From Lactobacillaceae bacterium L1_55_11 (GTDB lineage Bacteria > Bacillota > Bacilli > Lactobacillales > Lactobacillaceae): DNA of 64,000 nt. This document shows positions 1 through 64,000 of the stretch, one piece after another (position 1 is the stretch's first letter; the number at the start of each line of letters is the position of its first letter). The notes beneath the pieces are model-generated. The model ran no database searches and was not told the DNA's origin. It saw nothing but the letters and a program-made list of their open reading frames with translations. The DNA is taken from the NCBI GenBank assembly GCA_029433155.1, contig JAQYTT010000001.1, forward strand, positions 62,001 through 126,000. Direction: 5' to 3'. A program made the translations under genes and the position numbers.

Positions 1-804
1 GGTAACAGCGCTGTTCAGGCTGAACTCATGAACCTAGTCTTACAGCGGCAGATTAACGATATTCAACTGCCTAAAAATACCTATATTGTCCTAGCCGAAA
101 ACCCAGACGATACCATGGCTGGTTTTGAAGAGGACCAGTACGCCGTTGAACCGGCCGATGCCGCTATTAAGGACCGGACGACCCGGCTGGTCATGGACGT
201 GTCGGTGACCGACTGGCTCAATTGGGCCAAGCAGGGACAGCCCCAGGCCCACATCGATCCCTTGATTCAGCGCTTTATCGCGGCCAATAGCCAGCTGCTC
301 TACCCAAGTCAGCGTAGCGGCGATTTAGACCCCACGCCCCGGGCCTGGCAGCGCTTTTCGGATAACTACCGGCAACTCAAAAAACTGCCAGCCCAGCAGC
401 AAAACCAGCTCCTCTTTGACCTGGCGGCTGGTGACCTGGGTCCAGCCGTGGCCGCCCTGGTGACCAAGTTCTTACAGGAAAACGAGCAGGTCCTCACCGC
501 TGCTGACCTGTTCGACAGTCAGCCCCAGGGACGGCGGGTACCTGGCAAAATTGTCGCAATTTTCAAAAAGTTGCCAGCCCTCCAGCAGTTAAATACCTTA
601 AAGTCAGCCTTGAATACGGCTGATTTGACGGATAATAACCGGGCGGCCCGCTTTAGTTACCTGTTGAACCAGTTAGCACCGGATAGTCAGTATGCCCTGG
701 TCCAGCAGCTGGTCAATGACCCAGTCTTGGACAAGCTCTATGCTTCTAAGAACCACTATGCCAACGTTTTGTACCAGCAAATTATGGATATTGCCACCCA
801 CTAA
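1..804 (+). CDS. MoxR-type AAA+ ATPase, C-terminal part (5' end outside window)
   Basis: The reading frame is open from base 1, so this is the tail of a longer gene; the first ATG at 28 is internal. The visible start reads like the end of a MoxR-type AAA+ core: residues near LQRQIND and the YIVLAENPDD segment resemble the strand around sensor 1, and DRTTRLVMDVS resembles the arginine-finger region. The remaining ~190 residues are a glutamine- and leucine-rich helical lid or C-terminal domain. The next gene, which overlaps by one base, encodes a VWA-like protein. That pairing is typical of MoxR/VWA chaperone systems such as RavA-ViaA, which remodel other protein complexes. The Walker motifs lie outside the window, so the ATPase call rests on the C-terminal part and the neighbour. 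The substrate is unknown. Confidence 0.75.
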   Translation, partial: GNSAVQAELMNLVLQRQINDIQLPKNTYIVLAENPDDTMAGFEEDQYAVEPADAAIKDRTTRLVMDVSVTDWLNWAKQGQPQAHIDPLIQRFIAANSQLLYPSQRSGDLDPTPRAWQRFSDNYRQLKKLPAQQQNQLLFDLAAGDLGPAVAALVTKFLQENEQVLTAADLFDSQPQGRRVPGKIVAIFKKLPALQQLNTLKSALNTADLTDNNRAARFSYLLNQLAPDSQYALVQQLVNDPVLDKLYASKNHYANVLYQQIMDIATH

Positions 805-1982
805 TGCCCAAAGAGCAAAGCCAACAATCGATCCAACCCTTCCTGGTCGCCAGCCTGAAAAATTTACTGGACGTGGCGCCCCTGTATGGCAGTGTCATTA
901 TGCAGCTCCCCCGTCTGGTGGATAGCCATCAGTCAGTCCCACTGGGGCTGCGCTGGCAGGGGCACCACTGGTACCTGGTCTTAAACCCGGAAAAGATTCA
1001 GGAAAACTTCACCAAACCGGATGAACTGGCCCAGGGTCTGGCCCACGAAGCCTTGCATTTAATTTGGCAGCACCCCATCCGCTATGCCGACAGTCAGGCT
1101 AGCAAAACGGCGGTTCAAAAGGGGACCGATGTGGCCGTTAATCAGTACCTACCGACTGCATTGGGCCCTTTGCCGGATGCCTATGACCTGGGGCGGGTTT
1201 TCCAGGAGTATCAAAAATTACTTAAGCCGGGCCTAGATTCGGCTGAATACATCGCCGCCCTCAAGGATTTAGTGACTACCAGTGACACCAAGAGTGGCCA
1301 ACCGGTCGATAGCCATGAAGGCTGGGAAGACAGCCAGGGACAGGGGGTAGAGGCTGGGACGGCCTTAGATAATATCCTCCGCCAGGCAAAAGAGGACGTG
1401 CAGCGGACTGGTCGTGGGAACGTACCCGGCCGGGTCTGGCACTACCTCCAGGAAGTCTTAGCCCCCAAGCAAAACTGGCGGGCGATTTTAAAAATGGCCC
1501 TAACCCAGCAACCAAAAAAACTGGGGCCAACCCAGAACCGCTTTAACCGGCGGCAGCCCTACCGGATGGATCTACCGGGTCAGCGCCAGCAAAACCAGGC
1601 CCGGTTAGCGGTCTTCTTGGACAACTCGGCCTCGGTCAGTGACCACGACTTAGGCCTCTTTACTGCCTGGTTAGGCCAAATTTCACGCACCATGCCCGTT
1701 GATTTGCAGGTTTTTTCCTTTGATAGTGAGGCTCAGCCTTTAAAGCATTGGCAAAACTGGCAGCGTCAAGGCGGTGGTGGTACTGTTTTTCAAAGTATTT
1801 TTGATACCCTGGCTGACCAGCACTTTCCCAAGCAAACTACGGTGGTGATTTTTACCGATGGCCAGGGGGAAGATGCGGTGGATAGCCATGGCTACCACCG
1901 GGTCTACTGGGTCCTGCCACCCAAGGGAGAACTTTCACTAAGTGGCCCAGTTGGCCGGGTCTTAAAGATGGGAGCGAGTTGA
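804..1982 (+). CDS. VWA-like domain protein with N-terminal metallopeptidase-like domain (DUF2201 type)
   Basis: 392 residues. An HEALH motif (HExxH, residues about 81-85) lies in the N-terminal half, as in the putative metallopeptidase domain of DUF2201 proteins. The C-terminal third looks like a von Willebrand A domain: LAVFLDNSASVSD carries the DxSxS metal-binding (MIDAS) signature, and a later strand ends in FTDG. The ATG overlaps the stop codon of the upstream MoxR-type ATPase (TAATG), so the two are translationally coupled and probably work together. In known MoxR/VWA pairs the VWA protein is the adaptor that presents a target to the ATPase. Whether the HExxH site is catalytic cannot be told from sequence. 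The target is unknown. Confidence 0.8.
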   Translation: MPKEQSQQSIQPFLVASLKNLLDVAPLYGSVIMQLPRLVDSHQSVPLGLRWQGHHWYLVLNPEKIQENFTKPDELAQGLAHEALHLIWQHPIRYADSQASKTAVQKGTDVAVNQYLPTALGPLPDAYDLGRVFQEYQKLLKPGLDSAEYIAALKDLVTTSDTKSGQPVDSHEGWEDSQGQGVEAGTALDNILRQAKEDVQRTGRGNVPGRVWHYLQEVLAPKQNWRAILKMALTQQPKKLGPTQNRFNRRQPYRMDLPGQRQQNQARLAVFLDNSASVSDHDLGLFTAWLGQISRTMPVDLQVFSFDSEAQPLKHWQNWQRQGGGGTVFQSIFDTLADQHFPKQTTVVIFTDGQGEDAVDSHGYHRVYWVLPPKGELSLSGPVGRVLKMGAS

Positions 1983-2275
1983 TGTTAAATCCAAACGATT
2001 TACGTAGTATTAGTCATAAGGATGAACGCTATCAACGGGCAATAGCCATCCTAAACGACGACTGGCCCCAATTGTTGCTGGATTTTCCGCGGACCAATCA
2101 TTACATTACTCAGCCAGATATTGACTTTGCCCTGCGTTTGAGCGAGAATTTAGACCAGTACCAGGCTTGGGAATTAAATCACTTTTCCCAGGTCCAGGCC
2201 TTTATTTCGCAGTTCCAATCTTATTTATCGTCGAGTTTAATCAAGCACCTACAGGAGCCTTTTTATGAAAGTTAA
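1982..2275 (+). CDS. small uncharacterised protein in the MoxR/VWA unit
   Basis: 97 residues; I do not recognise the family. The ATG at 1982 shares its A with the preceding stop (TGATG), and GGGAG lies just upstream; a TTG one codon earlier is a less likely start. The sequence is hydrophilic and mostly helical, with no cysteine, no signal peptide and no membrane segment. Many aromatic and glutamine residues in the second half suggest a helical protein-protein interaction domain. Tight coupling to the VWA gene suggests a function in the same complex, but that is inference. Confidence 0.6.
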   Translation: MLNPNDLRSISHKDERYQRAIAILNDDWPQLLLDFPRTNHYITQPDIDFALRLSENLDQYQAWELNHFSQVQAFISQFQSYLSSSLIKHLQEPFYES

Positions 2276-2693
2276 TTTGATTTTAAAGCCGGTCCAAGAT
2301 TTAAACGCGCTTAAGGAATGGCAGGCTGAGAGTCAGGAACCCTTCTTTATCTTGGATGGGGCTGGCCAGCGTAACGTTTTGGTTTTAGGACCGGTCAGCG
2401 ACCAGTTCAAGGAGCCGGTAACCTATAACGGCCTTCACTTTGGTTCCCACCTGCAGGGCCGCTTTGTCTTACAGATCGATTTTAAGTACAACGACTTAAC
2501 TGAAGAGAACCTACCTAAGCTGTTGGGGGACAACGCCGTCTTGGCCCAGGATGCCAAGGGCAAGGGCGCCGGGATGCTCTGGCTTTTTTGGCACGACCAA
2601 CGCGCCCTGGATACTTTCTTGGACAGCCAGGACTACAAAGAACTACAAAGCGTCATCAGCGATCCTTACATCACCAATTATCAACAGCAATAA
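2265..2693 (+). CDS. uncharacterised protein, last gene of the MoxR/VWA unit
   Basis: 142 residues, family not recognised. Translation starts at ATG 2265 after an ACAGGAG ribosome site inside the end of the previous gene (11-base overlap). The protein is soluble, with alternating strand-like stretches (VNLILKPV, FFILDG, VLVLGPVS, FVLQIDFKY) and a helical C-terminus. No catalytic motif is visible. It is followed at once by a strong terminator, so it closes the transcription unit that begins outside the window. Confidence 0.6.
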   Translation: MKVNLILKPVQDLNALKEWQAESQEPFFILDGAGQRNVLVLGPVSDQFKEPVTYNGLHFGSHLQGRFVLQIDFKYNDLTEENLPKLLGDNAVLAQDAKGKGAGMLWLFWHDQRALDTFLDSQDYKELQSVISDPYITNYQQQ

Positions 2694-2725
2694 AAAAGCA
2701 CCTAGTGATAACTAGGTGCTTTTTT
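2692..2725. terminator. bidirectional intrinsic terminator
   Basis: An A-tract, then GCACCTAG, loop TGATAA, CTAGGTGC, then a T-tract. The stem is perfect and can end transcription both from the left unit and from the leftward Fur/PerR gene, whose stop codon lies in the T-tract. Confidence 0.9.
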
Positions 2726-3131
2726 ACTTGGCGTCTTTGGGATCAACGCCGTAGACTTCAATGCGGTAGTCGGTAATGTTGAGGCCGCTGGCTTCTCGGG
2801 CTGCCTGCAGGAGAACAGTCGGATCGAAGTTATCGGCATCGATGATTTCCTCGGTCTTGGTGTTGATGATGTGGTAGTGGGGGTCACCAAAATAGTCATA
2901 GTGCCGCTTACCATCGGAAACACCTTCGATGATGGCGACTAATTTTACCTCAACTAATTTTTCCAGAGTGTTGTAAATCGTGGCCAAACTGATGTCAGAT
3001 AAGTCCTTATGAATCATTTCCGCGGTTGGATGCGTTTCGTGAGTCATCAAATATTCTAGGAGGGTCAATCGTTGCTGAGTAGCCTTGAGACCGCGCTTTT
3101 GTAGGATTTGTCGAAGTTTATCAGCGTCCAT
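2724..3131 (-). CDS. Fur-family metalloregulator, PerR-like, without cysteines
   Basis: 135 residues, beginning MDADKLRQ. I chose the ATG at 3131 because AGGAGG lies 7 bases before it; a longer frame would place that ribosome site inside the coding region. The N-terminal winged helix (LRQILQKRGLKATQQRLTLL, then LATIYNTLEKLVE) is typical Fur/PerR. The regulatory metal site looks intact: H34 of HPTAE, D79, H85 and H87 of PHYHII, and D98 or D100. The usual CxxC structural zinc pairs are absent; there is no cysteine in the whole protein, and the place of the first pair reads NTKTEE. Its own promoter and the facing VIT promoter carry Fur/PerR boxes, so it probably represses both. Whether it senses peroxide, iron or manganese is not clear. 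Confidence 0.85.
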   Translation of the reverse strand: MDADKLRQILQKRGLKATQQRLTLLEYLMTHETHPTAEMIHKDLSDISLATIYNTLEKLVEVKLVAIIEGVSDGKRHYDYFGDPHYHIINTKTEEIIDADNFDPTVLLQAAREASGLNITDYRIEVYGVDPKDAK

Positions 3132-3171
3132 ATCGTAACCTCCTAGTTTCACTGATGCTATCTTGAATATG

Positions 3172-3200
3172 ATTGTACCATCAAATTAGAATTATTCCAA
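3172..3200 (-). promoter_or_regulatory. promoter of the Fur/PerR gene with overlapping operator (box A)
   Basis: On the minus strand, -35 TTGGAA (3200-3195) and -10 TACAAT (3177-3172) are 17 bases apart to within one. Box A, TTAGAATTATTCCAA at 3186-3200, is a 7-1-7 inverted repeat with one mismatch and covers the -35, which suggests autorepression. Confidence 0.55.
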
Positions 3201-3205
3201 ATTAC

Positions 3206-3253
3206 TTGACAAGAAATTCGTACCTGATATACTTTATTTAGAATCATTCTAAA
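3206..3253 (+). promoter_or_regulatory. promoter of the VIT genes with perfect Fur/PerR box (box B)
   Basis: -35 TTGACA (3206-3211) and -10 TATACT (3228-3233) with a 16-base spacer. TTTAGAATCATTCTAAA at 3237-3253 is a perfect 17-bp dyad around a central C, matching the 7-1-7 plan of PerR/Fur boxes. It starts four bases after the -10, covering the transcription start. Confidence 0.75.
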
Positions 3254-3265
3254 GGAAAAAGACAA

Positions 3266-3943
3266 ATGGCAAAAGACAATAACTTAATGGAACGTAATAA
3301 TATCATCCGGGCCGGCGTCATGGGTGGTAACGATGGGATCCTCTCCGTTTCCGGAATTATCCTCGGGGTTGCTGGCGCCACGACCAACACTGGCAGCATT
3401 CTCTTAGCTGGTTTTGCCGGCACCCTGGCCGGCATGGTTTCAATGGCCATGGGCGAGTACGTATCAGTATCTTCCCAGCACGATGCCCAGATGAAGGTTA
3501 GTCAGGTCCAAACCCTGGCCTTAGCCAACGACTACAGCGGCGAGTTTGACTTTGTCGCTGAAAAATACGAAAACGTTGGGATTTCTAAGGAACTCGCCCG
3601 CCAGGCGACCAAGGAAATGATGGACAAGGATGCCCTGGTCACCACGGTCCGTGAGCGCTACGGCTTTTCACCAAACTCAGTTCTAAGTGCTGGGGGTGCC
3701 GCAATTGCTTCCTTTATTAGTTTTCCACTCGGTGCGACCCTGCCCATGGCAGCGATGGCCGTTACCCCGGTTTACTGGCGTAACCAGGTTACCTTCTTAG
3801 CCGTTCTGGCGGCCCTGGTGCTAACTGGTTACTTTGCCGCCCGTCTAAACGGGGCGAACCGGAAACACTCAGTTTTGCGGAATGTCACTGCGGGTATCTT
3901 CACCATGATTGTTACCTTCGCGATTGGCTCCTTGTTTAGGTAA
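3266..3943 (+). CDS. VIT-family (CCC1/VIT1-like) Fe/Mn transporter 1
   Basis: 225 residues. The N-terminus (NNIIRAGVMGGNDGILSVSG, then MAMGEYVSVSSQHDAQ) is the conserved VIT1/CCC1 signature, including the metal-binding GEYVSVSSQ segment that follows the second membrane helix. About five membrane spans are visible: two before a hydrophilic metal-binding loop (about residues 70-140) and three after it. Known members move ferrous iron or manganese out of the cytoplasm. It sits behind a Fur/PerR box and is followed after 14 bases by a paralogue, so the pair may act as a metal efflux system induced when the repressor releases. The exact ion is inferred only at family level. Confidence 0.88.
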   Translation: MAKDNNLMERNNIIRAGVMGGNDGILSVSGIILGVAGATTNTGSILLAGFAGTLAGMVSMAMGEYVSVSSQHDAQMKVSQVQTLALANDYSGEFDFVAEKYENVGISKELARQATKEMMDKDALVTTVRERYGFSPNSVLSAGGAAIASFISFPLGATLPMAAMAVTPVYWRNQVTFLAVLAALVLTGYFAARLNGANRKHSVLRNVTAGIFTMIVTFAIGSLFR

Positions 3944-3957
3944 GGAGGGGAAAGTAG

Positions 3958-4668
3958 ATGCAAATGATTAAAAGAGCACCAAAGATAAAAAAAGATAAGG
4001 ATCAAATGACCATCGATGAGCGGTTGAACGCCATCCGGGCTGGGGTCCTGGGTTCTAACGACGGTATTCTAACCGTGGTCGGCGTGGTTTTCTCGGTGGC
4101 CGCCGCCACGACTAACCGTTTTACCATTATGATTGCTGCCCTGGCGGATTTGCTAGCCTGCGCCCTGTCGATGGCTTCGGGCGAATACGCCTCAGTCTCG
4201 GCCCAGTCGGACAGTGAAAAGGTGGTCGTTGAAAAGGAGCGCAAGGCCCTGGCCCAAAATCCCAAGGCTGGCTGGCAGGTAGTGGTTGACCACTACGTCG
4301 AGCGCGGCGTTTCCGTGACCACGTCCCAAAAAATCGCCGACGAGCTGATGAACAAAAAGCCCCTGGCCACGATTTTAAGTGTGAAGTACGACCTAACCCT
4401 GGGCCACTATATGAACCCTTGGCAGGCCGCTTGGGCTTCCCTTTTCTCAGCTTCGCTGGGTGGGGCCCTGCCACTTTTTGCCCTGGTCCTGGCCCCAGTG
4501 TCCTACCAATTGGTTGCGACCATCGGAGCGACCGTGCTGGCCGTAGGGCTGACCGGTTTTCTATCAGCTAAACTATCGAACGGATTGGTTGCCCGGGCCA
4601 TTGTTCGCAACATCGTAATCGGTATGATTACCATCGTAATCCACTTCGGTATTGGTAAGCTTTTCTAA
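3958..4668 (+). CDS. VIT-family Fe/Mn transporter 2
   Basis: 236 residues, a paralogue of the upstream gene. It has a lysine-rich N-terminal extension (about 20 residues), then LNAIRAGVLGSNDGILTVVG and MASGEYASVSAQSDSEK, the same VIT signature, and five predicted membrane spans. A GGAGGGG ribosome site lies 6-8 bases before ATG 3958. The two proteins could form a heteromer or handle different ions; sequence does not decide. Co-transcription with transporter 1 is expected from the 14-base gap. Confidence 0.87.
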   Translation: MQMIKRAPKIKKDKDQMTIDERLNAIRAGVLGSNDGILTVVGVVFSVAAATTNRFTIMIAALADLLACALSMASGEYASVSAQSDSEKVVVEKERKALAQNPKAGWQVVVDHYVERGVSVTTSQKIADELMNKKPLATILSVKYDLTLGHYMNPWQAAWASLFSASLGGALPLFALVLAPVSYQLVATIGATVLAVGLTGFLSAKLSNGLVARAIVRNIVIGMITIVIHFGIGKLF

Positions 4669-4763
4669 TTTTGGTCTAATAGAAATTTTACAATCCCCGG
4701 CCAGAGTGGTATTGTTAGTTTTAGAACGAAGTGTAGCAATTAACAAAGTTTGGAGGTCATTTA

Positions 4764-6125
4764 ATGAAAGTCATTGTTGTTGGTGCTTCTCACGGTGGAC
4801 ATGAGTCTGCGGTGGAGTTGTTGACACGTTACGAAAATAACGAAGTTACGGTTTATGAGGCCGGTGATTTCATTTCCTTTATGTCCTGTGGTATGGAACT
4901 TTACCTGGAAGGTAAGGCAACCCAGCGCGACGACGTCCGCAACTTTAAGCCTGAAGATGTTGAGAAGTTGGGTGGACAGGTTTACAGCCAGCACCAGGTT
5001 ACTAAGATTGACCCCGACAAGCACGAGGTTGAAGTTAAGAACCTGGCAAATGGTGAGACCTTCACCGACACTTATGATAAGTTAATCTTGTCTTCTGGGG
5101 TTACGCCTACCACCATCCCAGTTCCTGGTAACGACCTGAAGAACGTCTTCTTGATGCGTGGCCGCGACTGGGCGACTAAGCTCCACGACAAGCTTCATGA
5201 TGACCAGGTTAAAAACGTGGTTGTGGTTGGTGCCGGTTACATTGGTATCGAGGCCGCCGAAGTCTTTGCCAAGGGTGGCAAGAACGTGACCATCGTTGAT
5301 CGCAACCAGCAGCCGCTGGCCAACTACTTGGACCCACAGTTGGGGGAAGTGGTTGCTAAGACCCTTAGCGAAAATGGTGTAAACCTGGATTTGGGTCGCA
5401 CCGTGTCTGAGTACCAAGGTACCACCGAGGTTCAGTCAGTGAAGACTGATGATGGCTGCGAATTGCCAGCCGACTTGGTTGTTGTGGCTGCCGGGGTTAC
5501 GCCTAACACCGACTGGTTGAAGGGCACCGTTGACCTTGAAGAAGGTGGTTTCATTAAGACCGACCCATACCTGCGCACTTCAGCCCCTGATATTTATGCC
5601 GTTGGGGATGCGATTAAGTCCCTCTTTGCTCCGGCTGGTAAGCCAGCACCAATCGCCCTGGCTTCGGCTGCCCGCCGTCAGGCCCGCTACGTGGCTGAAA
5701 CTTTGGCGATGACTAAGCCAGACCGCAGCTTCCCAGGAATCAACGGTTCTTCCGCCTTGTCTGTGTTTGACTACCACTTGGCTAGCACTGGAGTTAACGC
5801 CCACAATGCCGAGCTGTTGAACTTGGATGTTGCGGAGAGCGTTTACCATGGTAAGTTGCGTCCAAACTTTGTGACCGATGGTAACCCTGATGTATGGGTT
5901 AAGTTGACCTATCACCCAGAGAGTCACCAGATCTTAGGTGGGCAGATTCTCTCTAAGGGTGCGATTACGGCCCACGGTAACACGATTTCTTTGGCCATCA
6001 CGGCCCACATGACTTTGGAAAACTTGGCTGAGGCCGACTTCTTCTTCCAGCCTGGCTTTGACCGTCAGTGGTCAGTGCTTAACATTGCTGCCCAGACTGC
6101 TTTGGGTGAAACCCCAGCTGTCTAA
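4764..6125 (+). CDS. npr: NADH peroxidase / NADH oxidase family flavoprotein
   Basis: 453 residues, full length for the family. The N-terminal FAD-binding motif is VIVVGASHGGHE, with His10; the redox cysteine is C42 in FISFMSCGMELYLEG. The NADH-binding fold is VVVVGAGYIGIEAAE (about residue 150), and the FAD-binding VGDA motif is near residue 280. His10, Cys42 and the FFFQP segment near the end match Enterococcus NADH peroxidase closely, so peroxide reduction (NADH + H2O2 to NAD+ + water) is my first choice; water-forming NADH oxidase is the alternative. Codon use is strongly biased (many GTT, AAG and GGT codons), suggesting high expression. TTGGAGG precedes the ATG. Its place beside a PerR-like regulator and metal exporters fits oxidative-stress defence. 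Confidence 0.85.
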   Translation: MKVIVVGASHGGHESAVELLTRYENNEVTVYEAGDFISFMSCGMELYLEGKATQRDDVRNFKPEDVEKLGGQVYSQHQVTKIDPDKHEVEVKNLANGETFTDTYDKLILSSGVTPTTIPVPGNDLKNVFLMRGRDWATKLHDKLHDDQVKNVVVVGAGYIGIEAAEVFAKGGKNVTIVDRNQQPLANYLDPQLGEVVAKTLSENGVNLDLGRTVSEYQGTTEVQSVKTDDGCELPADLVVVAAGVTPNTDWLKGTVDLEEGGFIKTDPYLRTSAPDIYAVGDAIKSLFAPAGKPAPIALASAARRQARYVAETLAMTKPDRSFPGINGSSALSVFDYHLASTGVNAHNAELLNLDVAESVYHGKLRPNFVTDGNPDVWVKLTYHPESHQILGGQILSKGAITAHGNTISLAITAHMTLENLAEADFFFQPGFDRQWSVLNIAAQTALGETPAV

Positions 6126-6143
6126 GCTGCCAAGCGAATTAAT

Positions 6144-6179
6144 AAACCGTCCTGATAATGGTCAGGACGGTTTATTTTT
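6144..6179 (+). terminator. intrinsic terminator after the peroxidase gene
   Basis: AAACCGTCCTGA, a short loop, TCAGGACGGTTT, then ATTTTT. Twelve base pairs. Confidence 0.9.
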
Positions 6180-6196
6180 GGCATAATAAGATTATT

Positions 6197-7054
6197 ATGA
6201 AGACGAAATTAGTAACTTTTTGGCGAGGGGTATCTGAGCGCTGGCATTTAAATCAGTTGATGACTGGTTTTGACCGGGCCCAGCTTTTTTTCGTGGGCCC
6301 CGCCTTTGCCTACTACGCCCTGCTAACTATTTTCCCAACGCTGATTGCGGCCGCGGTATTAATCTCACTGGTCAACGTCAATGGCGGGACCTTGCTGGCC
6401 ACCCTCTATCAGATTATGCCAGCCAATGTTTATAATATTTTGGCTCCGGTGCTGACCTCGGTCTTGCACAGTGACTACAAGACCTGGCTGTCCTTCTCCC
6501 TACTCTTTATTGTCTGGGCGATTTCACAAACGATTTCCATTTTTCGGCGGACCTTTAACCGGATTGCCAATGTTGATCAGCAGGAGAGCGGCCTGCTCAG
6601 TCGGTTCTGGTCCTTTCTCTGGTTGGCCGTCATTCTGATTGCCTTTATCGTGCTCTCGATGGCGGCCAACGTGATTAGCATTATGACCAAAAACCTGCCA
6701 CCCACACCCTGGAATGACTTTCTAAAGCACCAGACTGGCTGGTTGATCCTGCTAGGCCTGTGGTTTGCGCTCATGATGATGAACTACTTCCTGCCAACCC
6801 GGCAAGCCCGGGCACCCTTTAAGGCCGTCGCCTGGGGGACGGCCGCTGAGCTGGTCATGCTCTTTGTCTTAAACAAGGCCTTCACCTTCTACGCTCAGTT
6901 GCAGGTGGGCAAGTATGGCTTTTACCAGTCGGTCAGTTCGATGATTGTCTTCTTGATTTGGCTAAACCTCTTAGCAACAATTCTGGTCGTGGGTTATGTC
7001 ATTATCATGTGGCTGGCCAGTTTTCATAAGAAAGGAAAGATTACCCATGTTTAA
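6197..7054 (+). CDS. YihY/BrkB-family inner membrane protein
   Basis: 285 residues, usual family length. There are six membrane segments; early features include FFVGPAFAYYALLTIFPTLI, and the middle has the FRRTFNRIAN loop typical of YihY/BrkB proteins (once misannotated as RNase BN). I start at ATG 6197 because the earlier ATG at 6158 lies inside the preceding terminator. No good ribosome site is present, and CATAAT lies close upstream, so a very short leader is possible. The function of the family is unknown. The next gene overlaps its end by 8 bases. Confidence 0.85.
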   Translation: MKTKLVTFWRGVSERWHLNQLMTGFDRAQLFFVGPAFAYYALLTIFPTLIAAAVLISLVNVNGGTLLATLYQIMPANVYNILAPVLTSVLHSDYKTWLSFSLLFIVWAISQTISIFRRTFNRIANVDQQESGLLSRFWSFLWLAVILIAFIVLSMAANVISIMTKNLPPTPWNDFLKHQTGWLILLGLWFALMMMNYFLPTRQARAPFKAVAWGTAAELVMLFVLNKAFTFYAQLQVGKYGFYQSVSSMIVFLIWLNLLATILVVGYVIIMWLASFHKKGKITHV

Positions 7055-7640
7055 AAAAGCTGATTTCAAGGCCTTTGACGAGCCAACCTTAGATGGCCGG
7101 ATGAAACTGATTCAAACCGTCATTGATCCGGAATTTGAGGATTTTGCCGAAAAAGCCCTGCCCATCCTAAAAGAAGATGGCCAGGACTGGGTAGCCCACG
7201 TGGCCAAGCACCGGATGCGGACCACTAACCCGCCGGAGAATACCTGGGTGGCCTTTGCGCCTAACCCCCGCGGTTATAAGATGATGCCCCACTTTGAACT
7301 GGGGCTCTGGGAAGACCACCTTTACTTCTATCTGGCGGTGGAAGCTAACATGAAGCCCAAGGAGACCGCTACGATTTCTAAAAAGTTAGCCGACATCGCG
7401 CCCCTGGTGGCCAAGCTGCCCGACGACTTTGTCATCAGCCAGGACCACATGGTTAATCAGACCTGGAACTTGAATCAGTACGATGACAGTGTGGCCCGCT
7501 ACCAGAAGGTTAAGGCCAGTGAGGTTTTGATTGGTCGCCAGTTTTACCTGGACAACCCCTTGTTGGGCACACCAGAACTAGAGCAAACCCTATTACAAAC
7601 ACTAAAAGAACTAATTCCACTTTATGAAAAGTTACGCTAA
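7047..7640 (+). CDS. DUF1054 (YktB-like) protein
   Basis: 197 residues beginning MFKKADFKAFD, which is the typical DUF1054 start; AAAGGAAAG lies 8 bases before the ATG. Conserved family stretches include LDGRMKLIQTVIDP, RTTNPPENTWVAFAPN and GYKMMPHFELGLWED. It is a soluble single-domain protein. A structure is known for a family member, but no function is established. It is translationally coupled to the YihY gene. Confidence 0.85.
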   Translation: MFKKADFKAFDEPTLDGRMKLIQTVIDPEFEDFAEKALPILKEDGQDWVAHVAKHRMRTTNPPENTWVAFAPNPRGYKMMPHFELGLWEDHLYFYLAVEANMKPKETATISKKLADIAPLVAKLPDDFVISQDHMVNQTWNLNQYDDSVARYQKVKASEVLIGRQFYLDNPLLGTPELEQTLLQTLKELIPLYEKLR

Positions 7641-7642
7641 TC

Positions 7643-7673
7643 AAAAAGCCCAAGCATTTGCTTGGGCTTTTTA
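7643..7673. terminator. bidirectional intrinsic terminator
   Basis: AAAAAGCCCAAGC, loop ATTT, GCTTGGGCTTTTT. It serves both the DUF1054 gene and the leftward antiporter gene. Confidence 0.92.
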
Positions 7674-9764
7674 TTATTCAATGGCGGCCTGTGGTTCCGT
7701 GCCATTTTCCATCAGTTCCAGGCTCTGGGCCTGGTTGATTTCATTAAAGAGGCGGTCAGCGAGGGCCGGTTTAATCCGACCGGCTGCCAGACCATTTTGA
7801 ACGAAGTCATACTCGTACTGGAAGGCCTGGATGAAGGCGCTGCTGTCAACTTCAATCTCGGGGCTTTGATAATGGCGTTGAACCCGCTGGAAGAACTCAT
7901 TCATCGTGTGCCGGACCCGGTCCAAATCGACATTGTCCCGGTGGGTGTTAGCCAGGCGCTCTCGCAGGATATCGTTTAAGTGGCGGTCAGTGGCCTGAGC
8001 CAGGTCCGTGTTTAAGGCCCGAATGAACTCCCAGTTATCCTGCCACTTTTTGGCCTGCTGGATGCGGGGGTTATCGTCACCACGCTGCAACTGCCGTTGG
8101 AAGTAGACCTGACGTTGGTGCTTGGTGAAGGTCCGGGTTTCGATGTGAAAAATTGTTTCATGGATGGCCCGGCGGACAAAGTGCCTAGAACGCAGCCAGA
8201 ACTGGTTTTTTTGCCGGTGCTGGAAGGTCCGTTGGAGCATTTGGTCGTAGAACTTAATCACTTCGGCCGGATAATGATCACTGACATAGTCACCGTGAAG
8301 ATAGTCTTCAGCGAAGGTGATTGTCTGGTCAAGTTCGTTTTGAAAGTCTTGGTCCGAAGAGGCCAGGTTATCATCGAGCGGGGTCCGTTTTTGGGACTGG
8401 AGCTGGGTACTAACCGCTTCCCGGACGGCATAATCGCTAACATTGTCCTGCAGTTTTAAGATGGCATAATCAATCATCTTATTGCGGACCTTGCGCAGTT
8501 CGTTTTCACTGTAAGCGGTCTTTTTAGCCGGCAAAATGAGGGGGAGAACCACCGCCGCCACGATCAAGCTGATAATAATGACCAGGCTGGCACAGATAAT
8601 GATTTCATCGCGGAAGGGGAAGGGCGCGCCGTTTAAAGTCCGCGGTAGGGAAAAGGCCATGGCCAGGGTGACGGCCCCGTGCACGCCACTGACGCCAAAG
8701 ACCTTGGCGTTTAGGTGGCGGAGGCGGCCCTCTCGCTTACCCATCAGCTGGTTGGTTTGCGGGTTCTTTTCAAAGCGGGCCCACACATAACGCCAGACCA
8801 GCATGAGAACGTAGATACCAACACTTAGCACCACCAAGGCCCAGCGTTCCCGCATGGTGAGCGCCATTAAGTGGTTGAAAACCGAAGGCAGGGATAGGCC
8901 CAACAGTAGGAAGACGATGTTGTTTAAAATCGCATTGATACTCTGCCAGAGAGTGGCCACCGTTAACTGGGCGTCAGTTGAAACCAGGCGGAGGCGCCGG
9001 CTTTCGATGTTGTGGACCAGACCACTGGCGACCACGGCCAAAATACCGGAAACGCCCAGGGACTCAGCCAGGAGGTAAATGGCAAAGGGCGTTAGGAGGT
9101 TAATGGGGATGGTTGTGACTAGCTTACTGATTGCCCGCAGGTTGAGTTTCATCCGCAGCGTGATTAACAGGAAGGAGCCAACGATACCAACGACAACACC
9201 GCCCACTGCCACAAAGAGGAAGTGACCCAGGCCATTAATCAGGGAAAAGTTACCAGCTTCTAGGACCGAGAGGGCTAGGTCTAACATGACTAAGCCGGTC
9301 GCATCATTAAAGAGGGATTCCAGCGACAAGGCCTCGTTAACACCACCGGGTACTGCCCGACCCTGGGTAATGGAATTAACGGCCACGGCGTCGGTCGGCA
9401 CCACAATGGCTGCCAGGGCGATTGCCAGTGGTAGGGTCCAATGGGTTTCAATTAAGGTCAGACCCGAAACTAGGACCGCCGTCAAAACCGCCAAGACGAC
9501 TGACAGCTTGATAATCATGCCAAAGCGGGCCCGGATGCGCCGGGCATCCTGAGCCTGTCCCTCGACAAACATGATCGGGGCGATGATGAGGAGCAGGAAA
9601 AGCTCCGGTTCTAGCGTGTAATTATGCAAGACCGGGGTAAAGGACAGGGCCACCCCAGTCAGAATCAGAATAAAGGCGTCCGGCACCTTGGGTAGGTAGG
9701 TTTTCACGATGTTGGCAAAGATTACACCAGTGATTAGTAGGGTAAATAGGTAAAAACTCGACAT
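7674..9764 (-). CDS. Na+/H+ antiporter, CPA1/NhaP family
   Basis: About 696 residues. The first ~400 hold some twelve membrane helices with the CPA1 core: AIVVPTDAVAVNSI contains the paired acidic region for ion exchange, SLFNDATGLVMLDLAL the conserved FNDxxG element, and GVSGVHGAVTLAMAFSLP a later conserved helix. The last ~290 residues are a hydrophilic cytoplasmic tail with helical, charged segments, longer than in minimal NhaP proteins and probably regulatory. The protein should expel Na+ (or K+) in exchange for protons. ATG 9764 is my start; a GTG three codons earlier is possible and neither has a strong ribosome site. Confidence 0.88.
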   Translation of the reverse strand: MSSFYLFTLLITGVIFANIVKTYLPKVPDAFILILTGVALSFTPVLHNYTLEPELFLLLIIAPIMFVEGQAQDARRIRARFGMIIKLSVVLAVLTAVLVSGLTLIETHWTLPLAIALAAIVVPTDAVAVNSITQGRAVPGGVNEALSLESLFNDATGLVMLDLALSVLEAGNFSLINGLGHFLFVAVGGVVVGIVGSFLLITLRMKLNLRAISKLVTTIPINLLTPFAIYLLAESLGVSGILAVVASGLVHNIESRRLRLVSTDAQLTVATLWQSINAILNNIVFLLLGLSLPSVFNHLMALTMRERWALVVLSVGIYVLMLVWRYVWARFEKNPQTNQLMGKREGRLRHLNAKVFGVSGVHGAVTLAMAFSLPRTLNGAPFPFRDEIIICASLVIIISLIVAAVVLPLILPAKKTAYSENELRKVRNKMIDYAILKLQDNVSDYAVREAVSTQLQSQKRTPLDDNLASSDQDFQNELDQTITFAEDYLHGDYVSDHYPAEVIKFYDQMLQRTFQHRQKNQFWLRSRHFVRRAIHETIFHIETRTFTKHQRQVYFQRQLQRGDDNPRIQQAKKWQDNWEFIRALNTDLAQATDRHLNDILRERLANTHRDNVDLDRVRHTMNEFFQRVQRHYQSPEIEVDSSAFIQAFQYEYDFVQNGLAAGRIKPALADRLFNEINQAQSLELMENGTEPQAAIE

Positions 9765-9817
9765 CAGGTCCACTTTCTCTTAAAAAATTTGAAATTTTAA
9801 CGGTATCGCGTGCGTTT

Positions 9818-9846
9818 ATTATAGGGCTATTTGAAGGGGCTGACAA
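9818..9846 (-). promoter_or_regulatory. promoter of the antiporter gene
   Basis: Minus-strand -35 TTGTCA (9846-9841), 17-base spacer, -10 TATAAT (9823-9818). Confidence 0.65.
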
Positions 9847-9892
9847 ATCGGTTGGTCTAGGTGAAAAATTTTTTTATTGTCGCTAACTTAGT

Positions 9893-9898
9893 TATAAT
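9893..9898 (+). promoter_or_regulatory. -10 element of the pepN promoter
   Basis: TATAAT lies 35 bases before the start codon. A T-rich run stands where the -35 should be, and no good -35 hexamer is visible. Confidence 0.5.
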
Positions 9899-9933
9899 GG
9901 GACCAACAATAAATAAGGAAAAGGTGGGATTTC

Positions 9934-12462
9934 ATGACAGCAATTGCCCGTTTTTATGAAGCATTTAAACCTAAGCACTACGACCTGTACCTCGACATTA
10001 GTCGCCAGGATAAGACGATTAAGGGTCATACTAAGATTTTTGGTGAGGCCCAATCTGAAACCGTGGCCCTCCACCAGCACGATTTAAAAATTGAAGAACT
10101 CCTCGTTGATGGGGAAAAGGTACCCTTTGAGGTTGAAAATGCCGAGGATGCCGTCCGTTTTCCAGTCGGTAAGACCGGTGAAATCACGATTGATGTGACT
10201 TACTCAGCGCCTTTGACCGACAACATGAACGGGATTTATCCTTCTTATTTCAAGGTCGATGGCGTAGAAAAGCAGCTGGTCAGCACCCAGTTTGAAACTT
10301 ACTTTGCCCGCCAGGCCTTTCCAAGTATCGATGAACCAGAGGCCAAGGCAACCTTTAGCCTGGCCCTGAAGTTTGATGAGCAGCCCGGTGAGATGGCGAT
10401 TGCCAACATGCCAGAGGACCATGTGACCGACGGGGTGCACTACTTTGAAACCACGGTGAAGATGTCCACCTACCTGGTGGCCTTTACCTTTGGTGAAATG
10501 CAAAACAAGCAGACCGAGACCCAGAGTGGTGTCAAAGTCGGCGTCTTTGCAACCAAGGCCCACCCCGACACGGATTTGGACTTTGCCCTAGACATTGCTA
10601 AGCGCTCAATCGAGTTCTATGAAGATTACTATCAGACTGAATATCCACTGCCCCATTCCTGGCAGGTGGCCCTGCCCGATTTCTCAGCTGGAGCCATGGA
10701 AAACTGGGGAATGGTGACCTACCGGGAAGCCTACCTACTCTTAGATCCAAAGAATACCGCTCTGGGCGTTAAGCAGGTTGTGGCCACTGTGATTGCCCAT
10801 GAGCTGGCTCACCAGTGGTTTGGCGACCTAGTGACGATGAAGTGGTGGGATGAACTCTGGTTAAATGAGAGTTTCGCCAACATGATGGAGTACGTGGCCG
10901 TTGATGCCCTGGAACCCGACTGGCACATTTGGGAAACCTTTAATGCCAGCGATGTCCAGGCTGCTTTGAGGCGCGATGCCATCGAAGGGGTGCAGTCCGT
11001 CCATGTGGCGGTTAATCACCCTGAAGAAATTGATGCCCTCTTTGACCCTGCCATTGTCTATGCCAAGGGGGCCCGCCTGCTGGTGATGGTCCGGGCCTTT
11101 ATCGGTGATGATGCTCTGCGGCGCGGTTTGAAAGCCTACTTTGAAAAGATGCGCTATGGCAATGCTAGTGGGGATGATCTCTGGGATGCCCTCGGTCACG
11201 CTGCTGGTCAGGATTTGACCAGCATGATGAAGACCTGGTTGCAGCAACCTGGCTACCCAGTGGTTTCGGCTAAGGTTGAAAACGGACACCTGGTCCTTAG
11301 CCAGCACCAATTTAACATTGGCCCAGCCGCTGACGCTGATCGCCGCTGGCAGATTCCGCTTAACAGCAACATTCCAGATGCGCCTAAGGTCATGAAGGAA
11401 GCTAGTTTGGACCTGGGTGACTACCAGGAGTTGGCCGCTAAGACCGATGGCCCAATCCGTTTGAATGTTGGTAACGCTGCCCACTTTATCGTCCACTACG
11501 ATGAAACCTTGGCCAAGGCCATTGAAGACGACCTGGATAACTTGGACCCAATTAGTCAGGCCCAGCAGCTGCAAGACCGGCTGCTCCTAGCCCAGGCTGG
11601 TCAGGGACGGTATGCCGACTTACTGCCACTGCTAACTAGCTTTGCCAATAGTAAGTCCGCCCTGGTTAACGACCTGGGTTACCAGGCCATCGGCCAACTG
11701 AAGTTCTTTGTTAGCGCGGGTAGTCCCGAAGAAACCCAGCTACGCCAGCTAGTCCAAAGCTTGACTGGCCAGCAGTTGGCCCGCCTTGGTTGGCTACAGA
11801 CTGACAGTGACAGCAATGATGACCGCCTAATTCGGCCATTGATTTTGTCAGCTGCGGTTTACGGTCGGGCACCGGAAGCTATTGAGGCGGCCCATGACCT
11901 CTTTGAAAAGTACCGTGATGATTTGACCAAGTTGCCCGCCGAAGCCCGGCCAGCAGTTTTGACCAATGAAATCGAAAACTATAACAGTCAGGCCATCTTT
12001 GACCTGTTGCTTAATCTTTATCAAAACACGGCCACGGCTAGTTTGAAGAGCGACATCCAGGCCGCCCTGACAACCACGCCGGACGCCAAGCAGGTTAACC
12101 AGGCAATTGGTGACTTCCAGACCGCCACGGTCATTAAGCCCCAAGACCTGCGCCGTTGGTTTGAAGGCTACTTGCGTAACCCAGTCGGTCAGCAGGCGGC
12201 CTGGGATTGGATTCGCGACCAGTGGTCTTGGCTGGAAGAAAAGCTCGGTGGCGACATGGAGTTCTCCAGTTACGTTACGGTTATCAGCCGGGTCTTCCAC
12301 ACGGCTGAGCGCCTGAACGAGTTTGAGGCCTTCTTTGATCCTAAGATTGAACAGCCTGGTTTAACGCGTGAAATTCAAATGGACCGCGACATCATCGCTA
12401 GCCGGGTCCAAGTCATCGCTGACCAGCAAGAAAGCCTATTTAAAGCCCTAGAAGCTCACTAG
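9934..12462 (+). CDS. pepN: aminopeptidase N, M1 family
   Basis: 842 residues, the normal length for lactobacillal PepN. Substrate-anchoring GAMENWG is near residue 250. The zinc site HELAHQWFGD (about residue 289) is followed 18 residues later by the third ligand in WLNESFA, giving the HExxH-x18-E motif of gluzincins. The catalytic tyrosine is expected in the AIVYAKGARLL region. A long helical C-terminal domain follows. It is a cytoplasmic broad-specificity metallopeptidase that trims N-terminal residues from imported peptides, feeding amino-acid needs. AAGGAAAAGG precedes the ATG. It stands alone with its own promoter. Confidence 0.97.
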   Translation: MTAIARFYEAFKPKHYDLYLDISRQDKTIKGHTKIFGEAQSETVALHQHDLKIEELLVDGEKVPFEVENAEDAVRFPVGKTGEITIDVTYSAPLTDNMNGIYPSYFKVDGVEKQLVSTQFETYFARQAFPSIDEPEAKATFSLALKFDEQPGEMAIANMPEDHVTDGVHYFETTVKMSTYLVAFTFGEMQNKQTETQSGVKVGVFATKAHPDTDLDFALDIAKRSIEFYEDYYQTEYPLPHSWQVALPDFSAGAMENWGMVTYREAYLLLDPKNTALGVKQVVATVIAHELAHQWFGDLVTMKWWDELWLNESFANMMEYVAVDALEPDWHIWETFNASDVQAALRRDAIEGVQSVHVAVNHPEEIDALFDPAIVYAKGARLLVMVRAFIGDDALRRGLKAYFEKMRYGNASGDDLWDALGHAAGQDLTSMMKTWLQQPGYPVVSAKVENGHLVLSQHQFNIGPAADADRRWQIPLNSNIPDAPKVMKEASLDLGDYQELAAKTDGPIRLNVGNAAHFIVHYDETLAKAIEDDLDNLDPISQAQQLQDRLLLAQAGQGRYADLLPLLTSFANSKSALVNDLGYQAIGQLKFFVSAGSPEETQLRQLVQSLTGQQLARLGWLQTDSDSNDDRLIRPLILSAAVYGRAPEAIEAAHDLFEKYRDDLTKLPAEARPAVLTNEIENYNSQAIFDLLLNLYQNTATASLKSDIQAALTTTPDAKQVNQAIGDFQTATVIKPQDLRRWFEGYLRNPVGQQAAWDWIRDQWSWLEEKLGGDMEFSSYVTVISRVFHTAERLNEFEAFFDPKIEQPGLTREIQMDRDIIASRVQVIADQQESLFKALEAH

Positions 12463-12479
12463 ACACCCCTGGTTAAATT

Positions 12480-12513
12480 AGAAAATCATCCTGGACCACT
12501 TGGTGATTTTCTT
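12480..12513 (+). terminator. weak terminator after pepN
   Basis: AGAAAATCA ... TGATTTTCT form a 9-bp stem with a 15-base loop. The following T-tract is poor, so termination may be partial. Confidence 0.45.
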
Positions 12514-12520
12514 ATCATAG

Positions 12521-12549
12521 TTGCTTTTTTATGAGTAAAATATTAGATT
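12521..12549 (+). promoter_or_regulatory. candidate promoter of the suf operon
   Basis: TTGCTT (12521-12526), 17 bases, TAGATT (12544-12549). TATAAA at 12552 is an alternative -10. Confidence 0.35.
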
Positions 12550-12577
12550 GTTATAAAAGTAATGCTGGGGGAGCACA

Positions 12578-13384
12578 ATGAAAACTTTAAAAGTTGAAAA
12601 TTTACACGTTAACGTCGCCGGTAAGGAAATCTTAAAGGGCGTTAACTTGACGGTGAACACGGGTGAAGTCCACGCCATCATGGGACCCAATGGAACTGGA
12701 AAGTCAACCCTGTCCCAGGCCATCATGGGCCACCCCGCCTACGAAATTACCGAGGGTAAAATTACCTTTGACGGCCAGGATTTGGCTGAGATGAGTGTCG
12801 ATGAACGTGCCCGGGCTGGCCTCTTCTTGGCCATGCAGTACCCCGCTGAAATTCAGGGGGTTACCAACGCTGAATTTATGCGGGCCGCGGTTAACGCTCG
12901 CCGGCCAGAAGACGACCAGATTGGCGTTTTGCCCTTTATGAAGGAACTCGATAAGAAGCGTGAGTTCCTGTCAATGAGTGCCGAAATGGCCAACCGTTAC
13001 CTAAACGAAGGGTTCTCTGGTGGTGAAAAGAAGCGCAATGAGATCCTGCAGATGATGATGATTCAGCCATCAATTGCCATCTTGGATGAAATTGATTCTG
13101 GTCTGGATATCGATGCCCTCAAGGTCGTTTCCCGCGGGGTGAACAGCATGAAATCTGACGACTTTGCGGTTTTGATGATTACCCACTACCAGCGCTTGCT
13201 GGACTACATTGTGCCTGACTTTGTCCATGTCATGATGGGCGGTCGGGTTGTCAAAACTGGTGGACCAGAAATGGCCCGCAAGCTGGAAGCCGAAGGTTAT
13301 GCTGGTCTGCGTGATGAGTTAGGCCTAGACATTGTCCTAACTGATGAAGATGCCGACGAAGACATTACGGGGGGTCTGATATGA
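12578..13384 (+). CDS. sufC: SUF Fe-S assembly ATPase SufC
   Basis: 268 residues. ABC-type ATPase: Walker A GPNGTGKST (near residue 35), signature motif LNEGFSGGEKKRNE, Walker B SIAILDEIDSGLD, and a switch histidine in MITHYQRLLDY. SufC joins SufB and SufD in the SufBC2D scaffold on which iron-sulfur clusters are built, driving the conformational change. It is first gene of the operon, preceded by GGGGGAG. Its stop overlaps the sufD start by four bases (ATGA), so translation is coupled. Confidence 0.97.
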   Translation: MKTLKVENLHVNVAGKEILKGVNLTVNTGEVHAIMGPNGTGKSTLSQAIMGHPAYEITEGKITFDGQDLAEMSVDERARAGLFLAMQYPAEIQGVTNAEFMRAAVNARRPEDDQIGVLPFMKELDKKREFLSMSAEMANRYLNEGFSGGEKKRNEILQMMMIQPSIAILDEIDSGLDIDALKVVSRGVNSMKSDDFAVLMITHYQRLLDYIVPDFVHVMMGGRVVKTGGPEMARKLEAEGYAGLRDELGLDIVLTDEDADEDITGGLI

Positions 13385-14559
13385 ACCAAGAAGTTATTGA
13401 GCAGCTCCCCCTGCCAGAGTTTGCCAAGGTTCGTTACCGTCCCTGGCACCTAGAGGACTTAGACGCCGGCCAGGGTAGCAGTCATAATCCCCACTTTGCC
13501 CATGATGGACAGACCGGGGCCGAGATTGCTGGTCAGGCAGTTGCCTTCCATCACTTGAGTGAAGAACTGCACGAAGCCGGGGTAATTGTTACCAATATTC
13601 AAAGTGCCCGGGAGGAATACCAGGACCTGGTTGATCAAGTCCTTGGCAAGGTCGTTGATCCTGGTCGGGATCGATTGACCGCTGCTAACTTTGACCAATT
13701 TAATACCGGTCTCTTTGTTTACATTCCAGCGGGTGTGACTGTTAAACCGGTTTTGCACCTATACTTGGATCACCTGGCTGAGAACGGGGACATGGCCGCC
13801 CACAACCTGGTCTACGTTGGCCGGGACAGTGAGGCGACGATTTTACAAGAAACCCACACCGTCGGTGAGGGGACTAGTAAGGTTTCAATTGTGACCGAGG
13901 TCCTAGCCGCCCGCAATGCCAAGTTGACTTATGCTAACTTGGATGCCCTCTCTGAAGACACGGCGGCCTTTATGCACCGCCAGTCTAATCTTCAAGACGA
14001 TGCTCGAGTGGACTGGGTTAACGCCGCCTTTAACGATGGGAATGTGATTGCTGGTTTAACCAGCAAGCTCATCGGCGAAGGGGCCCACACTGAGGCTAAA
14101 GTGGCGGCCTTTACCAACCGTAAGCAGGTGCAGGGCTTTAACACCGAATTGATTAACACCGGTCGCCATACTATCGCCCATATTTTCCAACGAGGGGTTA
14201 TCTTAAACTCTTCGAGCCTGATTTTTAACGGTATCGGCCGAATTATCAAGGGTGCCAAGGGTTCTGATGGTCAGCAGGAGTCACGAGTGTTGATGCTTTC
14301 CCGCCGTGGTCGTGGTGAGGCCAACCCCTTGCTGCTGATTGACGAAAACGACGTGACCGCTGGTCACGCCGCCTCAGTTGGTCAGGTTGACGATGAGCAG
14401 TTGTACTACCTGATGAGTCGGGGCCTGACCCAGCAAGTCGCCCGCAAGTTAGTCATCCGTGGTTTCATTGGCGAAATTTTGGCCAAGATTCCCGACCCAC
14501 AAACCCGGCAGGATCTCGTGAACCAAATCGAAAGAAAACTTGCCCATGAAAACGTATAA
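13381..14559 (+). CDS. sufD: SUF scaffold protein SufD
   Basis: 392 residues. It has the SufB/SufD core beta-helix domain in the second half: VLMLSRRGRGEANPLLLIDENDVTAGHAASVGQVDDEQLYY is the conserved region, here recognisable by the short string VTAGHAASVGQ, and the C-terminal ARKLVIRGFIGE. The N-terminal helical domain is divergent, as usual for SufD. It pairs with SufB on the SufC dimer. It overlaps sufC by 4 bases and sufS by 14. Confidence 0.95.
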   Translation: MNQEVIEQLPLPEFAKVRYRPWHLEDLDAGQGSSHNPHFAHDGQTGAEIAGQAVAFHHLSEELHEAGVIVTNIQSAREEYQDLVDQVLGKVVDPGRDRLTAANFDQFNTGLFVYIPAGVTVKPVLHLYLDHLAENGDMAAHNLVYVGRDSEATILQETHTVGEGTSKVSIVTEVLAARNAKLTYANLDALSEDTAAFMHRQSNLQDDARVDWVNAAFNDGNVIAGLTSKLIGEGAHTEAKVAAFTNRKQVQGFNTELINTGRHTIAHIFQRGVILNSSSLIFNGIGRIIKGAKGSDGQQESRVLMLSRRGRGEANPLLLIDENDVTAGHAASVGQVDDEQLYYLMSRGLTQQVARKLVIRGFIGEILAKIPDPQTRQDLVNQIERKLAHENV

Positions 14560-15766
14560 AAATGATTTCGACATTTTAAAAACTAAGGTGAATGACCAGC
14601 CACTGACCTACCTAGATAGTGGGGCGACTAGTCAAAAACCAAGGCAGGTGATTGAGGCCTTGGCGGATTATTATGAGCATGATAATGCCAATATCCACCG
14701 TGGGATTTACACCCTGTCACAGCGGGCGACCGACCACTACGAGGCAGCCCGGGATAAGGTTCAGCACTTTATCCACGCTGCCGACCGCCGTAGTATTATT
14801 TTTACCCGTTCGACGACTGAATCCTTAAACTGGTTGGCCCAGTCCTATGGTCCCGCTAATTTAAAGGCCGGCGATGAAATTTTGCTGACCTACATGGAGC
14901 ACCACTCAAATATCGTGCCCTGGCAGGTGCTGGCCCAAAGGGTTGGGGCCAAGCTGAAGTACGTGGCCCTAGACGACCAAGGCTTCTTGGACCTGGATGA
15001 CTTAAAGCGCCAGCTGTCCGATAAAACCAAGTTGGTGACTTTGACCCAGCTGTCCAATGTCTTGGGGGTTAAAACCCCAGTCAAGGAAGTGGTCAAGGCC
15101 GCCCACGCGGTCGGTGCCAAGGTAATCTTGGATGGTGCTCAAGGAGCGCCCCACATGCCGGTGGATGTAACTGACCTAGATGTCGATTTCTACGCCTTCT
15201 CAGGGCACAAGATGATGGGACCAACCGGGATTGGTGTCCTCTATGGCCGTTTGGAACTCTTAGACCAGATGCCACCGGCCCAGTACGGTGGGGAAATGAT
15301 TGAACGGGTAGGCTTGTATGAGTCAACCTATACTAAATTGCCAGAACGTTTTGAAGCCGGGACACCCAACATTGCCGGGGCCATTGGCCTTGGTGCGGCG
15401 GTGGACTACCTACAAAGCGTGGGCATGGAAACAGTTGAGGCGCACGAAGCTGAGTTAATGGCCTATGCCATGGACAAGTTGCAAGCCATAGATGGCTTGA
15501 CCATCTATGGTCCCAAAGACTCCAAGCAGCACCATGCCGTGATTGCCTTTAACCTGGCGGGGGTACATCCCCATGATGTGGCCACTATCTTAGACCAAAG
15601 TGGGGTAGAGGTCCGCGCCGGCCACCACTGCGCCCAGCCTTTGATGGATTATTTGGGCGTGACGGCAACGGTCCGGGCATCCTTTTACCTATACAATGAC
15701 CTGGCCGATATCGACCGCCTTGTGGATGCTTTGAAAGTGGCCCAGGAGTATTTTGCCTATGAGTAA
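14546..15766 (+). CDS. sufS: cysteine desulfurase SufS (class V aminotransferase fold)
   Basis: 406 residues from ATG 14546; an upstream in-frame TTG would add only two residues. PLP lysine lies in YAFSGHKMMGPTG and the active-site cysteine in RAGHHCAQP. The early YLDSGATSQKP and NIHRGIYTLS segments are classic SufS. It removes sulfur from cysteine as a persulfide and passes it to SufU, the next gene. The ribosome site is weak and the gene starts inside sufD, so translational coupling is likely. Confidence 0.96.
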   Translation: MKTYKNDFDILKTKVNDQPLTYLDSGATSQKPRQVIEALADYYEHDNANIHRGIYTLSQRATDHYEAARDKVQHFIHAADRRSIIFTRSTTESLNWLAQSYGPANLKAGDEILLTYMEHHSNIVPWQVLAQRVGAKLKYVALDDQGFLDLDDLKRQLSDKTKLVTLTQLSNVLGVKTPVKEVVKAAHAVGAKVILDGAQGAPHMPVDVTDLDVDFYAFSGHKMMGPTGIGVLYGRLELLDQMPPAQYGGEMIERVGLYESTYTKLPERFEAGTPNIAGAIGLGAAVDYLQSVGMETVEAHEAELMAYAMDKLQAIDGLTIYGPKDSKQHHAVIAFNLAGVHPHDVATILDQSGVEVRAGHHCAQPLMDYLGVTATVRASFYLYNDLADIDRLVDALKVAQEYFAYE

Positions 15767-16202
15767 CATGGATTTAGACAATTTATACCGGCAGGTCATT
15801 ATGGCTCATGCCCGCCAGCCCCATCACTACCATCCCATTGATGAGGACTTGCCCTACCAAGCACGGAAGTATAATCCCAGCTGCGGGGACATTATCCAGC
15901 TATCCGCCGATGTTTCGGACGGTAAGATTAGTGATGTGGCCTTTGATGGCAACGGCTGTGCCATTTCGATGGCCTCAGCCTCGATGATGACTGACGCGAT
16001 TGCTGGTGGTAGTATTGATGATGCCAAGCAGTTGAGTGCTGCCTTTTCAGCCATGTTTACCGATGAAAAGGCGCCCGACCCAGCCCTGGGTGACCTGGAA
16101 GTTTTGGCGGGGGTCCGCCAGTTCCCCACCCGAATTAAGTGCGCTACTTTAGCCTGGCATGCCCTCGATGACCTGTTAGACGAAGCAGAAAGGAGCCAGT
16201 AA
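15759..16202 (+). CDS. sufU: SufU sulfur-transfer protein
   Basis: 147 residues from ATG 15759, with AGGAG ten bases upstream inside sufS. The three zinc-binding cysteines of SufU are present: YNPSCGD (C plus the neighbouring D), GNGCAIS and RIKCATLAW. In Gram-positive SUF systems SufU is the zinc-dependent partner that accepts sulfur from SufS; the insert that distinguishes SufU from IscU scaffolds fits the [18 protein letters not shown] region. Overlaps sufS by 8 bases. Confidence 0.95.
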
Positions 16203-16203
16203 G

Positions 16204-17634
16204 ATGGAGATTGATCGTAAAGAAGCCCTGGAGAAAACCCGGGCCGCCATTGGTGCGGATAAGGAATATGAACATGGTTTTCAAGATGACTATGAAGCGG
16301 TGTATTCCACCGGTAAGGGTCTCGATGAAGACACAATCCGTAAGATTTCGGCTAAGAAAAATGAGCCGGAATGGATGCTGGACTTCCGTTTGAAAGCTTT
16401 TGAATCTTATAAGAAGATGCCCATGCAGGACTGGGGTCCTGATTTAAGTCAGATTAACTTTGACGATATTTACTATTACAACAAGCCTACCAACGAAAAG
16501 TACCGGGACTGGGACGAAGTGCCCCAGGAGTTAAAGGATACTTTCGAGCGTTTGGGTGTCCCTGAAGCCGAACGAAAGTGGCTGGCTGGTTCTTCCGCCC
16601 AGTACGAGTCCGAAGTGGTCTACCACCGGATGAAAGAAGAGTTCGCTAAGACTGGGATTGTCTTTACCGATACCGACACGGCCGTTCAGGAATATCCTGA
16701 ACTGGTTAAGGAGTACTTCGGTTCCCTGGTTAAGCCCACCAATAACAAGTTGGCGGCGCTAAACTCAGCCGCCTGGTCGGGTGGCACCTTCATTTACGTG
16801 CCAAAGGGTGTCCACGTGACGACGCCGATCCAGTCTTATTTCCGGATCAACACCGAAAACGAGGGACAGTTCGAGCGGACCCTGATCATCGTTGATGAAG
16901 GGGCCCACGTCGATTATGTTGAAGGCTGTTCAGCACCAATGTATTCGGGCGACTCCCTCCACGCCGCCGTGGTTGAGGTAATCGTTAAAAAGGACGGTTA
17001 CTGCCGTTACACGACCATCCAAAACTGGTCAAACAACGTTTACTCCCTGGAAACAAAACGGGCCGCTGCCCATGAAAACGCCACCATGGAATGGGTTGAT
17101 GGGAACTTTGGTTCCAAGACCACGATGAAGTATCCTTCCGTTTACCTGGAAGGGCAGGGGGCCCGTGGTACCATGCTTTCAATTGCCGTGGCCGGTGATG
17201 GCGTTACCCTCGATTCTGGGGCCAAGATGATTCACAATGCCAAGAACACTTCGTCCTCGATTATTTCCAAGTCAATTGCCCATGATGGTGGTTCGACAGA
17301 TTACCGTGGCACGGTGAAGTTTGGCCGTGAATCGGACGGCTCCTTTGCCCACGTTGAGTGTGACACCATCCTGGTTGATGACCAGTCCTCGGCCGATACG
17401 ATTCCGTATAACACGATTTTGAATGGAAACGTGTCCATGGAGCACGAGGCCAAGGTTTCCCGGGTGTCTGAAGAGCAACTTTATTACCTGATGACCCGTG
17501 GCATTTCAGCTGAAAAGGCCACCGAAATGATTGTCATGGGCTTCATTGAACCCTTTACCAAGGAGCTGCCAATGGAGTACGCCGTTGAACTTAACCGCCT
17601 GATGAAGTTTGAAATGATTGGGTCGGTAGGCTAA
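16204..17634 (+). CDS. sufB: SUF scaffold protein SufB
   Basis: 476 residues. It has the SufB N-terminal region ([13 protein letters not shown]), the core [20 protein letters not shown], and the C-terminal conserved stretch with [13 protein letters not shown]. SufB carries the site where the nascent cluster forms; CSAPMYS (near residue 242) and [15 protein letters not shown] (near 387) contain cysteine and glutamate residues conserved in SufB. AAAGGAG precedes ATG 16204. It is placed after sufU, as in other Bacilli. Confidence 0.97.
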
Positions 17635-17942
17635 TGGCAGATAACATTGAAGCAGAGATTACCGAGGCCCTGACCACGGTCATTGACCCCGAGTTAAACA
17701 TCGACATTGTTAACCTGGGGTTCATTAACTGGATTAAGGTTGATGACCAGGGTTTGGCCACGATTAATATGACCTTAACCATGCTGGGCTGTCCGGTGAT
17801 GACGACCATCGAAGAGATGGTGGCCGACGCCTTAAAGATTGTGCCTGGGGTGGAAAGTACTAAGGTGGAACTGTCCTGGGAACCCGCTTGGACCATTGAA
17901 CGGATGACTCCTGCAGCCCGTGCCAGTCTTGGCCTATATTAA
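17634..17942 (+). CDS. MIP18/DUF59 (SufT-like) Fe-S assembly factor
   Basis: 102 residues, overlapping sufB by one base (TAATG). The MIP18/PaaD fold is shown by ALTTVIDPELNIDIVNLGFI and by TMLGCPVMTTIEEMV with its single conserved cysteine. Relatives (SufT, PaaD, CIA2) help deliver or mature Fe-S clusters. As last gene of the suf operon it most likely does the same. Targets in this window would include LeuC, which needs a 4Fe-4S cluster. Confidence 0.88.
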   Translation: MADNIEAEITEALTTVIDPELNIDIVNLGFINWIKVDDQGLATINMTLTMLGCPVMTTIEEMVADALKIVPGVESTKVELSWEPAWTIERMTPAARASLGLY

Positions 17943-17958
17943 AATTTGCAACTTTCGC

Positions 17959-17987
17959 TTGACAAATGATGAGTTGATTATTATAGT
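17959..17987 (+). promoter_or_regulatory. promoter of the leucine operon
   Basis: Consensus -35 TTGACA (17959-17964), 17-base spacer, -10 TATAGT (17982-17987). It drives the leader peptide and leuABCD. Confidence 0.85.
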
Positions 17988-18025
17988 TTACTCATAAATT
18001 AAATTTGAAAAGGAGCAGCGCTGTT

Positions 18026-18085
18026 ATGAGTAAGTGCACTACTAAAGTGAATACTTTGAGCCTTGGCTTGTTGGGTAACCCCTAA
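18026..18085 (+). CDS. leuL: leucine leader peptide (19 residues)
   Basis: A short frame reads MSKCTTKVNTLSLGLLGNP, with AGGAG ten bases before the ATG. Four of the last nine residues are leucine (codons TTG, CTT, TTG, TTG). The stop codon is embedded in the first strand of the downstream attenuator. Leader peptides rich in the regulated amino acid make ribosomes stall when that aminoacyl-tRNA is scarce. The frame is too short for usual gene finding; composition, position and the RNA structures that follow make it convincing. Confidence 0.85.
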   Translation: MSKCTTKVNTLSLGLLGNP

Positions 18086-18189
18086 TAGGTCGGGACTTTT
18101 AGCGCTGGCCATTAGGGGAAACACTAATGGCTAGCCGATAATAACAGTGTTTTGCTGCGGACTAGTCATTTTGGCTAGTCCGCTTTTTT
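18079..18189 (+). promoter_or_regulatory. leucine-operon transcription attenuator (four alternative RNA segments)
   Basis: Segment A, CCCCTAAT (18079-18086), pairs with B, ATTAGGGG (18111-18118). B, as GCCATTAG (18108-18115), can instead pair with C, CTAATGGC (18124-18131). C, as AATGGCTAG (18126-18134) plus CCG, can pair with D, CTAGTCATT (18162-18170) plus CGG, which disrupts the terminator stem GCGGACTAG/CTAGTCCGC (18157-18165/18175-18183) followed by six T. A ribosome stalled at the Leu codons leaves A free: A-B and C-D form and transcription reads through. A ribosome at the stop covers A: B-C and the terminator form. All pairings are seen directly; the regulatory logic is inferred from classical attenuators. 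Confidence 0.88.
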
Positions 18190-18226
18190 ATTAGCTAGGA
18201 TTAATCGGAACTGCGAGGGTATGATC

Positions 18227-19396
18227 ATGACAAGAAAGATTCGTTTTTATGACACAACTTTAAGAGATGGAGAACAGACCATTGGGGTTAACTTTGACAC
18301 CGAAGAAAAGGTCGCCATTGCCCAGGCCTTAGAAGATTATGGGATTGACGCCATTGAATCTGGCTTCCCCGCCGCTTCTAAGAAGGATTTCAATGCGGTG
18401 GTTCAAATCAGCCGCGCCATCAAGAAGGCCACGGTCGTACCGCTGGCTCGGATGGTTCGCCGCGATATTGACGCTGCGATTGAATCAACTGAAGATGCCG
18501 CCCACCGGGCCATTCACGTCTTCATCGCGACCTCACCGATTCACCGCGATACCAAGCTACACATGAGCCGCGAAGAAATCATCGAAAAAATTAAGGCTGA
18601 CATTACCTATGTGAAGCAGTCAGTTGATGAGATTATCTTCTCACCGGAAGATGCAACCCGGACCGAACCTGATTTCTTAGTTGAGGCCATCCAGGCAGCG
18701 ATTGACGCCGGGGCAACGACGATCAATATCCCCGACACGGTTGGTTATGACACGCCGGATGAGTTCGGGGCCATCTTTGATAACCTGCGCGCCAACATCA
18801 AAAACTACGACAACTACGGTTGGTCAACCCACACCCACAACGACTTAGGCATGGCCAATGCTAACGCCTTAGCCGGCATTGCCCACGGGGCCACTGAAAT
18901 TCAGGGTACCATCAACGGCATGGGTGAGCGTGCCGGGAACGTTGATATTATTGAAGCCGCGGTTGCCTTAAAGGTTCGCCATGATAAGTTCCAGGTTGAG
19001 ACCAACATTAACCTGAAGAAGTCTAAGCAGTTAGCCAAGTTCATTGAGAAGCTTTCGCACATGCGGATTGCGGCCAACAAGGCCATCACCGGCAGCAATG
19101 CCTTTGCCCACGAATCTGGTATTCACCAGGACGGTTATCTCAAGAACCCGGCCACTTACGAAATTCTTTCACCCGACATGGTCGGCGCAACGGCCACCTT
19201 ACCACTTGGTAAGCTGTCCGGTTCACATGCCGTTGCCGTCAAGCTCAGCCAGTTAGGTTATGAAGTGACTAAGCAAGACATGGCTGCCATCTTCCCCGAA
19301 TTTAAGAAGATTGCGGAACAAACCAGTATCGTCGGCGATGACCAGCTAGAAACCATGATGACGACCATTACTGAAAAACAGGTGGTATCCCATTGA
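18227..19396 (+). CDS. leuA: 2-isopropylmalate synthase without regulatory domain
   Basis: 389 residues from ATG 18227, chosen because GAGGG lies 8 bases before it (the ATG at 18221 is too close). Catalytic features: YDTTLRDGEQ near the start, zinc ligands in HTHNDLGMANANA, and NGMGERAGN. It condenses acetyl-CoA with 2-oxoisovalerate, the first committed step to leucine. Usual LeuA proteins exceed 500 residues; here the ~120-residue C-terminal domain that binds leucine is missing, and the frame stops cleanly at TCCCATTGA into leuB. The conserved SGRHA is SGSHA here. Feedback inhibition is probably absent. Homocitrate synthase or another short relative is a less likely identity given the operon. 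Confidence 0.9.
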   Translation: MTRKIRFYDTTLRDGEQTIGVNFDTEEKVAIAQALEDYGIDAIESGFPAASKKDFNAVVQISRAIKKATVVPLARMVRRDIDAAIESTEDAAHRAIHVFIATSPIHRDTKLHMSREEIIEKIKADITYVKQSVDEIIFSPEDATRTEPDFLVEAIQAAIDAGATTINIPDTVGYDTPDEFGAIFDNLRANIKNYDNYGWSTHTHNDLGMANANALAGIAHGATEIQGTINGMGERAGNVDIIEAAVALKVRHDKFQVETNINLKKSKQLAKFIEKLSHMRIAANKAITGSNAFAHESGIHQDGYLKNPATYEILSPDMVGATATLPLGKLSGSHAVAVKLSQLGYEVTKQDMAAIFPEFKKIAEQTSIVGDDQLETMMTTITEKQVVSH

Positions 19397-20460
19397 AAGC
19401 AAAAGAGAAACAAATAGCGGTCCTACCCGGTGACGGGATTGGACCAGAAATCATGGCCGCCGGCCTAGAGGTTCTGGCGGCGGTTAGCCAGCACAGTGAT
19501 TTCAGTTACGAAACGGAATTTCTACCGTTTGGAGGCCGGGGGATTGATGAGGCTGGTGACCCCTTGCCTGCCCAGACCTTGGCAGCGGCTAAGCAATCCC
19601 ACGCCGTCTTGCTCAGTGCCATTGGGGGTCCTAAGTGGGATAACAGTCCCCGTCGGCCCGAGCAGGGTCTCTTAGAAATCCGCTCAGCCCTCAATCTCTT
19701 TGCCAACATTCGCCCTACCCGGGTTAGCGATATTCAAATTGACCGCTCCCCATTAAAGGCTGACATTGTCCGTGGCACTGACTTTGTGATTGTCCGCGAG
19801 TTAACTTCGGGCGCCTACTTTGGTAAACCGCGTTCCTTGAAAACTGACGAAGCCATCGACACGATTTACTACAGTCAAAACGAGGTTGAGCGGATTATGC
19901 GGATTGGTTTTGACCTGGCCGACCAGCGTAAGAAAAAAGTGACCATCGTCGACAAATCCAATGTCCTAGCCACTTCTAAGCTCTGGCGGCAGGTGGCTGC
20001 CAGCGTTGCGGCCCAGTATCCCGAGGTAGAAGTTGAGTATCGTTACGTCGATGCCATGTCGATGGCCATCATTAGTCAGCCGGCCAACTTTGACGTTGTC
20101 ATTACGCCCAACTTGTTTGGTGATATATTAAGTGACGAGGCGGCCGAGATTACTGGTTCGATTGGACAGATACCGTCCATGTCAGCGGGTGAAGATGGGC
20201 CTAACCTCTACGAACCAATTCACGGTTCAGCACCTGACATTGCTGGTCAGGGGATTGCCAATCCAATTTCGATGATTAACACGGTGGCGATGATGCTTCG
20301 GGAAAGTTTCCAGGAAGGGGAGCTGGCCCAAGTCATTGAAGCAGCGGTGGATGCGACCATCAAAGACGGGACGGTGACCCCCGACATGGGTGGTAAGTTT
20401 ACCACCCAGGAAGTGACCAACCACATTATTGATTACATCGATGGAGCGTACACAAAATGA
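19393..20460 (+). CDS. leuB: 3-isopropylmalate dehydrogenase
   Basis: 355 residues. The start is TTG at 19393, overlapping the leuA stop by four bases with AGGTGG upstream. Family motifs: [13 protein letters not shown], the substrate arginines in [16 protein letters not shown], the catalytic lysine in VDKSNVL, and the metal-binding aspartates in [17 protein letters not shown]. The NAD site reads [14 protein letters not shown]. It oxidises and decarboxylates 3-isopropylmalate to 2-oxoisocaproate. Coupled at the 3' end to leuC through ATGA. Confidence 0.97.
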
Positions 20461-21824
20461 GTAAGACCTTATTTGACAAAGTTTGGGAAAAGCACGTGAT
20501 TGCCGGTGAAGTCGGCGAGCCGCAGCTCCTCTATGTTGACTTGCACCTGATTCACGAGGTGACCAGTCCCCAGCCCTTTGATGGCCTGCGGACTAGCCAC
20601 CGGAAGGTCCGCCGTCCAGATTTGACGATTGCGACCATGGACCACAACGTGCCCACCAAGGACATTTTTAACGTTCAAGATCAGATGTCACGCCTCCAGA
20701 TGGAAGCCCTGGAAAAGAACTGTAAGGAATTCGGCGTGCAGTTGGCTTCGATTGGGGATGCCAAGCAGGGGATTGTCCACGTGGTTGGTCCTGAACGTGG
20801 ACTGACCCAACCGGCCAAGGTGATTGTCTGTGGGGATTCCCACACCGCCACCCACGGTGCCTTTGGGGCGATTGCATTTGGAATTGGTACTTCCGAGGTT
20901 GAGCACGTCTTAGCCACTCAGACGATTTGGCAGGTTAAGCCCAAGACCATGGGCATTAAGATTACCGGTAAGTTACCTAAAAATACTTACTCCAAGGACA
21001 TTATCATGGCCCTGATTGCAAAATACGGGGTTTCCTTTGGTAACGGCTATGCCATTGAGTTTTACGGGGAAACGATTGAAAACTTATCGATGGAAGCCCG
21101 CCTAACCATGTGTAACATGTGTATTGAAGCCGGTTCAAAGACTGGGATGGTCAAGCCTGACCAAACGACCTATGACTACATCGAGGGTCGTGAGTACGCA
21201 CCCAAGGACATGGATGCGGCTAAGGCCTACTGGTCCCAGTTCTACACCGATGACGTTGCCGACTTTGATAAGGTCATCGAATTTGATGTCAGTGACTTAA
21301 AGCCGATGATTACCTGGGGAACCAACCCTGGTATGGCTATGCCAGTGACGGCCAAGACCCCTGAAATTAAGGATGAAAACGACGAGGCGGCCTATGACTA
21401 TATCGGCCTCCACCCTGGTCAAACGGCCGAAGATATTCCCTTGGACTACCTTTTCATTGGTTCTTGTACCAATTCCCGTTATGAGGACCTAGAGGAAGCC
21501 GCCAAGATGATGAAAGGGAAGCACTTAGCGCCCAACATTACGGCTTGGATTGTGCCTGGTAGCCGGGCTGTCCGGAACAAGGCCATCGAAACTGGGATTG
21601 CTAAGATTTTTGAAGACGCTGGTTGTGAGTGGCGTGAGCCCGGTTGTTCAGCCTGCCTGGCCATGAATCCGGATAAGATTCCGGCCGGCAAGCACGCTGC
21701 TTCGACTTCCAACCGTAACTTCGTTGGCCGTCAGGGACCAGGATCACGGACCCACCTGGCTTCACCAGCCATGGTAGCGGCCGCGGGCATTGCAGGACAC
21801 TTTGTAGATATTACGGAAATGTAA
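20457..21824 (+). CDS. leuC: 3-isopropylmalate dehydratase large subunit
   Basis: 455 residues. Aconitase-type 4Fe-4S ligands are present: one cysteine in FIGSCTNSR and two in [32 protein letters not shown] and the N-terminal [11 protein letters not shown] are conserved active-site regions. It works with LeuD to isomerise 2- to 3-isopropylmalate and depends on the SUF system encoded just upstream for its cluster. Overlaps leuB by four bases. Confidence 0.97.
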
Positions 21825-21835
21825 GAGGAATCGGC

Positions 21836-22420
21836 ATGGAACCATTTACTACGACCACGGGGGAAGCAGTTGTCATCCCCTATGACACCATTAACACGGA
21901 TTTGATTTTGCCCAAGCAGTTTTTGAAAAACATTTTGAAGACTGGCTTTGGTAAGTACCTGTTTTGGGACTGGCGCTACCTGGAAGATGGTTTGCCTGAT
22001 CCCGACTTTGTCTTGAATAAGCCCGAGCACAAGAATGCGACGATTTTGATTACCGGAACCGATTTTGGTTCGGGTTCATCGCGTGAACACGCCGTGTGGG
22101 CTTTGAAGGACTATGGTTTTAAGGCCGTAATTGCTGGTGGTTTCTCTGATATTTTCTACATGAACGCCACCAAGAATGGCTTGTTGCCAATTATTTTGCC
22201 TGAAGAAGACCGGGCCATTTTGCGCGAGGTTAAGCCGGGTGAAACCATTCACATCGATTTGCCAAACCAGTCCGTGCAATATAAGGACCATGACTTCCAC
22301 TTTGATATGAACCCTCAGTGGAAGGAAAAGTTGATTAAGGGTGAGGATGATATTGACCACACCATGAAATTTGAGGAGCAGATTGCCGACTTTGAGAGCC
22401 GACGACCTAGCTTTGGATAG
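21836..22420 (+). CDS. leuD: 3-isopropylmalate dehydratase small subunit
   Basis: 194 residues, standard length. [19 protein letters not shown] and [21 protein letters not shown] are hallmark LeuD segments that complete the substrate pocket of LeuC. AGAGGAATCGGC precedes the ATG, 11 bases after leuC. It ends 8 bases before the MFS gene, so transcription probably continues. Confidence 0.97.
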
Positions 22421-22428
22421 GGACGTTT

Positions 22429-23724
22429 ATGGATCAAACAACTCAATTAGCACAGCGAATGGATGCCACGCGAGAATCGCCCTTGTTTTACAAGGTCTTT
22501 GCCATGATTGCGGCGGGAATGATTCTTGATGGGGCCGATGTTTACCTGGCCAGTGCGGTGAACACGGACTTTGTTCGTGACCACTTTGCTACCTTAGACC
22601 AGGGGTCAATCTTTCTGTCAGCCGGGTTCTTAGGCTTGTTCTTTGGTTCCTTGCTGGCTGGTTTTATTGGTGACCACTATGGCCGACGGACTTCCTACCA
22701 AATTAATCTCTTGATTTTTGGTGGCTTTACCATCCTGGCAGCCTTTGCTCCTAACATTTGGGCCCTAATTGTCCTCCGCTTTATCGCGGCGATTGGCCTG
22801 GGCGCTGAAATCGTGACTGGCTTTTCCCTGATTAATGAGTTCGCGCCGATTAAGGCTCGGGGTCGCTGGAGTGCCTTTGTTTCCGTAATTGCTAACACGG
22901 CGGCCCCCCTGACCCTGCTGATGTCATCCTGGGTGATTCCGCACTATTCTTGGCGGGGAACCTTTATCATCGTCGGTGTCTTAGCCCTGATTCTCTGGTT
23001 TATCCGGCATAACTTCCCCGAATCACCACGCTGGTTAATTGACCAGGGTCGCTTTGAGGAAGCCGACCGGATTATTGCCGAAATGGAAAGCCGGGACGCC
23101 AGTGAGACCTACCAGCCCGAACCAGAAGATTACGACCACCCGGTTTCTAAGATTAGTATCGCCCGGGGATTGCTGGTGGCGACGGTGACGGTTTCCGCCA
23201 TTAACCTGGTGATGTACACCTTTACGTCTTGGATGCCAACGCTCTTAGTGAAGCAGGGGATTGAAGTGGCCCACTCGCTGACTTTCTCAGCCGTGATGAT
23301 GGCCGGTGCTCCCCTGGGGGCCTTGATTGGGGCCATCACCGTTGACCGAATTGGTCGTAAGGTGGTCATTAGTACCGCCTTTATTCTGGCCGCCATCCTG
23401 GGTCTGATTTATGCCCAGCAGCGGCAGGTGGCACCACTGCTAATCATTGGTTTCCTGCTGGTTACCACCCTGTACGTTCTGATGGCTGCTATTGTCGGGG
23501 TTTACATGTCCGAGCTCTTCCCAACTTACTTCCGTTTCCGTGGAACTGGAATTGCTAATGCCGTGGCCAAGATTTTAACGGTCTTTACGCCCACGATGGC
23601 TGCCTGGGTGCTGATCCATTTAAACGCCAACTATATTTTTTACTTCATTGCCGCCATTGCGATTATCGCGGCGACTGTGGTTATCTGGTTTGGACCAGAA
23701 ACCAAGCAACGTGCTATTGATTAA
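22429..23724 (+). CDS. MFS transporter in the leucine operon
   Basis: 431 residues with twelve predicted membrane helices. MFS signatures are clear: GDHYGRRTSYQ after helix 2, the FPESPRWLID string at the end of helix 6, and DRIGRKVV in the second half. These resemble the sugar/aromatic-acid porter branch rather than multidrug exporters. It starts 8 bases after leuD with GGGAC upstream, so it is probably induced with leucine synthesis. A substrate linked to branched-chain metabolism (2-oxo or hydroxy acid, or leucine) is a guess from context only. Confidence 0.85.
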   Translation: MDQTTQLAQRMDATRESPLFYKVFAMIAAGMILDGADVYLASAVNTDFVRDHFATLDQGSIFLSAGFLGLFFGSLLAGFIGDHYGRRTSYQINLLIFGGFTILAAFAPNIWALIVLRFIAAIGLGAEIVTGFSLINEFAPIKARGRWSAFVSVIANTAAPLTLLMSSWVIPHYSWRGTFIIVGVLALILWFIRHNFPESPRWLIDQGRFEEADRIIAEMESRDASETYQPEPEDYDHPVSKISIARGLLVATVTVSAINLVMYTFTSWMPTLLVKQGIEVAHSLTFSAVMMAGAPLGALIGAITVDRIGRKVVISTAFILAAILGLIYAQQRQVAPLLIIGFLLVTTLYVLMAAIVGVYMSELFPTYFRFRGTGIANAVAKILTVFTPTMAAWVLIHLNANYIFYFIAAIAIIAATVVIWFGPETKQRAID

Positions 23725-23752
23725 TCTGTAACAATTAGAGAGGAAGAATACG

Positions 23753-24541
23753 ATGACTGAAACAGCTACTAAGAAGGTGGAATGGAACGGGGGCGTCCAG
23801 CCCGAGGCCATTGACATTTTGAAGGGTGATGGGGGCATGATTGTTAGCCCAACCAAGGTTGGTTACATTATCATGACTTCAGATAAGGCTGGCTTGGAGC
23901 GTAAGTTTGCCGCCAAGCACCGTAAGCGCAACAAGCCTGGTGTGGTTTTGTGTGGTTCCATGGAAGAGCTCAAGGAACTGGCCGAAATGACCCCTGAGAT
24001 TGAAAAAATGTATCAAATCCACTGGGACCAGGACATCCTTTTGGGTTGTATCCTGCCCTGGAAGGAAAGTGGTAAGGCTAAGATTCCGGCCGATGGTAGC
24101 CAGGAACTGATGATGGATGGCCGGGAGACCAGCTGCTTTGTTATCAAGTTTGGTAAGCCAAGTGAAAATATTGCCCGCGAAATGTGGAAAAAGTACCACA
24201 AGTTCTCCTTTGCCAGTTCAGCCAACCCTTCTGGAAAGGGTAACCGTGGCCTGGTTTCTGGAATTGGGGATGAAATTGAGTCTGCCGCTGACCTGATTAT
24301 TGGGGCCGATGACTACGTGGCTTCAATTCAGCCTGATAAAAACATCGACACCCGCTATGAGCAGGGTGTGATGGTATCAATGGTTGATGAAAAGGGCCAG
24401 TTGATCCCTGAGCAAAACGGCAAGGTCGGTGTGACGCCGGCCCCAGTCGTCATTCGGAAAGGTCTGGATGTCGACAAGATTATGAAGATTATGAGCGATA
24501 TCTTTAACACCTGGGACTACCGTCACGGCTTCTACTACTAA
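23753..24541 (+). CDS. Sua5/YciO/YrdC-domain protein
   Basis: 262 residues. The YrdC fold is shown by MIVSPTKVGYIIMTSD near the start, KHRKRNKPGVVL with the conserved basic motif, and FASSANPSGKGNRG, the SxANxSG nucleotide-pocket motif. YrdC/Sua5 enzymes make threonylcarbamoyl-AMP for the tRNA t6A modification, but this protein diverges (long charged insert near residues 95-120 and an unusual C-terminus WDYRHGFYY), so it may be a paralogue with another substrate. AGAGAGGAAG lies upstream; the 28-base gap from the MFS gene suggests co-transcription with the leucine genes. Confidence 0.75.
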   Translation: MTETATKKVEWNGGVQPEAIDILKGDGGMIVSPTKVGYIIMTSDKAGLERKFAAKHRKRNKPGVVLCGSMEELKELAEMTPEIEKMYQIHWDQDILLGCILPWKESGKAKIPADGSQELMMDGRETSCFVIKFGKPSENIAREMWKKYHKFSFASSANPSGKGNRGLVSGIGDEIESAADLIIGADDYVASIQPDKNIDTRYEQGVMVSMVDEKGQLIPEQNGKVGVTPAPVVIRKGLDVDKIMKIMSDIFNTWDYRHGFYY

Positions 24542-24547
24542 CCTAGG

Positions 24548-24643
24548 TTAGAATGGTACTAAATTAGAATATAATTAGAATAAAGTGAAGAAAATGTGAG
24601 AAAACTGTTGTTTTTATCAGGAAAGGTGTTAGAATCTAGGAAT
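24548..24643 (+). repeat. cluster of TTAGAAT motifs before the NiCoT gene
   Basis: TTAGAAT occurs four times between 24548 and 24635 (starting at 24548, 24564, 24575 and 24629). The first, TTAGAATGGTACTAA, resembles the half-sites of the Fur/PerR boxes at 3186 and 3237. No strong promoter hexamers are obvious in this 142-base gap. Confidence 0.4.
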
Positions 24644-24683
24644 AGTTCAAAAAATCACGGATTTATCTAGAGGAGAAACGCTT

Positions 24684-25727
24684 ATGACAAACAGCCCGAG
24701 TAGCATGAGTATGACCAGCAGTCACAGTTGGAAAGCTGACATTTTAAAGTACGGTACCTGTATTATTCTAATTTTGGCTTTGGGTACTCTGGTGATGGCT
24801 TCCGGTATTAGCCGCTATCCTGAAATTTTGGGGATGGCGGGCCTGTCCTTCACCTTCGGGTTGCGGCACGCCTTCGACGTTGATCACATTGCGGCCATTG
24901 ATAACATCACCCGTAAGATGTTAAACGATGGTAAGAACACCCGCGGGGTTGGCTTTAGCTTTTCCTTTGGCCACTCAATGGTAGTGGTACTGATGTCCCT
25001 GGTAACGGTCCTCTTCGTTGAGTGGGCCAACCACACCATGCCGGTCTTCGAACAGGTTGGTGGCATGTTTGGTACCATGGTGGCGGCCCTGCTGCTATTA
25101 CTGCTGACGGTGGTCAACAGCTTTATCCTGCGGGGTATCTGGAAGAACTTCCGTCGGATGAGTAAGGATCATGAGCAGCAGGAGAGTGACGACGAGCTGA
25201 TGTCCCAGTCAAAGATTTACCGCATCTTCATGCGCCTGCTAAAGCTTATCCGGCATAACTGGCAGGTTGCCGTGGTTGGTTTCCTCTTTGGATTAGGATT
25301 TGACACCGCCACGCAGATTGCGGTGCTAGCCACTTCCGCGGCGGCGACTAATGCCGGCATGGCTTGGTACACGACCCTGGCCTTCCCACTCTTCTTCACC
25401 GCTGGTATGTGCCTGATGGACACGCTCGATGGTTTCTTCATGAGTACGACCTATAACTGGATCATTTCTTCCTCTTACCGTAAGGTCTACTTCAACATGA
25501 TTCTGACTAGTATCTCCATCGTTGCCGCTGGCTTCATCTGCTTCGTGGACTTTATCCAGTCTTCTAGTGCCATGATGAAGTGGGAGAACGGCCTGACCCG
25601 CTGGGCCGATAGTCTCGACTTCAACCAGCTTGGTATTATCCTGGTTGCCATCTTCGCGGTGGCCTGGATTATCGCCATTGCCATCTGGAAGATGATGAAC
25701 CTTTCTAAAAACGATATTAATGCTTAA
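24684..25727 (+). CDS. NiCoT-family (HoxN/NixA) nickel/cobalt transporter
   Basis: 347 residues, eight predicted membrane spans. The signature RHAFDVDHIAAIDN (helix 2) is the metal-selecting motif of the family, followed by FSFGHSMVV and, in the second half, LFGLGFDTATQIAVL. Family members import nickel or cobalt with high affinity. No nickel- or cobalt-dependent enzyme is encoded in this window. AGAGGAG precedes ATG 24684. The TTAGAAT motif cluster upstream suggests control by a Fur-type metalloregulator. Confidence 0.92.
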   Translation: MTNSPSSMSMTSSHSWKADILKYGTCIILILALGTLVMASGISRYPEILGMAGLSFTFGLRHAFDVDHIAAIDNITRKMLNDGKNTRGVGFSFSFGHSMVVVLMSLVTVLFVEWANHTMPVFEQVGGMFGTMVAALLLLLLTVVNSFILRGIWKNFRRMSKDHEQQESDDELMSQSKIYRIFMRLLKLIRHNWQVAVVGFLFGLGFDTATQIAVLATSAAATNAGMAWYTTLAFPLFFTAGMCLMDTLDGFFMSTTYNWIISSSYRKVYFNMILTSISIVAAGFICFVDFIQSSSAMMKWENGLTRWADSLDFNQLGIILVAIFAVAWIIAIAIWKMMNLSKNDINA

Positions 25728-25728
25728 T

Positions 25729-25765
25729 AAAAAAGCTTCCCGAAATGGTTCGGGAAGCTTTTTTT
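25729..25765. terminator. bidirectional intrinsic terminator
   Basis: AAAAAAGCTTCCCGAA, loop ATGG, TTCGGGAAGCTTTTTT. It lies between convergent genes. Confidence 0.93.
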
Positions 25766-25766
25766 A

Positions 25767-27119
25767 TTACTCTGGCGCCGAGAGGGCGTCGTTCTTAATG
25801 TAGCTTTTAAAGTCGTGGTGGACCTGGGCAAAGAGTTGGTCGGGTCCGGTTGATAACATTTCCTTGGGGAAGAAGAAACGCTGGTCCAGGGAAGCCCGGC
25901 CCTTGATGGCGGCCACCAGGGGTGAAAGCTCAGACAGCTCCCGGTGGGTCCCGTCAGCCAGGACAAAGTCAATCTGGGTCCGGGGCTTTTTAGCCTTTGG
26001 CTTGTAGTCATCGTAGGGCAGGTCCGACGCCTCGTTGCGAGCCGTATAGTACTCAGGATTATAGCCGGCTTCCTTAACCAGGCCTTCGAGCTGCCCCAGC
26101 AGCGGCGCGGTCTGGCTATTAATCTGAATCGACTTGAGGGGGCGCCGGTTTAAGAAGCGCTTAGCCAGGTCCGAAACAATGGCATCGGGATGACTCTGCC
26201 AGATATTGATGTAGGTCATAAAGACGTGGTCATCGAGGCGGAGATAGTCCGCCAAGGATAGGGGACGGTCTTCAAAGAGCGGCGTGAGCAGGGGACCAAT
26301 AAAGTTGGCCTGGTTATACTCGCTAATCCGACCCTGCTCGTAGAGCTCCTTCACCCGCCACAGCAGGTGTTCCAAGATGACTTCCATGCCACGGGAAACC
26401 GGGTGGAAGTAGACTTGGAGGTACATCTGGTAGCGACTGACGATGTAGTCTTCGACGGCGTGCATACCGCGGATGTCAAAGGCAATCCCGTTTTTAGTGG
26501 GGCGCATCGTCCGTAGAATCCGGTCCAGGTCAAATTCACCGTACTTGGTACCGGTGTAGTAGGCGTCGCGTAGCAGATAATCCATCCGGTCGACATCGAC
26601 CTGGCTGGAAATCAGTTGGACGACCTGGGGGTTGGGATAGGTCTTGGCGATGACCGCCGCCACCTTGTTCGGAAAGTCCGGTGAGACCGTCTGTAGCACC
26701 TGGTTGATTTCGGTATCACCGGTGATAATCTGCTGGGTCATGGCCTCATGATCGGTCTTAAAGAGGTGTTCAAAGGTGTGGGAGAAGGCCCCGTGTCCGA
26801 TATCGTGCAAGAGGGCCGCGGTGATGGTGACCAGGCGCTCGCTAGGGTCCCAGAGCCCATCACCCGGTTCTTCGGTGTGGAAGTAGTGGTCAAAATGCTC
26901 GGTAATCTGCCGGGCCAATTCATAGGCCCCCACTGAATGGCCGAAGCGGGAATGCTCAGCCCCGTGGAAAACACTGCTGGTAATCCCTAGCTGTTGGACC
27001 CGGCGCAGCCGCTGGAATTCAGGGGTGTTGATTAGGTCTAAAATCAGTTGATCTTGGATATGGATGAAATTATGAATTGGGTCGCGGAGTACCTTTTCTT
27101 GTTTGAGTTTCTCGGGCAC
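25767..27119 (-). CDS. HD-domain phosphohydrolase (dGTPase-like, YwfO type)
   Basis: 450 residues, GTG start at 27119 with AAAGGTG eight bases upstream. Metal ligands of the HD fold: H in SRFGHSVGAYELA, then LLHDIGHGAFSH with the HD pair, and a distal aspartate in QVDVDRMDYLLRDAYYTG. The opening VLRDPIHNFIHIQD is typical of the deoxynucleotide triphosphohydrolase-like group found in Bacilli (YwfO). It probably hydrolyses (deoxy)nucleoside triphosphates; related proteins are allosteric tetramers. Stands alone under its own promoter. Confidence 0.88.
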   Translation of the reverse strand: MPEKLKQEKVLRDPIHNFIHIQDQLILDLINTPEFQRLRRVQQLGITSSVFHGAEHSRFGHSVGAYELARQITEHFDHYFHTEEPGDGLWDPSERLVTITAALLHDIGHGAFSHTFEHLFKTDHEAMTQQIITGDTEINQVLQTVSPDFPNKVAAVIAKTYPNPQVVQLISSQVDVDRMDYLLRDAYYTGTKYGEFDLDRILRTMRPTKNGIAFDIRGMHAVEDYIVSRYQMYLQVYFHPVSRGMEVILEHLLWRVKELYEQGRISEYNQANFIGPLLTPLFEDRPLSLADYLRLDDHVFMTYINIWQSHPDAIVSDLAKRFLNRRPLKSIQINSQTAPLLGQLEGLVKEAGYNPEYYTARNEASDLPYDDYKPKAKKPRTQIDFVLADGTHRELSELSPLVAAIKGRASLDQRFFFPKEMLSTGPDQLFAQVHHDFKSYIKNDALSAPE

Positions 27120-27147
27120 AATTATTCACCTTTTTCCTTTCATCTAT

Positions 27148-27177
27148 ATTATAATTGAAACGCTAGTATTTTGTCAT
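27148..27177 (-). promoter_or_regulatory. promoter of the HD-domain gene
   Basis: Minus-strand -35 ATGACA (27177-27172), 18-base spacer, -10 TATAAT (27153-27148). The -10 lies in the palindrome ATTATAAT, which also offers a plus-strand -10 for the facing gene. Confidence 0.55.
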
Positions 27178-27193
27178 TTTTTGGAGGAAAGCC

Positions 27194-27622
27194 TTGCCAG
27201 AAGAGCGTTTAGTCCAGCTGCAGTTGACCACTAAGATTTTCCAAGATGGTGGCGATGAGCGCTATGATTTTGATACCCAGGGACACTTAATTGTACGAAA
27301 TGGGGCGGTCTATCTGAACTATGATGAGGAATTACCGGACCAAGAAATCGTCCAAGTCCGCTTCAAAATCCGGGCCGACCGCATCCGTTTAAACCGGCGG
27401 GCCGAGAACTACCGTACCAGCCTGGTCTTTGCCCTAAATCAAAAGGTGCCAGCGACCTATCCGACCCCGGCCGGTAAGATTGAAATTGAGACCCAGGCCA
27501 CCCGCCTGGACTGGCAGTTTGACGAGGCGAAAGCTCAGGGAGAATTGGCCCTGGACTACGTACTATATGCTAATCAGACCGCGGTTGGACAGAACCAGGT
27601 CCGGTTGCAATTTCAGCCGTAA
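27194..27622 (+). CDS. DUF1934 (YwiB-like) beta-barrel protein
   Basis: 142 residues. TTG start at 27194, supported by GGAGGAAA six bases upstream. The pattern of alternating strands (VQLQLTTKIFQDG, HLIVRNGAVYLNYDE, ELALDYVLYANQ) is that of DUF1934, a small lipocalin-like barrel. In many Bacilli this gene lies directly upstream of rpoE, as here, which supports the call. Function unknown. Confidence 0.8.
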   Translation: MPEERLVQLQLTTKIFQDGGDERYDFDTQGHLIVRNGAVYLNYDEELPDQEIVQVRFKIRADRIRLNRRAENYRTSLVFALNQKVPATYPTPAGKIEIETQATRLDWQFDEAKAQGELALDYVLYANQTAVGQNQVRLQFQP

Positions 27623-27665
27623 TTGAGTATACTCATTTAGTTAGAACCGCGAAAGGACGTGCACA

Positions 27666-28223
27666 ATGGCGTTAAATTTAGATGGGCAGCATAAAGATGA
27701 ATTGTCACTGGTTGAGATCGCGACGGCAGTCTTAGACGACCAGGGACAGGCCATGCCTTTTTCGGATATGGTTGCTGCAATTGAGAATTTCTTAGGGGTT
27801 GATGATACGGCCTTCCGCCCCCGTTTGTCCCAGTTTTACACTGATTTAAACACGGATGGTTCCTTCATTTCCCTCGGTAATAATGAGTGGGCCCTGCGTT
27901 CTTGGTATCCAGTCGATGCCATCGATGAGTCCATCCACGAGATTGATGACGAGGAAGAAAAGCCAAAGCGTAAGAAGTCCAGCAAGAAGGTCAATGTCTT
28001 TGCGGACAATGCAACTGACGACGATGTCATCGACTATAACGATGATGATCCCGAAGACGACGACTTCGATGAGGTTGCTGACGATAACAAGTCTGACGAT
28101 GACGATTCTGACGACGATGACGACAGTGATCAGGGCGAAGAAGAGTCCATCGATGACAACCTAACTGAGCTGGCAGGTAGTGATGATTTGGACGACCTCA
28201 GCGATGGTGATGAAGAGAAGTAA
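27666..28223 (+). CDS. rpoE: DNA-directed RNA polymerase delta subunit
   Basis: 185 residues. The N-terminal ~90 residues form the HARE-HTH globular domain (LSLVEIATAVLDDQG, then FYTDLNTDGSFISLGNNEWALRSWYP). The rest is a very acidic disordered tail of aspartate and glutamate, interrupted by a basic KRKKSSKK patch. Delta binds RNA polymerase, displaces nucleic acids and sharpens responses to initiating nucleotide levels. AAAGGACG precedes ATG 27666. rpoE is normally followed by pyrG; here three genes intervene. Confidence 0.96.
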   Translation: MALNLDGQHKDELSLVEIATAVLDDQGQAMPFSDMVAAIENFLGVDDTAFRPRLSQFYTDLNTDGSFISLGNNEWALRSWYPVDAIDESIHEIDDEEEKPKRKKSSKKVNVFADNATDDDVIDYNDDDPEDDDFDEVADDNKSDDDDSDDDDDSDQGEEESIDDNLTELAGSDDLDDLSDGDEEK

Positions 28224-28260
28224 AGCGCAGTCTGAACCCGTTTTTCTTTTCTAAAAGTTA

Positions 28261-28289
28261 TTGATTTTTCATTTTAATAACTGTAGTAT
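28261..28289 (+). promoter_or_regulatory. promoter of the tRNA-Lys / permease unit
   Basis: TTGATT (28261-28266), 17 bases, TAGTAT (28284-28289). Transcription would start about 20 bases before the tRNA. Confidence 0.55.
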
Positions 28290-28317
28290 ATATAAATGTG
28301 CTAAGGCACGGAAAAAC

Positions 28318-28391
28318 GCTCCTGTAACTCAGTTGGTTAGAGTAGGGGATTTTTAATCCCAAGGTCCTCGGTTCGAATCCGAGCGGGAGCA
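28318..28391 (+). tRNA. tRNA-Lys (anticodon TTT), unusual
   Basis: Complete cloverleaf: acceptor GCTCCTG/CGGGAGC with A73, D-stem ACTC/GAGT, anticodon loop TTTTTAA giving TTT, T-stem CTCGG/CCGAG with TTCGAAT. No CCA is encoded. Oddities: the top anticodon-stem pair is G27-A43, the D-stem begins with A10-T25 instead of G10-C25, and the tRNA stands alone directly in front of a permease gene, with downstream RNA complementary to its own arms. It may be a working lysine tRNA, a regulatory tRNA mimic, or both. Confidence 0.85.
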
Positions 28392-28416
28392 CTGAGTTAC
28401 TCAGGCGACCTTGGGA
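28391..28416 (+). promoter_or_regulatory. tRNA-complementary segments in the permease leader
   Basis: ACTGAGTTAC (28391-28400) is the exact complement of D-arm bases 28324-28333. GACCTTGGGA (28407-28416) is the exact complement of 28357-28366, the 3' side of the anticodon stem plus variable loop. Each can also form a local hairpin (CTGAG-TTA-CTCAG and TTGGG-AGA-CCCAA). This looks like a switch between tRNA folding and leader folding. Confidence 0.55.
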
Positions 28417-28428
28417 GACCCAATTAAG

Positions 28429-28457
28429 GGTGACGTTCATCGAACGTCACCTTTTTT
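28429..28457 (+). terminator. terminator between the tRNA and the permease
   Basis: GGTGACGTTC, loop ATC, GAACGTCACC, then six T. A perfect 10-bp stem ending 17 bases before the permease ATG; it either ends the tRNA transcript or acts as an attenuator. Confidence 0.9.
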
Positions 28458-28473
28458 GTTAGAGGAAGAGAAT

Positions 28474-29853
28474 ATGGCAAAAAAACAAGGTGAATTAAAC
28501 CGGGACCTATCGTCCCATCAAATGCAGATGATTGCGCTGGGTGGCACCATCGGGGTTGGGCTTTTCATGGGCTCGGCCTCGACGATTAAGTGGACTGGCC
28601 CTTCAGTTCTTTTGGCTTATATGTTGGCTGGCTTGGTCCTTTACATTGTGATGCGGGCCTTGGGAGAAATGCTTTACGTTGATCCTGCCGTGGGCTCCTT
28701 TGCCAATTACGCCACCCGTTACATTCACCCGGTGGCCGGCTATGTCACCGTTTGGGCCAATGTCTTCCAGTGGTTAACGGTCGGCATTAGTGAAACGATT
28801 GCTGTTGGCCTATATTTAAACTACTGGTGGCCAGGCATTCCTGACTGGGTAACTGGGATTATTGTCTTAGTCACCCTGACGGCGGCCAACCTGGTCACCG
28901 TCAAAGCCTATGGTTCCTTGGAAAGCTGGTTCTCCCTTATCAAGGTCCTCACGATTGTCTTCATGATTATCCTTGGATTCCTGATTATTCTCTTTGGCGT
29001 TGGGAACCACGGCCACCCGCTTGGCTTTTCTAACATTTGGTCCCATGGGGCCTTCTTTGCCGGGGGTTTCAAGGGCTTCATGTTTGCCCTGTCGATTGTC
29101 ATTACCTCCTATCAGGCCATTGAGCTGATTGGGATTACTGCCGGTGAAGCGGCCAATCCGCAGGAGGCCATCGTGAAGGCGATTAAGTCAATTGTCGCCC
29201 GGATTATTATCTTCTATATTGGTTCCATCTTCGTGATCATTACGATTTACCCTTGGAACCGTCTGGCTGAGGTCGGTTCACCCTTCGTGGAGACCTTTGC
29301 CCGAGTCGGTATCACGGCGGCAGCAGGCATTATTAACTTTGTCATGTTAACAGCGGCCATTTCAGCCCTAAATTCCGGTATTTTCAGTTCATCGCGGATG
29401 CTTTACACCCTGGCCATGGACCGAGAGCTGCCGTCCTTCTTCTTGAAGCTCAGTAAGCACCGGGTACCGTCCGTTTCCGTGCTGGCTATGTCGGCCGGCA
29501 TCCTGCTGGGGATTATCTTAAATGCGGTCCTGCCAATGTTTTGGCATGGTAGTTCCAGCATCTTTGTCCTGGTTTATTCAGCCAGTACCTTGCCCGGCAT
29601 GGTGCCTTGGTTTGTGATTTTGATTAGTGAGATACGCTTCCGCCAGCAAAATCCCGACCTGATGGCTAACCATCCCTTCAAGGCACCGTTTTCACCAATC
29701 AGTAACTACTTTGCCATCGCGGTTTTGCTGATTACCCTGGTCTTTATGGCCATTAATCCTGAAACTAGGGGACCCCTGACCGTTGGTTTTGTCTTCCTAT
29801 TATTAGTTGTGGTTTACTACTTCTTCAAGCACCGCCACGATTCAACTTTGTAA
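28474..29853 (+). CDS. amino-acid permease, APC superfamily (AAT family)
   Basis: 459 residues from ATG 28474 (AGAGGAAG upstream; a TTG at 28411 would run through the terminator). Twelve membrane helices. IALGGTIGVGLFMGSAS is the consensus helix-1 motif, and ITAGEAANPQEAIVKAIKS the conserved loop after helix 6. It resembles the Gram-positive proton-coupled permeases related to ProY/YifK more than LysP itself, so substrate is uncertain; the tRNA-Lys in its leader makes a cationic amino acid worth testing. No separate promoter is visible between terminator and ATG, so expression may depend on read-through from the tRNA promoter. Confidence 0.88.
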   Translation: MAKKQGELNRDLSSHQMQMIALGGTIGVGLFMGSASTIKWTGPSVLLAYMLAGLVLYIVMRALGEMLYVDPAVGSFANYATRYIHPVAGYVTVWANVFQWLTVGISETIAVGLYLNYWWPGIPDWVTGIIVLVTLTAANLVTVKAYGSLESWFSLIKVLTIVFMIILGFLIILFGVGNHGHPLGFSNIWSHGAFFAGGFKGFMFALSIVITSYQAIELIGITAGEAANPQEAIVKAIKSIVARIIIFYIGSIFVIITIYPWNRLAEVGSPFVETFARVGITAAAGIINFVMLTAAISALNSGIFSSSRMLYTLAMDRELPSFFLKLSKHRVPSVSVLAMSAGILLGIILNAVLPMFWHGSSSIFVLVYSASTLPGMVPWFVILISEIRFRQQNPDLMANHPFKAPFSPISNYFAIAVLLITLVFMAINPETRGPLTVGFVFLLLVVVYYFFKHRHDSTL

Positions 29854-29957
29854 AATAAACGTTCACACTGTAACGAAGGCGTAACTTTACCGTGCTTTTC
29901 ATCTTTGTTAGAGTGGAATAAGCGACAAATTTAATCGCGGAGGAGATTTGAATATTT

Positions 29958-30680
29958 ATGGATCGTTATGAATTGAAGCGTGGCGTTAAAGACAAGCTCC
30001 ATGGTAACTGGGGTTATGTAATCCTGGTTGCCCTGCCATTGGCTATTATGGTAATTGTTGACCAATGGTACAGTACTAACCAGTTTATCAGCACTCAAAT
30101 TAAATTGGCAGCAGAAACAGGTAATGTAAATACTGATTACTATTCGGTTGTGGGTGGACACTCCTCTCAATCATTCATAATTGGGCTGATTCTCTTATTT
30201 GTTTCAGCCGGCGTGTCGTGGGCTTTCTTGGATTTTGTAAGGAACGGTGAAAAGAATTCGTCACCATTTTTAAGCTTTATTATGGCTTTTAAACCCAAAG
30301 GTCTGTTTTGGGGAACTTTCTTCATTGGTTTACTGCAGGCTATTTGGGTGTTTCTTTGGTCACTGCTACTAATTGTCCCTGGAATTATTAAGACACTGTC
30401 CTACTCGCAAGCGCTCTTTATTTACCGGGATAAGTTGGCTCAGGGAGAGAAGATTGGTTACGCTGAAGCCATTACTTTGAGTCGGAAAATGATGGACGGA
30501 CATAAGTGGGAGTACTTTGTCCTGCATCTTAGTTTCCTAGGTTGGATAATTCTGGCCTCTATTCCAGCTGGACTTGGTTATATCTGGCTTGTCCCTTACC
30601 AGCAGGCAACCTTTGCCGCATACTACGACCAGCTAGCCCAGCAACAGTCACTAGAAGAATCTGACGTTAACTTTGGTTAA
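29958..30680 (+). CDS. DUF975 membrane protein 1
   Basis: 240 residues with about six membrane segments. DUF975 features: LKRGVKDKLHGNWGYVIL at the start, LLLIVPGIIKTLSYSQALFI in the middle, the LSRKMMDGHKWEYFVL loop and WLVPYQQATFAAYYDQL at the end. GGAGGAG lies 11 bases before the ATG. Function unknown. Its base composition is visibly more AT-rich than its neighbours. It shares the family with the gene at 39.1 kb; both interrupt otherwise conserved gene orders. Confidence 0.82.
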   Translation: MDRYELKRGVKDKLHGNWGYVILVALPLAIMVIVDQWYSTNQFISTQIKLAAETGNVNTDYYSVVGGHSSQSFIIGLILLFVSAGVSWAFLDFVRNGEKNSSPFLSFIMAFKPKGLFWGTFFIGLLQAIWVFLWSLLLIVPGIIKTLSYSQALFIYRDKLAQGEKIGYAEAITLSRKMMDGHKWEYFVLHLSFLGWIILASIPAGLGYIWLVPYQQATFAAYYDQLAQQQSLEESDVNFG

Positions 30681-30695
30681 TGTAAAGATGGGCCG

Positions 30696-30724
30696 TTGAC
30701 AATTTTGCGGGCAATCTGTAATAT
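30696..30724 (+). promoter_or_regulatory. pyrG promoter
   Basis: TTGACA (30696-30701), 17 bases, TAATAT (30719-30724). The expected start, seven bases on, is the first G of GGGCTC at 30731. Confidence 0.85.
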
Positions 30725-30730
30725 ATATTA

Positions 30731-30795
30731 GGGCTCACATTTGATGTGAAACGTTTGAAGCTCCCAAGCACAGCTTGGGAGCTTTTCTATTTTTA
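30731..30795 (+). promoter_or_regulatory. pyrG CTP-sensing attenuator
   Basis: The transcript should begin GGGCTC. About 27 bases later comes a terminator, AAGCTCCCAAGC-ACA-GCTTGGGAGCTT (30758-30784), followed by TTCTATTTTT. In Bacillus and Lactococcus pyrG, low CTP makes polymerase stutter and add extra G at the 5' end; the G-run then pairs with the pyrimidine-rich CUCCC strand and prevents termination. The same start sequence and CTCCC strand are present here. Confidence 0.8.
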
Positions 30796-30846
30796 AAATC
30801 CCTAACAGATTGTACATAGGCCGGTGCCAGCTGGCCACAGACATAA

Positions 30847-32475
<1,629 letters not shown>

Positions 32476-32481
32476 GTTTAA

Positions 32482-32504
32482 AGCGCACCCTAGGTGCGTT
32501 TTTT
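32482..32504 (+). terminator. terminator after pyrG
   Basis: CGCACC, loop CTA, GGTGCG, then a T-tract. Confidence 0.85.
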
Positions 32505-32519
32505 AGTTGACAGAGCAGG

Positions 32520-32525
32520 TATAAT
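32520..32525 (+). promoter_or_regulatory. -10 element immediately before uvrC
   Basis: TATAAT ends six bases before the uvrC ATG. Transcription would start at or next to the start codon, giving a leaderless message. A TTGACA at 32507 is only 7 bases away and cannot be its -35. Confidence 0.5.
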
Positions 32526-32531
32526 GGAACT

Positions 32532-34325
32532 ATGTTAGCAAACCCTTCTAAGCATATTGAACAAAAATTAACCCTCCTGCCAGCCGAGCCAGGTTCCTAC
32601 CAAATGAAGGACGACCACGGCAAAATCATTTACGTTGGGAAGGCTAAAAACCTGAAAAACCGGGTGCGGTCTTACTTTCGTCAGGACCATACTGGTAAGA
32701 CGGCCGAGCTGGTGGCTAATATTGCCGATTTTGACTTCATTGTCACCAATTCCGACAAGGAAGCCTTCCTGTTGGAAAATGAGTTAATCAAGAAGTACAA
32801 GCCCTATTACAACATTCGGCTCAAGTACGGGACGGGTTACCCTTACATTAAGATTACCAATGAACGCGACCCTAAGATGGCCTTGGTCAACGAAGTTCGC
32901 CGGGACGGCGGCTTTTACTTTGGCCCTTATCCAAACGTTTACGCTGCTCAGGAAACCCTGCATTTCTTGGAAAAGAACTACCCCCTGCGTCGTTGTAATG
33001 GTTATCAGGGTCGGCCATGCCTGTATTATTCAATGGGTCAGTGCCTAGGTGCCTGCTGGCGCGAGGTGCCCGAAGCGGACTACCAGGCGCAAATCGAAAA
33101 GATTAAGCACTTTTTGGATGGGAATACCAAGACGGTTAAGCATCAAATCAAGCAGGAAATGCACCAGGCGGCCAATAAGCTCGAATTCGAGCGGGCTGCT
33201 GACCTGCGTGACCAACTCAAGTACATTGATGAAACCGTTGAGAGCCAGCGGGTGCTGTCTAAGGACACCACGCCACGGGATCTCTTTAACTTTTACCTGG
33301 ACAAGGGTTGGATGACCGTGACGGTCTTCTTCCTGCGCCAGGCCCGCCTAATTCGGCAGTCCAAGCAGACCTTTGCCGTGGTGGGGGACGCCCAGGACGA
33401 GCTGGCGACCTTTATCCAGCAGTTTTATAGCCAGCGCAACATCCAAAAGCCCCGTGAAATCCTGGTTCCCAAGGGTACTGATGTGAAGGTCTTATCTGAA
33501 ACCTTGGACACTCCAGTTCGGGTGCCAGTCCGCGGTGAGAAAAAGGATTTGATGGAGCTGGCCAAAAAGAACGCCCAGATTACCCTGGATGAGAAGTTCC
33601 GGCTGATGACCTTAAATGAAAAGAAGACGACCGGGGCCATGCAGGAAATCACCAATGCCCTTGGCATTTCAGCTGGTCACCGGATTGAGGCCTTTGACCA
33701 CTCCCACACCCAGGGAACGGAAATTGTCAGCGCCATGGTCGTCTTTGAGGACGGGGTGCCCAACAAGGATATGTACCGTAAGTACAAGATTCGCGGCACC
33801 GACCACGCTGATGAATGGGAGGAAACCCAGGAAGTTATCCGTCGTCGTTACAGCCGCCTCCTCAAAGAGGGGGATGACCTGCCCGATTTGGTCCTGATGG
33901 ACGGTGGTGAAATCCAGCTCCATGCGGCTAAGGAAGTCCTAGAAGATGAGTTAGGCTTAGACATTCCGGTGGCGGCCATGGTGAAAAACGAGAAGCACCG
34001 GACCGCGGATTTGATTGATGGGCGCACCGGTCAGATTGTGACCTTAGACCACCATTCCCAAGGCTTCTTTCTCCTGCAACGGATTCAAGATGAGGTCCAC
34101 CGCTTTGCCATTACCTTCCACCGGCAGCTACGTTCAAAGAAGTCCCTGTCGTCACGGTTGGATACGATTCAAGGTGTTGGGCCTAAGACCCGGCAGAAGT
34201 TACTCAAGAAGTTTGGCTCCCTGCCTAAGATTAGTGCCGCCAGTGTCGATGAGTTAAAAGAAGCCGGGGTCAATGAGAAGTTAGCCCGGGTAATCCAGCT
34301 CTCCCTCAGTGGTAACCGTAGCTAA
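32532..34325 (+). CDS. uvrC: excinuclease ABC subunit C
   Basis: 597 residues. GIY-YIG nuclease at the start (LPAEPGSYQMKD, IIYVGKAKNLKNRVRSYF), UVR domain near residue 200 (NKLEFERAADLRDQL), RNase H-like UvrC domain (EAFDHSHTQGTEIVSAMVVF, LVLMDGG), and C-terminal helix-hairpin-helix (LDTIQGVGPKTRQKLLKKFG). It makes both incisions around UvrB-bound DNA damage. The start fits homologues, yet no ribosome site is seen and a TATAAT lies just upstream. Confidence 0.97.
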   Translation: MLANPSKHIEQKLTLLPAEPGSYQMKDDHGKIIYVGKAKNLKNRVRSYFRQDHTGKTAELVANIADFDFIVTNSDKEAFLLENELIKKYKPYYNIRLKYGTGYPYIKITNERDPKMALVNEVRRDGGFYFGPYPNVYAAQETLHFLEKNYPLRRCNGYQGRPCLYYSMGQCLGACWREVPEADYQAQIEKIKHFLDGNTKTVKHQIKQEMHQAANKLEFERAADLRDQLKYIDETVESQRVLSKDTTPRDLFNFYLDKGWMTVTVFFLRQARLIRQSKQTFAVVGDAQDELATFIQQFYSQRNIQKPREILVPKGTDVKVLSETLDTPVRVPVRGEKKDLMELAKKNAQITLDEKFRLMTLNEKKTTGAMQEITNALGISAGHRIEAFDHSHTQGTEIVSAMVVFEDGVPNKDMYRKYKIRGTDHADEWEETQEVIRRRYSRLLKEGDDLPDLVLMDGGEIQLHAAKEVLEDELGLDIPVAAMVKNEKHRTADLIDGRTGQIVTLDHHSQGFFLLQRIQDEVHRFAITFHRQLRSKKSLSSRLDTIQGVGPKTRQKLLKKFGSLPKISAASVDELKEAGVNEKLARVIQLSLSGNRS

Positions 34326-34371
34326 AGGCCCCTGGCTGTGTTAAACTGAACTGTTAGTTTGAGGAGTTAGG

Positions 34372-34390
34372 GCCAGTCTTAGGGACTGGC
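34372..34390 (+). terminator. hairpin between uvrC and obgE
   Basis: GCCAGTC, loop TTAGG, GACTGGC, followed by AGTATTTT. A poor T-tract; a weak terminator or a 5' leader hairpin of obgE. Confidence 0.4.
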
Positions 34391-34410
34391 AGTATTTTAG
34401 GTTAAAAGTT

Positions 34411-35730
34411 ATGGCATTTGTAGATCAAGCACAAGTTGAGTTAAAGGCCGGTAAAGGCGGCGATGGGATTGTTTCCTTCCGTCACGAAAAGTACGTGGCC
34501 ATGGGGGGACCCTTTGGCGGCGACGGCGGTCATGGGGGTTCGATTATCTTAAAGGTCGATGAAGGCCTGCGGACCCTGATGGACTTCCGTTATAACCGCC
34601 ATTTTAAGGCTCAGCCCGGTGGTCAGGGCGGTACCAAGGGGATGACCGGTAAGTCGGCCGAAGACCGGATTATCCGGGTACCCGAGGGGACGATTGTGAC
34701 CGATGCCGATACCGGTGAGTTCCTCGGGGACCTGACTGAAAATGGCCAAACTTTACTGGGTGCTAAGGGCGGCCGCGGTGGCCGTGGGAATATCCGCTTT
34801 GCTACACCTGCCAACCCAGCGCCGGAACTTTCTGAAAATGGGGAGCCGGGCCAGGTCCGCAACATCCGCTTGGAACTACGGGTCCTCGCCGATGTTGGCC
34901 TGGTTGGTTTCCCTTCCGCCGGGAAGTCGACCTTGCTCTCGGTGGTTTCTAACGCCAAGCCTAAGATTGCGGCCTACCATTTCACGACCCTGTCGCCTAA
35001 TATCGGCATGGTCCGCCTGCCAGACGGTCATGACTTTGTTATGGCGGATTTGCCCGGCTTGATTGAGGGAGCGGCCAGTGGGGTTGGTCTTGGGATTGAG
35101 TTCCTCCGCCACGTCGAACGGACCCGGGTCATCTTGCACCTGGTGGATATGTCCGGTATCGAGGGGCAGGACCCTTACACCCAGTACCGTAAGATTTTAG
35201 ATGAGCTGAAGCAGTACGACCCAACCCTGCTGGAGCGTCCCCAAATTGTGGTTGGGACCAAGATGGACATGCCCGATGCGGCTGAGAATTTTGAGAAATT
35301 CAAGGCTGAAGTGGCCAAGGATCCTGGACTGCCTAACCAACCAGAGGTTATGTCGATTTCGTCGATTACCCGGGATGGGGTCCAGACCCTGCTTCAAAAA
35401 ACCGAGCAGGCCTTGGATGCCGCACCGGTGCCTGAGAGCTACCACAACCAGGCCGATGAAGTGGCCGAAGAAAAGCGCTACGAATTCAAGGAAGATAAAC
35501 CTGAATTTACGGTTGAGTGGGAAGCTGATGGTGACTACTGGTTAATCAGCGGGGCGGCCATCGAAAAGCTTTACGCCATGACCAACATGCAGCGGGAAGC
35601 CACCATCATGCGCTTTGCCCGGCAACTACGCCACATGGGTGTTGATGAACGCCTAAAGGAAGCTGGTGCCAAGCCCGGTGATGAGGTGCGGATTAATAAT
35701 TCTGACTTCTTATTTGAATACAGTGAATAA
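34411..35730 (+). CDS. obgE: GTPase ObgE/CgtA
   Basis: 439 residues with the three-domain Obg layout. The glycine-rich Obg fold ([32 protein letters not shown]) spans residues 1-158. The GTPase domain has G1 [10 protein letters not shown]3 DLPGLIEGA and G4 near GTKMD. The C-terminal OCT domain (about 355-435) is present. ObgE is a ribosome-associated essential GTPase in 50S assembly and stress control. The ribosome site is weak. Confidence 0.97.
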
Positions 35731-35749
35731 AAGCCGTCAGGCTTTTTTT
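35729..35749 (+). terminator. terminator after obgE
   Basis: AAAAGCC, loop GTCA, GGCTTTTTTT. Confidence 0.7.
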
Positions 35750-35848
35750 CTTGCCCTAAAGTCTGGGCGCAACCTGCAAAGGCGGTCGTCTTCTTTGATA
35801 TAATGAAAGAAGTTGAATGCTTTTTTACCCTGAAAAAGGAGGTCGCCC

Positions 35849-36871
35849 ATGTTGAAATTAGGGATCGTTGGCACCGGTTGGATTAGCCGGGACTTTGTTA
35901 AAGCCGCCCAGGAAAGCCAGCAGTACGAGTTTCACGGTTTGTATTCGCGTTCCAGCGAGCGGGCTGACCAGTTTCTAGCCGAATTGGACCCCGAGTACAC
36001 CGCCGCCACTCTGGTTTTTGATAACTACCAGGACCTTTTGGACCAGGTAGAGGTGGTTTACATTGCCTCGCCCAACAGTGTCCACTTTGAACAGGTTCAG
36101 GCAGCAATTGCGGCCGATGTCAACGTGATTGTGGAGAAAACGGCCTTGGCCAACCCGGCCGAGTTTAGCCAGGTCAAGGAATTATTGGCCCAGCACCCTG
36201 GGGTGCGCTTTTTTGAGGCGGCCCGCCATATTTACCAGGATAATTTCCACATTGTTAGTCAGGCCTTGAAGAACCTGCCCGTGATTCAGGGAGCAACCCT
36301 GGTCATGGCCCAGTATTCCTCCCGCTATGATGCCTACCTGGCTGGTGAAAATCCGAATGTCTTTAATTTAGACTTTGCGGCTGGCGCCCTCTACGACTTG
36401 GGGGTTTATCCGCTTTATGCCGCTTTGGCCTGGTTTGGTCAGCCCTTGGCGGTCCAGTATTTACCAGTCCTGCTAGACAATGGCGCTGATGGTGGCGGTA
36501 CGGCCACGCTGTTTTACGGGGACTACAACGTGACCCTGCTCTTTAGTAAGACCCACAACACGACCTTGCCTAGTGAAATCTATGGTCGCCGCGACCTGAT
36601 TCAAATCAGTCACATCGCGGACTGGGACCACGTTAAGTACTTTGATGGCCGCGGCCACAGCGACCATCTCGGTGAAGATGACCCGGAACGCAATCCGATG
36701 TTGGCTGAGGCGAAGGCCTTTGCCAACATGATCAACCAGCCAGATGAGACCCAGGCAGAGTACCAAAAACTCTTTGACCTGGCAGAATTGGTGAACCACA
36801 CCCTCTACCAGTTGCGCCAGTCGGCCAACCTAGTTTTTCCAGCAGATGAAGGATATGATGACCAGCATTAA
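35849..36871 (+). CDS. Gfo/Idh/MocA-family oxidoreductase
   Basis: 340 residues. The N-terminal Rossmann fold has LGIVGTGWISRDFVKAA, VVYIASPNSVHFEQV and VIVEKTALAN; the usual EKP motif is EKT, with the catalytic lysine kept. The C-terminal half contains the substrate-binding sheet, with AAGALYDLGVYPLYAALAWFG (DxGxYxx). It is probably an NAD(P)-dependent dehydrogenase of a sugar, polyol or dihydrodiol; the substrate cannot be told. AAGGAGG precedes ATG 35849. The helicase gene starts inside its 3' end. Confidence 0.85.
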   Translation: MLKLGIVGTGWISRDFVKAAQESQQYEFHGLYSRSSERADQFLAELDPEYTAATLVFDNYQDLLDQVEVVYIASPNSVHFEQVQAAIAADVNVIVEKTALANPAEFSQVKELLAQHPGVRFFEAARHIYQDNFHIVSQALKNLPVIQGATLVMAQYSSRYDAYLAGENPNVFNLDFAAGALYDLGVYPLYAALAWFGQPLAVQYLPVLLDNGADGGGTATLFYGDYNVTLLFSKTHNTTLPSEIYGRRDLIQISHIADWDHVKYFDGRGHSDHLGEDDPERNPMLAEAKAFANMINQPDETQAEYQKLFDLAELVNHTLYQLRQSANLVFPADEGYDDQH

Positions 36872-38162
36872 TCCAGCCCTACAAGCGGTCTTTGACCAAG
36901 AATTTACGGCGCCAACGTCCATTCAGTCGGCGCTCTTTGACCCCCTGACCGCTGGTCAGTCCCTCTTAGGACTGGCACCCACTGGAAGTGGGAAGACCTT
37001 AGCCTTTGCCCTGCCGGCCCTAAGCCGGCTTGAAGCCGAAGCGGGGGTCCAGGTGATTGTGATTGCTCCTAGTCAGGAACTGGCCGTGCAAATTAGTACG
37101 GTCTTTCGGCAGTGGGGTCAGCCCTTAGATATCCGCGTCGCCACCTTGATTGGTGGTGCGAATGGTCGCCGCCAGGCCGACAAGCTTAAAAAAGATCGAC
37201 CCGAAGTGGTCGTGGGTACCCTGGGCCGGGTTTTGACGATGGCTCAGGGCCAGGCCCTGAAGTTAGATCACGTCGAGGAACTCATTATTGATGAGGCCGA
37301 CGAAGTCGTCGTGCCAGAGCGCTATGATGATTTGGCCTGGTTAGCCCAGCACTTGCCCGAGGACTACCAGTTGGCCCTATTTTCAGCCACCGACGGGGTT
37401 GATTTGGCCCAGGTCCAAGCCAAATTAGGCCGGCAGTTAGCGATTGTTTCTGAAGGACACCAACAGCCACCTGCCGTCATTAGCCACCACTACCAGTACA
37501 GTGATGAGCGCAGTAAGATTAAAATCTTGACTCAGCTGGCCCGTGATGGCCATCAGGCCCTGGTCTTCTTTAACAGCGTCGGTGCCCTGGTTAAGGCCCA
37601 AGCAGCCCTCCAGCACAACCACGTGCCGGTGATGAGTCTAGGTGCCAATGAAAAGAACCAGGTTAACCGGGCCCAGGCCTTAAAGCAGTTCCGGCAGGGT
37701 AAGTTGCCCCTGCTCCTGGCGACGGATGTGGCTGCCCGTGGTCTGGATATTGTTGATTTGCCTTTGGTGGTCAATGCCCAGCTGCCTAGGTCCAAGAAGA
37801 CCTATATCCACCGGACCGGTCGGACCGGCCGGGCTGGCAAGGATGGCGAGATTTTAAACCTGGGTAATGACCATGACATCCGTAACCTGCGGAAGTTACT
37901 AGGCGACACCTACACGTTGACACCGTCTAAGGCAGCTGCTACCCAGTCAGCTGAGACAGGGTCAGCCACTAGTACTAAGGGGGAACCGGCCCAGTCAGTG
38001 GTTCAAACTGACCGACCAGGGCAGGGGACTGCTGTTAAGCCGGTGACCAAGTCCCGGCCGGCCAACCCAAACGCCGCCAAACCAGCCCGTAAGAAAAAGA
38101 ACCGCCACCACAAGGACAAGGGTAAGCCTAAGTGGGCTAAGACTGGCCACCATCCTAAGTAA
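36858..38162 (+). CDS. DEAD-box RNA helicase
   Basis: 434 residues. I place the start at ATG 36858, behind AAGGA; ATGs at 36846 and 36855 are possible. Motifs: Q-region APTSIQ, motif I APTGSGKT, motif II IIDEADEVV (DEAD), motif III FSATDG, Rec A2 motifs LLATDVAARGLDI and HRTGRTGRAGKDGE. The last ~75 residues are a low-complexity, then strongly basic tail (KPARKKKNRHHKDKG) typical of RNA-binding tails of CshB/YfmL-type helicases. Likely role in ribosome assembly or cold adaptation. It overlaps the oxidoreductase gene by 14 bases. Confidence 0.92.
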   Translation: MTSINPALQAVFDQEFTAPTSIQSALFDPLTAGQSLLGLAPTGSGKTLAFALPALSRLEAEAGVQVIVIAPSQELAVQISTVFRQWGQPLDIRVATLIGGANGRRQADKLKKDRPEVVVGTLGRVLTMAQGQALKLDHVEELIIDEADEVVVPERYDDLAWLAQHLPEDYQLALFSATDGVDLAQVQAKLGRQLAIVSEGHQQPPAVISHHYQYSDERSKIKILTQLARDGHQALVFFNSVGALVKAQAALQHNHVPVMSLGANEKNQVNRAQALKQFRQGKLPLLLATDVAARGLDIVDLPLVVNAQLPRSKKTYIHRTGRTGRAGKDGEILNLGNDHDIRNLRKLLGDTYTLTPSKAAATQSAETGSATSTKGEPAQSVVQTDRPGQGTAVKPVTKSRPANPNAAKPARKKKNRHHKDKGKPKWAKTGHHPK

Positions 38163-38225
38163 GAGGGGGTGGGCCAACCCCAAGGTCGTCAGCCGACCGA
38201 TTTTATCAAGTAAGGAAGTAGGATT

Positions 38226-39059
38226 ATGCCAGAATTACCAGAAGTTGAAACCGTCCGACGCGGCTTGGCCGCCCTGATTACCGGGGCCAAGATTACTGAC
38301 GTTGACGTGCCCTATCCCAAGGTAATTAATGGTGATGTGCCTGACTTTGTTGCCCAGGTGAAGGGGGCGACTTTCAAGCACTTTGACCGGCGTGGTAAGT
38401 ACCTGCTCTTTCGGTTGGATAATGGTAAGACGATTGTTTCCCATCTGCGGATGGAAGGGCAGTACTCGGTTGAACCAGCCGGCGCTGACTGGCACAAGCA
38501 CTCCGAAATCATCTTTCACCTGGCTGACGAGCGGACCCTGATGTACAACGATACCCGCCGCTTTGGCCGGATGACGATTGCCACTACCGGTGAAGAGGCC
38601 AAAGTCGTGCCGACCTTGGCCAAGCTGGGGCCGGAACCAACCGAAGCGGACTTGAAGCTGGACTACATGGTCGAGATTTTTCACAAGTCCCACCGGATGG
38701 TGAAGCCTTTCTTGCTGGATCAGACCAAGATTGCCGGCTTAGGCAATATCTACACCGATGAGGTCCTTTGGCAGACCAAGATTCATCCCAAGACCTTGAC
38801 CGATGACTTGAGCGAAGCCCAGTTGGCGGAGCTCCGTGAAAATATCATTGAAGAAATTAAAAAGGCAATTGCCGGTCACGGTACCACTGTTCATAGTTTT
38901 AGTAATGTATTTGGCCAGGTTGGCCAGTTCCAAAACCAACTGGACGTTTACGGCCGGGCCGGTAAGCCTTGTCTTCGTTGTGAAACCACCCTGGAGAAAA
39001 TTAAGGTGGCCCAGCGGGGGACAACCTTCTGCCCACACTGCCAGGTTGAAGTTCGTTAG
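38226..39059 (+). CDS. mutM: formamidopyrimidine-DNA glycosylase
   Basis: 277 residues. The N-terminus PELPEVETVRRGL supplies the catalytic Pro2 and Glu3 (after Met removal). The H2TH region holds GLGNIYTDEVLW, and the C-terminal zinc finger uses CLRC and CPHC, with the conserved arginine loop before it. It removes oxidised purines (8-oxoguanine) and nicks abasic sites. AAGGAAG precedes the ATG. In related bacteria it is followed directly by coaE; here a DUF975 gene separates them. Confidence 0.97.
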   Translation: MPELPEVETVRRGLAALITGAKITDVDVPYPKVINGDVPDFVAQVKGATFKHFDRRGKYLLFRLDNGKTIVSHLRMEGQYSVEPAGADWHKHSEIIFHLADERTLMYNDTRRFGRMTIATTGEEAKVVPTLAKLGPEPTEADLKLDYMVEIFHKSHRMVKPFLLDQTKIAGLGNIYTDEVLWQTKIHPKTLTDDLSEAQLAELRENIIEEIKKAIAGHGTTVHSFSNVFGQVGQFQNQLDVYGRAGKPCLRCETTLEKIKVAQRGTTFCPHCQVEVR

Positions 39060-39095
39060 TTTTTTTCGTCAGGAGCATTTAGAAAGGATTTTTTG

Positions 39096-39812
39096 TTGAA
39101 ACTGACACCCATCAATCGTAAGCGGGTGAAATACACCGCCCGCAAACATATCCAAGAGCACTTCGGTCAGGCCGTAAAAATTAACATTTTTATGATTATC
39201 TGGCAGATTTTGCGGGTTTGGAGCGGGTGGGGCGTAGTGGCCCTGGCCGCGGTTTTAGCAACCACGACAACACCAGATACGCTCAGTTCAGACCAGGGTT
39301 CCGGTAATTACATTGGCTCCTTTATTGTTCAAACCATCCTGGCCGTCCTGGTCTGGTCGACGATGTGGGCCATCATTGACCAGTTCCGTAAGCCCAAGGA
39401 GGCATCCAGCCTGGGTAACATTCTCCAAGCCTTTAGCGGTCGCCGCTTCCTGCCAACCTTTGTCTTAGCACTAGACCAGCGGATTTTAATTTTTCTCTGG
39501 CATCTCTGCTTTCTGGTCCCAGGCTTTGTTAAACGTTTTTCCTACGCCCAGACTTACTACGCCTTGAAAATGGACCAGCTCTACCACCGGCGCCAGGGTT
39601 CTTTGACCGACTATATTACCATCAGTCGGCGGGTCATGTACGGTCGTAAATTTGAATTATTCTGCCTGGAATTAAGCTTTATCGGCTGGCACCTGCTAGG
39701 GATTTTCACCCTGGGATTCGCCTATATTTACATTGTCCCTTACCTCAACACCAGTCGGGTGGTATATTCTAGTCAGATCTTTACCCTGGCCACGATTGAG
39801 GGGGCCCACTGA
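39096..39812 (+). CDS. DUF975 membrane protein 2
   Basis: 238 residues from TTG 39096, seven bases after AAAGGA; another TTG at 39093 is nearly as good. Around six hydrophobic segments. CFLVPGFVKRFSYAQTYYALK, the ISRRVMYGRKFELFCLELSFIGW loop (recognisable by LSFIGW) and YIVPYLNTSRVVYSSQ match DUF975 and the paralogue at 30 kb. Function unknown. Its stop overlaps the coaE start (TGATG), so it belongs to the mutM-coaE-dnaB unit. Confidence 0.78.
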   Translation: MKLTPINRKRVKYTARKHIQEHFGQAVKINIFMIIWQILRVWSGWGVVALAAVLATTTTPDTLSSDQGSGNYIGSFIVQTILAVLVWSTMWAIIDQFRKPKEASSLGNILQAFSGRRFLPTFVLALDQRILIFLWHLCFLVPGFVKRFSYAQTYYALKMDQLYHRRQGSLTDYITISRRVMYGRKFELFCLELSFIGWHLLGIFTLGFAYIYIVPYLNTSRVVYSSQIFTLATIEGAH

Positions 39813-40417
39813 TGTTAAAAGTTGGTTTAACTGGTGGGATTGCGACCGGCAAGTCGACCGTTAGTCAGCAACTAGAAGCGGCTGGTTTTCCGGTTTTGGA
39901 TGCTGACCAGGTCGCTCGCGCCGTGGTTGAACCCGGTTCGCCCTTACTGGATAAAATTCAAGCGGCCTTCGGGTCAGAGATGGTAGTTGACGGCCACTTG
40001 GAACGCAAAAAGCTGGGACAGAAGGTATTTGCTGATAAGGCGGACCTGGACCAGCTCAACGCCATCATGCAACCGGCCATCAGTCAGCGGATGCGGGCTG
40101 AGATTGAGGCCTATCAGGAAAAGGGGACACCGGTCCTCATTTTAGACGTACCCCTACTCTTTGAGCGGGGCTACCAGGAATCCAACCTGGTTGACTGGGT
40201 GGTGGTGGTTTCAGCTAGCCCAACCATTGAGCGCCAGCGCCTAGAAGCCCGCAATGGCCTTTCCGGCCAGGAAGCTGACCAGCGAATCAAGGCCCAGCTA
40301 CCCCTCAGTGGAAAAGTGGCCCAGGCTGACTGGGTTATCAACAATGATGGTGATTTAGCCACCCTGAAACAGTCGGTGGCAACCTTAATTCAACACTTAA
40401 AAGAGGTTTCTCCATGA
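39812..40417 (+). CDS. coaE: dephospho-CoA kinase
   Basis: 201 residues. The P-loop is VGLTGGIATGKST, followed by FPVLDADQVAR, with VPLLFERGYQ in the centre and the lid RQRLEARNGLS. It phosphorylates the 3' OH of dephospho-CoA, the last step of CoA synthesis. One-base overlap with the previous gene and a four-base overlap (ATGA) with dnaB. Confidence 0.95.
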   Translation: MLKVGLTGGIATGKSTVSQQLEAAGFPVLDADQVARAVVEPGSPLLDKIQAAFGSEMVVDGHLERKKLGQKVFADKADLDQLNAIMQPAISQRMRAEIEAYQEKGTPVLILDVPLLFERGYQESNLVDWVVVVSASPTIERQRLEARNGLSGQEADQRIKAQLPLSGKVAQADWVINNDGDLATLKQSVATLIQHLKEVSP

Positions 40418-41742
40418 AACAAGACCAATTTCGTTCAGCACTAACGGCCAATGACCGCTACCAAGTTCTGATGGACCAGTCTGTGGCCCTCAGTGATTTG
40501 GAGCGGGTTTTTAGCCTTTATCTGCCCTTTATTGGCAACGATGGTTACGTGCTCTACCACTTTTTGGTCACCGAGGGACAGGCGGACAGTCAGCCTAACC
40601 AGGATCATAATTTAATCTTAGATAGTCTCAACCTGAGCCTACCCGCCCTGGTTAGCAGTCAGCGACGGTTGGAAGCCGCTGGTCTGTTGAAAACCTTTTA
40701 CCAGAAACAGGGAATAGGCGGGTATACCTACCAGGTCCAGGCACCCCTATCAGCGGCAGCCTTCTTTAACGAGGCCCTCTTAGCCGGTCTGCTCTTTAAG
40801 TTTGTTGGCGAAGAACGCTTTCAAACCCTACATAATCGTTACCAACCAAGCGCCCAGACGCCAAGTGGGACCGAGGTATCGGCCAAGTTTCTCCAAGTCT
40901 TTGAACCCAGTGACTCACCGATTAGCACCCAGTCCCTGGCTGAGACGGCTGACCAGCCAGTAGTGGATACAGCCGGCTTCCACTTTGACTTTGATTCCTT
41001 TGCTAGCCTGGTGCAGGGGAGTAGTCAGCCGGCCCTGGATAAGCAGCGTCGCTTCCTGGTTGGCCAGGCCCTCCTGTACGGTTTAAATGAGCAGCAGTTG
41101 GCCCAGGCCGTGACCCGGACCGTTCGCTTGGATGACCACCAGGTTGACCACATGTCCCTCCAACGCTATTTAAAGGCTACTTATGGTCAGCATCAGACTC
41201 CTGAAACCAAGGACAGCCAGATCGCCCCAACCGAGAACCAGGAGCAAGACAGCTCCGGCGCTAAGCCCCAGGTTAGTGAGGGCCTCCAGCGCCTCTATCA
41301 GGCGGCTAATCAGTTGGCACCGCTGCCATTCCTTTCGCAGCTCAAGGCCAACCAGCACGGCTTTGTCAGTAATGGCGAACGGCGCCTGTTAACTGACCTA
41401 ATCGACCAAAATATCCTACCGGTGCCGGTAATCAATATTCTGACCTACCAGGTGATTGTGGGGATGGGCAATGCTTCTTTGAACCGGAATTTGGTGGATG
41501 CCATTGCCAATGCCTGGGCTAAGAACCAGGTCAAGACACCCGCCGAAGCCGTCGCCCAGATTAAGGCCCACCAGGCCGGTGGTCAGCAAAATCGGTCCAG
41601 TGGTCAGCACCGGCGTTACCAGCGGGCAACCAAGGTGGAACCTAACCTGGCTAAACGTGATCAGGCTCAGGCTCCTAAGCACGACGCTAGTGAGGTCCAG
41701 GCTGCCCTGGCCCGCCTGAAAGAATTAAAGACGAAGAATTGA
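40414..41742 (+). CDS. dnaB: primosome protein DnaB (helicase loader / membrane attachment)
   Basis: 442 residues. This is Gram-positive DnaB, not the replicative helicase. The N-terminal DnaB/DnaD winged-helix domain opens with VLMDQSVALSDLERVFSLYLPF (recognised by LYLPFIGNDGYVLYHFL). A long Q/S-rich linker around residue 270 leads to a second domain with PVPVINILTYQVIVG and a basic tail. It recruits the helicase loader DnaI to origins and restart sites. Place directly before dnaI confirms identity. Confidence 0.93.
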   Translation: MKQDQFRSALTANDRYQVLMDQSVALSDLERVFSLYLPFIGNDGYVLYHFLVTEGQADSQPNQDHNLILDSLNLSLPALVSSQRRLEAAGLLKTFYQKQGIGGYTYQVQAPLSAAAFFNEALLAGLLFKFVGEERFQTLHNRYQPSAQTPSGTEVSAKFLQVFEPSDSPISTQSLAETADQPVVDTAGFHFDFDSFASLVQGSSQPALDKQRRFLVGQALLYGLNEQQLAQAVTRTVRLDDHQVDHMSLQRYLKATYGQHQTPETKDSQIAPTENQEQDSSGAKPQVSEGLQRLYQAANQLAPLPFLSQLKANQHGFVSNGERRLLTDLIDQNILPVPVINILTYQVIVGMGNASLNRNLVDAIANAWAKNQVKTPAEAVAQIKAHQAGGQQNRSSGQHRRYQRATKVEPNLAKRDQAQAPKHDASEVQAALARLKELKTKN

Positions 41743-41749
41743 GGAAGTT

Positions 41750-42691
41750 ATGCAGAGCCTTGCGGAAGTACTAAAGGAATTTCAACGGCGGCACCAGGTT
41801 AATAACAATGCCAACCTGGCCCAGGTCGTCCAGACTATTAGTCAGGACAACGATGTCCGCCAGTTTTGGCAGGAGCACCAAGACCAGCTCCGCCCCGACG
41901 CCTTTGAGCGCAAACTGATGGATTTATACGAATTTGTCCAGCAGAAGCAGCGGATTGCGGCCGGTAAGAAGTCCCTTTACCCGGGTTACCATCCCGCCCT
42001 AGGTCTAGAAAAAGGCTATCCCTACGTAAAATACGTGGCCGATCAAAAGACCCAGGAAGCCGAGCGCCAAAAGACCAAGCTAACCCGCTTTCACATTCCA
42101 AAGGCCGCCCAAAGGGCTGACCTCCAAGAGATTGCGGCCAGTACTGGTACCGACCAGAATCGGGCTGATGCCCTGACCGAAGTGGTCCGGGTCCTTAGTG
42201 ATTTGAGTGCTGGTGGAAATGATAACTTTGTTCCTGGTATCTACCTCTCGGGCGATTTCGGAGTAGGGAAGACCTACCTGATGGGGGCCTTGGCCAATGC
42301 CCTGGCCGCCAATGATATCGGCGTGCTCTTTATCCATTTTCCATCTTTTATCAACCAGCTCAAAGCCAGCTTTAATCGCCCCCAGGCGGCGGTCAATGAT
42401 TTAGTCGAGCAGGCCAAGAAGGTGCCTGTCCTGATTATTGATGACATCGGGGCGGACACCCTGACGGCTTGGAGCCGAGACGATGTCTTAGCCATTATCC
42501 TGGAATACCGGATGCAAAATGAGCTAACGACCTGCTTTACGTCGAATTTTGACTGGCAGTCCTTGGAACAGTACTTGGCCCAAACCCGGGATGGTAAGGA
42601 ACCCGGTAAGGCGGCCCGTTTGATGCAGCGGATTCAGTTTCTCTCCCGACCAGTGAACATGGCCGGTCCTAATCGGCGGTTACAATCTTGA
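41750..42691 (+). CDS. dnaI: primosomal protein DnaI (helicase loader)
   Basis: 313 residues. An N-terminal helicase-binding domain (residues about 1-110) precedes the AAA+ domain with Walker A LSGDFGVGKTYL, Walker B VPVLIIDDIGADTL and sensor 1 TCFTSNFDW. It loads the replicative helicase together with DnaB. AGGAAG precedes ATG 41750. In many relatives thrS follows; here a YibE/F pair overlaps its end. Confidence 0.95.
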   Translation: MQSLAEVLKEFQRRHQVNNNANLAQVVQTISQDNDVRQFWQEHQDQLRPDAFERKLMDLYEFVQQKQRIAAGKKSLYPGYHPALGLEKGYPYVKYVADQKTQEAERQKTKLTRFHIPKAAQRADLQEIAASTGTDQNRADALTEVVRVLSDLSAGGNDNFVPGIYLSGDFGVGKTYLMGALANALAANDIGVLFIHFPSFINQLKASFNRPQAAVNDLVEQAKKVPVLIIDDIGADTLTAWSRDDVLAIILEYRMQNELTTCFTSNFDWQSLEQYLAQTRDGKEPGKAARLMQRIQFLSRPVNMAGPNRRLQS

Positions 42692-43776
42692 AACTATGGC
42701 ACTTGATTAAAAAATATGGCTGGCTGCCATTATTGCTGCTGGTGACCTGGGTGGGTCTCAGGCACGACGCCTTCCTCTATCAGGACCCCGTCGGGCAAGT
42801 AGTCCGGGTCCAGACCCTAAACAAGGGCGCGGTAACCGATGAGCACGGCAACCAGGATGAGGCGGTCAGTGAACGCCTAACCATTAAGCTCCTCAATCGG
42901 TCTGGTCAGGTTCAGATTGAAAATGGTTATGCCCAGTCCCAGGGCATTACGGCCCACTACCGGGTTGGTGATCAGGTCATCTTGAGCCATGCCGGCGGGC
43001 ACAACTGGCAGGTCTTTTCCCTTAAGCGGGATGCCCTGCTGGGTACGCTTGTGGTGCTTTTTGTCTCCCTGCTGCTAATCTATGGTCGCCTGCGGGCTGG
43101 TGGTTTTCTGCTGCTTAGCCTGGGTTTAAACCTAGCCCTCTTTGGTCTGGCTTTGGTCGCAGACATCCAGGTTAAGAGTGTGAGTGTAGTCGGTCTCTTT
43201 GCCACCGTAGCGGTGGCCATGGCCGCCCTCAGCCTCTTTTTGGTCCTGGGTTGGGGCCTGCAAATGGGCATTACCTGGGCAGCGACGGTTCTTTCAACCG
43301 GCCTGGCTTTGATAGTCATGGTCGTCTGCTTGAGCTTGACTCACAACGAGGGGGTCCACTTTGAGACCATGTCCTATGTGACCCAAGTGCCAAAAACCCT
43401 CTTTTATGCCCAGACCATTATTGGGGTGCTGGGTGCGGTGATGGACGAATCCTCTGACATTATTGCAGCCCTCTTTGGTATGCACCGGGAAAATCCGAAC
43501 CGCCCTTTCCATGACTACTGGCAGGCGGGTCAGTCGGTCGGTCGCGAAATTCTCGGCACCCTAGTCAATATCTTGTTTATGATCTTTATTGCCGAGACGA
43601 TTCCAATGGTGATCTTAATGCTACGCAATGGTAATAACTGGTCTTATATCCTAGACCAGGTCATGAACCTGGGCATTTTACAAACCGTGGTATCCGGTCT
43701 AGGAATTGTCCTGGCAGTGCCGGTGACCGCTCTCTTGGGTGCCACCTTCCTAGTTAAAAGGGGGGATCAGTCATGA
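42688..43776 (+). CDS. YibE/F-family membrane protein, long form
   Basis: 362 residues, TTG start overlapping the dnaI stop by four bases. One N-terminal membrane anchor, then an extracellular beta-rich domain of ~80 residues (GAVTDEHGNQDEAVSERLTI region), then about seven membrane helices. GAVMDESSDIIAAL and GREILGTLVNILFMIFIAE are typical YibE/F motifs. The family is thought to be transport-related but is uncharacterised. It is coupled to the next YibE/F gene by an ATGA overlap. Confidence 0.82.
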   Translation: MKLWHLIKKYGWLPLLLLVTWVGLRHDAFLYQDPVGQVVRVQTLNKGAVTDEHGNQDEAVSERLTIKLLNRSGQVQIENGYAQSQGITAHYRVGDQVILSHAGGHNWQVFSLKRDALLGTLVVLFVSLLLIYGRLRAGGFLLLSLGLNLALFGLALVADIQVKSVSVVGLFATVAVAMAALSLFLVLGWGLQMGITWAATVLSTGLALIVMVVCLSLTHNEGVHFETMSYVTQVPKTLFYAQTIIGVLGAVMDESSDIIAALFGMHRENPNRPFHDYWQAGQSVGREILGTLVNILFMIFIAETIPMVILMLRNGNNWSYILDQVMNLGILQTVVSGLGIVLAVPVTALLGATFLVKRGDQS

Positions 43777-44549
43777 ACGCAATTGGACTCTTATCCCTGA
43801 TTTTGTTTGCGGCCTTGATGCTGGTGGCTGGTAAGCAGGGTTTGAAAATTTTTCTGGGATTAATCATTAACTTTGCCGTGATTTTTATCCTGATAATCCT
43901 GCTGAACTGGCAGTTTAATCCCTACGTGGTGACTGCCATTCTCAGCGTGACTATCTTGGCAGTTTCGATTTATCTCAGTTCGGATAACGGTCAGGTGATG
44001 AACACGGCCTTTAAGGCCAGCCTGGTTATCACGGCTGGCTTGATGTTGGTGGCCTACCTGGCCCAGTTCAGTGGGCAACTGCAGGGCTTTGCAACCGAAA
44101 ATTCAGACGAACTCGAGGGCCTTTCCCTAGCCGTTGGCTTAAACTTTGGTCATTTAGCGGTCGTAGTAATGGTTTTGTCCGCCCTGGGGGCGATTGCCGA
44201 AGCCTCAATGGCGATTACGGCCGACTTACACGAGGTGATTGAACGGACACCAACCATCCAGGTGACTAACCTGGAACACCATGCTCGGATTATAGGCCGT
44301 CAGATTTTAGGCACGGCGATTAACACCCTCTTCTTTGGAATGTTGGGTTCGACCCTGCCGCTGTTAATTTGGTTTTTGCGCCTACGCTACAGCCTGTCTA
44401 TGTTCTTTAACGCCAAGTTACTGGTTATGGAGCTGATTACGATGCTGCTGGGGATGCTGGGGATTTTGCTCAGTATTTGGTTGGCCAGCCACCTGGTCGT
44501 CAATGATTTTAAAAAGGGGAGGATTGACCTGGATGCAGGAGACCTTTGA
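43773..44549 (+). CDS. YibE/F-family membrane protein, short form
   Basis: 258 residues with about seven membrane helices and no extracellular domain. LGAIAEASMAITADLHEV and IGRQILGTAINTLFFGMLGSTLP parallel the motifs of the preceding gene, so the pair probably forms a heteromeric membrane complex. Starts with ATGA overlap behind GGGGG. Substrate unknown. Confidence 0.82.
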   Translation: MNAIGLLSLILFAALMLVAGKQGLKIFLGLIINFAVIFILIILLNWQFNPYVVTAILSVTILAVSIYLSSDNGQVMNTAFKASLVITAGLMLVAYLAQFSGQLQGFATENSDELEGLSLAVGLNFGHLAVVVMVLSALGAIAEASMAITADLHEVIERTPTIQVTNLEHHARIIGRQILGTAINTLFFGMLGSTLPLLIWFLRLRYSLSMFFNAKLLVMELITMLLGMLGILLSIWLASHLVVNDFKKGRIDLDAGDL

Positions 44550-44835
44550 CATGATTGAGGAAATCACCCGTGATGACGGTTCGATTTATTATGAACTGGG
44601 GAATATCACCCATAACGGGCGGGCGGAGTATGCCGCTGACCATGGCTTTATTAAGCAGGTACGGATTTTAAAGATTAACATTCCCCGTTCCAAGCACGTG
44701 GAGCGGGTGGAAGCCTACATTAACGAAAACTATGAAAAGCTACCGCTGGAATACGACGGCTGGCAGGAGTGGAAGAAATCACCAGAAATCCAGCAGGAAC
44801 TCGACCAGATTCTGCTGGATAATAAGTTGGGTTAA
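44533..44835 (+). CDS. small uncharacterised protein downstream of the YibE/F pair
   Basis: 100 residues from ATG 44533; GGGGAGG lies about 11 bases upstream, inside the end of the previous gene. The earlier ATG at 44503 is possible but lacks a ribosome site. Soluble, acidic, with no cysteine, probable mixed alpha/beta (IYYELGNITHNGRAEYAADHG, then a helical C-terminus). I do not recognise the family. Confidence 0.65.
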   Translation: MQETFDMIEEITRDDGSIYYELGNITHNGRAEYAADHGFIKQVRILKINIPRSKHVERVEAYINENYEKLPLEYDGWQEWKKSPEIQQELDQILLDNKLG

Positions 44836-44864
44836 TTGTAATCCCGGCTGCTTTTCAGTATAAT
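44836..44864 (+). promoter_or_regulatory. promoter of tRNA-Cys
   Basis: TTGTAA (44836-44841), 17-base spacer, TATAAT (44859-44864). Confidence 0.7.
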
Positions 44865-44899
44865 GAGTTGCGTTGCGGTGACTTTGAAGCCGCTGATTT

Positions 44900-44970
44900 G
44901 GTGGTATAGCCAAGTGGTAAGGCAATGGTCTGCAAAACCGTGATCGCCGGTTCGACTCCGGTTACCACCT
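44900..44970 (+). tRNA. tRNA-Cys (anticodon GCA)
   Basis: 71 bases. Acceptor GGTGGTA/TACCACC with discriminator T73, which is the cysteine identity base; D-stem GCC/GGC; anticodon loop CTGCAAA; T-stem CCGGT with TTCGACT. CCA is not encoded. Confidence 0.97.
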
Positions 44971-44975
44971 CTAAC

Positions 44976-45004
44976 AACCGTCTGGGAAACCAGACGGTTT
45001 TTGT
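44976..45004 (+). terminator. terminator after tRNA-Cys
   Basis: AACCGTCTGG, loop GAAA, CCAGACGGTT, then T-tract. Confidence 0.93.
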
Positions 45005-45124
45005 TATGCCAGGGACCAGGGCAAAACCGGCTGGACGGCCCAAATTATGTTATAATATTCTTATTAATATTTACTGATAACTGATATAGATTGAGAAAAG
45101 AATTTAAGAAGGAGTGTGCTAATC

Positions 45125-45445
45125 ATGGGCATGCGTGTTGATAACTATGTTGCTGAAGAAGACCGAAAGGTGGTCGCGGACCGACGGATTAAGCTACTGA
45201 AGTTTTTCAGTAAGGTCGCGACCTTCACTTGTATTTTGATGTATGTTTCTTATATCCCTCAGATTATGTCCAACTTTAGTGGGCACCCGGTTTCACCCCT
45301 GCAGCCCCTAGTTGCGGCGGTCAACGCCACTTTGTGGACTTGCTACGGTTGGTTTAAGACCTATAAGGATATGCCAATTATCATTTCCAATGTGCCAGGA
45401 ATCTTCTTTGGCCTGATTACCGTTGTGACGGTTTATATTCATTAA
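45125..45445 (+). CDS. SemiSWEET-type sugar transporter
   Basis: 106 residues from ATG 45125, ten bases after AAGGAG. Three membrane helices (half a SWEET protein). The PQ-loop motif sits in LMYVSYIPQIMSNFSG, and AAVNATLWTCYGWFK is the conserved third-helix region with the substrate asparagine. SemiSWEETs dimerise and carry sugars by facilitated diffusion. A TATAAT at about 45051 provides the promoter; a terminator follows. Single-gene unit. Confidence 0.88.
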   Translation: MGMRVDNYVAEEDRKVVADRRIKLLKFFSKVATFTCILMYVSYIPQIMSNFSGHPVSPLQPLVAAVNATLWTCYGWFKTYKDMPIIISNVPGIFFGLITVVTVYIH

Positions 45446-45449
45446 AATA

Positions 45450-45474
45450 AAAAGACCCAGATGGGTCTTTTTTC
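45450..45474 (+). terminator. terminator after SemiSWEET
   Basis: AAAGACCC, loop AGAT, GGGTCTTTTTT. Confidence 0.9.
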
Positions 45475-45539
45475 TTGTCCGAGAAACATTCAGTCAATGG
45501 TAAAATAAGGCCATTAGTTACGTATGATAGGATATCAGG

Positions 45540-47570
45540 ATGTTAACCTACCAAGATTCCCTGGATCAATTGGCCGGGGTGGGGCCCAAGCGTTTGGAAG
45601 CCCTCCACGACCTAAATCTTTTTACAATTGAAGACCTCTTGACCTACTATCCTTTTCGCTACGAGGACCTTGGTAGCCGCCTGCCCAGCCAAACCCTGGA
45701 CGGGGAGAAGGTGACCTTTAAGGGAACGGTTAGCACTGCGCCGGTGGTTCGCCGTTTTGGGAAACGGTCCCAGACCCAGTTTGGCCTGATGGTTGACCGG
45801 GAAAATGTGCGGGTGACCTTCTTTAACCAACCCTGGATGGCTAAAAACATTGAACCGGGCCAGGAGGTGGCCATTTATGGCACTTACAACGCGGCCCGGG
45901 CAGCCCTGACGGCCATTAAGCTAGTTTCGGCAACCACTGATGAGCTCGATCCGATTTATCCGGCCAGCCAGCACATCACGGCCAAGACCATTCGTCAGCT
46001 GATTGAACAGGCCTGGGGCCAGGTGCGCGGTCAACTACCGGATCTGGTGCCAGAGCATCTGCGCCAGAAATATCGTCTCTTAGAACGGAACCAGCAGGTG
46101 GAACAAATGCACTTTCCACCTGACCCCGCCAGTGCCAAAGCGGCCCGGCGCAGTGCGGCCTTCGAAGAATTTTTTGTCTTCCAAATGCGGCTACAACTGC
46201 TAAAGCTGAGCGACCAAGGCTTTGCCGGGGAGGCCATCCATTATGACCAGGAGGCCCTGCAGGACTTTACCAAGCATTTGCCCTTTGAACTGACCGAGGC
46301 CCAAGAACGGGTGGTCGGCGAGATTCTAAAGGACCAGGGGCGGCCAATTCACATGAACCGCCTTCTCCAGGGGGATGTTGGTTCTGGTAAGACGGTCGTT
46401 GCCGCCCTGGCCATGTATGCGGCCATTACCGGTGGGACCCAGGCGGCCCTGATGGCCCCCACGGAAATCCTAGCCCAGCAGCACGCGCGTTCCCTGGCTA
46501 AGCTCTTTGATCAGGTCGGCCTGCCCATCCGGGTGGAACTGCTGACTAGTGGCTTAAAGGCTGCCCAGCGCCGTCAAATTCTAGCTGACCTAGAAGATGG
46601 CGACATTGACCTGGTGGTGGGGACCCACGCCCTCTTACAGCCTGACGTGCACTTTCACCATCTTGGTCTAGCCGTGATTGATGAACAACACCGTTTTGGG
46701 GTGAAACAGCGGGCCGCCCTCCGAGAGGGTGGGGTTAACCCTGACATTTTGGCGATGACGGCCACACCAATTCCGCGGACCCTGTCGATTACCGCCTACG
46801 GAGAAATGGATGTTTCCATTATCGACCAGCTACCTGCCGGCCGACTCCCGATTAAAACCAAGCTCCTATCCCACCGCAGCTGGGACCAGGTTCTCGACTT
46901 TATCCGAACTCAACTAGCCAAAAAGGCCCAGGTTTATGTCGTGACCCCTCTAATTGCTGAATCGGATGCCCTAGACGTGCAAAACGCCGAGGCCCTGCAG
47001 GAAGAATTAGCGGCTGACCTGCCAGATTACCAGGTCGGGCTGATGCACGGCCGCCTAGATAATGATGAAAAGCAGGCCCTGATGACCGCCTTTGAGCAGA
47101 ACCAAATCCAGGTCCTAGTCGCCACCACCGTGGTGGAAGTTGGGGTGGATGTGCCCAACGCGACTGTGATGGTCGTGGTCGATGCCGATCGGTTTGGCCT
47201 AGCCCAGCTTCACCAGCTCCGCGGTCGGGTCGGCCGGGGCAAGCAGCAGTCTTACACCTTGCTAATTGCGGACCCCAAGACCGAATACGGTCGGTCCCGG
47301 CTGGATGCCATGGTAGAAAGCAATGACGGCTTTGTCCTAGCCCAACGTGATTTGGAATTGCGGGGGGCCGGTGATATATTGGGTACCAAGCAGTCGGGCG
47401 TCCCCGACTTTGCGGTCGGTGACCCGGTCAAGGATTTAACAATGATGACCGTGGCCCAGCAGGAGGCCATTGACCTGGTCAGTGACCCTAAATGGGACCA
47501 GAATCCAGATAACCAGGCCCTGGTGAATTACCTGTCTGAAACCATGGCTGGTTACCGACACTTTGATTAA
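45540..47570 (+). CDS. recG: ATP-dependent DNA helicase RecG
   Basis: 676 residues. N-terminal wedge domain (LAGVGPKRLEALHDLNLFTIEDLL; OB fold to ~170), then helicase motifs: I LLQGDVGSGKT, Ia MAPTEILAQQH, II VIDEQHRFGV (DEQH), III MTATPIPRTL, and VI HQLRGRVGRG. It remodels stalled forks and Holliday junctions. The gene lies before plsX-acpP, the usual Bacilli order. The ribosome site is weak. Confidence 0.97.
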   Translation: MLTYQDSLDQLAGVGPKRLEALHDLNLFTIEDLLTYYPFRYEDLGSRLPSQTLDGEKVTFKGTVSTAPVVRRFGKRSQTQFGLMVDRENVRVTFFNQPWMAKNIEPGQEVAIYGTYNAARAALTAIKLVSATTDELDPIYPASQHITAKTIRQLIEQAWGQVRGQLPDLVPEHLRQKYRLLERNQQVEQMHFPPDPASAKAARRSAAFEEFFVFQMRLQLLKLSDQGFAGEAIHYDQEALQDFTKHLPFELTEAQERVVGEILKDQGRPIHMNRLLQGDVGSGKTVVAALAMYAAITGGTQAALMAPTEILAQQHARSLAKLFDQVGLPIRVELLTSGLKAAQRRQILADLEDGDIDLVVGTHALLQPDVHFHHLGLAVIDEQHRFGVKQRAALREGGVNPDILAMTATPIPRTLSITAYGEMDVSIIDQLPAGRLPIKTKLLSHRSWDQVLDFIRTQLAKKAQVYVVTPLIAESDALDVQNAEALQEELAADLPDYQVGLMHGRLDNDEKQALMTAFEQNQIQVLVATTVVEVGVDVPNATVMVVVDADRFGLAQLHQLRGRVGRGKQQSYTLLIADPKTEYGRSRLDAMVESNDGFVLAQRDLELRGAGDILGTKQSGVPDFAVGDPVKDLTMMTVAQQEAIDLVSDPKWDQNPDNQALVNYLSETMAGYRHFD

Positions 47571-47588
47571 ATAAATTGGAGAAAAATA

Positions 47589-48626
47589 ATGATTAAGATT
47601 GCAGTGGATGCCATGGGCGGTGACTTTGCGCCCGCCGAAATCGTCAAGGGGATTGAAATCGCCCGGGACCGTTATCCCGAGCTTGAGTTCCAACTTTACG
47701 GTACCCAGACTGAGGTTGCCCCCTTGGTGGAAAACATGGACCGGATTACGGTGGTGCCAACCACTGAGGTGATTGCTATGGGCGACGAACCAGTTCGGGC
47801 CATGCGCCAGAAGAAGGATTCTTCCCTAGTCCAGGCGGCTAACGCTGTCAAGGATGGTCGGGCCGACGCCCTCTTTAGTGCCGGTAATACCGGCGCCCTG
47901 CTTTCCAGTGCCATCTTTATTGTGGGCCGGATTAAGGGGGTTGAACGGCCAGCCCTGGCCACGGCCATGCCTAGCTTCGATGGTCCTAACAATCAGTTTG
48001 TTTTCATGGACCTTGGGGCTAACGCTGAAAATAAGCCCAGCCACCTTTACCAGTACGGTATCTTGGGTAGCTTCTATGCTTCCCATGTTCTGGGTATCAA
48101 AGATCCCCGTGTCCGGCTGTTAAACAACGGGGCCGAGGAAGATAAGGGCGATGAAGTCCACAAGGAAGCCCACCAGCTGATGAAGCAGGGAACTGCCTAT
48201 AACTTTGTCGGTAACATTGAATCCCGTGAATTGATGGCCGGCACGGCTGACGTCGTGGTTGCGGATGGCTTTTCTGGTAACGCCGCTCTAAAGGCCATGG
48301 AAGGCACGGCTTTGACCATGCTCCAAGAAATTAAAAAGGCCATTATGAGTACTGGCCTGCGCGGTAAGTTGGGTGGCCTGCTCTTAAAGCCGGCCTTTAA
48401 GAAGGTGGCCAAGGAACTCGACTTTAACCAGGCCGGCGGTGCCGTGGTCTTGGGTGTCAAGGCTCCAGTGGTTAAGACCCACGGGTCAGCCAAGGCACCG
48501 GCAGTCGCCAATACCATGGGCCAAATTCAAACCATGGTTAAGGGAAACCTGATTTCGGATGTAACCCAGTTTATCAGCGAAAATAGTGAGGCCCTGAAGG
48601 TTAAAAAGACCGATGACCAGGCCTGA
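47589..48626 (+). CDS. plsX: phosphate acyltransferase PlsX
   Basis: 345 residues. IAVDAMGGDFAP at the start, DALFSAGNTGALLSSA, and VVADGFSGNAALK are characteristic. It converts acyl-ACP to acyl-phosphate for phospholipid synthesis by PlsY. TTGGAG precedes the ATG 19 bases after recG, so they are co-transcribed; acpP follows. Confidence 0.97.
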   Translation: MIKIAVDAMGGDFAPAEIVKGIEIARDRYPELEFQLYGTQTEVAPLVENMDRITVVPTTEVIAMGDEPVRAMRQKKDSSLVQAANAVKDGRADALFSAGNTGALLSSAIFIVGRIKGVERPALATAMPSFDGPNNQFVFMDLGANAENKPSHLYQYGILGSFYASHVLGIKDPRVRLLNNGAEEDKGDEVHKEAHQLMKQGTAYNFVGNIESRELMAGTADVVVADGFSGNAALKAMEGTALTMLQEIKKAIMSTGLRGKLGGLLLKPAFKKVAKELDFNQAGGAVVLGVKAPVVKTHGSAKAPAVANTMGQIQTMVKGNLISDVTQFISENSEALKVKKTDDQA

Positions 48627-48680
48627 TTATGTCCTGATTATGTTATGATATGAGCAGACAAATCTTAGAGGAGAGATAAC

Positions 48681-48932
48681 ATGAAGCTCGATAAAGAAGC
48701 GATTTACAACAAGTTGGCGGATGAGGTCGCAACCCGGTTTGATCTAAAGCGGGACCAGATTACTCCTAATCTGAACTTCACCACCGACGTAAACGCTGAT
48801 TCGATTGATTTTGTGGAATTGGTACTCGAGGTCGAGGATATGTTCGATATCGAAATTCCAGATGATGATGTCAGCAAGCTGGCCACCCTGCAAAACACGG
48901 TGGACTACGTTTACGACCATCAAAAGGACTAA
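48681..48932 (+). CDS. acpP: acyl carrier protein
   Basis: 83 residues, acidic. The 4'-phosphopantetheine serine is in VNADSIDFVELVLEVED (usual DSLD is DSID). FDIEIPDDDVSKLATLQNTVDYV is the conserved helix III region. Carries growing acyl chains; its acyl form is the substrate of PlsX encoded just upstream. AGAGGAG precedes the ATG. Confidence 0.95.
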   Translation: MKLDKEAIYNKLADEVATRFDLKRDQITPNLNFTTDVNADSIDFVELVLEVEDMFDIEIPDDDVSKLATLQNTVDYVYDHQKD

Positions 48933-48944
48933 ATTGAGTAATCG

Positions 48945-48974
48945 GCGTGCTGGTCTTTGACTAGCACGTTTTTA
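48945..48974 (+). terminator. terminator after acpP
   Basis: CGTGCTGGTC, loop TTT, GACTAGCACG, then TTTTTA; one G-T pair. Confidence 0.85.
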
Positions 48975-48989
48975 TATTGAGGAATTACC

Positions 48990-49463
48990 ATGACTGATGA
49001 CCAGCTTCAAACCTACGTTGAGCAGCTGTCACAAACCTACTTTGGTCGGCCTTTTACCCACCGGGCAACTTTTAACAACCGCTTGAGGACGACGGGCGGG
49101 CGCTACCTGCTGGCCAACCATAACTTGGAGTTCAACCCCAAGATGCAAAACCTGCCAGCCTTTGCCGGCATCGTTAAGCACGAGCTCTGCCACTACCACC
49201 TGCACCTTTTAGGACGGGGATACCGGCACCGGGATGCGGATTTTAAGGCCCTGCTCAAACAAGTCGGTGGGGATCGTTATGCGCCCACTCTGGCCAACCA
49301 AGCGCAAAAGACCTACTGGCATTACCGCTGTGCTGCCGGCCATGATCTCTACCGCCGTCGGCGGATTAATACCAAGCGCTATGTTTGCGGCCAGTGCCAC
49401 CGGCCGTTAACCCAGGTCGGGCAGGTCAAAGCCGACCAAATTGGAGGACGCCAACATGCTTAA
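48990..49463 (+). CDS. SprT-like metalloprotein
   Basis: 157 residues. The zinc site is IVKHELCHYHLH (HExxH with a following histidine). A C-terminal zinc ribbon uses YRCAAGHDLYRRRR and YVCGQCHRPL. This is the bacterial SprT-family (YdcK type) layout. Related eukaryotic Spartan proteins degrade DNA-protein crosslinks; the bacterial role is unproven. TTGAGGAA precedes ATG 48990. Confidence 0.88.
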   Translation: MTDDQLQTYVEQLSQTYFGRPFTHRATFNNRLRTTGGRYLLANHNLEFNPKMQNLPAFAGIVKHELCHYHLHLLGRGYRHRDADFKALLKQVGGDRYAPTLANQAQKTYWHYRCAAGHDLYRRRRINTKRYVCGQCHRPLTQVGQVKADQIGGRQHA

Positions 49464-49683
49464 TCTGATTTTTAAAATTTTGCTGGGGGTCCTGGCAGTC
49501 TTTGGCTTCCTAGTCCTGATTTTCCTCGGGCGAGGGTATCACTGGGCCGGTTGGGTTGAGCTTCTGTCACTGTTAGGATGGTTGGTCCTCATCAACCTAG
49601 CCTATATTTACCTTTATGTCCGGCAAACCCGGTCGCAGTTGGCACAGGAGGTTGAAAACGAGGGGGACGGGAAGGCCGAATGA
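49456..49683 (+). CDS. small two-helix membrane protein
   Basis: 75 residues from ATG 49456, eight bases behind GGAGG and overlapping sprT by 8 bases. Two membrane spans (about 5-25 and 33-53), then a short charged tail ending EVENEGDGKAE. No known family recognised. The AT-rich promoter of ccpA follows at once. Confidence 0.65.
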   Translation: MLNLIFKILLGVLAVFGFLVLIFLGRGYHWAGWVELLSLLGWLVLINLAYIYLYVRQTRSQLAQEVENEGDGKAE

Positions 49684-49684
49684 T

Positions 49685-49698
49685 TGTAAGCGGTTGCA
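49685..49698 (+). promoter_or_regulatory. cre site in the ccpA promoter
   Basis: TGTAAGCGGTTGCA fits the CcpA operator consensus TGNAANCGNTNNCA at every fixed position. It overlaps the likely -35. Confidence 0.8.
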
Positions 49699-49721
49699 AA
49701 CTGAGCCGGTTTTGCTATACT
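49694..49721 (+). promoter_or_regulatory. ccpA promoter
   Basis: TTGCAA (49694-49699), 16 bases, TATACT (49716-49721). The cre overlaps the -35, so CcpA should repress its own gene. Confidence 0.6.
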
Positions 49722-49772
49722 GACCACAGTTAAACTTTCTGACATTGACATTACTTGATAGGGAGAACAGCC

Positions 49773-50789
49773 ATGGCCGGCAAGAAAGCCCACGCTACAA
49801 TTTATGACGTTGCCAACCAGGTCGGGGTCTCCCTGGCCACGGTTTCTCGAGTGGTCAATGGCAGTAACAGTGTGCGGGATTCAACCCGTCAAAAAGTGCT
49901 AGCCGCCATTGCTGAGTTGGGCTACCAGCCTAATGCCGTTGCTCGGGGCTTAGCTTCCAAGAAGACCACCACCATCGGGGTGGTCATGCCAGATGTCACT
50001 AACCAGTTTTATGCCGAACTAACCCGGGGCATTGATGATGTGGCTAACATGTACCACTACGATGTCTTGTTAACCAACACTGACGATGACCCAGCCCGCG
50101 AGGTCATGGCCATTAACAACCTGTCCAACAAGCAGGTTGATGGCATGATTTTCATGGACAATGAGCTCGACGAGCGCATTCTAAAGTCATTACAAGCCCT
50201 CAATATCCCGGTCGTTTTGGCTGGGGCGGTTGCCGATGTCGACAGCCTACCCAGTGTCAACATTGACTACCTGGACGCCTTTCGCGAGGTCACCAGTCAA
50301 ATGTTGACCCATGGTCATGAAAAGGTCGCCCTGGTCACTGACAGCCTGGACCGGGCCATTAACCGTAGTTACCGTCTGAAAGGCTACCAGGTGGCCCTGG
50401 CCGACCAGCAGGTATCCTACGATGAGCACCTGGTCTTTGACTGTATCCGGGACTACCAGGACGGCTATGCCCTGGCACCGGAAATCATTGCGGCCGGTGC
50501 GACCGCGATTGTGGTCTATGACGACGAGGTAGCCCTAGGAATTCTGAACTATTTTAATGATCAGGGGCTGCAGGTGCCAGCTGACTTTGAAATCATCACC
50601 GCCAACAATACCAACTACAGCGTGGTCGCCCGACCTCAGCTCACCGCCATTGGCCAGCCTAAGTATGACATTGGCGCGGTCGCCATGCGGATGCTAACCA
50701 AGTTGATGGATAACCAAAATTTAAACGAACGTCAGGTTTTCTTACCACACACCATGGTCTGGCGCCAAACTACCAAGCAGTCGAAGTGA
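49773..50789 (+). CDS. ccpA: catabolite control protein A
   Basis: 338 residues from ATG 49773 (AGGGAG upstream). LacI-type helix-turn-helix TIYDVANQVGVSLATVSRVVNGS and hinge YQPNAVARGLASKKTTTIGVV (seen as ARGLASKKTTTIG) are nearly diagnostic of CcpA. The periplasmic-binding-like core follows, with conserved ITANNTNYSVVARPQLTAIGQP. With HPr-Ser46-P it controls carbon use by binding cre sites; one lies in its own promoter. Confidence 0.93.
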   Translation: MAGKKAHATIYDVANQVGVSLATVSRVVNGSNSVRDSTRQKVLAAIAELGYQPNAVARGLASKKTTTIGVVMPDVTNQFYAELTRGIDDVANMYHYDVLLTNTDDDPAREVMAINNLSNKQVDGMIFMDNELDERILKSLQALNIPVVLAGAVADVDSLPSVNIDYLDAFREVTSQMLTHGHEKVALVTDSLDRAINRSYRLKGYQVALADQQVSYDEHLVFDCIRDYQDGYALAPEIIAAGATAIVVYDDEVALGILNYFNDQGLQVPADFEIITANNTNYSVVARPQLTAIGQPKYDIGAVAMRMLTKLMDNQNLNERQVFLPHTMVWRQTTKQSK

Positions 50790-50827
50790 ATCGGCTGCTT
50801 TTTACTTGCATTTTTCCTCGATACAGA

Positions 50828-50859
50828 TTAGAATGGTTATAAGTTAAGAATCATTATAA
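50828..50859 (+). promoter_or_regulatory. two Fur/PerR-like boxes before the MFS gene
   Basis: TTAGAATGGTTATAA (50828-50842) and TAAGAATCATTATAA (50845-50859). The second is a 7-1-7 inverted repeat with a single mismatched pair, close to the PerR consensus and to box B at 3237. They lie 35-66 bases before the start codon. Confidence 0.5.
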
Positions 50860-50893
50860 ATTAGATTAAATTTTAAAAAGATTGAGGTTACAG

Positions 50894-52249
50894 ATGTTTA
50901 AGAATCTACGTCAATTGAATCGTTTTTCCTTGTTGTTGTTGGCGATTGCCTTCGTCATGTCGATTAGCCAGTCGACCATGACCACCGCTTATCCAATCTT
51001 AATGCAGCACTTCCACGTTGATGCTAGCGTGGTGCAGTGGTTAACGACCGGTTTCATGATTGCGATGACCTTGATGATGCCCCTTAGTCCCTGGCTAATG
51101 GATAATGTCCCCTTAAAGCGTCTTTTAAATGGGATTGTTGCAGTCTTCTTGCTGGGGACGGCGATTGCCATGGTTACGCCGGTCTTTGCTGGCATTATTA
51201 TCGGCCGTCTTTTAGAAGGACTGGCCGTGGGGGCCCTCTTTCCAACTTACCAAGCCTTAATTATTGAAAACACACCGGTTGAAAAGCGGGGGGTCAGCAT
51301 GGGTATTGTTGGCCTGGTCATGGGTTCGGCCCTAGCCGTTGGTCCAATTGTTTCCGGCTTTGTCCTCCAACTGGAATCTTGGCGCTGGCTTTTTATCATT
51401 TTCTTCGTGATTCTCTTAGTTCTGATTGTTTCCTTGCAGGGACAGATTAAGCAGAGCCACAAGATTCAGCCCAGTGGTTTTGATTTCTGGTCAGCCCTGC
51501 TCTTGCTGGGCTTTGGTGGTATCCTATATACGGTTTCCATCCTGCCTGACACGGGTCTGAGCCTGAGCTGGTACCTTTATTTGGTAGTGAGTTTGGCTGT
51601 TTTGGTGGCCTTCATTGTCCGCCAGCTCCGCCTCAAGCATCCATTCTTGAACTTGTCAGTTTTTGAGTACCACGGCTACCTGCCTGCGATGCTGCTAACC
51701 GGGATTTCTTATTCTGGTTTGATTACCACCACGGTTTTGATGCCTTTGTACTACCAGCGGATTTTCCACCTGGCCCCATTCTGGTCAGGATTGTTGATGG
51801 TACCAGCAGCAGCTTTCTTGAGTTTGCTGAATCCTCGGGCCGGGGCCCTGCTAAACCGAATTGGTCTGCGGCGCCTGGTTGTGATTGGTACGACCATGAT
51901 GATTGTCGGTTATGCGGCGCTGGCCCTAGCCGGCACTGGTAGCATTATTGTGGGCGTGATTGCGGCCATGCTCCTAGAAGGTGGCAATGCCTTTATCATG
52001 ATGCCATCACTAACCTTCGCTAACGATGCCCTGCCAGATAACTTGGTGCCTCACGGAACGGCTATCATTACCACCATGCGCCAGTTCATCGGAGCCGGTA
52101 GTATCGTGGTCGCCACCCTGTTGATTACTAGCTTCAACGCGCACCTGAACTACGGTGCGGCCCTGTCTCACACGGCCGCTTGGTTCATCCTAATTCCGGT
52201 GCTGGGTCTGCTCTTAGCTACCCAGTTGAAAAAACGAATCAAGGCCTAA
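50894..52249 (+). CDS. MFS transporter, DHA2-type (EmrB/QacA-like)
   Basis: 451 residues from ATG 50894, six bases behind GAGG; the TTG at 50882 is unlikely. About 14 membrane helices. Typical DHA2 features: LLLLAIAFVMSISQSTMTTAYP in helix 1 and WLTTGFMIAMTLMMPLSPWLMD, with GRLLEGLAVGALFPTYQALI in helix 4 and motif C-like GLVMGSALAVGPIVSGFVL. Probably a proton-driven exporter of toxic compounds; the Fur/PerR-like boxes upstream suggest link to metal or peroxide stress. Confidence 0.85.
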   Translation: MFKNLRQLNRFSLLLLAIAFVMSISQSTMTTAYPILMQHFHVDASVVQWLTTGFMIAMTLMMPLSPWLMDNVPLKRLLNGIVAVFLLGTAIAMVTPVFAGIIIGRLLEGLAVGALFPTYQALIIENTPVEKRGVSMGIVGLVMGSALAVGPIVSGFVLQLESWRWLFIIFFVILLVLIVSLQGQIKQSHKIQPSGFDFWSALLLLGFGGILYTVSILPDTGLSLSWYLYLVVSLAVLVAFIVRQLRLKHPFLNLSVFEYHGYLPAMLLTGISYSGLITTTVLMPLYYQRIFHLAPFWSGLLMVPAAAFLSLLNPRAGALLNRIGLRRLVVIGTTMMIVGYAALALAGTGSIIVGVIAAMLLEGGNAFIMMPSLTFANDALPDNLVPHGTAIITTMRQFIGAGSIVVATLLITSFNAHLNYGAALSHTAAWFILIPVLGLLLATQLKKRIKA

Positions 52250-52319
52250 ATCGGCTTTTATGTTTAAAGGCGACTATGCTATCATATTCATTAAACAGTT
52301 ATAAAAGGGGATGCAATTT

Positions 52320-52514
52320 ATGGCAACTTTACGTGACGGATCTAAAGAAAATCGCGAATCTTTCGAAAAGGCTAAGGACAAGCACGCTGAAGAGCACGCT
52401 GCCGAAGCTCATGAGCACAAGGATGACGTTGACATTGAGCACGCTGAACACAAGGATGCGCGTTACAACAACGAAGATTTTGAAAAAGAAGAAAAGTATT
52501 TCGAAGGACACTAA
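52320..52514 (+). CDS. small His- and acid-rich protein
   Basis: 64 residues from ATG 52320, eight bases after AAGGGGA (the ATG at 52311 abuts that site). There are seven histidines and 21 acidic residues, concentrated in a repeat-like stretch (HAEEHAAEAHEHKDDVD, IEHAEHKDAR), with no cysteine or tryptophan. It is likely disordered or helical and could bind divalent metal. Not a family I recognise. Followed two bases later by another small charged gene. Confidence 0.7.
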   Translation: MATLRDGSKENRESFEKAKDKHAEEHAAEAHEHKDDVDIEHAEHKDARYNNEDFEKEEKYFEGH

Positions 52515-52516
52515 TT

Positions 52517-52654
52517 ATGGAAAAGAAGCACGAATTTGAAGCGGCTGATGCCCGCGAAGCTGAAGATGCTAAGCGCCAGGCAGAGCGTCTAGAAAAGCAA
52601 TCTGAATTCGTTGAGTCTTCCCACGAGAGTCGTGAAAAGGCTGACGAAGACTAA
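52517..52654 (+). CDS. small charged protein, partner of the preceding gene
   Basis: 45 residues, MEKKHEFEAADAREAEDAK onward to REKADED. AAGGA lies eight bases before ATG 52517, inside the end of the previous gene. Almost all charged or polar residues with heptad-like spacing, suggesting a single coiled helix. A good terminator follows the stop. The conserved spacing and ribosome site support a real gene despite its size. Unknown function. Confidence 0.6.
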   Translation: MEKKHEFEAADAREAEDAKRQAERLEKQSEFVESSHESREKADED

Positions 52655-52664
52655 TTTGTCAGGA

Positions 52665-52690
52665 AAAGACCGCCCACAGGCGGCCTTTTT
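52665..52690 (+). terminator. terminator after the small charged pair
   Basis: AAAGACCGCC, loop CACA, GGCGGCCTTT, then TTTT; one mismatch in the stem. Confidence 0.85.
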
Positions 52691-52735
52691 TATGGGTGAA
52701 CTGCTAAAACAGGGTAGGACCTCTAGGAGGGTAAC

Positions 52736-53371
52736 GTGGTTAAGAAACCATTAGTCATTGGCATAACTGGTGGATCAGGTTCCGGGAAAACGACCGTTTC
52801 TCAGGCCCTGGTTAAGCGCCTGGCCATTCATAATCCAATTTTGCTGCAGCAGGATTCCTATTACCGCGACCAGTCTGACAAGCCCATGGCTGAGCGGGCC
52901 CTGGTTAACTATGACCACCCGGACTCCTTTGAAACTGATCTTTTTGTTTCTGACCTGGCCCAGTTAATTGACCATCATGCCATTGATAAGCCAGTTTATG
53001 ACTATGCCCACCACACCCGGGCCAAGGAAACCATCCATGTCCGGCCGGCAGACGTGATTATCGTTGATGGGGTCTTACTCTTTAATGACCGGCGGGTCCG
53101 CGACCTGCTGGATTTGAAAGTTTACGTCGATACCGATGATGACATTCGTTTCATTCGCCGTCTGCAGCGCGATACCCGTGAACGGGGGCGAACGGTCGAT
53201 GGGGTGATTGAGCAGTACTTAGCCACCGTTAAACCCATGCACCACCAGTTCGTGGAACCGACCAAGCGCTATGCCGATATCATTGTGCCGGAAGGCGGTC
53301 AGAACTTCGTGGCCATTGACATGTTAATGAACCAAGCCCTGGCCATTGTGGCCGCACAAAAGGACCGTTGA
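52736..53371 (+). CDS. udk: uridine kinase
   Basis: 211 residues, GTG start behind AGGAGGG. P-loop GITGGSGSGKTTVS, LLQQDSYYRD substrate region, NYDHPDSFETD, and the arginine-rich lid RRLQRDTRERGR are typical. Phosphorylates uridine and cytidine to the monophosphates (pyrimidine salvage). Single gene with a strong terminator overlapping its stop codon. Confidence 0.96.
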   Translation: MVKKPLVIGITGGSGSGKTTVSQALVKRLAIHNPILLQQDSYYRDQSDKPMAERALVNYDHPDSFETDLFVSDLAQLIDHHAIDKPVYDYAHHTRAKETIHVRPADVIIVDGVLLFNDRRVRDLLDLKVYVDTDDDIRFIRRLQRDTRERGRTVDGVIEQYLATVKPMHHQFVEPTKRYADIIVPEGGQNFVAIDMLMNQALAIVAAQKDR

Positions 53372-53389
53372 TACCAACGGTCCTTTTTT
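53358..53389. terminator. bidirectional terminator between udk and the RpiR gene
   Basis: AAAGGACCGTTG, loop ATAC, CAACGGTCCTTTTTT; the stem contains the udk stop codon. Confidence 0.93.
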
Positions 53390-53398
53390 ATGTGTTAT

Positions 53399-54250
53399 TT
53401 AATTCAGGCGGGTGTTTTCAATGACATCCCGCATGGTATCAACCACGGCCTGGGTCTTGTGGGGTAGCTGGGAGCCCACCAGGGTGAAGAGGGTATCAAT
53501 AATCGTGATTTGAGCGATTAAGGAACTCATCGATTCTGACCGGAAGTTGACCTCATCAGCCAGGGACAGGAGGACCAAGTCGGCTAGCTGGGCCAAAGGC
53601 GAGTCGGCAAAGGAAGTGATGGCGATGAACTTAACCCCGTTTTCCTTGAGTTTGTTGGCGACTAGGAGGGTGTCCTTGTTCCGGCCAGAGTGGGAAATCA
53701 CTACGGCCGTGTCACTGTCTGTTAACTTAACGGCCTGCATCAGCTGGATATCATAATCGGGGTGGGAAATAACGTCAATTGGCGTCCGCAAGAACTTATG
53801 GTAGGCGTTAAAGGCAACCAGGGAAGAACCACCAATCCCAAAGAAACCGACCCGGTGGGCCTGAATTAACCAACGCGAGGCGGTTTCAAGGTCAGCGGCC
53901 TTTAGGTTTTCGGCGGTGAGGTCTAGGGCGTTTTTAGCCCCTTGGAAGACCTTTTTGGTAATGGCGGCGGTGTTGTCGCTATCGCTGATTTCACCGAAGA
54001 GATCGACTGGCGGGTTTTGAGTGGCCAGACTGGCCATAGCCAGAGAAAATTCACGGTAGGAGTCAAAGCCAATTTTTTTAACGAAGCGGGAAATCGTAGA
54101 GGTTGAGACGCCAGTCCGGTCGGCCATTTCCTTAATCGTCAGTTCACCGGCCAGGTTCTTTTGCTTTAATAAGAAGGCAACCAGTTTCGCCTCAGTGCCC
54201 TTGCTGTGGTGTTGTTGCAGGTGTAATTGCTGGAGGATGTTATTGGCCAT
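53399..54250 (-). CDS. RpiR-family regulator of the gluconate locus
   Basis: 283 residues from ATG 54250; a TTG eight codons earlier is less likely. The N-terminal helix-turn-helix reads TIKEMADRTGVSTSTISRFVKKIGFDSYREF, recognised by GVSTSTISRFVKKIGF. The C-terminal SIS sugar-phosphate domain starts near residue 115 (RVGFFGIGGSSLVAFNAYHKF) and has VVISHSGRNKDTL. It faces gnd across 143 bases containing two TGAAAA-type boxes, so it probably controls gnd and perhaps gntK-gntP and itself, with 6-phosphogluconate as a plausible ligand (inference). Confidence 0.88.
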   Translation of the reverse strand: MANNILQQLHLQQHHSKGTEAKLVAFLLKQKNLAGELTIKEMADRTGVSTSTISRFVKKIGFDSYREFSLAMASLATQNPPVDLFGEISDSDNTAAITKKVFQGAKNALDLTAENLKAADLETASRWLIQAHRVGFFGIGGSSLVAFNAYHKFLRTPIDVISHPDYDIQLMQAVKLTDSDTAVVISHSGRNKDTLLVANKLKENGVKFIAITSFADSPLAQLADLVLLSLADEVNFRSESMSSLIAQITIIDTLFTLVGSQLPHKTQAVVDTMRDVIENTRLN

Positions 54251-54297
54251 CGTTAACGTCAAAGCCTTTCCCAAGAATAAAATAACTATACAAGATT

Positions 54298-54344
54298 AGA
54301 AAATGTTTTTCAATAATTGGCTTGCATAGTGAAAAATATTTTCA
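54298..54344. promoter_or_regulatory. two candidate RpiR operators
   Basis: TGAAAAATATTTTCA (54330-54344) and, on the opposite strand, TGAAAAACATTTTCT (54312-54298) agree at 13 of 15 positions. Both are near-palindromic. The first fills the spacer of the gnd promoter up to its -10. Confidence 0.6.
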
Positions 54345-54350
54345 TATAAT
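54322..54350 (+). promoter_or_regulatory. gnd promoter
   Basis: TTGCAT (54322-54327), 17 bases, TATAAT (54345-54350). Confidence 0.75.
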
Positions 54351-54393
54351 GTGAGTGTACTCAGAAAAGAAAAAATAAAGAGGTAAGGTAAAC

Positions 54394-55305
54394 ATGAAGT
54401 TTGCGATGATCGGCCTAGGTAAGATGGGTCTTAACCTGGTAAAGAACGCTGTTGATCACGGTCATGAAGTTGTGGCCTTTGATTTGAACCCTGACTTTGT
54501 TCAGGAAGCAGCAGATTACTCTGACAAGGTTGAAGGGGCTACTAGCATTGATGACATGCTTTCAAAGCTCCCAACGCCAAAGATTGTCTGGGTCATGGTA
54601 CCCGCAGGTATGCCTACTAACTCAACCATTGATACTTTGATTGAGAAGATGGATGCCGGTGACATCATCATCGATGGTGGAAACTCAAACTACAAGGACA
54701 ACCTGGCTCAAAACGAGCGGACGACTGCCGCTGGTATCAAGTTCTTCGATGCCGGTACTTCTGGTGGAATGAACGGTGCCCGTAACGGTGGTAACTTCAT
54801 GATTGGTGGCGATGACCCTGAAGCATGGAAGATCTTGGAGCCATTGTTCAAGTCAATCTCAGAACCTGATGGCTACCTTTACACTGGTCGCCTTGGTTCA
54901 GGTCACTACCTGAAGATGGTCCATAACGGAATTGAATATGGAATGATGCAGGCGATTGCCGAAGGATTTGAAGTTTTGGAAGCTTCACAGTTCGACTACG
55001 ATTACGCCGCAGTTGCTAAGCTTTGGAACCATGGTTCGGTTATCCGTTCATGGCTCATGGAGTTGGCTGAAGAGCAGTTCGACAAGGACCCTAAGCTTTC
55101 AGCTATTTCAGGTCGGATGCACTCATCTGGTGAAGGTAAGTGGACGGTTGAGGAATCTCTTGATTTGGAAGTTCCTGCCCCAGTTATCTACCTTTCACTG
55201 GCAATGCGTTACCGTTCCCTGCAAGAAGATACTTTCAGTGGAAAAGTGGTTTCAGCCCTACGTAACGGCTTCGGTGGTCACGCAATGGATGCGGCCAAGA
55301 AGTAA
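54394..55305 (+). CDS. gnd: 6-phosphogluconate dehydrogenase, short form
   Basis: 303 residues, the short type (GntZ/YqeC-like), not the ~470-residue classical form. NAD-binding IGLGKMGLNLVKNAVDHG, FDAGTSGGMNGARNGG (substrate loop) and catalytic lysine in HYLKMVHNGIEYGMM. It decarboxylates 6-phosphogluconate to ribulose 5-phosphate, central to heterofermentative sugar use. Asp after the glycine loop (AFDLNP) suggests NAD preference. Strong codon bias implies high expression. Ends in a terminator, so gntK has its own transcript or read-through. Confidence 0.93.
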   Translation: MKFAMIGLGKMGLNLVKNAVDHGHEVVAFDLNPDFVQEAADYSDKVEGATSIDDMLSKLPTPKIVWVMVPAGMPTNSTIDTLIEKMDAGDIIIDGGNSNYKDNLAQNERTTAAGIKFFDAGTSGGMNGARNGGNFMIGGDDPEAWKILEPLFKSISEPDGYLYTGRLGSGHYLKMVHNGIEYGMMQAIAEGFEVLEASQFDYDYAAVAKLWNHGSVIRSWLMELAEEQFDKDPKLSAISGRMHSSGEGKWTVEESLDLEVPAPVIYLSLAMRYRSLQEDTFSGKVVSALRNGFGGHAMDAAKK

Positions 55306-55328
55306 GACTAGGTGCCTTATTCCGGTAA

Positions 55329-55353
55329 AAGAGAGCTCCCTTTAATCGGGGAG
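55329..55353 (+). terminator. terminator after gnd
   Basis: AAGAGAGCTCCC, loop TTTAATC, GGGGAGCTCTTT, then CT-rich tail. Confidence 0.8.
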
Positions 55354-55399
55354 CTCTTTCTATTTGTACAACCTTGATTAAGATTAATGGAGTTAATTC

Positions 55400-56938
55400 A
55401 TGGATTATATGATTGGTGTCGATTTGGGGACGACGTCCACCAAGGCGGTACTCTTTGACGATCAAAACAAGGTGGTGGCCCAGTCCAACATGGGCTACGA
55501 CCTCTACCGTGACATCCCCGACATGGCCGAAGAAGACATGGAAGAAATCTTTGTGGCCTTTGTCAATTCCATTGGATCAGTCATCCGTAAGGTTGATTTG
55601 TCCGATGGAGATAAGATTGCGGCCGTTTCCTTTTCATCAGCCATGCACTCGCTGATTGCCTTTGACGAGGATTGGAAGCCTTTGACCCGGGTCATTACCT
55701 GGGCTGATACTCGGGCGGTCGATTACTCAGACAAGCTCAAGGAAAGTGGCCTGGGTCAAGAAATTTATAGCAAGACTGGTACGCCCATCCATCCAATGGC
55801 ACCGCTGTCAAAGTTGATGTGGCTCAAGGCCGAGCATCCCGAAATCGCCGATAAGGCGGCCCACTACCTGGGTATTAAGGAATTCATCTTCCACCGCCTC
55901 TTTGGGGCCAATAAGATGGATATCTCCATCGCCTCTGGAACCGGGCTCTTTAACATCTTTGACCTGAAGTGGGATAAGCAGGCCTTAGAAGTAGCTGGCA
56001 TTACTGAAAAGCAGCTGCCTGAGCCAGTTTCTCCTTATGAATATGAGACTAAGATGCTGCCTAAGTATGCAGCGGTTATGGGTCTCCTAGAAGACACACC
56101 CTTTGTCTACGGTGCTGGGGATGGACCCTTGTCTAATCTCGGTGTTGATGCTGTTAAACCTGGGGTGGCGGCGATTACGATTGGTACTTCCGGTGCCATC
56201 CGAGTTACTTCCGATAAGCCCGTGATTGACCCCAAGGGTCGGACCTTTACCTATGCCTTGGATAAGGACCACTGGGTGGTCGGTGGGCCGGTTAACAACG
56301 GTGGCGATGTCTTCCGTTGGGCCCGCGACAATCTCTTTGATGCCGAAAAGTCAACGGCGGCCTTGTTGGGACGCGATGCTTACGACTTGATGACTGAGAT
56401 TGCCGCCCGGATTCCAGCTGGTTCAGACGGTCTGCTCTTCCACCCCTACCTGGGTGGCGAGCGTGCGCCCATCTGGGATGCCAACGCCCGGGGTTCCTTC
56501 TTTGGTTTGAACCACAGCCACACCCGCGCCAACATGCTGCGGGCGGTGCTGGAAGGGATTACCTTTAACGTTTACATGGTTTCCTTGGCCCTAGAAGAAG
56601 TCGTTGGGAGCTTGAAGTCAATTCAGGCGACCGGCGGCTTTGCCCGGTCACCACTGTGGCGGCAAATGTTTGCGGATATTTTCGAACAGCCGGTTACGGT
56701 TCCTCAGGCCTTTGAGTCTGGTGCCTTAGCCGCTGTCATCATGGCCCAAAAGGCCCTTGGTAAGATTGACAGTATCTATGAAATTGCCAACTACATTGGT
56801 GATTCCAATACCTACCAACCTGATCCAGAAAACTTCCAGGCCTACCGTGAACTGGCACCAATCTTTATCCGCCTGTCACGTCAGTTGCAGACCGAGTACG
56901 ATAACATCGCCCGCTTCCAGCGGGAACACTCCCGTTAA
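55400..56938 (+). CDS. gntK: gluconokinase (FGGY family)
   Basis: 512 residues. FGGY carbohydrate kinase: MIGVDLGTTSTKAVLFD phosphate-binding start, VITWADTRA, GAGDGPLSNLGVDAVKPG and GGFARSPLWRQMFADIF (C-terminal signature). Substrate assignment to gluconate follows from closeness to GntK and from neighbours gnd and gntP. Product 6-phosphogluconate feeds gnd. Start ATG 55400 follows GGAG. Confidence 0.92.
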   Translation: MDYMIGVDLGTTSTKAVLFDDQNKVVAQSNMGYDLYRDIPDMAEEDMEEIFVAFVNSIGSVIRKVDLSDGDKIAAVSFSSAMHSLIAFDEDWKPLTRVITWADTRAVDYSDKLKESGLGQEIYSKTGTPIHPMAPLSKLMWLKAEHPEIADKAAHYLGIKEFIFHRLFGANKMDISIASGTGLFNIFDLKWDKQALEVAGITEKQLPEPVSPYEYETKMLPKYAAVMGLLEDTPFVYGAGDGPLSNLGVDAVKPGVAAITIGTSGAIRVTSDKPVIDPKGRTFTYALDKDHWVVGGPVNNGGDVFRWARDNLFDAEKSTAALLGRDAYDLMTEIAARIPAGSDGLLFHPYLGGERAPIWDANARGSFFGLNHSHTRANMLRAVLEGITFNVYMVSLALEEVVGSLKSIQATGGFARSPLWRQMFADIFEQPVTVPQAFESGALAAVIMAQKALGKIDSIYEIANYIGDSNTYQPDPENFQAYRELAPIFIRLSRQLQTEYDNIARFQREHSR

Positions 56939-56959
56939 ACCCACTACACTATTTAAAGA

Positions 56960-56993
56960 AAAGGAAAGAAGTTTAGACTTCAATAATTAATTA
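56960..56993 (+). promoter_or_regulatory. hairpin between ribosome site and gntP start
   Basis: AAAGGAAAG (56960-56967 region) is followed by GAAGT-TTAG-ACTTC (56968-56981), then the ATG at 56993. The linear distance is about 25 bases; folding would shorten it to about 11. Confidence 0.4.
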
Positions 56994-58375
56994 TGGCCTT
57001 TATTATGTTAGGGGTTTCCATCTTAATCTTGCTCTTATTGATTACCAAGCTTAAGTTGAATACCTTTGTTGCTTTGGTTATTACCGCCTTTATCCTGGCC
57101 TTACTGCTGGGTATGCCGCCAATGAAAATTCCGGATGCCGTGCTTGGTAACCAGGGAATGGGCAATATCTTAGGTTCTAACGCCGTCATCTTCATCTTTG
57201 GTGGCATGATTGGTCGTTTGGTGGCCGATGCCGGTGGTTCTTACCGAATTGCTAAAACCCTGATTGACTGGTTTGGTCTCAAGCGCCTGCAGTGGGCAGT
57301 CTTGCTGGCCTCCTTTATTATCGGTATCTCGATGATTTTCGGGGTGGGGATGGTGCTCTTAATCCCAATCGTCTTCGCGGTGGCCATTGAGGCCGGCGTG
57401 CCCCTCCTGTCATTAGGAATTTCAATGACAGCGGCCCTGAGTTCAGCCCAGGGGTTTTTGCCCCCACAACCAGCCCCTACGGCGGTGGCTTCCCAGTTGC
57501 ATGCCAACGTGGGACTGATGCTGATGGTTGGTTTGGTGGTCGCCATTACGACGGCCGTGGTGGCGGGTCCAGTCTTTACTAAGCTGGCCCAGAAATATGC
57601 GCCAGATGCCTTTCAGTTTAAGCCCTACATCGAAGCGGTGGGGGAGGTCCAGGAATACGACCTGGAGAAGTCGCCTAGCTTTGGTCTATCGGTACTGACC
57701 TCAGTCTTTCCCCTGATCTTCATGGTGATTGCCACGATTTACAAGTTGGTGGTCACTGGTAGTAAGGTGCCCGCTCATCCGGACATGGCCTACCAAATCA
57801 TTGATTTCCTGGCCAACCCAGCCGTGGCCATGACCATTTCTTTGGTCTTTGCCATCTTTGCCATGGGTATTTTCCAAGGCCGGGATATGAAAACGGTCGG
57901 TGCTTCCCTGAACGAGGGAATGATGGCTGTCGCCGGTATCCTGCTGATTGTCGGTGGTGGTGGCGCCCTGCGTGGGGTCCTGGTTAGTTCTGGCATGTCC
58001 AACCAAATCGCCAGCCTCTTCCAGTCTCACGGTGCCATGAGTCCCATCATGATTGTCATCTTTGCCTGGGCAGTGGCCTCAATCCTGCGAATTGCCGTTG
58101 GTTCCGCCACGGTAGCCGGGATTACGGCCGTTGGGGTGGTTAACGGTATCTTGGCTAGCAACCCCCACGGAGACATGCTCCTAGTGCTGGTGGCCCTGGC
58201 CATCGGTGCTGGTTCTCTGATTGCTTCCCACGTCAATGATGCTGGTTTCTGGATTTTCAAAGAGTTCTTTGACCTGACTGTTAAGCAGACCTTCCAGATT
58301 TGGACCGTCTTGGAAACCGTTATTTCCATTACCGGATTAATTGTTATTTTGATTTTTACCGCTATCTTTGTCTAG
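56993..58375 (+). CDS. gntP: gluconate permease, GntP family
   Basis: 460 residues, about twelve membrane helices. VFIFGGMIGRLVADAGGSYRIAKTL and SAQGFLPPQPAPTAVA are GntP-family hallmarks, as is the C-terminal GSLIASHVNDAGFW. Imports gluconate with protons for gntK. An in-frame stop at 56984 excludes a longer start. Confidence 0.92.
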   Translation: MAFIMLGVSILILLLLITKLKLNTFVALVITAFILALLLGMPPMKIPDAVLGNQGMGNILGSNAVIFIFGGMIGRLVADAGGSYRIAKTLIDWFGLKRLQWAVLLASFIIGISMIFGVGMVLLIPIVFAVAIEAGVPLLSLGISMTAALSSAQGFLPPQPAPTAVASQLHANVGLMLMVGLVVAITTAVVAGPVFTKLAQKYAPDAFQFKPYIEAVGEVQEYDLEKSPSFGLSVLTSVFPLIFMVIATIYKLVVTGSKVPAHPDMAYQIIDFLANPAVAMTISLVFAIFAMGIFQGRDMKTVGASLNEGMMAVAGILLIVGGGGALRGVLVSSGMSNQIASLFQSHGAMSPIMIVIFAWAVASILRIAVGSATVAGITAVGVVNGILASNPHGDMLLVLVALAIGAGSLIASHVNDAGFWIFKEFFDLTVKQTFQIWTVLETVISITGLIVILIFTAIFV

Positions 58376-58386
58376 AAAGTGGCATT

Positions 58387-58410
58387 AAAAGCCCGTTTAT
58401 CGGGCTTTTT
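58387..58410 (+). terminator. terminator after gntP
   Basis: AAAAGCCCG, loop TTTAT, CGGGCTTTTT. Confidence 0.9.
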
Positions 58411-58418
58411 GCTTTGAT

Positions 58419-58447
58419 TTGCATTTATCGGACGAGGCTTGTACAAT
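58419..58447 (+). promoter_or_regulatory. promoter of the aspartate-type permease gene
   Basis: TTGCAT (58419-58424), 17 bases, TACAAT (58442-58447). An inverted repeat GTGACCA/TGGTCAC (58449-58455 / 58474-58480) lies right after it in the leader. Confidence 0.65.
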
Positions 58448-58514
58448 GGTGACCATTGGTTAAGAAATTTGAGTGGTCACTTTTCCGGCCATGGAAAATA
58501 TTTGGAAGGGAATT

Positions 58515-60110
58515 ATGAAAAATAAAAAGATTGGCTTAGTCCAGTTAGTATTACTTGGACTGGGTTCATTAATTGGATCAGGATGGCTCTTTGGATCATG
58601 GGAAGCAACCATGGTTGCTGGACCAGCGGCCATCCTCTCCTGGATTGTCGGTGCCCTCGTGATTGGCGCCATTGCCTATAACTACGTGGAATTGGGGGCG
58701 ATGTTCCCCGAATCTGGGGGAATGAGTAAGTATGCTCAGTATACCCACGGTTCGCTCTTAGGCTTTATCGCCTCATGGGCCAACTGGGTTTCCCTGGTTA
58801 CCATTATCCCAATTGAAGCGGTGGCAGCCGTTCAGTATATGAGTACCTGGCCTTGGGCCTGGGCTAACTGGACCCACCACTTCGTGGTCCGTGGTCAAAT
58901 TACCACGCCTGGTTTGCTGGTGGTCTTTGGCTTCATCGCCATCTTCACCCTCCTGAACTACTGGTCAGTTGAGCTATTGACTCGCTTTACGACCTTCATT
59001 TCATTCTTCAAGTTGGGTGTGCCAATTTTGACGATTGTGATGCTGACTTTGTCAGGCTTCCATCCACAAAACTACGGTTCTAACCTGCACGAGTTCATGC
59101 CTTATGGTAGTGCGCCAATCTTTGCGGCCACGACCGTTTCTGGAATTATCTTCTCCTTCAACGCCTTCCAGACCATTATTAACATGGGTAGTGAAGTTGA
59201 GAATCCTAAGCGTAACATTTACCGTGGTATCACTATTTCACTTGGTATCAGTGCCTTACTCTACATCTTGATTCAGAGTACCTTTATTACGGCCATTGAT
59301 CCTTCTGAGATTGCTAAGTACGGTTGGCATGGTATTAACTTCCAGTCACCATTTGCTGACTTGGCCATCTTGCTGGGTATTCACTGGTTAGCAGTGCTGC
59401 TCTACGTTGATGCCTTTGTTTCACCATTTGGTACCGGGGTTTCCTTCGTGGCCTCAACTGGCCGGGCTCTAGCAGCCATGACCAGTAACAACCACATCCC
59501 CAAGTTTGTTGGTAAGATTAACGAAGCCTATGGTATTCCTCGAATTGCCATGGTGACCAACGCCGTCTTGAGTATGCTGATGGTGTCAATCTTCCGTTCT
59601 TGGGGAACGCTGGCCGCCGTGATTTCGACGGCGACGCTGATTGCTTATTTGACTGGACCGGTTACGGTTATGTCACTGCGTAAGATGGCCCCTAACTTCA
59701 CCCGTCCGGTCAAGTCCAAGCTGATGAAGTACATGGCCCCAATTGCCTTTGTGCTCGCCTCACTGGCTACTTACTGGGCAATGTGGCCAACCACGGTCGA
59801 AGTTATCATCCTGATCGCCCTGGGTCTGCCTTTCTATTTCTTCTACGAAATGCGGCAGGGCTGGGACAAGGAACGGGCTAAGAAGCAGTTAGCCGGTAGT
59901 ACTTGGATGATTGGTTACCTGGTGGTCCTTTCTCTGATGTCTTACATCGGTAGTAAGGAATTCCACGGCCAGGGTTGGGTACCATACCCACTCGACTTCT
60001 TGATGGTAATCATTGTTGCCCTTGGCTTCTACTTCTGGGGAACTGGTAGCCGTTTGAAGACTGGTGCTTTCCGCCGGGCTCAGAAGGTTAACAGCAAGGT
60101 CGAAAAGTAA
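58515..60110 (+). CDS. amino-acid permease, APC superfamily (YveA/aspartate-type)
   Basis: 531 residues from ATG 58515 (AAGGGA upstream; the earlier ATG at 58473 lies within a hairpin). About 13 membrane spans. IGLVQLVLLGLGSLIGSGWLFGSWEA and YAQYTHGSLLGFIASWANW resemble Bacillus YveA, an aspartate-proton symporter; NMGSEVENPKRNIYRGI is the APC loop after helix 6. Substrate is therefore probably an acidic or small amino acid, at family level only. Confidence 0.82.
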   Translation: MKNKKIGLVQLVLLGLGSLIGSGWLFGSWEATMVAGPAAILSWIVGALVIGAIAYNYVELGAMFPESGGMSKYAQYTHGSLLGFIASWANWVSLVTIIPIEAVAAVQYMSTWPWAWANWTHHFVVRGQITTPGLLVVFGFIAIFTLLNYWSVELLTRFTTFISFFKLGVPILTIVMLTLSGFHPQNYGSNLHEFMPYGSAPIFAATTVSGIIFSFNAFQTIINMGSEVENPKRNIYRGITISLGISALLYILIQSTFITAIDPSEIAKYGWHGINFQSPFADLAILLGIHWLAVLLYVDAFVSPFGTGVSFVASTGRALAAMTSNNHIPKFVGKINEAYGIPRIAMVTNAVLSMLMVSIFRSWGTLAAVISTATLIAYLTGPVTVMSLRKMAPNFTRPVKSKLMKYMAPIAFVLASLATYWAMWPTTVEVIILIALGLPFYFFYEMRQGWDKERAKKQLAGSTWMIGYLVVLSLMSYIGSKEFHGQGWVPYPLDFLMVIIVALGFYFWGTGSRLKTGAFRRAQKVNSKVEK

Positions 60111-60124
60111 AATATTAAATCGGT

Positions 60125-60150
60125 AAAGGTCCGCGTAAGCGGGCCTTTTT
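60125..60150 (+). terminator. terminator after the aspartate-type permease
   Basis: AAAGGTCCGC, loop GTAA, GCGGGCCTTT, T-tract. Confidence 0.88.
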
Positions 60151-60170
60151 GCTGCCTTTGGTTAACTTTA

Positions 60171-60201
60171 TTGACATGTATATTAGAGAAATGCTAATAT
60201 A
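60171..60201 (+). promoter_or_regulatory. promoter with a perfect dyad before the second permease
   Basis: TTGACA (60171-60176), 18 bases, TAATAT (60195-60200). TATATTAG (60179-60186) and CTAATATA (60194-60201) form a perfect inverted repeat with a 7-base spacer that covers spacer and -10, a likely repressor site. Confidence 0.7.
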
Positions 60202-60247
60202 TTCGCATTGATTACTATCAAATCAGAGATTTTTTGGAGGAAGACCT

Positions 60248-61681
60248 ATGTCAAAGGGGAATATGGGCGGTTGGATGCACCGAGCGTCCCCAGCAAGTTT
60301 TGAGGTGAGCGATAGCCACTTAAAGAAGACCTTGGGGGTTAAGGAAATGTTGGCGCTGGGAGTGGGAACGATTGTTTCTACAGCCATCTTTACTTTGCCT
60401 GGAATCGTGGCGGCCAACTACGCCGGTCCAGCCGTGGCCCTGTCTTTCGTGGTGGCGGCCATCGTTTCTGGAATGGTGGCCTTTGCCTATGCTGAATTCG
60501 CCTCAGCCTTGCCCTTTGCTGGCTCAGCCTATTCATGGTTGAACGTGGTCTTTGGTGAAGTTTTTGGCTGGATTGCCGGTTGGGCCCTTTTGGCCGAGTA
60601 CTTCATTGCCGTGGCCTTCGTGGCTTCGGGTTGGTCGGCCAACTTTAAGGTCTTCCTATCAACTTTCCACGTAGAATTACCCAAGGCCCTGGCTGGTTCC
60701 TTTGCAGCCGGTAACGGTGGGGTAGTGGACATTTTGTCCCTGCTGGCCATGCTGCTGGTGGCGGTGCTGCTTTGGTTTGGGACTAAGAACACAGCCTTAG
60801 TGGAAAACTTCCTGGTGGTTGGTAAGGTGATTGTGATTCTGATCTTTATCGCTGTTGGTTTGACTGCTATTCACCCTAATAACTACGTGCCTTTCATTCC
60901 CGAAGCTAAGCCAGGTACTAATTTTGGTGGTTTGAACGGTATCATTAAGGGAGCCGCTGAAATTTTCTTGGCCTATATTGGCTTTGATTCAATTGCGGCC
61001 AACTCGGCCGAAGCCAAGAACCCACAAAAGACCATGCCTCGCGGTATTATTGGTTCCCTGGCCATGGCAACGGCCCTCTTTGTGGCCGTTTCCCTAGTGC
61101 TGGTTGGTATGTTCCACTACACCACTTATGCTAACGATGCCGCCCCAGCCGCGACGGCCCTGATTAAGGCTGGTCACGTCTACACGTCCAACCTCCTGTC
61201 AGTAGTGGCCCTGGCTGGAATGTTCACCGCCATTATCGGTATGATGCTGGCTGGTTCCCGTCTGATTTATGCCTTTGGTCGGGACGGCCTACTGCCAGCT
61301 GGCCTGGGTAAGCTTAACAAGAAGGGCCTACCTAACGTAGCCCTGGCTACCCTGACCATCATTGCCATGCTGGTTGGTTCAGTCTTTAGCTTTACCGAGC
61401 TGTCCGGCCTGATTTCAGCTGGAACCTTGATTGCCTTTATCATGGTTTCGCTGGGTATTTATGCCCTCCGTTCCCGCGAAGGTAAGGATATCCCAGTGCC
61501 CGGCTTCAAGATGCCACTCTATCCAGTGCTGCCAGCTCTAGCTGCGGCCGGTGCCGCCTTTATTTTCTGGAACTTGGCCCCAATGGCTAAGATTGCGGCC
61601 GGCATCTGGTTCCTGTTCGGATTGCTGGTCTACGGGGCTTATGGCTTCTGGCACAGTAATTTGAAAAAGGATAAAGATTAA
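60248..61681 (+). CDS. amino-acid permease, APC superfamily (CAT/YfnA-like)
   Basis: 477 residues, twelve membrane spans. KEMLALGVGTIVSTAIFTLPG is the helix-1 motif, AEFASALPFAGSAYSWLNVVFGE a CAT-family hallmark, and IAANSAEAKNPQKTMPRGI the conserved loop. YfnA-type members carry cationic or branched/small neutral amino acids. GGAGG precedes the ATG. The aminotransferase-like isoleucine epimerase follows 71 bases later, suggesting a branched-chain amino-acid role (inference). Confidence 0.87.
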   Translation: MSKGNMGGWMHRASPASFEVSDSHLKKTLGVKEMLALGVGTIVSTAIFTLPGIVAANYAGPAVALSFVVAAIVSGMVAFAYAEFASALPFAGSAYSWLNVVFGEVFGWIAGWALLAEYFIAVAFVASGWSANFKVFLSTFHVELPKALAGSFAAGNGGVVDILSLLAMLLVAVLLWFGTKNTALVENFLVVGKVIVILIFIAVGLTAIHPNNYVPFIPEAKPGTNFGGLNGIIKGAAEIFLAYIGFDSIAANSAEAKNPQKTMPRGIIGSLAMATALFVAVSLVLVGMFHYTTYANDAAPAATALIKAGHVYTSNLLSVVALAGMFTAIIGMMLAGSRLIYAFGRDGLLPAGLGKLNKKGLPNVALATLTIIAMLVGSVFSFTELSGLISAGTLIAFIMVSLGIYALRSREGKDIPVPGFKMPLYPVLPALAAAGAAFIFWNLAPMAKIAAGIWFLFGLLVYGAYGFWHSNLKKDKD

Positions 61682-61697
61682 TTAATTGACCATTAGT

Positions 61698-61727
61698 AAG
61701 GGCCCTGATTTTACATTAGGGTCCTTT
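61698..61727 (+). terminator. weak hairpin between permease and epimerase genes
   Basis: AAGGGCCCT ... AGGGTCCTT with an 11-base loop and one G-T pair; few T follow, so read-through is likely. Confidence 0.4.
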
Positions 61728-61752
61728 GTGCTATCTAGAAGGGGAGTAAGCA

Positions 61753-63087
61753 ATGGATAAAAATCAGGAAATTTTAGACCAGGAAAGCCAGCACCTGGCC
61801 TCCGCGACCCGGATTGGCTACTTTGACATGGTGGTTGACCATGGGGAAGGGGCCACGATCACCGACGCGGACGGCCGCACTTACCTAGATCTCTTGGCCA
61901 GTGCCAGTGCTACCAATACCGGCCATTCCCACCCCAAGGTGGTCCAAGCAATCGCTAATCAGGCCCAGAAACTAATTCAGTACACCCCGGCCTATTTCAG
62001 TAACACGACTACGGCCAAATTGGTGGACCGACTGGCGGCCTTGGCACCGGGTGACTTTGACCACGAGGTGGCTTTTGGTAACTCCGGTTCAGATGCCAAC
62101 GATGCCATTATTAAGTTTGCCCGCGGTTATACCGGTCGCCAGTACGTGGTGAGCTTTACCGGGGCCTACCACGGTTCGACTTATGGTTCCTTGACGGTTT
62201 CGAGCTGTAGTTTGAACATGACCCGTAAAATTGGACCCCTTTTGCCTGGCGTGGTGAAGATGCCTTTCCCAGGGCCATCCGAACGGCTAGCCCGCGAAAG
62301 TGATGACGAATTCTCCGAGCGGCTCTTTGACCAGTTCCTGCTGCCCTTTAAGACCTACTTACCTGCCGATGAGGTCGCTTTAGTCCTGATTGAACCCATC
62401 CAGGGTGATGGCGGTATTATTAAAACCCCACAACACTACATGGACCTGCTCTATGAATTTACCCGCAAGCACGGGATTGTCTTTGCCGTTGATGAAGTTA
62501 ACCAGGGCCTAGGTCGGACCGGTAAGATGTGGTCGATTGATAACTTCAACATTGCCCCGGACCTGATGTCAGTGGGGAAGTCCTTGGCTAGTGGGCTACC
62601 TTTGAGTGCGGTAGTGGGTCGTAAGGACATCATGGAAAGTCTGGACGCACCGGCCAATGTCTACACCACCGCCGGTAACCCGGTGACCGCAGCTGCGGCC
62701 CTAGCCACCCTGGATGTGATTGAAGAAGAAGATTTGCCTGGTCGTTCGGCCCGCCTAGGTCAAAAGGCGGCCGAGTTCTTCCAGAATGCGGCCGAAAAAT
62801 ACAACTTCATCGCTGAACCTCGAGTTTACGGTTTAAATGCGGGGATTGACATCGTGGATCAGGCTGGCCAGCCCGACAGCGAGGCGGCTACCAAGTTGAT
62901 TTACCGTATCTTTGAGCTGGGCGCCATCATGATCACCCTCGGTGGCAATACTTTGCGCTTCCAGCCACCTCTGGTAATCACCGATGAACAGTTAGATGAA
63001 GCCTTTAAAATCCTGGACCAGGCCTTTACCGAACTGGCTGCTGGGAAGCTGAAAGCACCGGAAACCGACCACCATATCGGCTGGTGA
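61753..63087 (+). CDS. isoleucine 2-epimerase-like PLP enzyme (class III aminotransferase fold)
   Basis: 444 residues. It tracks Lactobacillus buchneri isoleucine 2-epimerase through long stretches: LLASASATNTGHSHPKVVQA, QKLIQYTPAYFSN, FGNSGSDANDAIIKFARGY and SLNMTRKIGPLLPGVV. The PLP lysine is in SVGKSLASGLPLSAV and the cofactor aspartate in FAVDEVNQGLGRTGKMW. That enzyme interconverts L-Ile and D-allo-Ile (and other branched-chain or neutral amino acids). A GABA/acetylornithine aminotransferase is the fall-back. AAGGGGAG precedes ATG 61753. Upstream permease and downstream alaS give an amino-acid setting. Confidence 0.85.
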   Translation: MDKNQEILDQESQHLASATRIGYFDMVVDHGEGATITDADGRTYLDLLASASATNTGHSHPKVVQAIANQAQKLIQYTPAYFSNTTTAKLVDRLAALAPGDFDHEVAFGNSGSDANDAIIKFARGYTGRQYVVSFTGAYHGSTYGSLTVSSCSLNMTRKIGPLLPGVVKMPFPGPSERLARESDDEFSERLFDQFLLPFKTYLPADEVALVLIEPIQGDGGIIKTPQHYMDLLYEFTRKHGIVFAVDEVNQGLGRTGKMWSIDNFNIAPDLMSVGKSLASGLPLSAVVGRKDIMESLDAPANVYTTAGNPVTAAAALATLDVIEEEDLPGRSARLGQKAAEFFQNAAEKYNFIAEPRVYGLNAGIDIVDQAGQPDSEAATKLIYRIFELGAIMITLGGNTLRFQPPLVITDEQLDEAFKILDQAFTELAAGKLKAPETDHHIGW

Positions 63088-63094
63088 ACTATGC

Positions 63095-63100
63095 TATAAT
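63095..63100 (+). promoter_or_regulatory. -10 element of the alaS leader promoter
   Basis: TATAAT follows the epimerase stop by seven bases. No good -35 is visible. Confidence 0.55.
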
Positions 63101-63107
63101 TATTATG

Positions 63108-63316
63108 TTGCTGGACATGTAGCGTCTGGTTAAGCTTTAGGAAGGCACTGGTAATTGAGAAGTGCTGCTGGGCCTTACGCTATGCTCCCAGTTCTGATTA
63201 GCCAAATGGCCGCTGCTCAGCGTTATGAGTTTAAAGGTAAAGATCAACGATACAAAGATCATTACAAATTGCGGTGGTACCACGGTAACGCGTCCGCATT
63301 TGTGATGGTCTTTTTT
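63108..63316 (+). promoter_or_regulatory. T-box riboswitch of alaS
   Basis: The T-box core TGGTACCACGG lies at 63275-63285, within the antiterminator region. The terminator pairs GATCATTACAAAT-GCGG (63257-63274) with CCGCATTTGTGATGGTC (63294-63310), then six T. Stem I spans about 63111-63195 (CTGG/CCAG, TAGCG/CGCTA); the loop between these helices contains GCT, an alanine codon and candidate specifier. Uncharged tRNA-Ala should favour read-through. The specifier is the least certain part. Confidence 0.9.
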
Positions 63317-63343
63317 GCTTTAAAAGATTAGGAGATTGACACC

Positions 63344-64000
63344 ATGCAAGCATTTTCATCAGCCCAGGCACGGCAAATGTTTTTGGACTTTTTTGAGTCA
63401 AAAAAGCATATGGTGGTCCCTTCCAAAAGCCTGATTCCGGAAGACGACCCAACCCTGCTGTGGATTAACTCAGGAGTCGCCACCCTGAAAAAATACTTTG
63501 ACGGCTCGGTGATTCCACCCAACCATCGGATTACCAACGCCCAGAAAGCCATTCGGACTAACGATATTGAAAATGTCGGTAAGACTGCTCGCCATCACAC
63601 CCTTTTTGAAATGATGGGGAACTTTTCAATTGGGGACTACTTCAAGGAACAGGCCATTCCTTGGGCCTGGGAACTCCTTACTAGTCCGGAATGGTACGAC
63701 TTAGATAAGGATAAGCTCTACGTTACGGTTTATCCTAAGGATGAAGAAACTAAGTTGCTCTGGCAAAACGAGACCGACCTGCCCGACGGGCATATTTACG
63801 AAGTGGAAGACAATTTCTGGGACATCGGTGAGGGTCCTTCCGGTCCTGATTCTGAAATTTTCTACGATCGTGGTAAGGACTACCAGGATTTGCCCGATGA
63901 TGATCCTGAAATGTATCCTGGTGGGGAAAACGAGCGTTACCTTGAAATCTGGAACATTGTCTTCTCCCAGTTCAACCACCTGCCTGGTTTGACCGATAAC
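63344..64000 (+). CDS. alaS: alanyl-tRNA synthetase, N-terminal part (3' end outside window)
   Basis: 219 codons are visible, open to the right edge; the full protein is usually ~880 residues. The start ATG 63344 follows AGGAG. Class II motif 1 region reads [17 protein letters not shown], and [34 protein letters not shown] is the hallmark aminoacylation-domain stretch (shown by [18 protein letters not shown]). [16 protein letters not shown] follows. It charges tRNA-Ala; expression is set by the T-box just upstream. Confidence 0.97.

Follow-up and report, generated by a model that had tools for sequence, protein, structure and literature searches.

A conserved self-complementary trailer on the only tRNA-Lys(UUU) found in the Leuconostoc–Fructobacillus–Convivina–Oenococcus clade

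Layout of the tRNA-Lys(UUU) locus

The DNA analysed here – 'the window' – is a 64,000-nt stretch of the genome of Lactobacillaceae bacterium L1_55_11 (GCA_029433155.1, contig JAQYTT010000001.1, positions 62,001 to 126,000), and the features of the locus are collected in Table 1. ARAGORN and Rfam agree on a tRNA-Lys(UUU) gene with a full cloverleaf and the anticodon ttt, which scores well above the threshold of the tRNA family (RF00005, 68.4 bits versus a gathering score of 29). It is followed by a structured 3' trailer, a predicted terminator and a permease gene, the product of which is nearest to the ThrP-type threonine/serine transporters while remaining below the family cut-off. Upstream lies rpoE, and an rpoE-like gene occupies the same place in Convivina, Fructobacillus and many Leuconostoc loci.

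Table 1. Features of the tRNA-Lys(UUU) locus, in window coordinates
Feature	Position	Strand	Remarks
rpoE (RNA polymerase delta subunit)	27666..28223		just upstream of the tRNA
-35 element of the tRNA-Lys promoter, TTGATT	28262..28267	+	TTG[AC][TA]T kept across aligned relatives
-10 element, TAGTAT, then conserved TATATAA stretch	28284..28289	+	41 loci compared
Leader hairpin GTGC-TAAG-GCAC, near inferred +1	28298..28309	+	all distinct leaders fold one
tRNA-Lys(UUU), CCA not encoded	28318..28391	+	ARAGORN, Rfam
D-arm segment (helix a)	28324..28333	+	exact 10-nt complement of 28391-28400
Strand b, TCCCAAGGTC	28357..28366	+	3' anticodon strand and whole variable region; identical in 41/41 loci
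D-arm complement, ACTGAGTTAC	28391..28400		exact reverse complement of 28324-28333 (direct reading)
Trailer hairpin T1, CTGAG-TTA-CTCAG	28392..28404	+	directly after discriminator base; 18 versions in 41 loci
Strand b', GACCTTGGGA	28407..28416	+	exact reverse complement of 28357-28366 (direct reading); 41-locus comparison
Possible local hairpin T2, TTGGG-AGA-CCCAA	28411..28423	+	would mask part of b'; cloverleaf-constrained fold
Intrinsic terminator of the tRNA unit	28426-28454, T run to 28457	+	predicted; relatives also have one after the trailer
Amino acid permease	28474..29853	+	ATG at 28474; NCBIfam NF047867, 572.8 bits, cut-off 850

A preliminary description of this DNA had placed the tRNA, its two downstream complements, the terminator and the permease ATG correctly, and direct reading bears out its observation that two exact 10-nt complements of the tRNA lie within 26 nt of trailer. 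Its remark that no other promoter is visible holds for the permease in the window's genus, but the tRNA carries a conserved promoter of its own. Promoter, leader hairpin, tRNA, trailer and terminator are common to 41 distinct loci that we compared. The -10 element reads TAATAT, TATTAT or TAAACT in relatives, its placement in the window being inferred via those carrying TAAACT; the Oenococcus leader has a different sequence and still folds a hairpin.

The only lysine tRNA with anticodon UUU

Our census of tRNA genes in the window's genome was built from stretches of genome sequence and compared 46 genes. It contains two further lysine tRNAs, both with anticodon CTT, so that the count of tRNA-Lys genes proposed in the preliminary description turned up no second Lys-UUU. 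A one-contig genome of the same genus has the same lysine set, with only Lys-CTT otherwise. Likewise, only Lys-CTT accompanies this tRNA in the clade genomes tested, in which the canonical Lactobacillaceae tRNA-Lys(UUU) was not found, whereas outgroup genomes keep a canonical Lys-TTT. An anticodon CTT does not read AAA. As judged by sequence, the tRNA is the sole AAA-reading lysine tRNA of this group of lactic acid bacteria in the genomes tested, and is probably a normal and essential one.

This census bears on the suggestion that the tRNA is a specialised mimic: being the sole Lys-UUU gene of its genome, it does not stand beside a normal isoacceptor. The G27-A43 mismatch, which had been taken to support specialisation, is nothing special, the same stem being present in a Collinsella tRNA-Arg(UCU). 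The gene does resemble tRNAOther of Bacillus cereus, a non-translational pseudo-tRNA inside a larger transcript (PMC3399842), in being an unusual solitary tRNA-like gene of Gram-positive bacteria with a link to lysine. Unlike tRNAOther, it is the only Lys-UUU found in its genome, and for this reason we reject the reading as a dispensable pseudo-tRNA.

The unit is present in 42 of the 398 family genomes sampled, spanning six genera, and an order-wide sample contained it in no further genus; the named carriers are Leuconostoc, Fructobacillus, Convivina, Oenococcus and Leuconostocaceae bacterium ESL0958. The clade's tRNA is identical to the canonical tRNA-Lys(UUU) in 48 of 74 columns. A relative from another family of the order has Lys-TTT between Val(TAC) and Thr(TGT), and the tRNA array of the window's genome has no Lys at that place. 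Gene replacement or a change of anticodon are possible origins of the tRNA.

The tRNA body is closer to a Collinsella tRNA-Arg(UCU) and a Streptomyces phage tRNA-Lys(CUU), the nearest bodies seen (60–61 of ~75 aligned columns identical), than to the canonical Lactobacillaceae tRNA-Lys(UUU). We rejected the idea that the whole unit came from a phage or a plasmid: in such elements only sequences similar to the tRNA body occur, and the viral contigs hold no exact match to the core.

The permease as a neighbour

The preliminary description had proposed that the tRNA and the strands downstream of it form a cis switch, in which aminoacylation of the tRNA, its binding by LysRS, its modification or its processing by RNase P could decide whether the terminator before the permease forms. 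The arrangement in the window's genus invites such a reading, since the permease starts ~20 nt after the terminator with no promoter called between the two. The relatives, however, make it very improbable. Leuconostoc, Convivina, ESL0958 and some Fructobacillus share the gene order with the permease downstream, and in most of these relatives the tRNA terminator and the permease are separated by a T-box. Detailed tests of four loci gave RF00230 matches of 77–98 bits, and the T-box motif GGTGGTACC is found in at least 24 of the 41 loci (some locus sequences are too short to reach the position). The specifier, placed by analogy with known T-boxes, is ACU (threonine) wherever matched; it belongs to a T-box ~290–435 nt after the tRNA in L003, L004, L005, L059, L067, L074, L080 and similar loci. 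Moreover, b' lies outside the terminator stem, and the trailer persists where other genes follow: alignment of the locus across Lactobacillaceae, which had been suggested as a check, shows unrelated downstream genes in L. fallax, Oenococcus and several Fructobacillus, with tRNA and trailer remaining. An operator of the thrS type, in which the regulated gene is conserved together with the tRNA-like element, does not match this variation among genera. In the Fructobacillus loci L062-L066, a convergent NAD synthetase-like gene, named by its reading frame only, replaces the permease.

The idea of tRNA-driven alternative folds was borrowed from T-box leaders (RF00230), of which a real example lies downstream in the relatives. 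The window locus itself lacks stem I, specifier and T-box sequence: there is no RF00230 match in the window, nor near C1:90 kb in a whole-genome scan, and neither the motif nor a specifier loop occurs upstream of the permease. In the relatives the T-box reads threonine, not lysine. With a threonine T-box in between and downstream genes that differ, control of the permease by the tRNA is unlikely; we rejected T-box-like control in cis and regard the permease, as far as comparison of the loci indicates, as a neighbour. The window's genus is apparently in a derived state, in which the permease lost its T-box and so ended up directly behind a tRNA terminator.

A conserved trailer strand complementary to the anticodon arm

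Complementarity to the tRNA had been called unlikely by chance, and shuffled 26-nt trailers agree, containing one 10-nt match to the tRNA in 0.4% of cases and two in 0.1%. On the other hand, while the trailer has the longest self-complement among the 46 tRNA genes of the genome (10 nt), the runners-up are one trailer with 9 nt and three with 8; a single 10-mer is thus only mildly unusual, and conservation had to decide. Trailers of the genome's other solitary tRNAs are mostly short and simple. Conservation separates the two strands: the complement at 28407-28416 is kept in 41/41 loci and that at 28391-28400 is not.

The D-arm complement consists of the 5' side of T1 plus flanks and measures 10 nt in the window's genus only, ~9 nt in nine further loci and at most 5 nt in all the others, so that a conserved D-arm helix is ruled out. 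T1 itself is conserved as a structure. Every one of its versions can be read as a hairpin, in most loci in one register with UA to AU changes in the inner pair, and in 10 loci (L. fallax, some Leuconostoc, Oenococcus) only in a shifted register, which we read by hand. The D-arm complement is mostly a by-product of T1. The earlier proposal that downstream strands compete with the tRNA fold is supported for at least one of the two, b'.

Beside a T1 with 18 versions, the b' core CCTT(T)GGG is constant in all 41 loci, occurring as GACCTTGGG in 22, GACCTTTGGG in 14 and GTCCTTGGG in five. Roughly a third of the loci have an extra U in b', which produces a bulge in b:b', and the Oenococcus pairing contains one U-U mismatch. 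Keeping the local hairpin T2 does not by itself explain b', since the right arm of T2 varies among relatives and b' does not. Covariation between tRNA arms and downstream strands, put forward earlier as a check, cannot prove b:b' because strand b is invariant.

Strand b' begins with five nucleotides that match the variable region, which the cloverleaf leaves unpaired, and ends with five that match the 3' anticodon strand, a layout suggestive of a toehold followed by a branch-migration strand. In nearest-neighbour calculations the b:b' fold beats the cloverleaf in nearly every locus, its energy relative to the cloverleaf-constrained fold averaging -5.0 kcal/mol (range -7.9 to 0). The difference between best fold and cloverleaf averages -4.1 for natural trailers versus -1.6 for shuffled ones; the natural value is attained by 12.6% of all shuffles, and 3 of 38 loci have a gap that does not improve on shuffled trailers. 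As the energy model is without tRNA tertiary contacts and modifications and overstates misfolding, these energies show a plausible competitor rather than the ground state in the cell.

We tentatively favour the reading that the precursor carries a built-in invading strand, b', that competes in cis with tRNA folding during maturation, and we place it above an unrelated sequence-specific use of b', itself a substantial though less probable alternative. According to the latter, this is an ordinary tRNA-Lys unit whose b' is kept as, for example, a site at which an RNase or a protein acts while the trailer is processed, its complementarity being incidental. T1 begins exactly at position 74 and is retained in all loci, as would fit a role in 3' processing, and the constancy of b' does not by itself name its partner. 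Yet a processing site need not be complementary to the variable region and anticodon strand over 9–10 nt, and the right arm of T2 is not kept.

The trailer is also conserved, flanked by hairpins and ended by a terminator, as would suit a small RNA that acts on mRNAs in trans after its release, in the manner of the E. coli 3' ETS from the glyW-cysT-leuZ precursor. The leuZ 3' ETS is an sRNA sponge that pairs with other small RNAs in trans. Both are conserved tRNA trailers with a possible pairing function, but the best partner of the present trailer is its own tRNA. Exact 10-nt sites other than b and b' number 0–2 per genome, and in one Convivina genome (G007) the 10-mer TCCCAAGGTC is present nowhere except at b and, on the opposite strand, at b'. 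We rejected a conserved exact target in trans on account of these few sites; action in trans, which might use imperfect pairing, is improbable.

Least credible, on a par with the cis switch before the permease, is retention of b' as part of a phage attachment site. Phages of O. oeni use a tRNA-Lys site whose core is 78 bp long (PMC8074189), and O. kitaharae (L138, L142) has a duplicated core of 64 bp that starts in the T-loop of the tRNA, takes in T1 and b' and extends into the terminator; an integrase-like reading frame lies next to the tRNA. However, no integrase was noticed at most of the loci, and a host would not keep a sequence over six genera for the benefit of a phage. In the two O. 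kitaharae loci the attachment site includes almost the whole trailer.

Under cis competition, the unit would be transcribed from its own promoter to its own terminator as a precursor with a leader hairpin and structured trailer, the source of the clade's sole tRNA-Lys(UUU). Strand b', 3' of T1, would pair first with five nucleotides of the variable region, which the secondary structure leaves single-stranded, and next displace the 5' anticodon strand; it would go on competing with the tRNA fold for as long as the trailer is attached. Folding of the tRNA, tertiary packing, modification or protein binding would settle the outcome between maturation and misfolding. The b:b' fold would then form in cells and control maturation, although RNase Z or RNase P may act before the rearrangement. 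The fuller version, in which b' invades by way of the variable region and opens up the anticodon stem, leaving the only AAA-reading tRNA of the clade bistable and its maturation open to checking or regulation by folding, modification or binding, we hold with somewhat less confidence.

Yeast offers a parallel: precursor tRNAs prone to misfolding need the La protein (Chakshusmathi 2003, cited in the review PMC5372738). There too a precursor has a competing non-tRNA structure and folding needs help before the trailer is removed; here, unlike in yeast, the competitor belongs to a bacterial trailer and is conserved, and no La homologue is assumed. A literature search lacking many subscription papers returned no prior description of the unit in Leuconostoc or Oenococcus, nor of trailer–anticodon switches.

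Sequence comparison thus presents a tRNA with an ordinary role, decoding AAA, and an unusual conserved, self-complementary trailer, in a clade that as a whole appears to have swapped its standard tRNA-Lys(UUU) for one divergent single gene. If cis competition is correct, an essential tRNA would arise from a precursor in which the tRNA fold has a built-in rival, providing a quality check or supply control in cis on the AAA-reading tRNA – a new layer of bacterial tRNA biogenesis.
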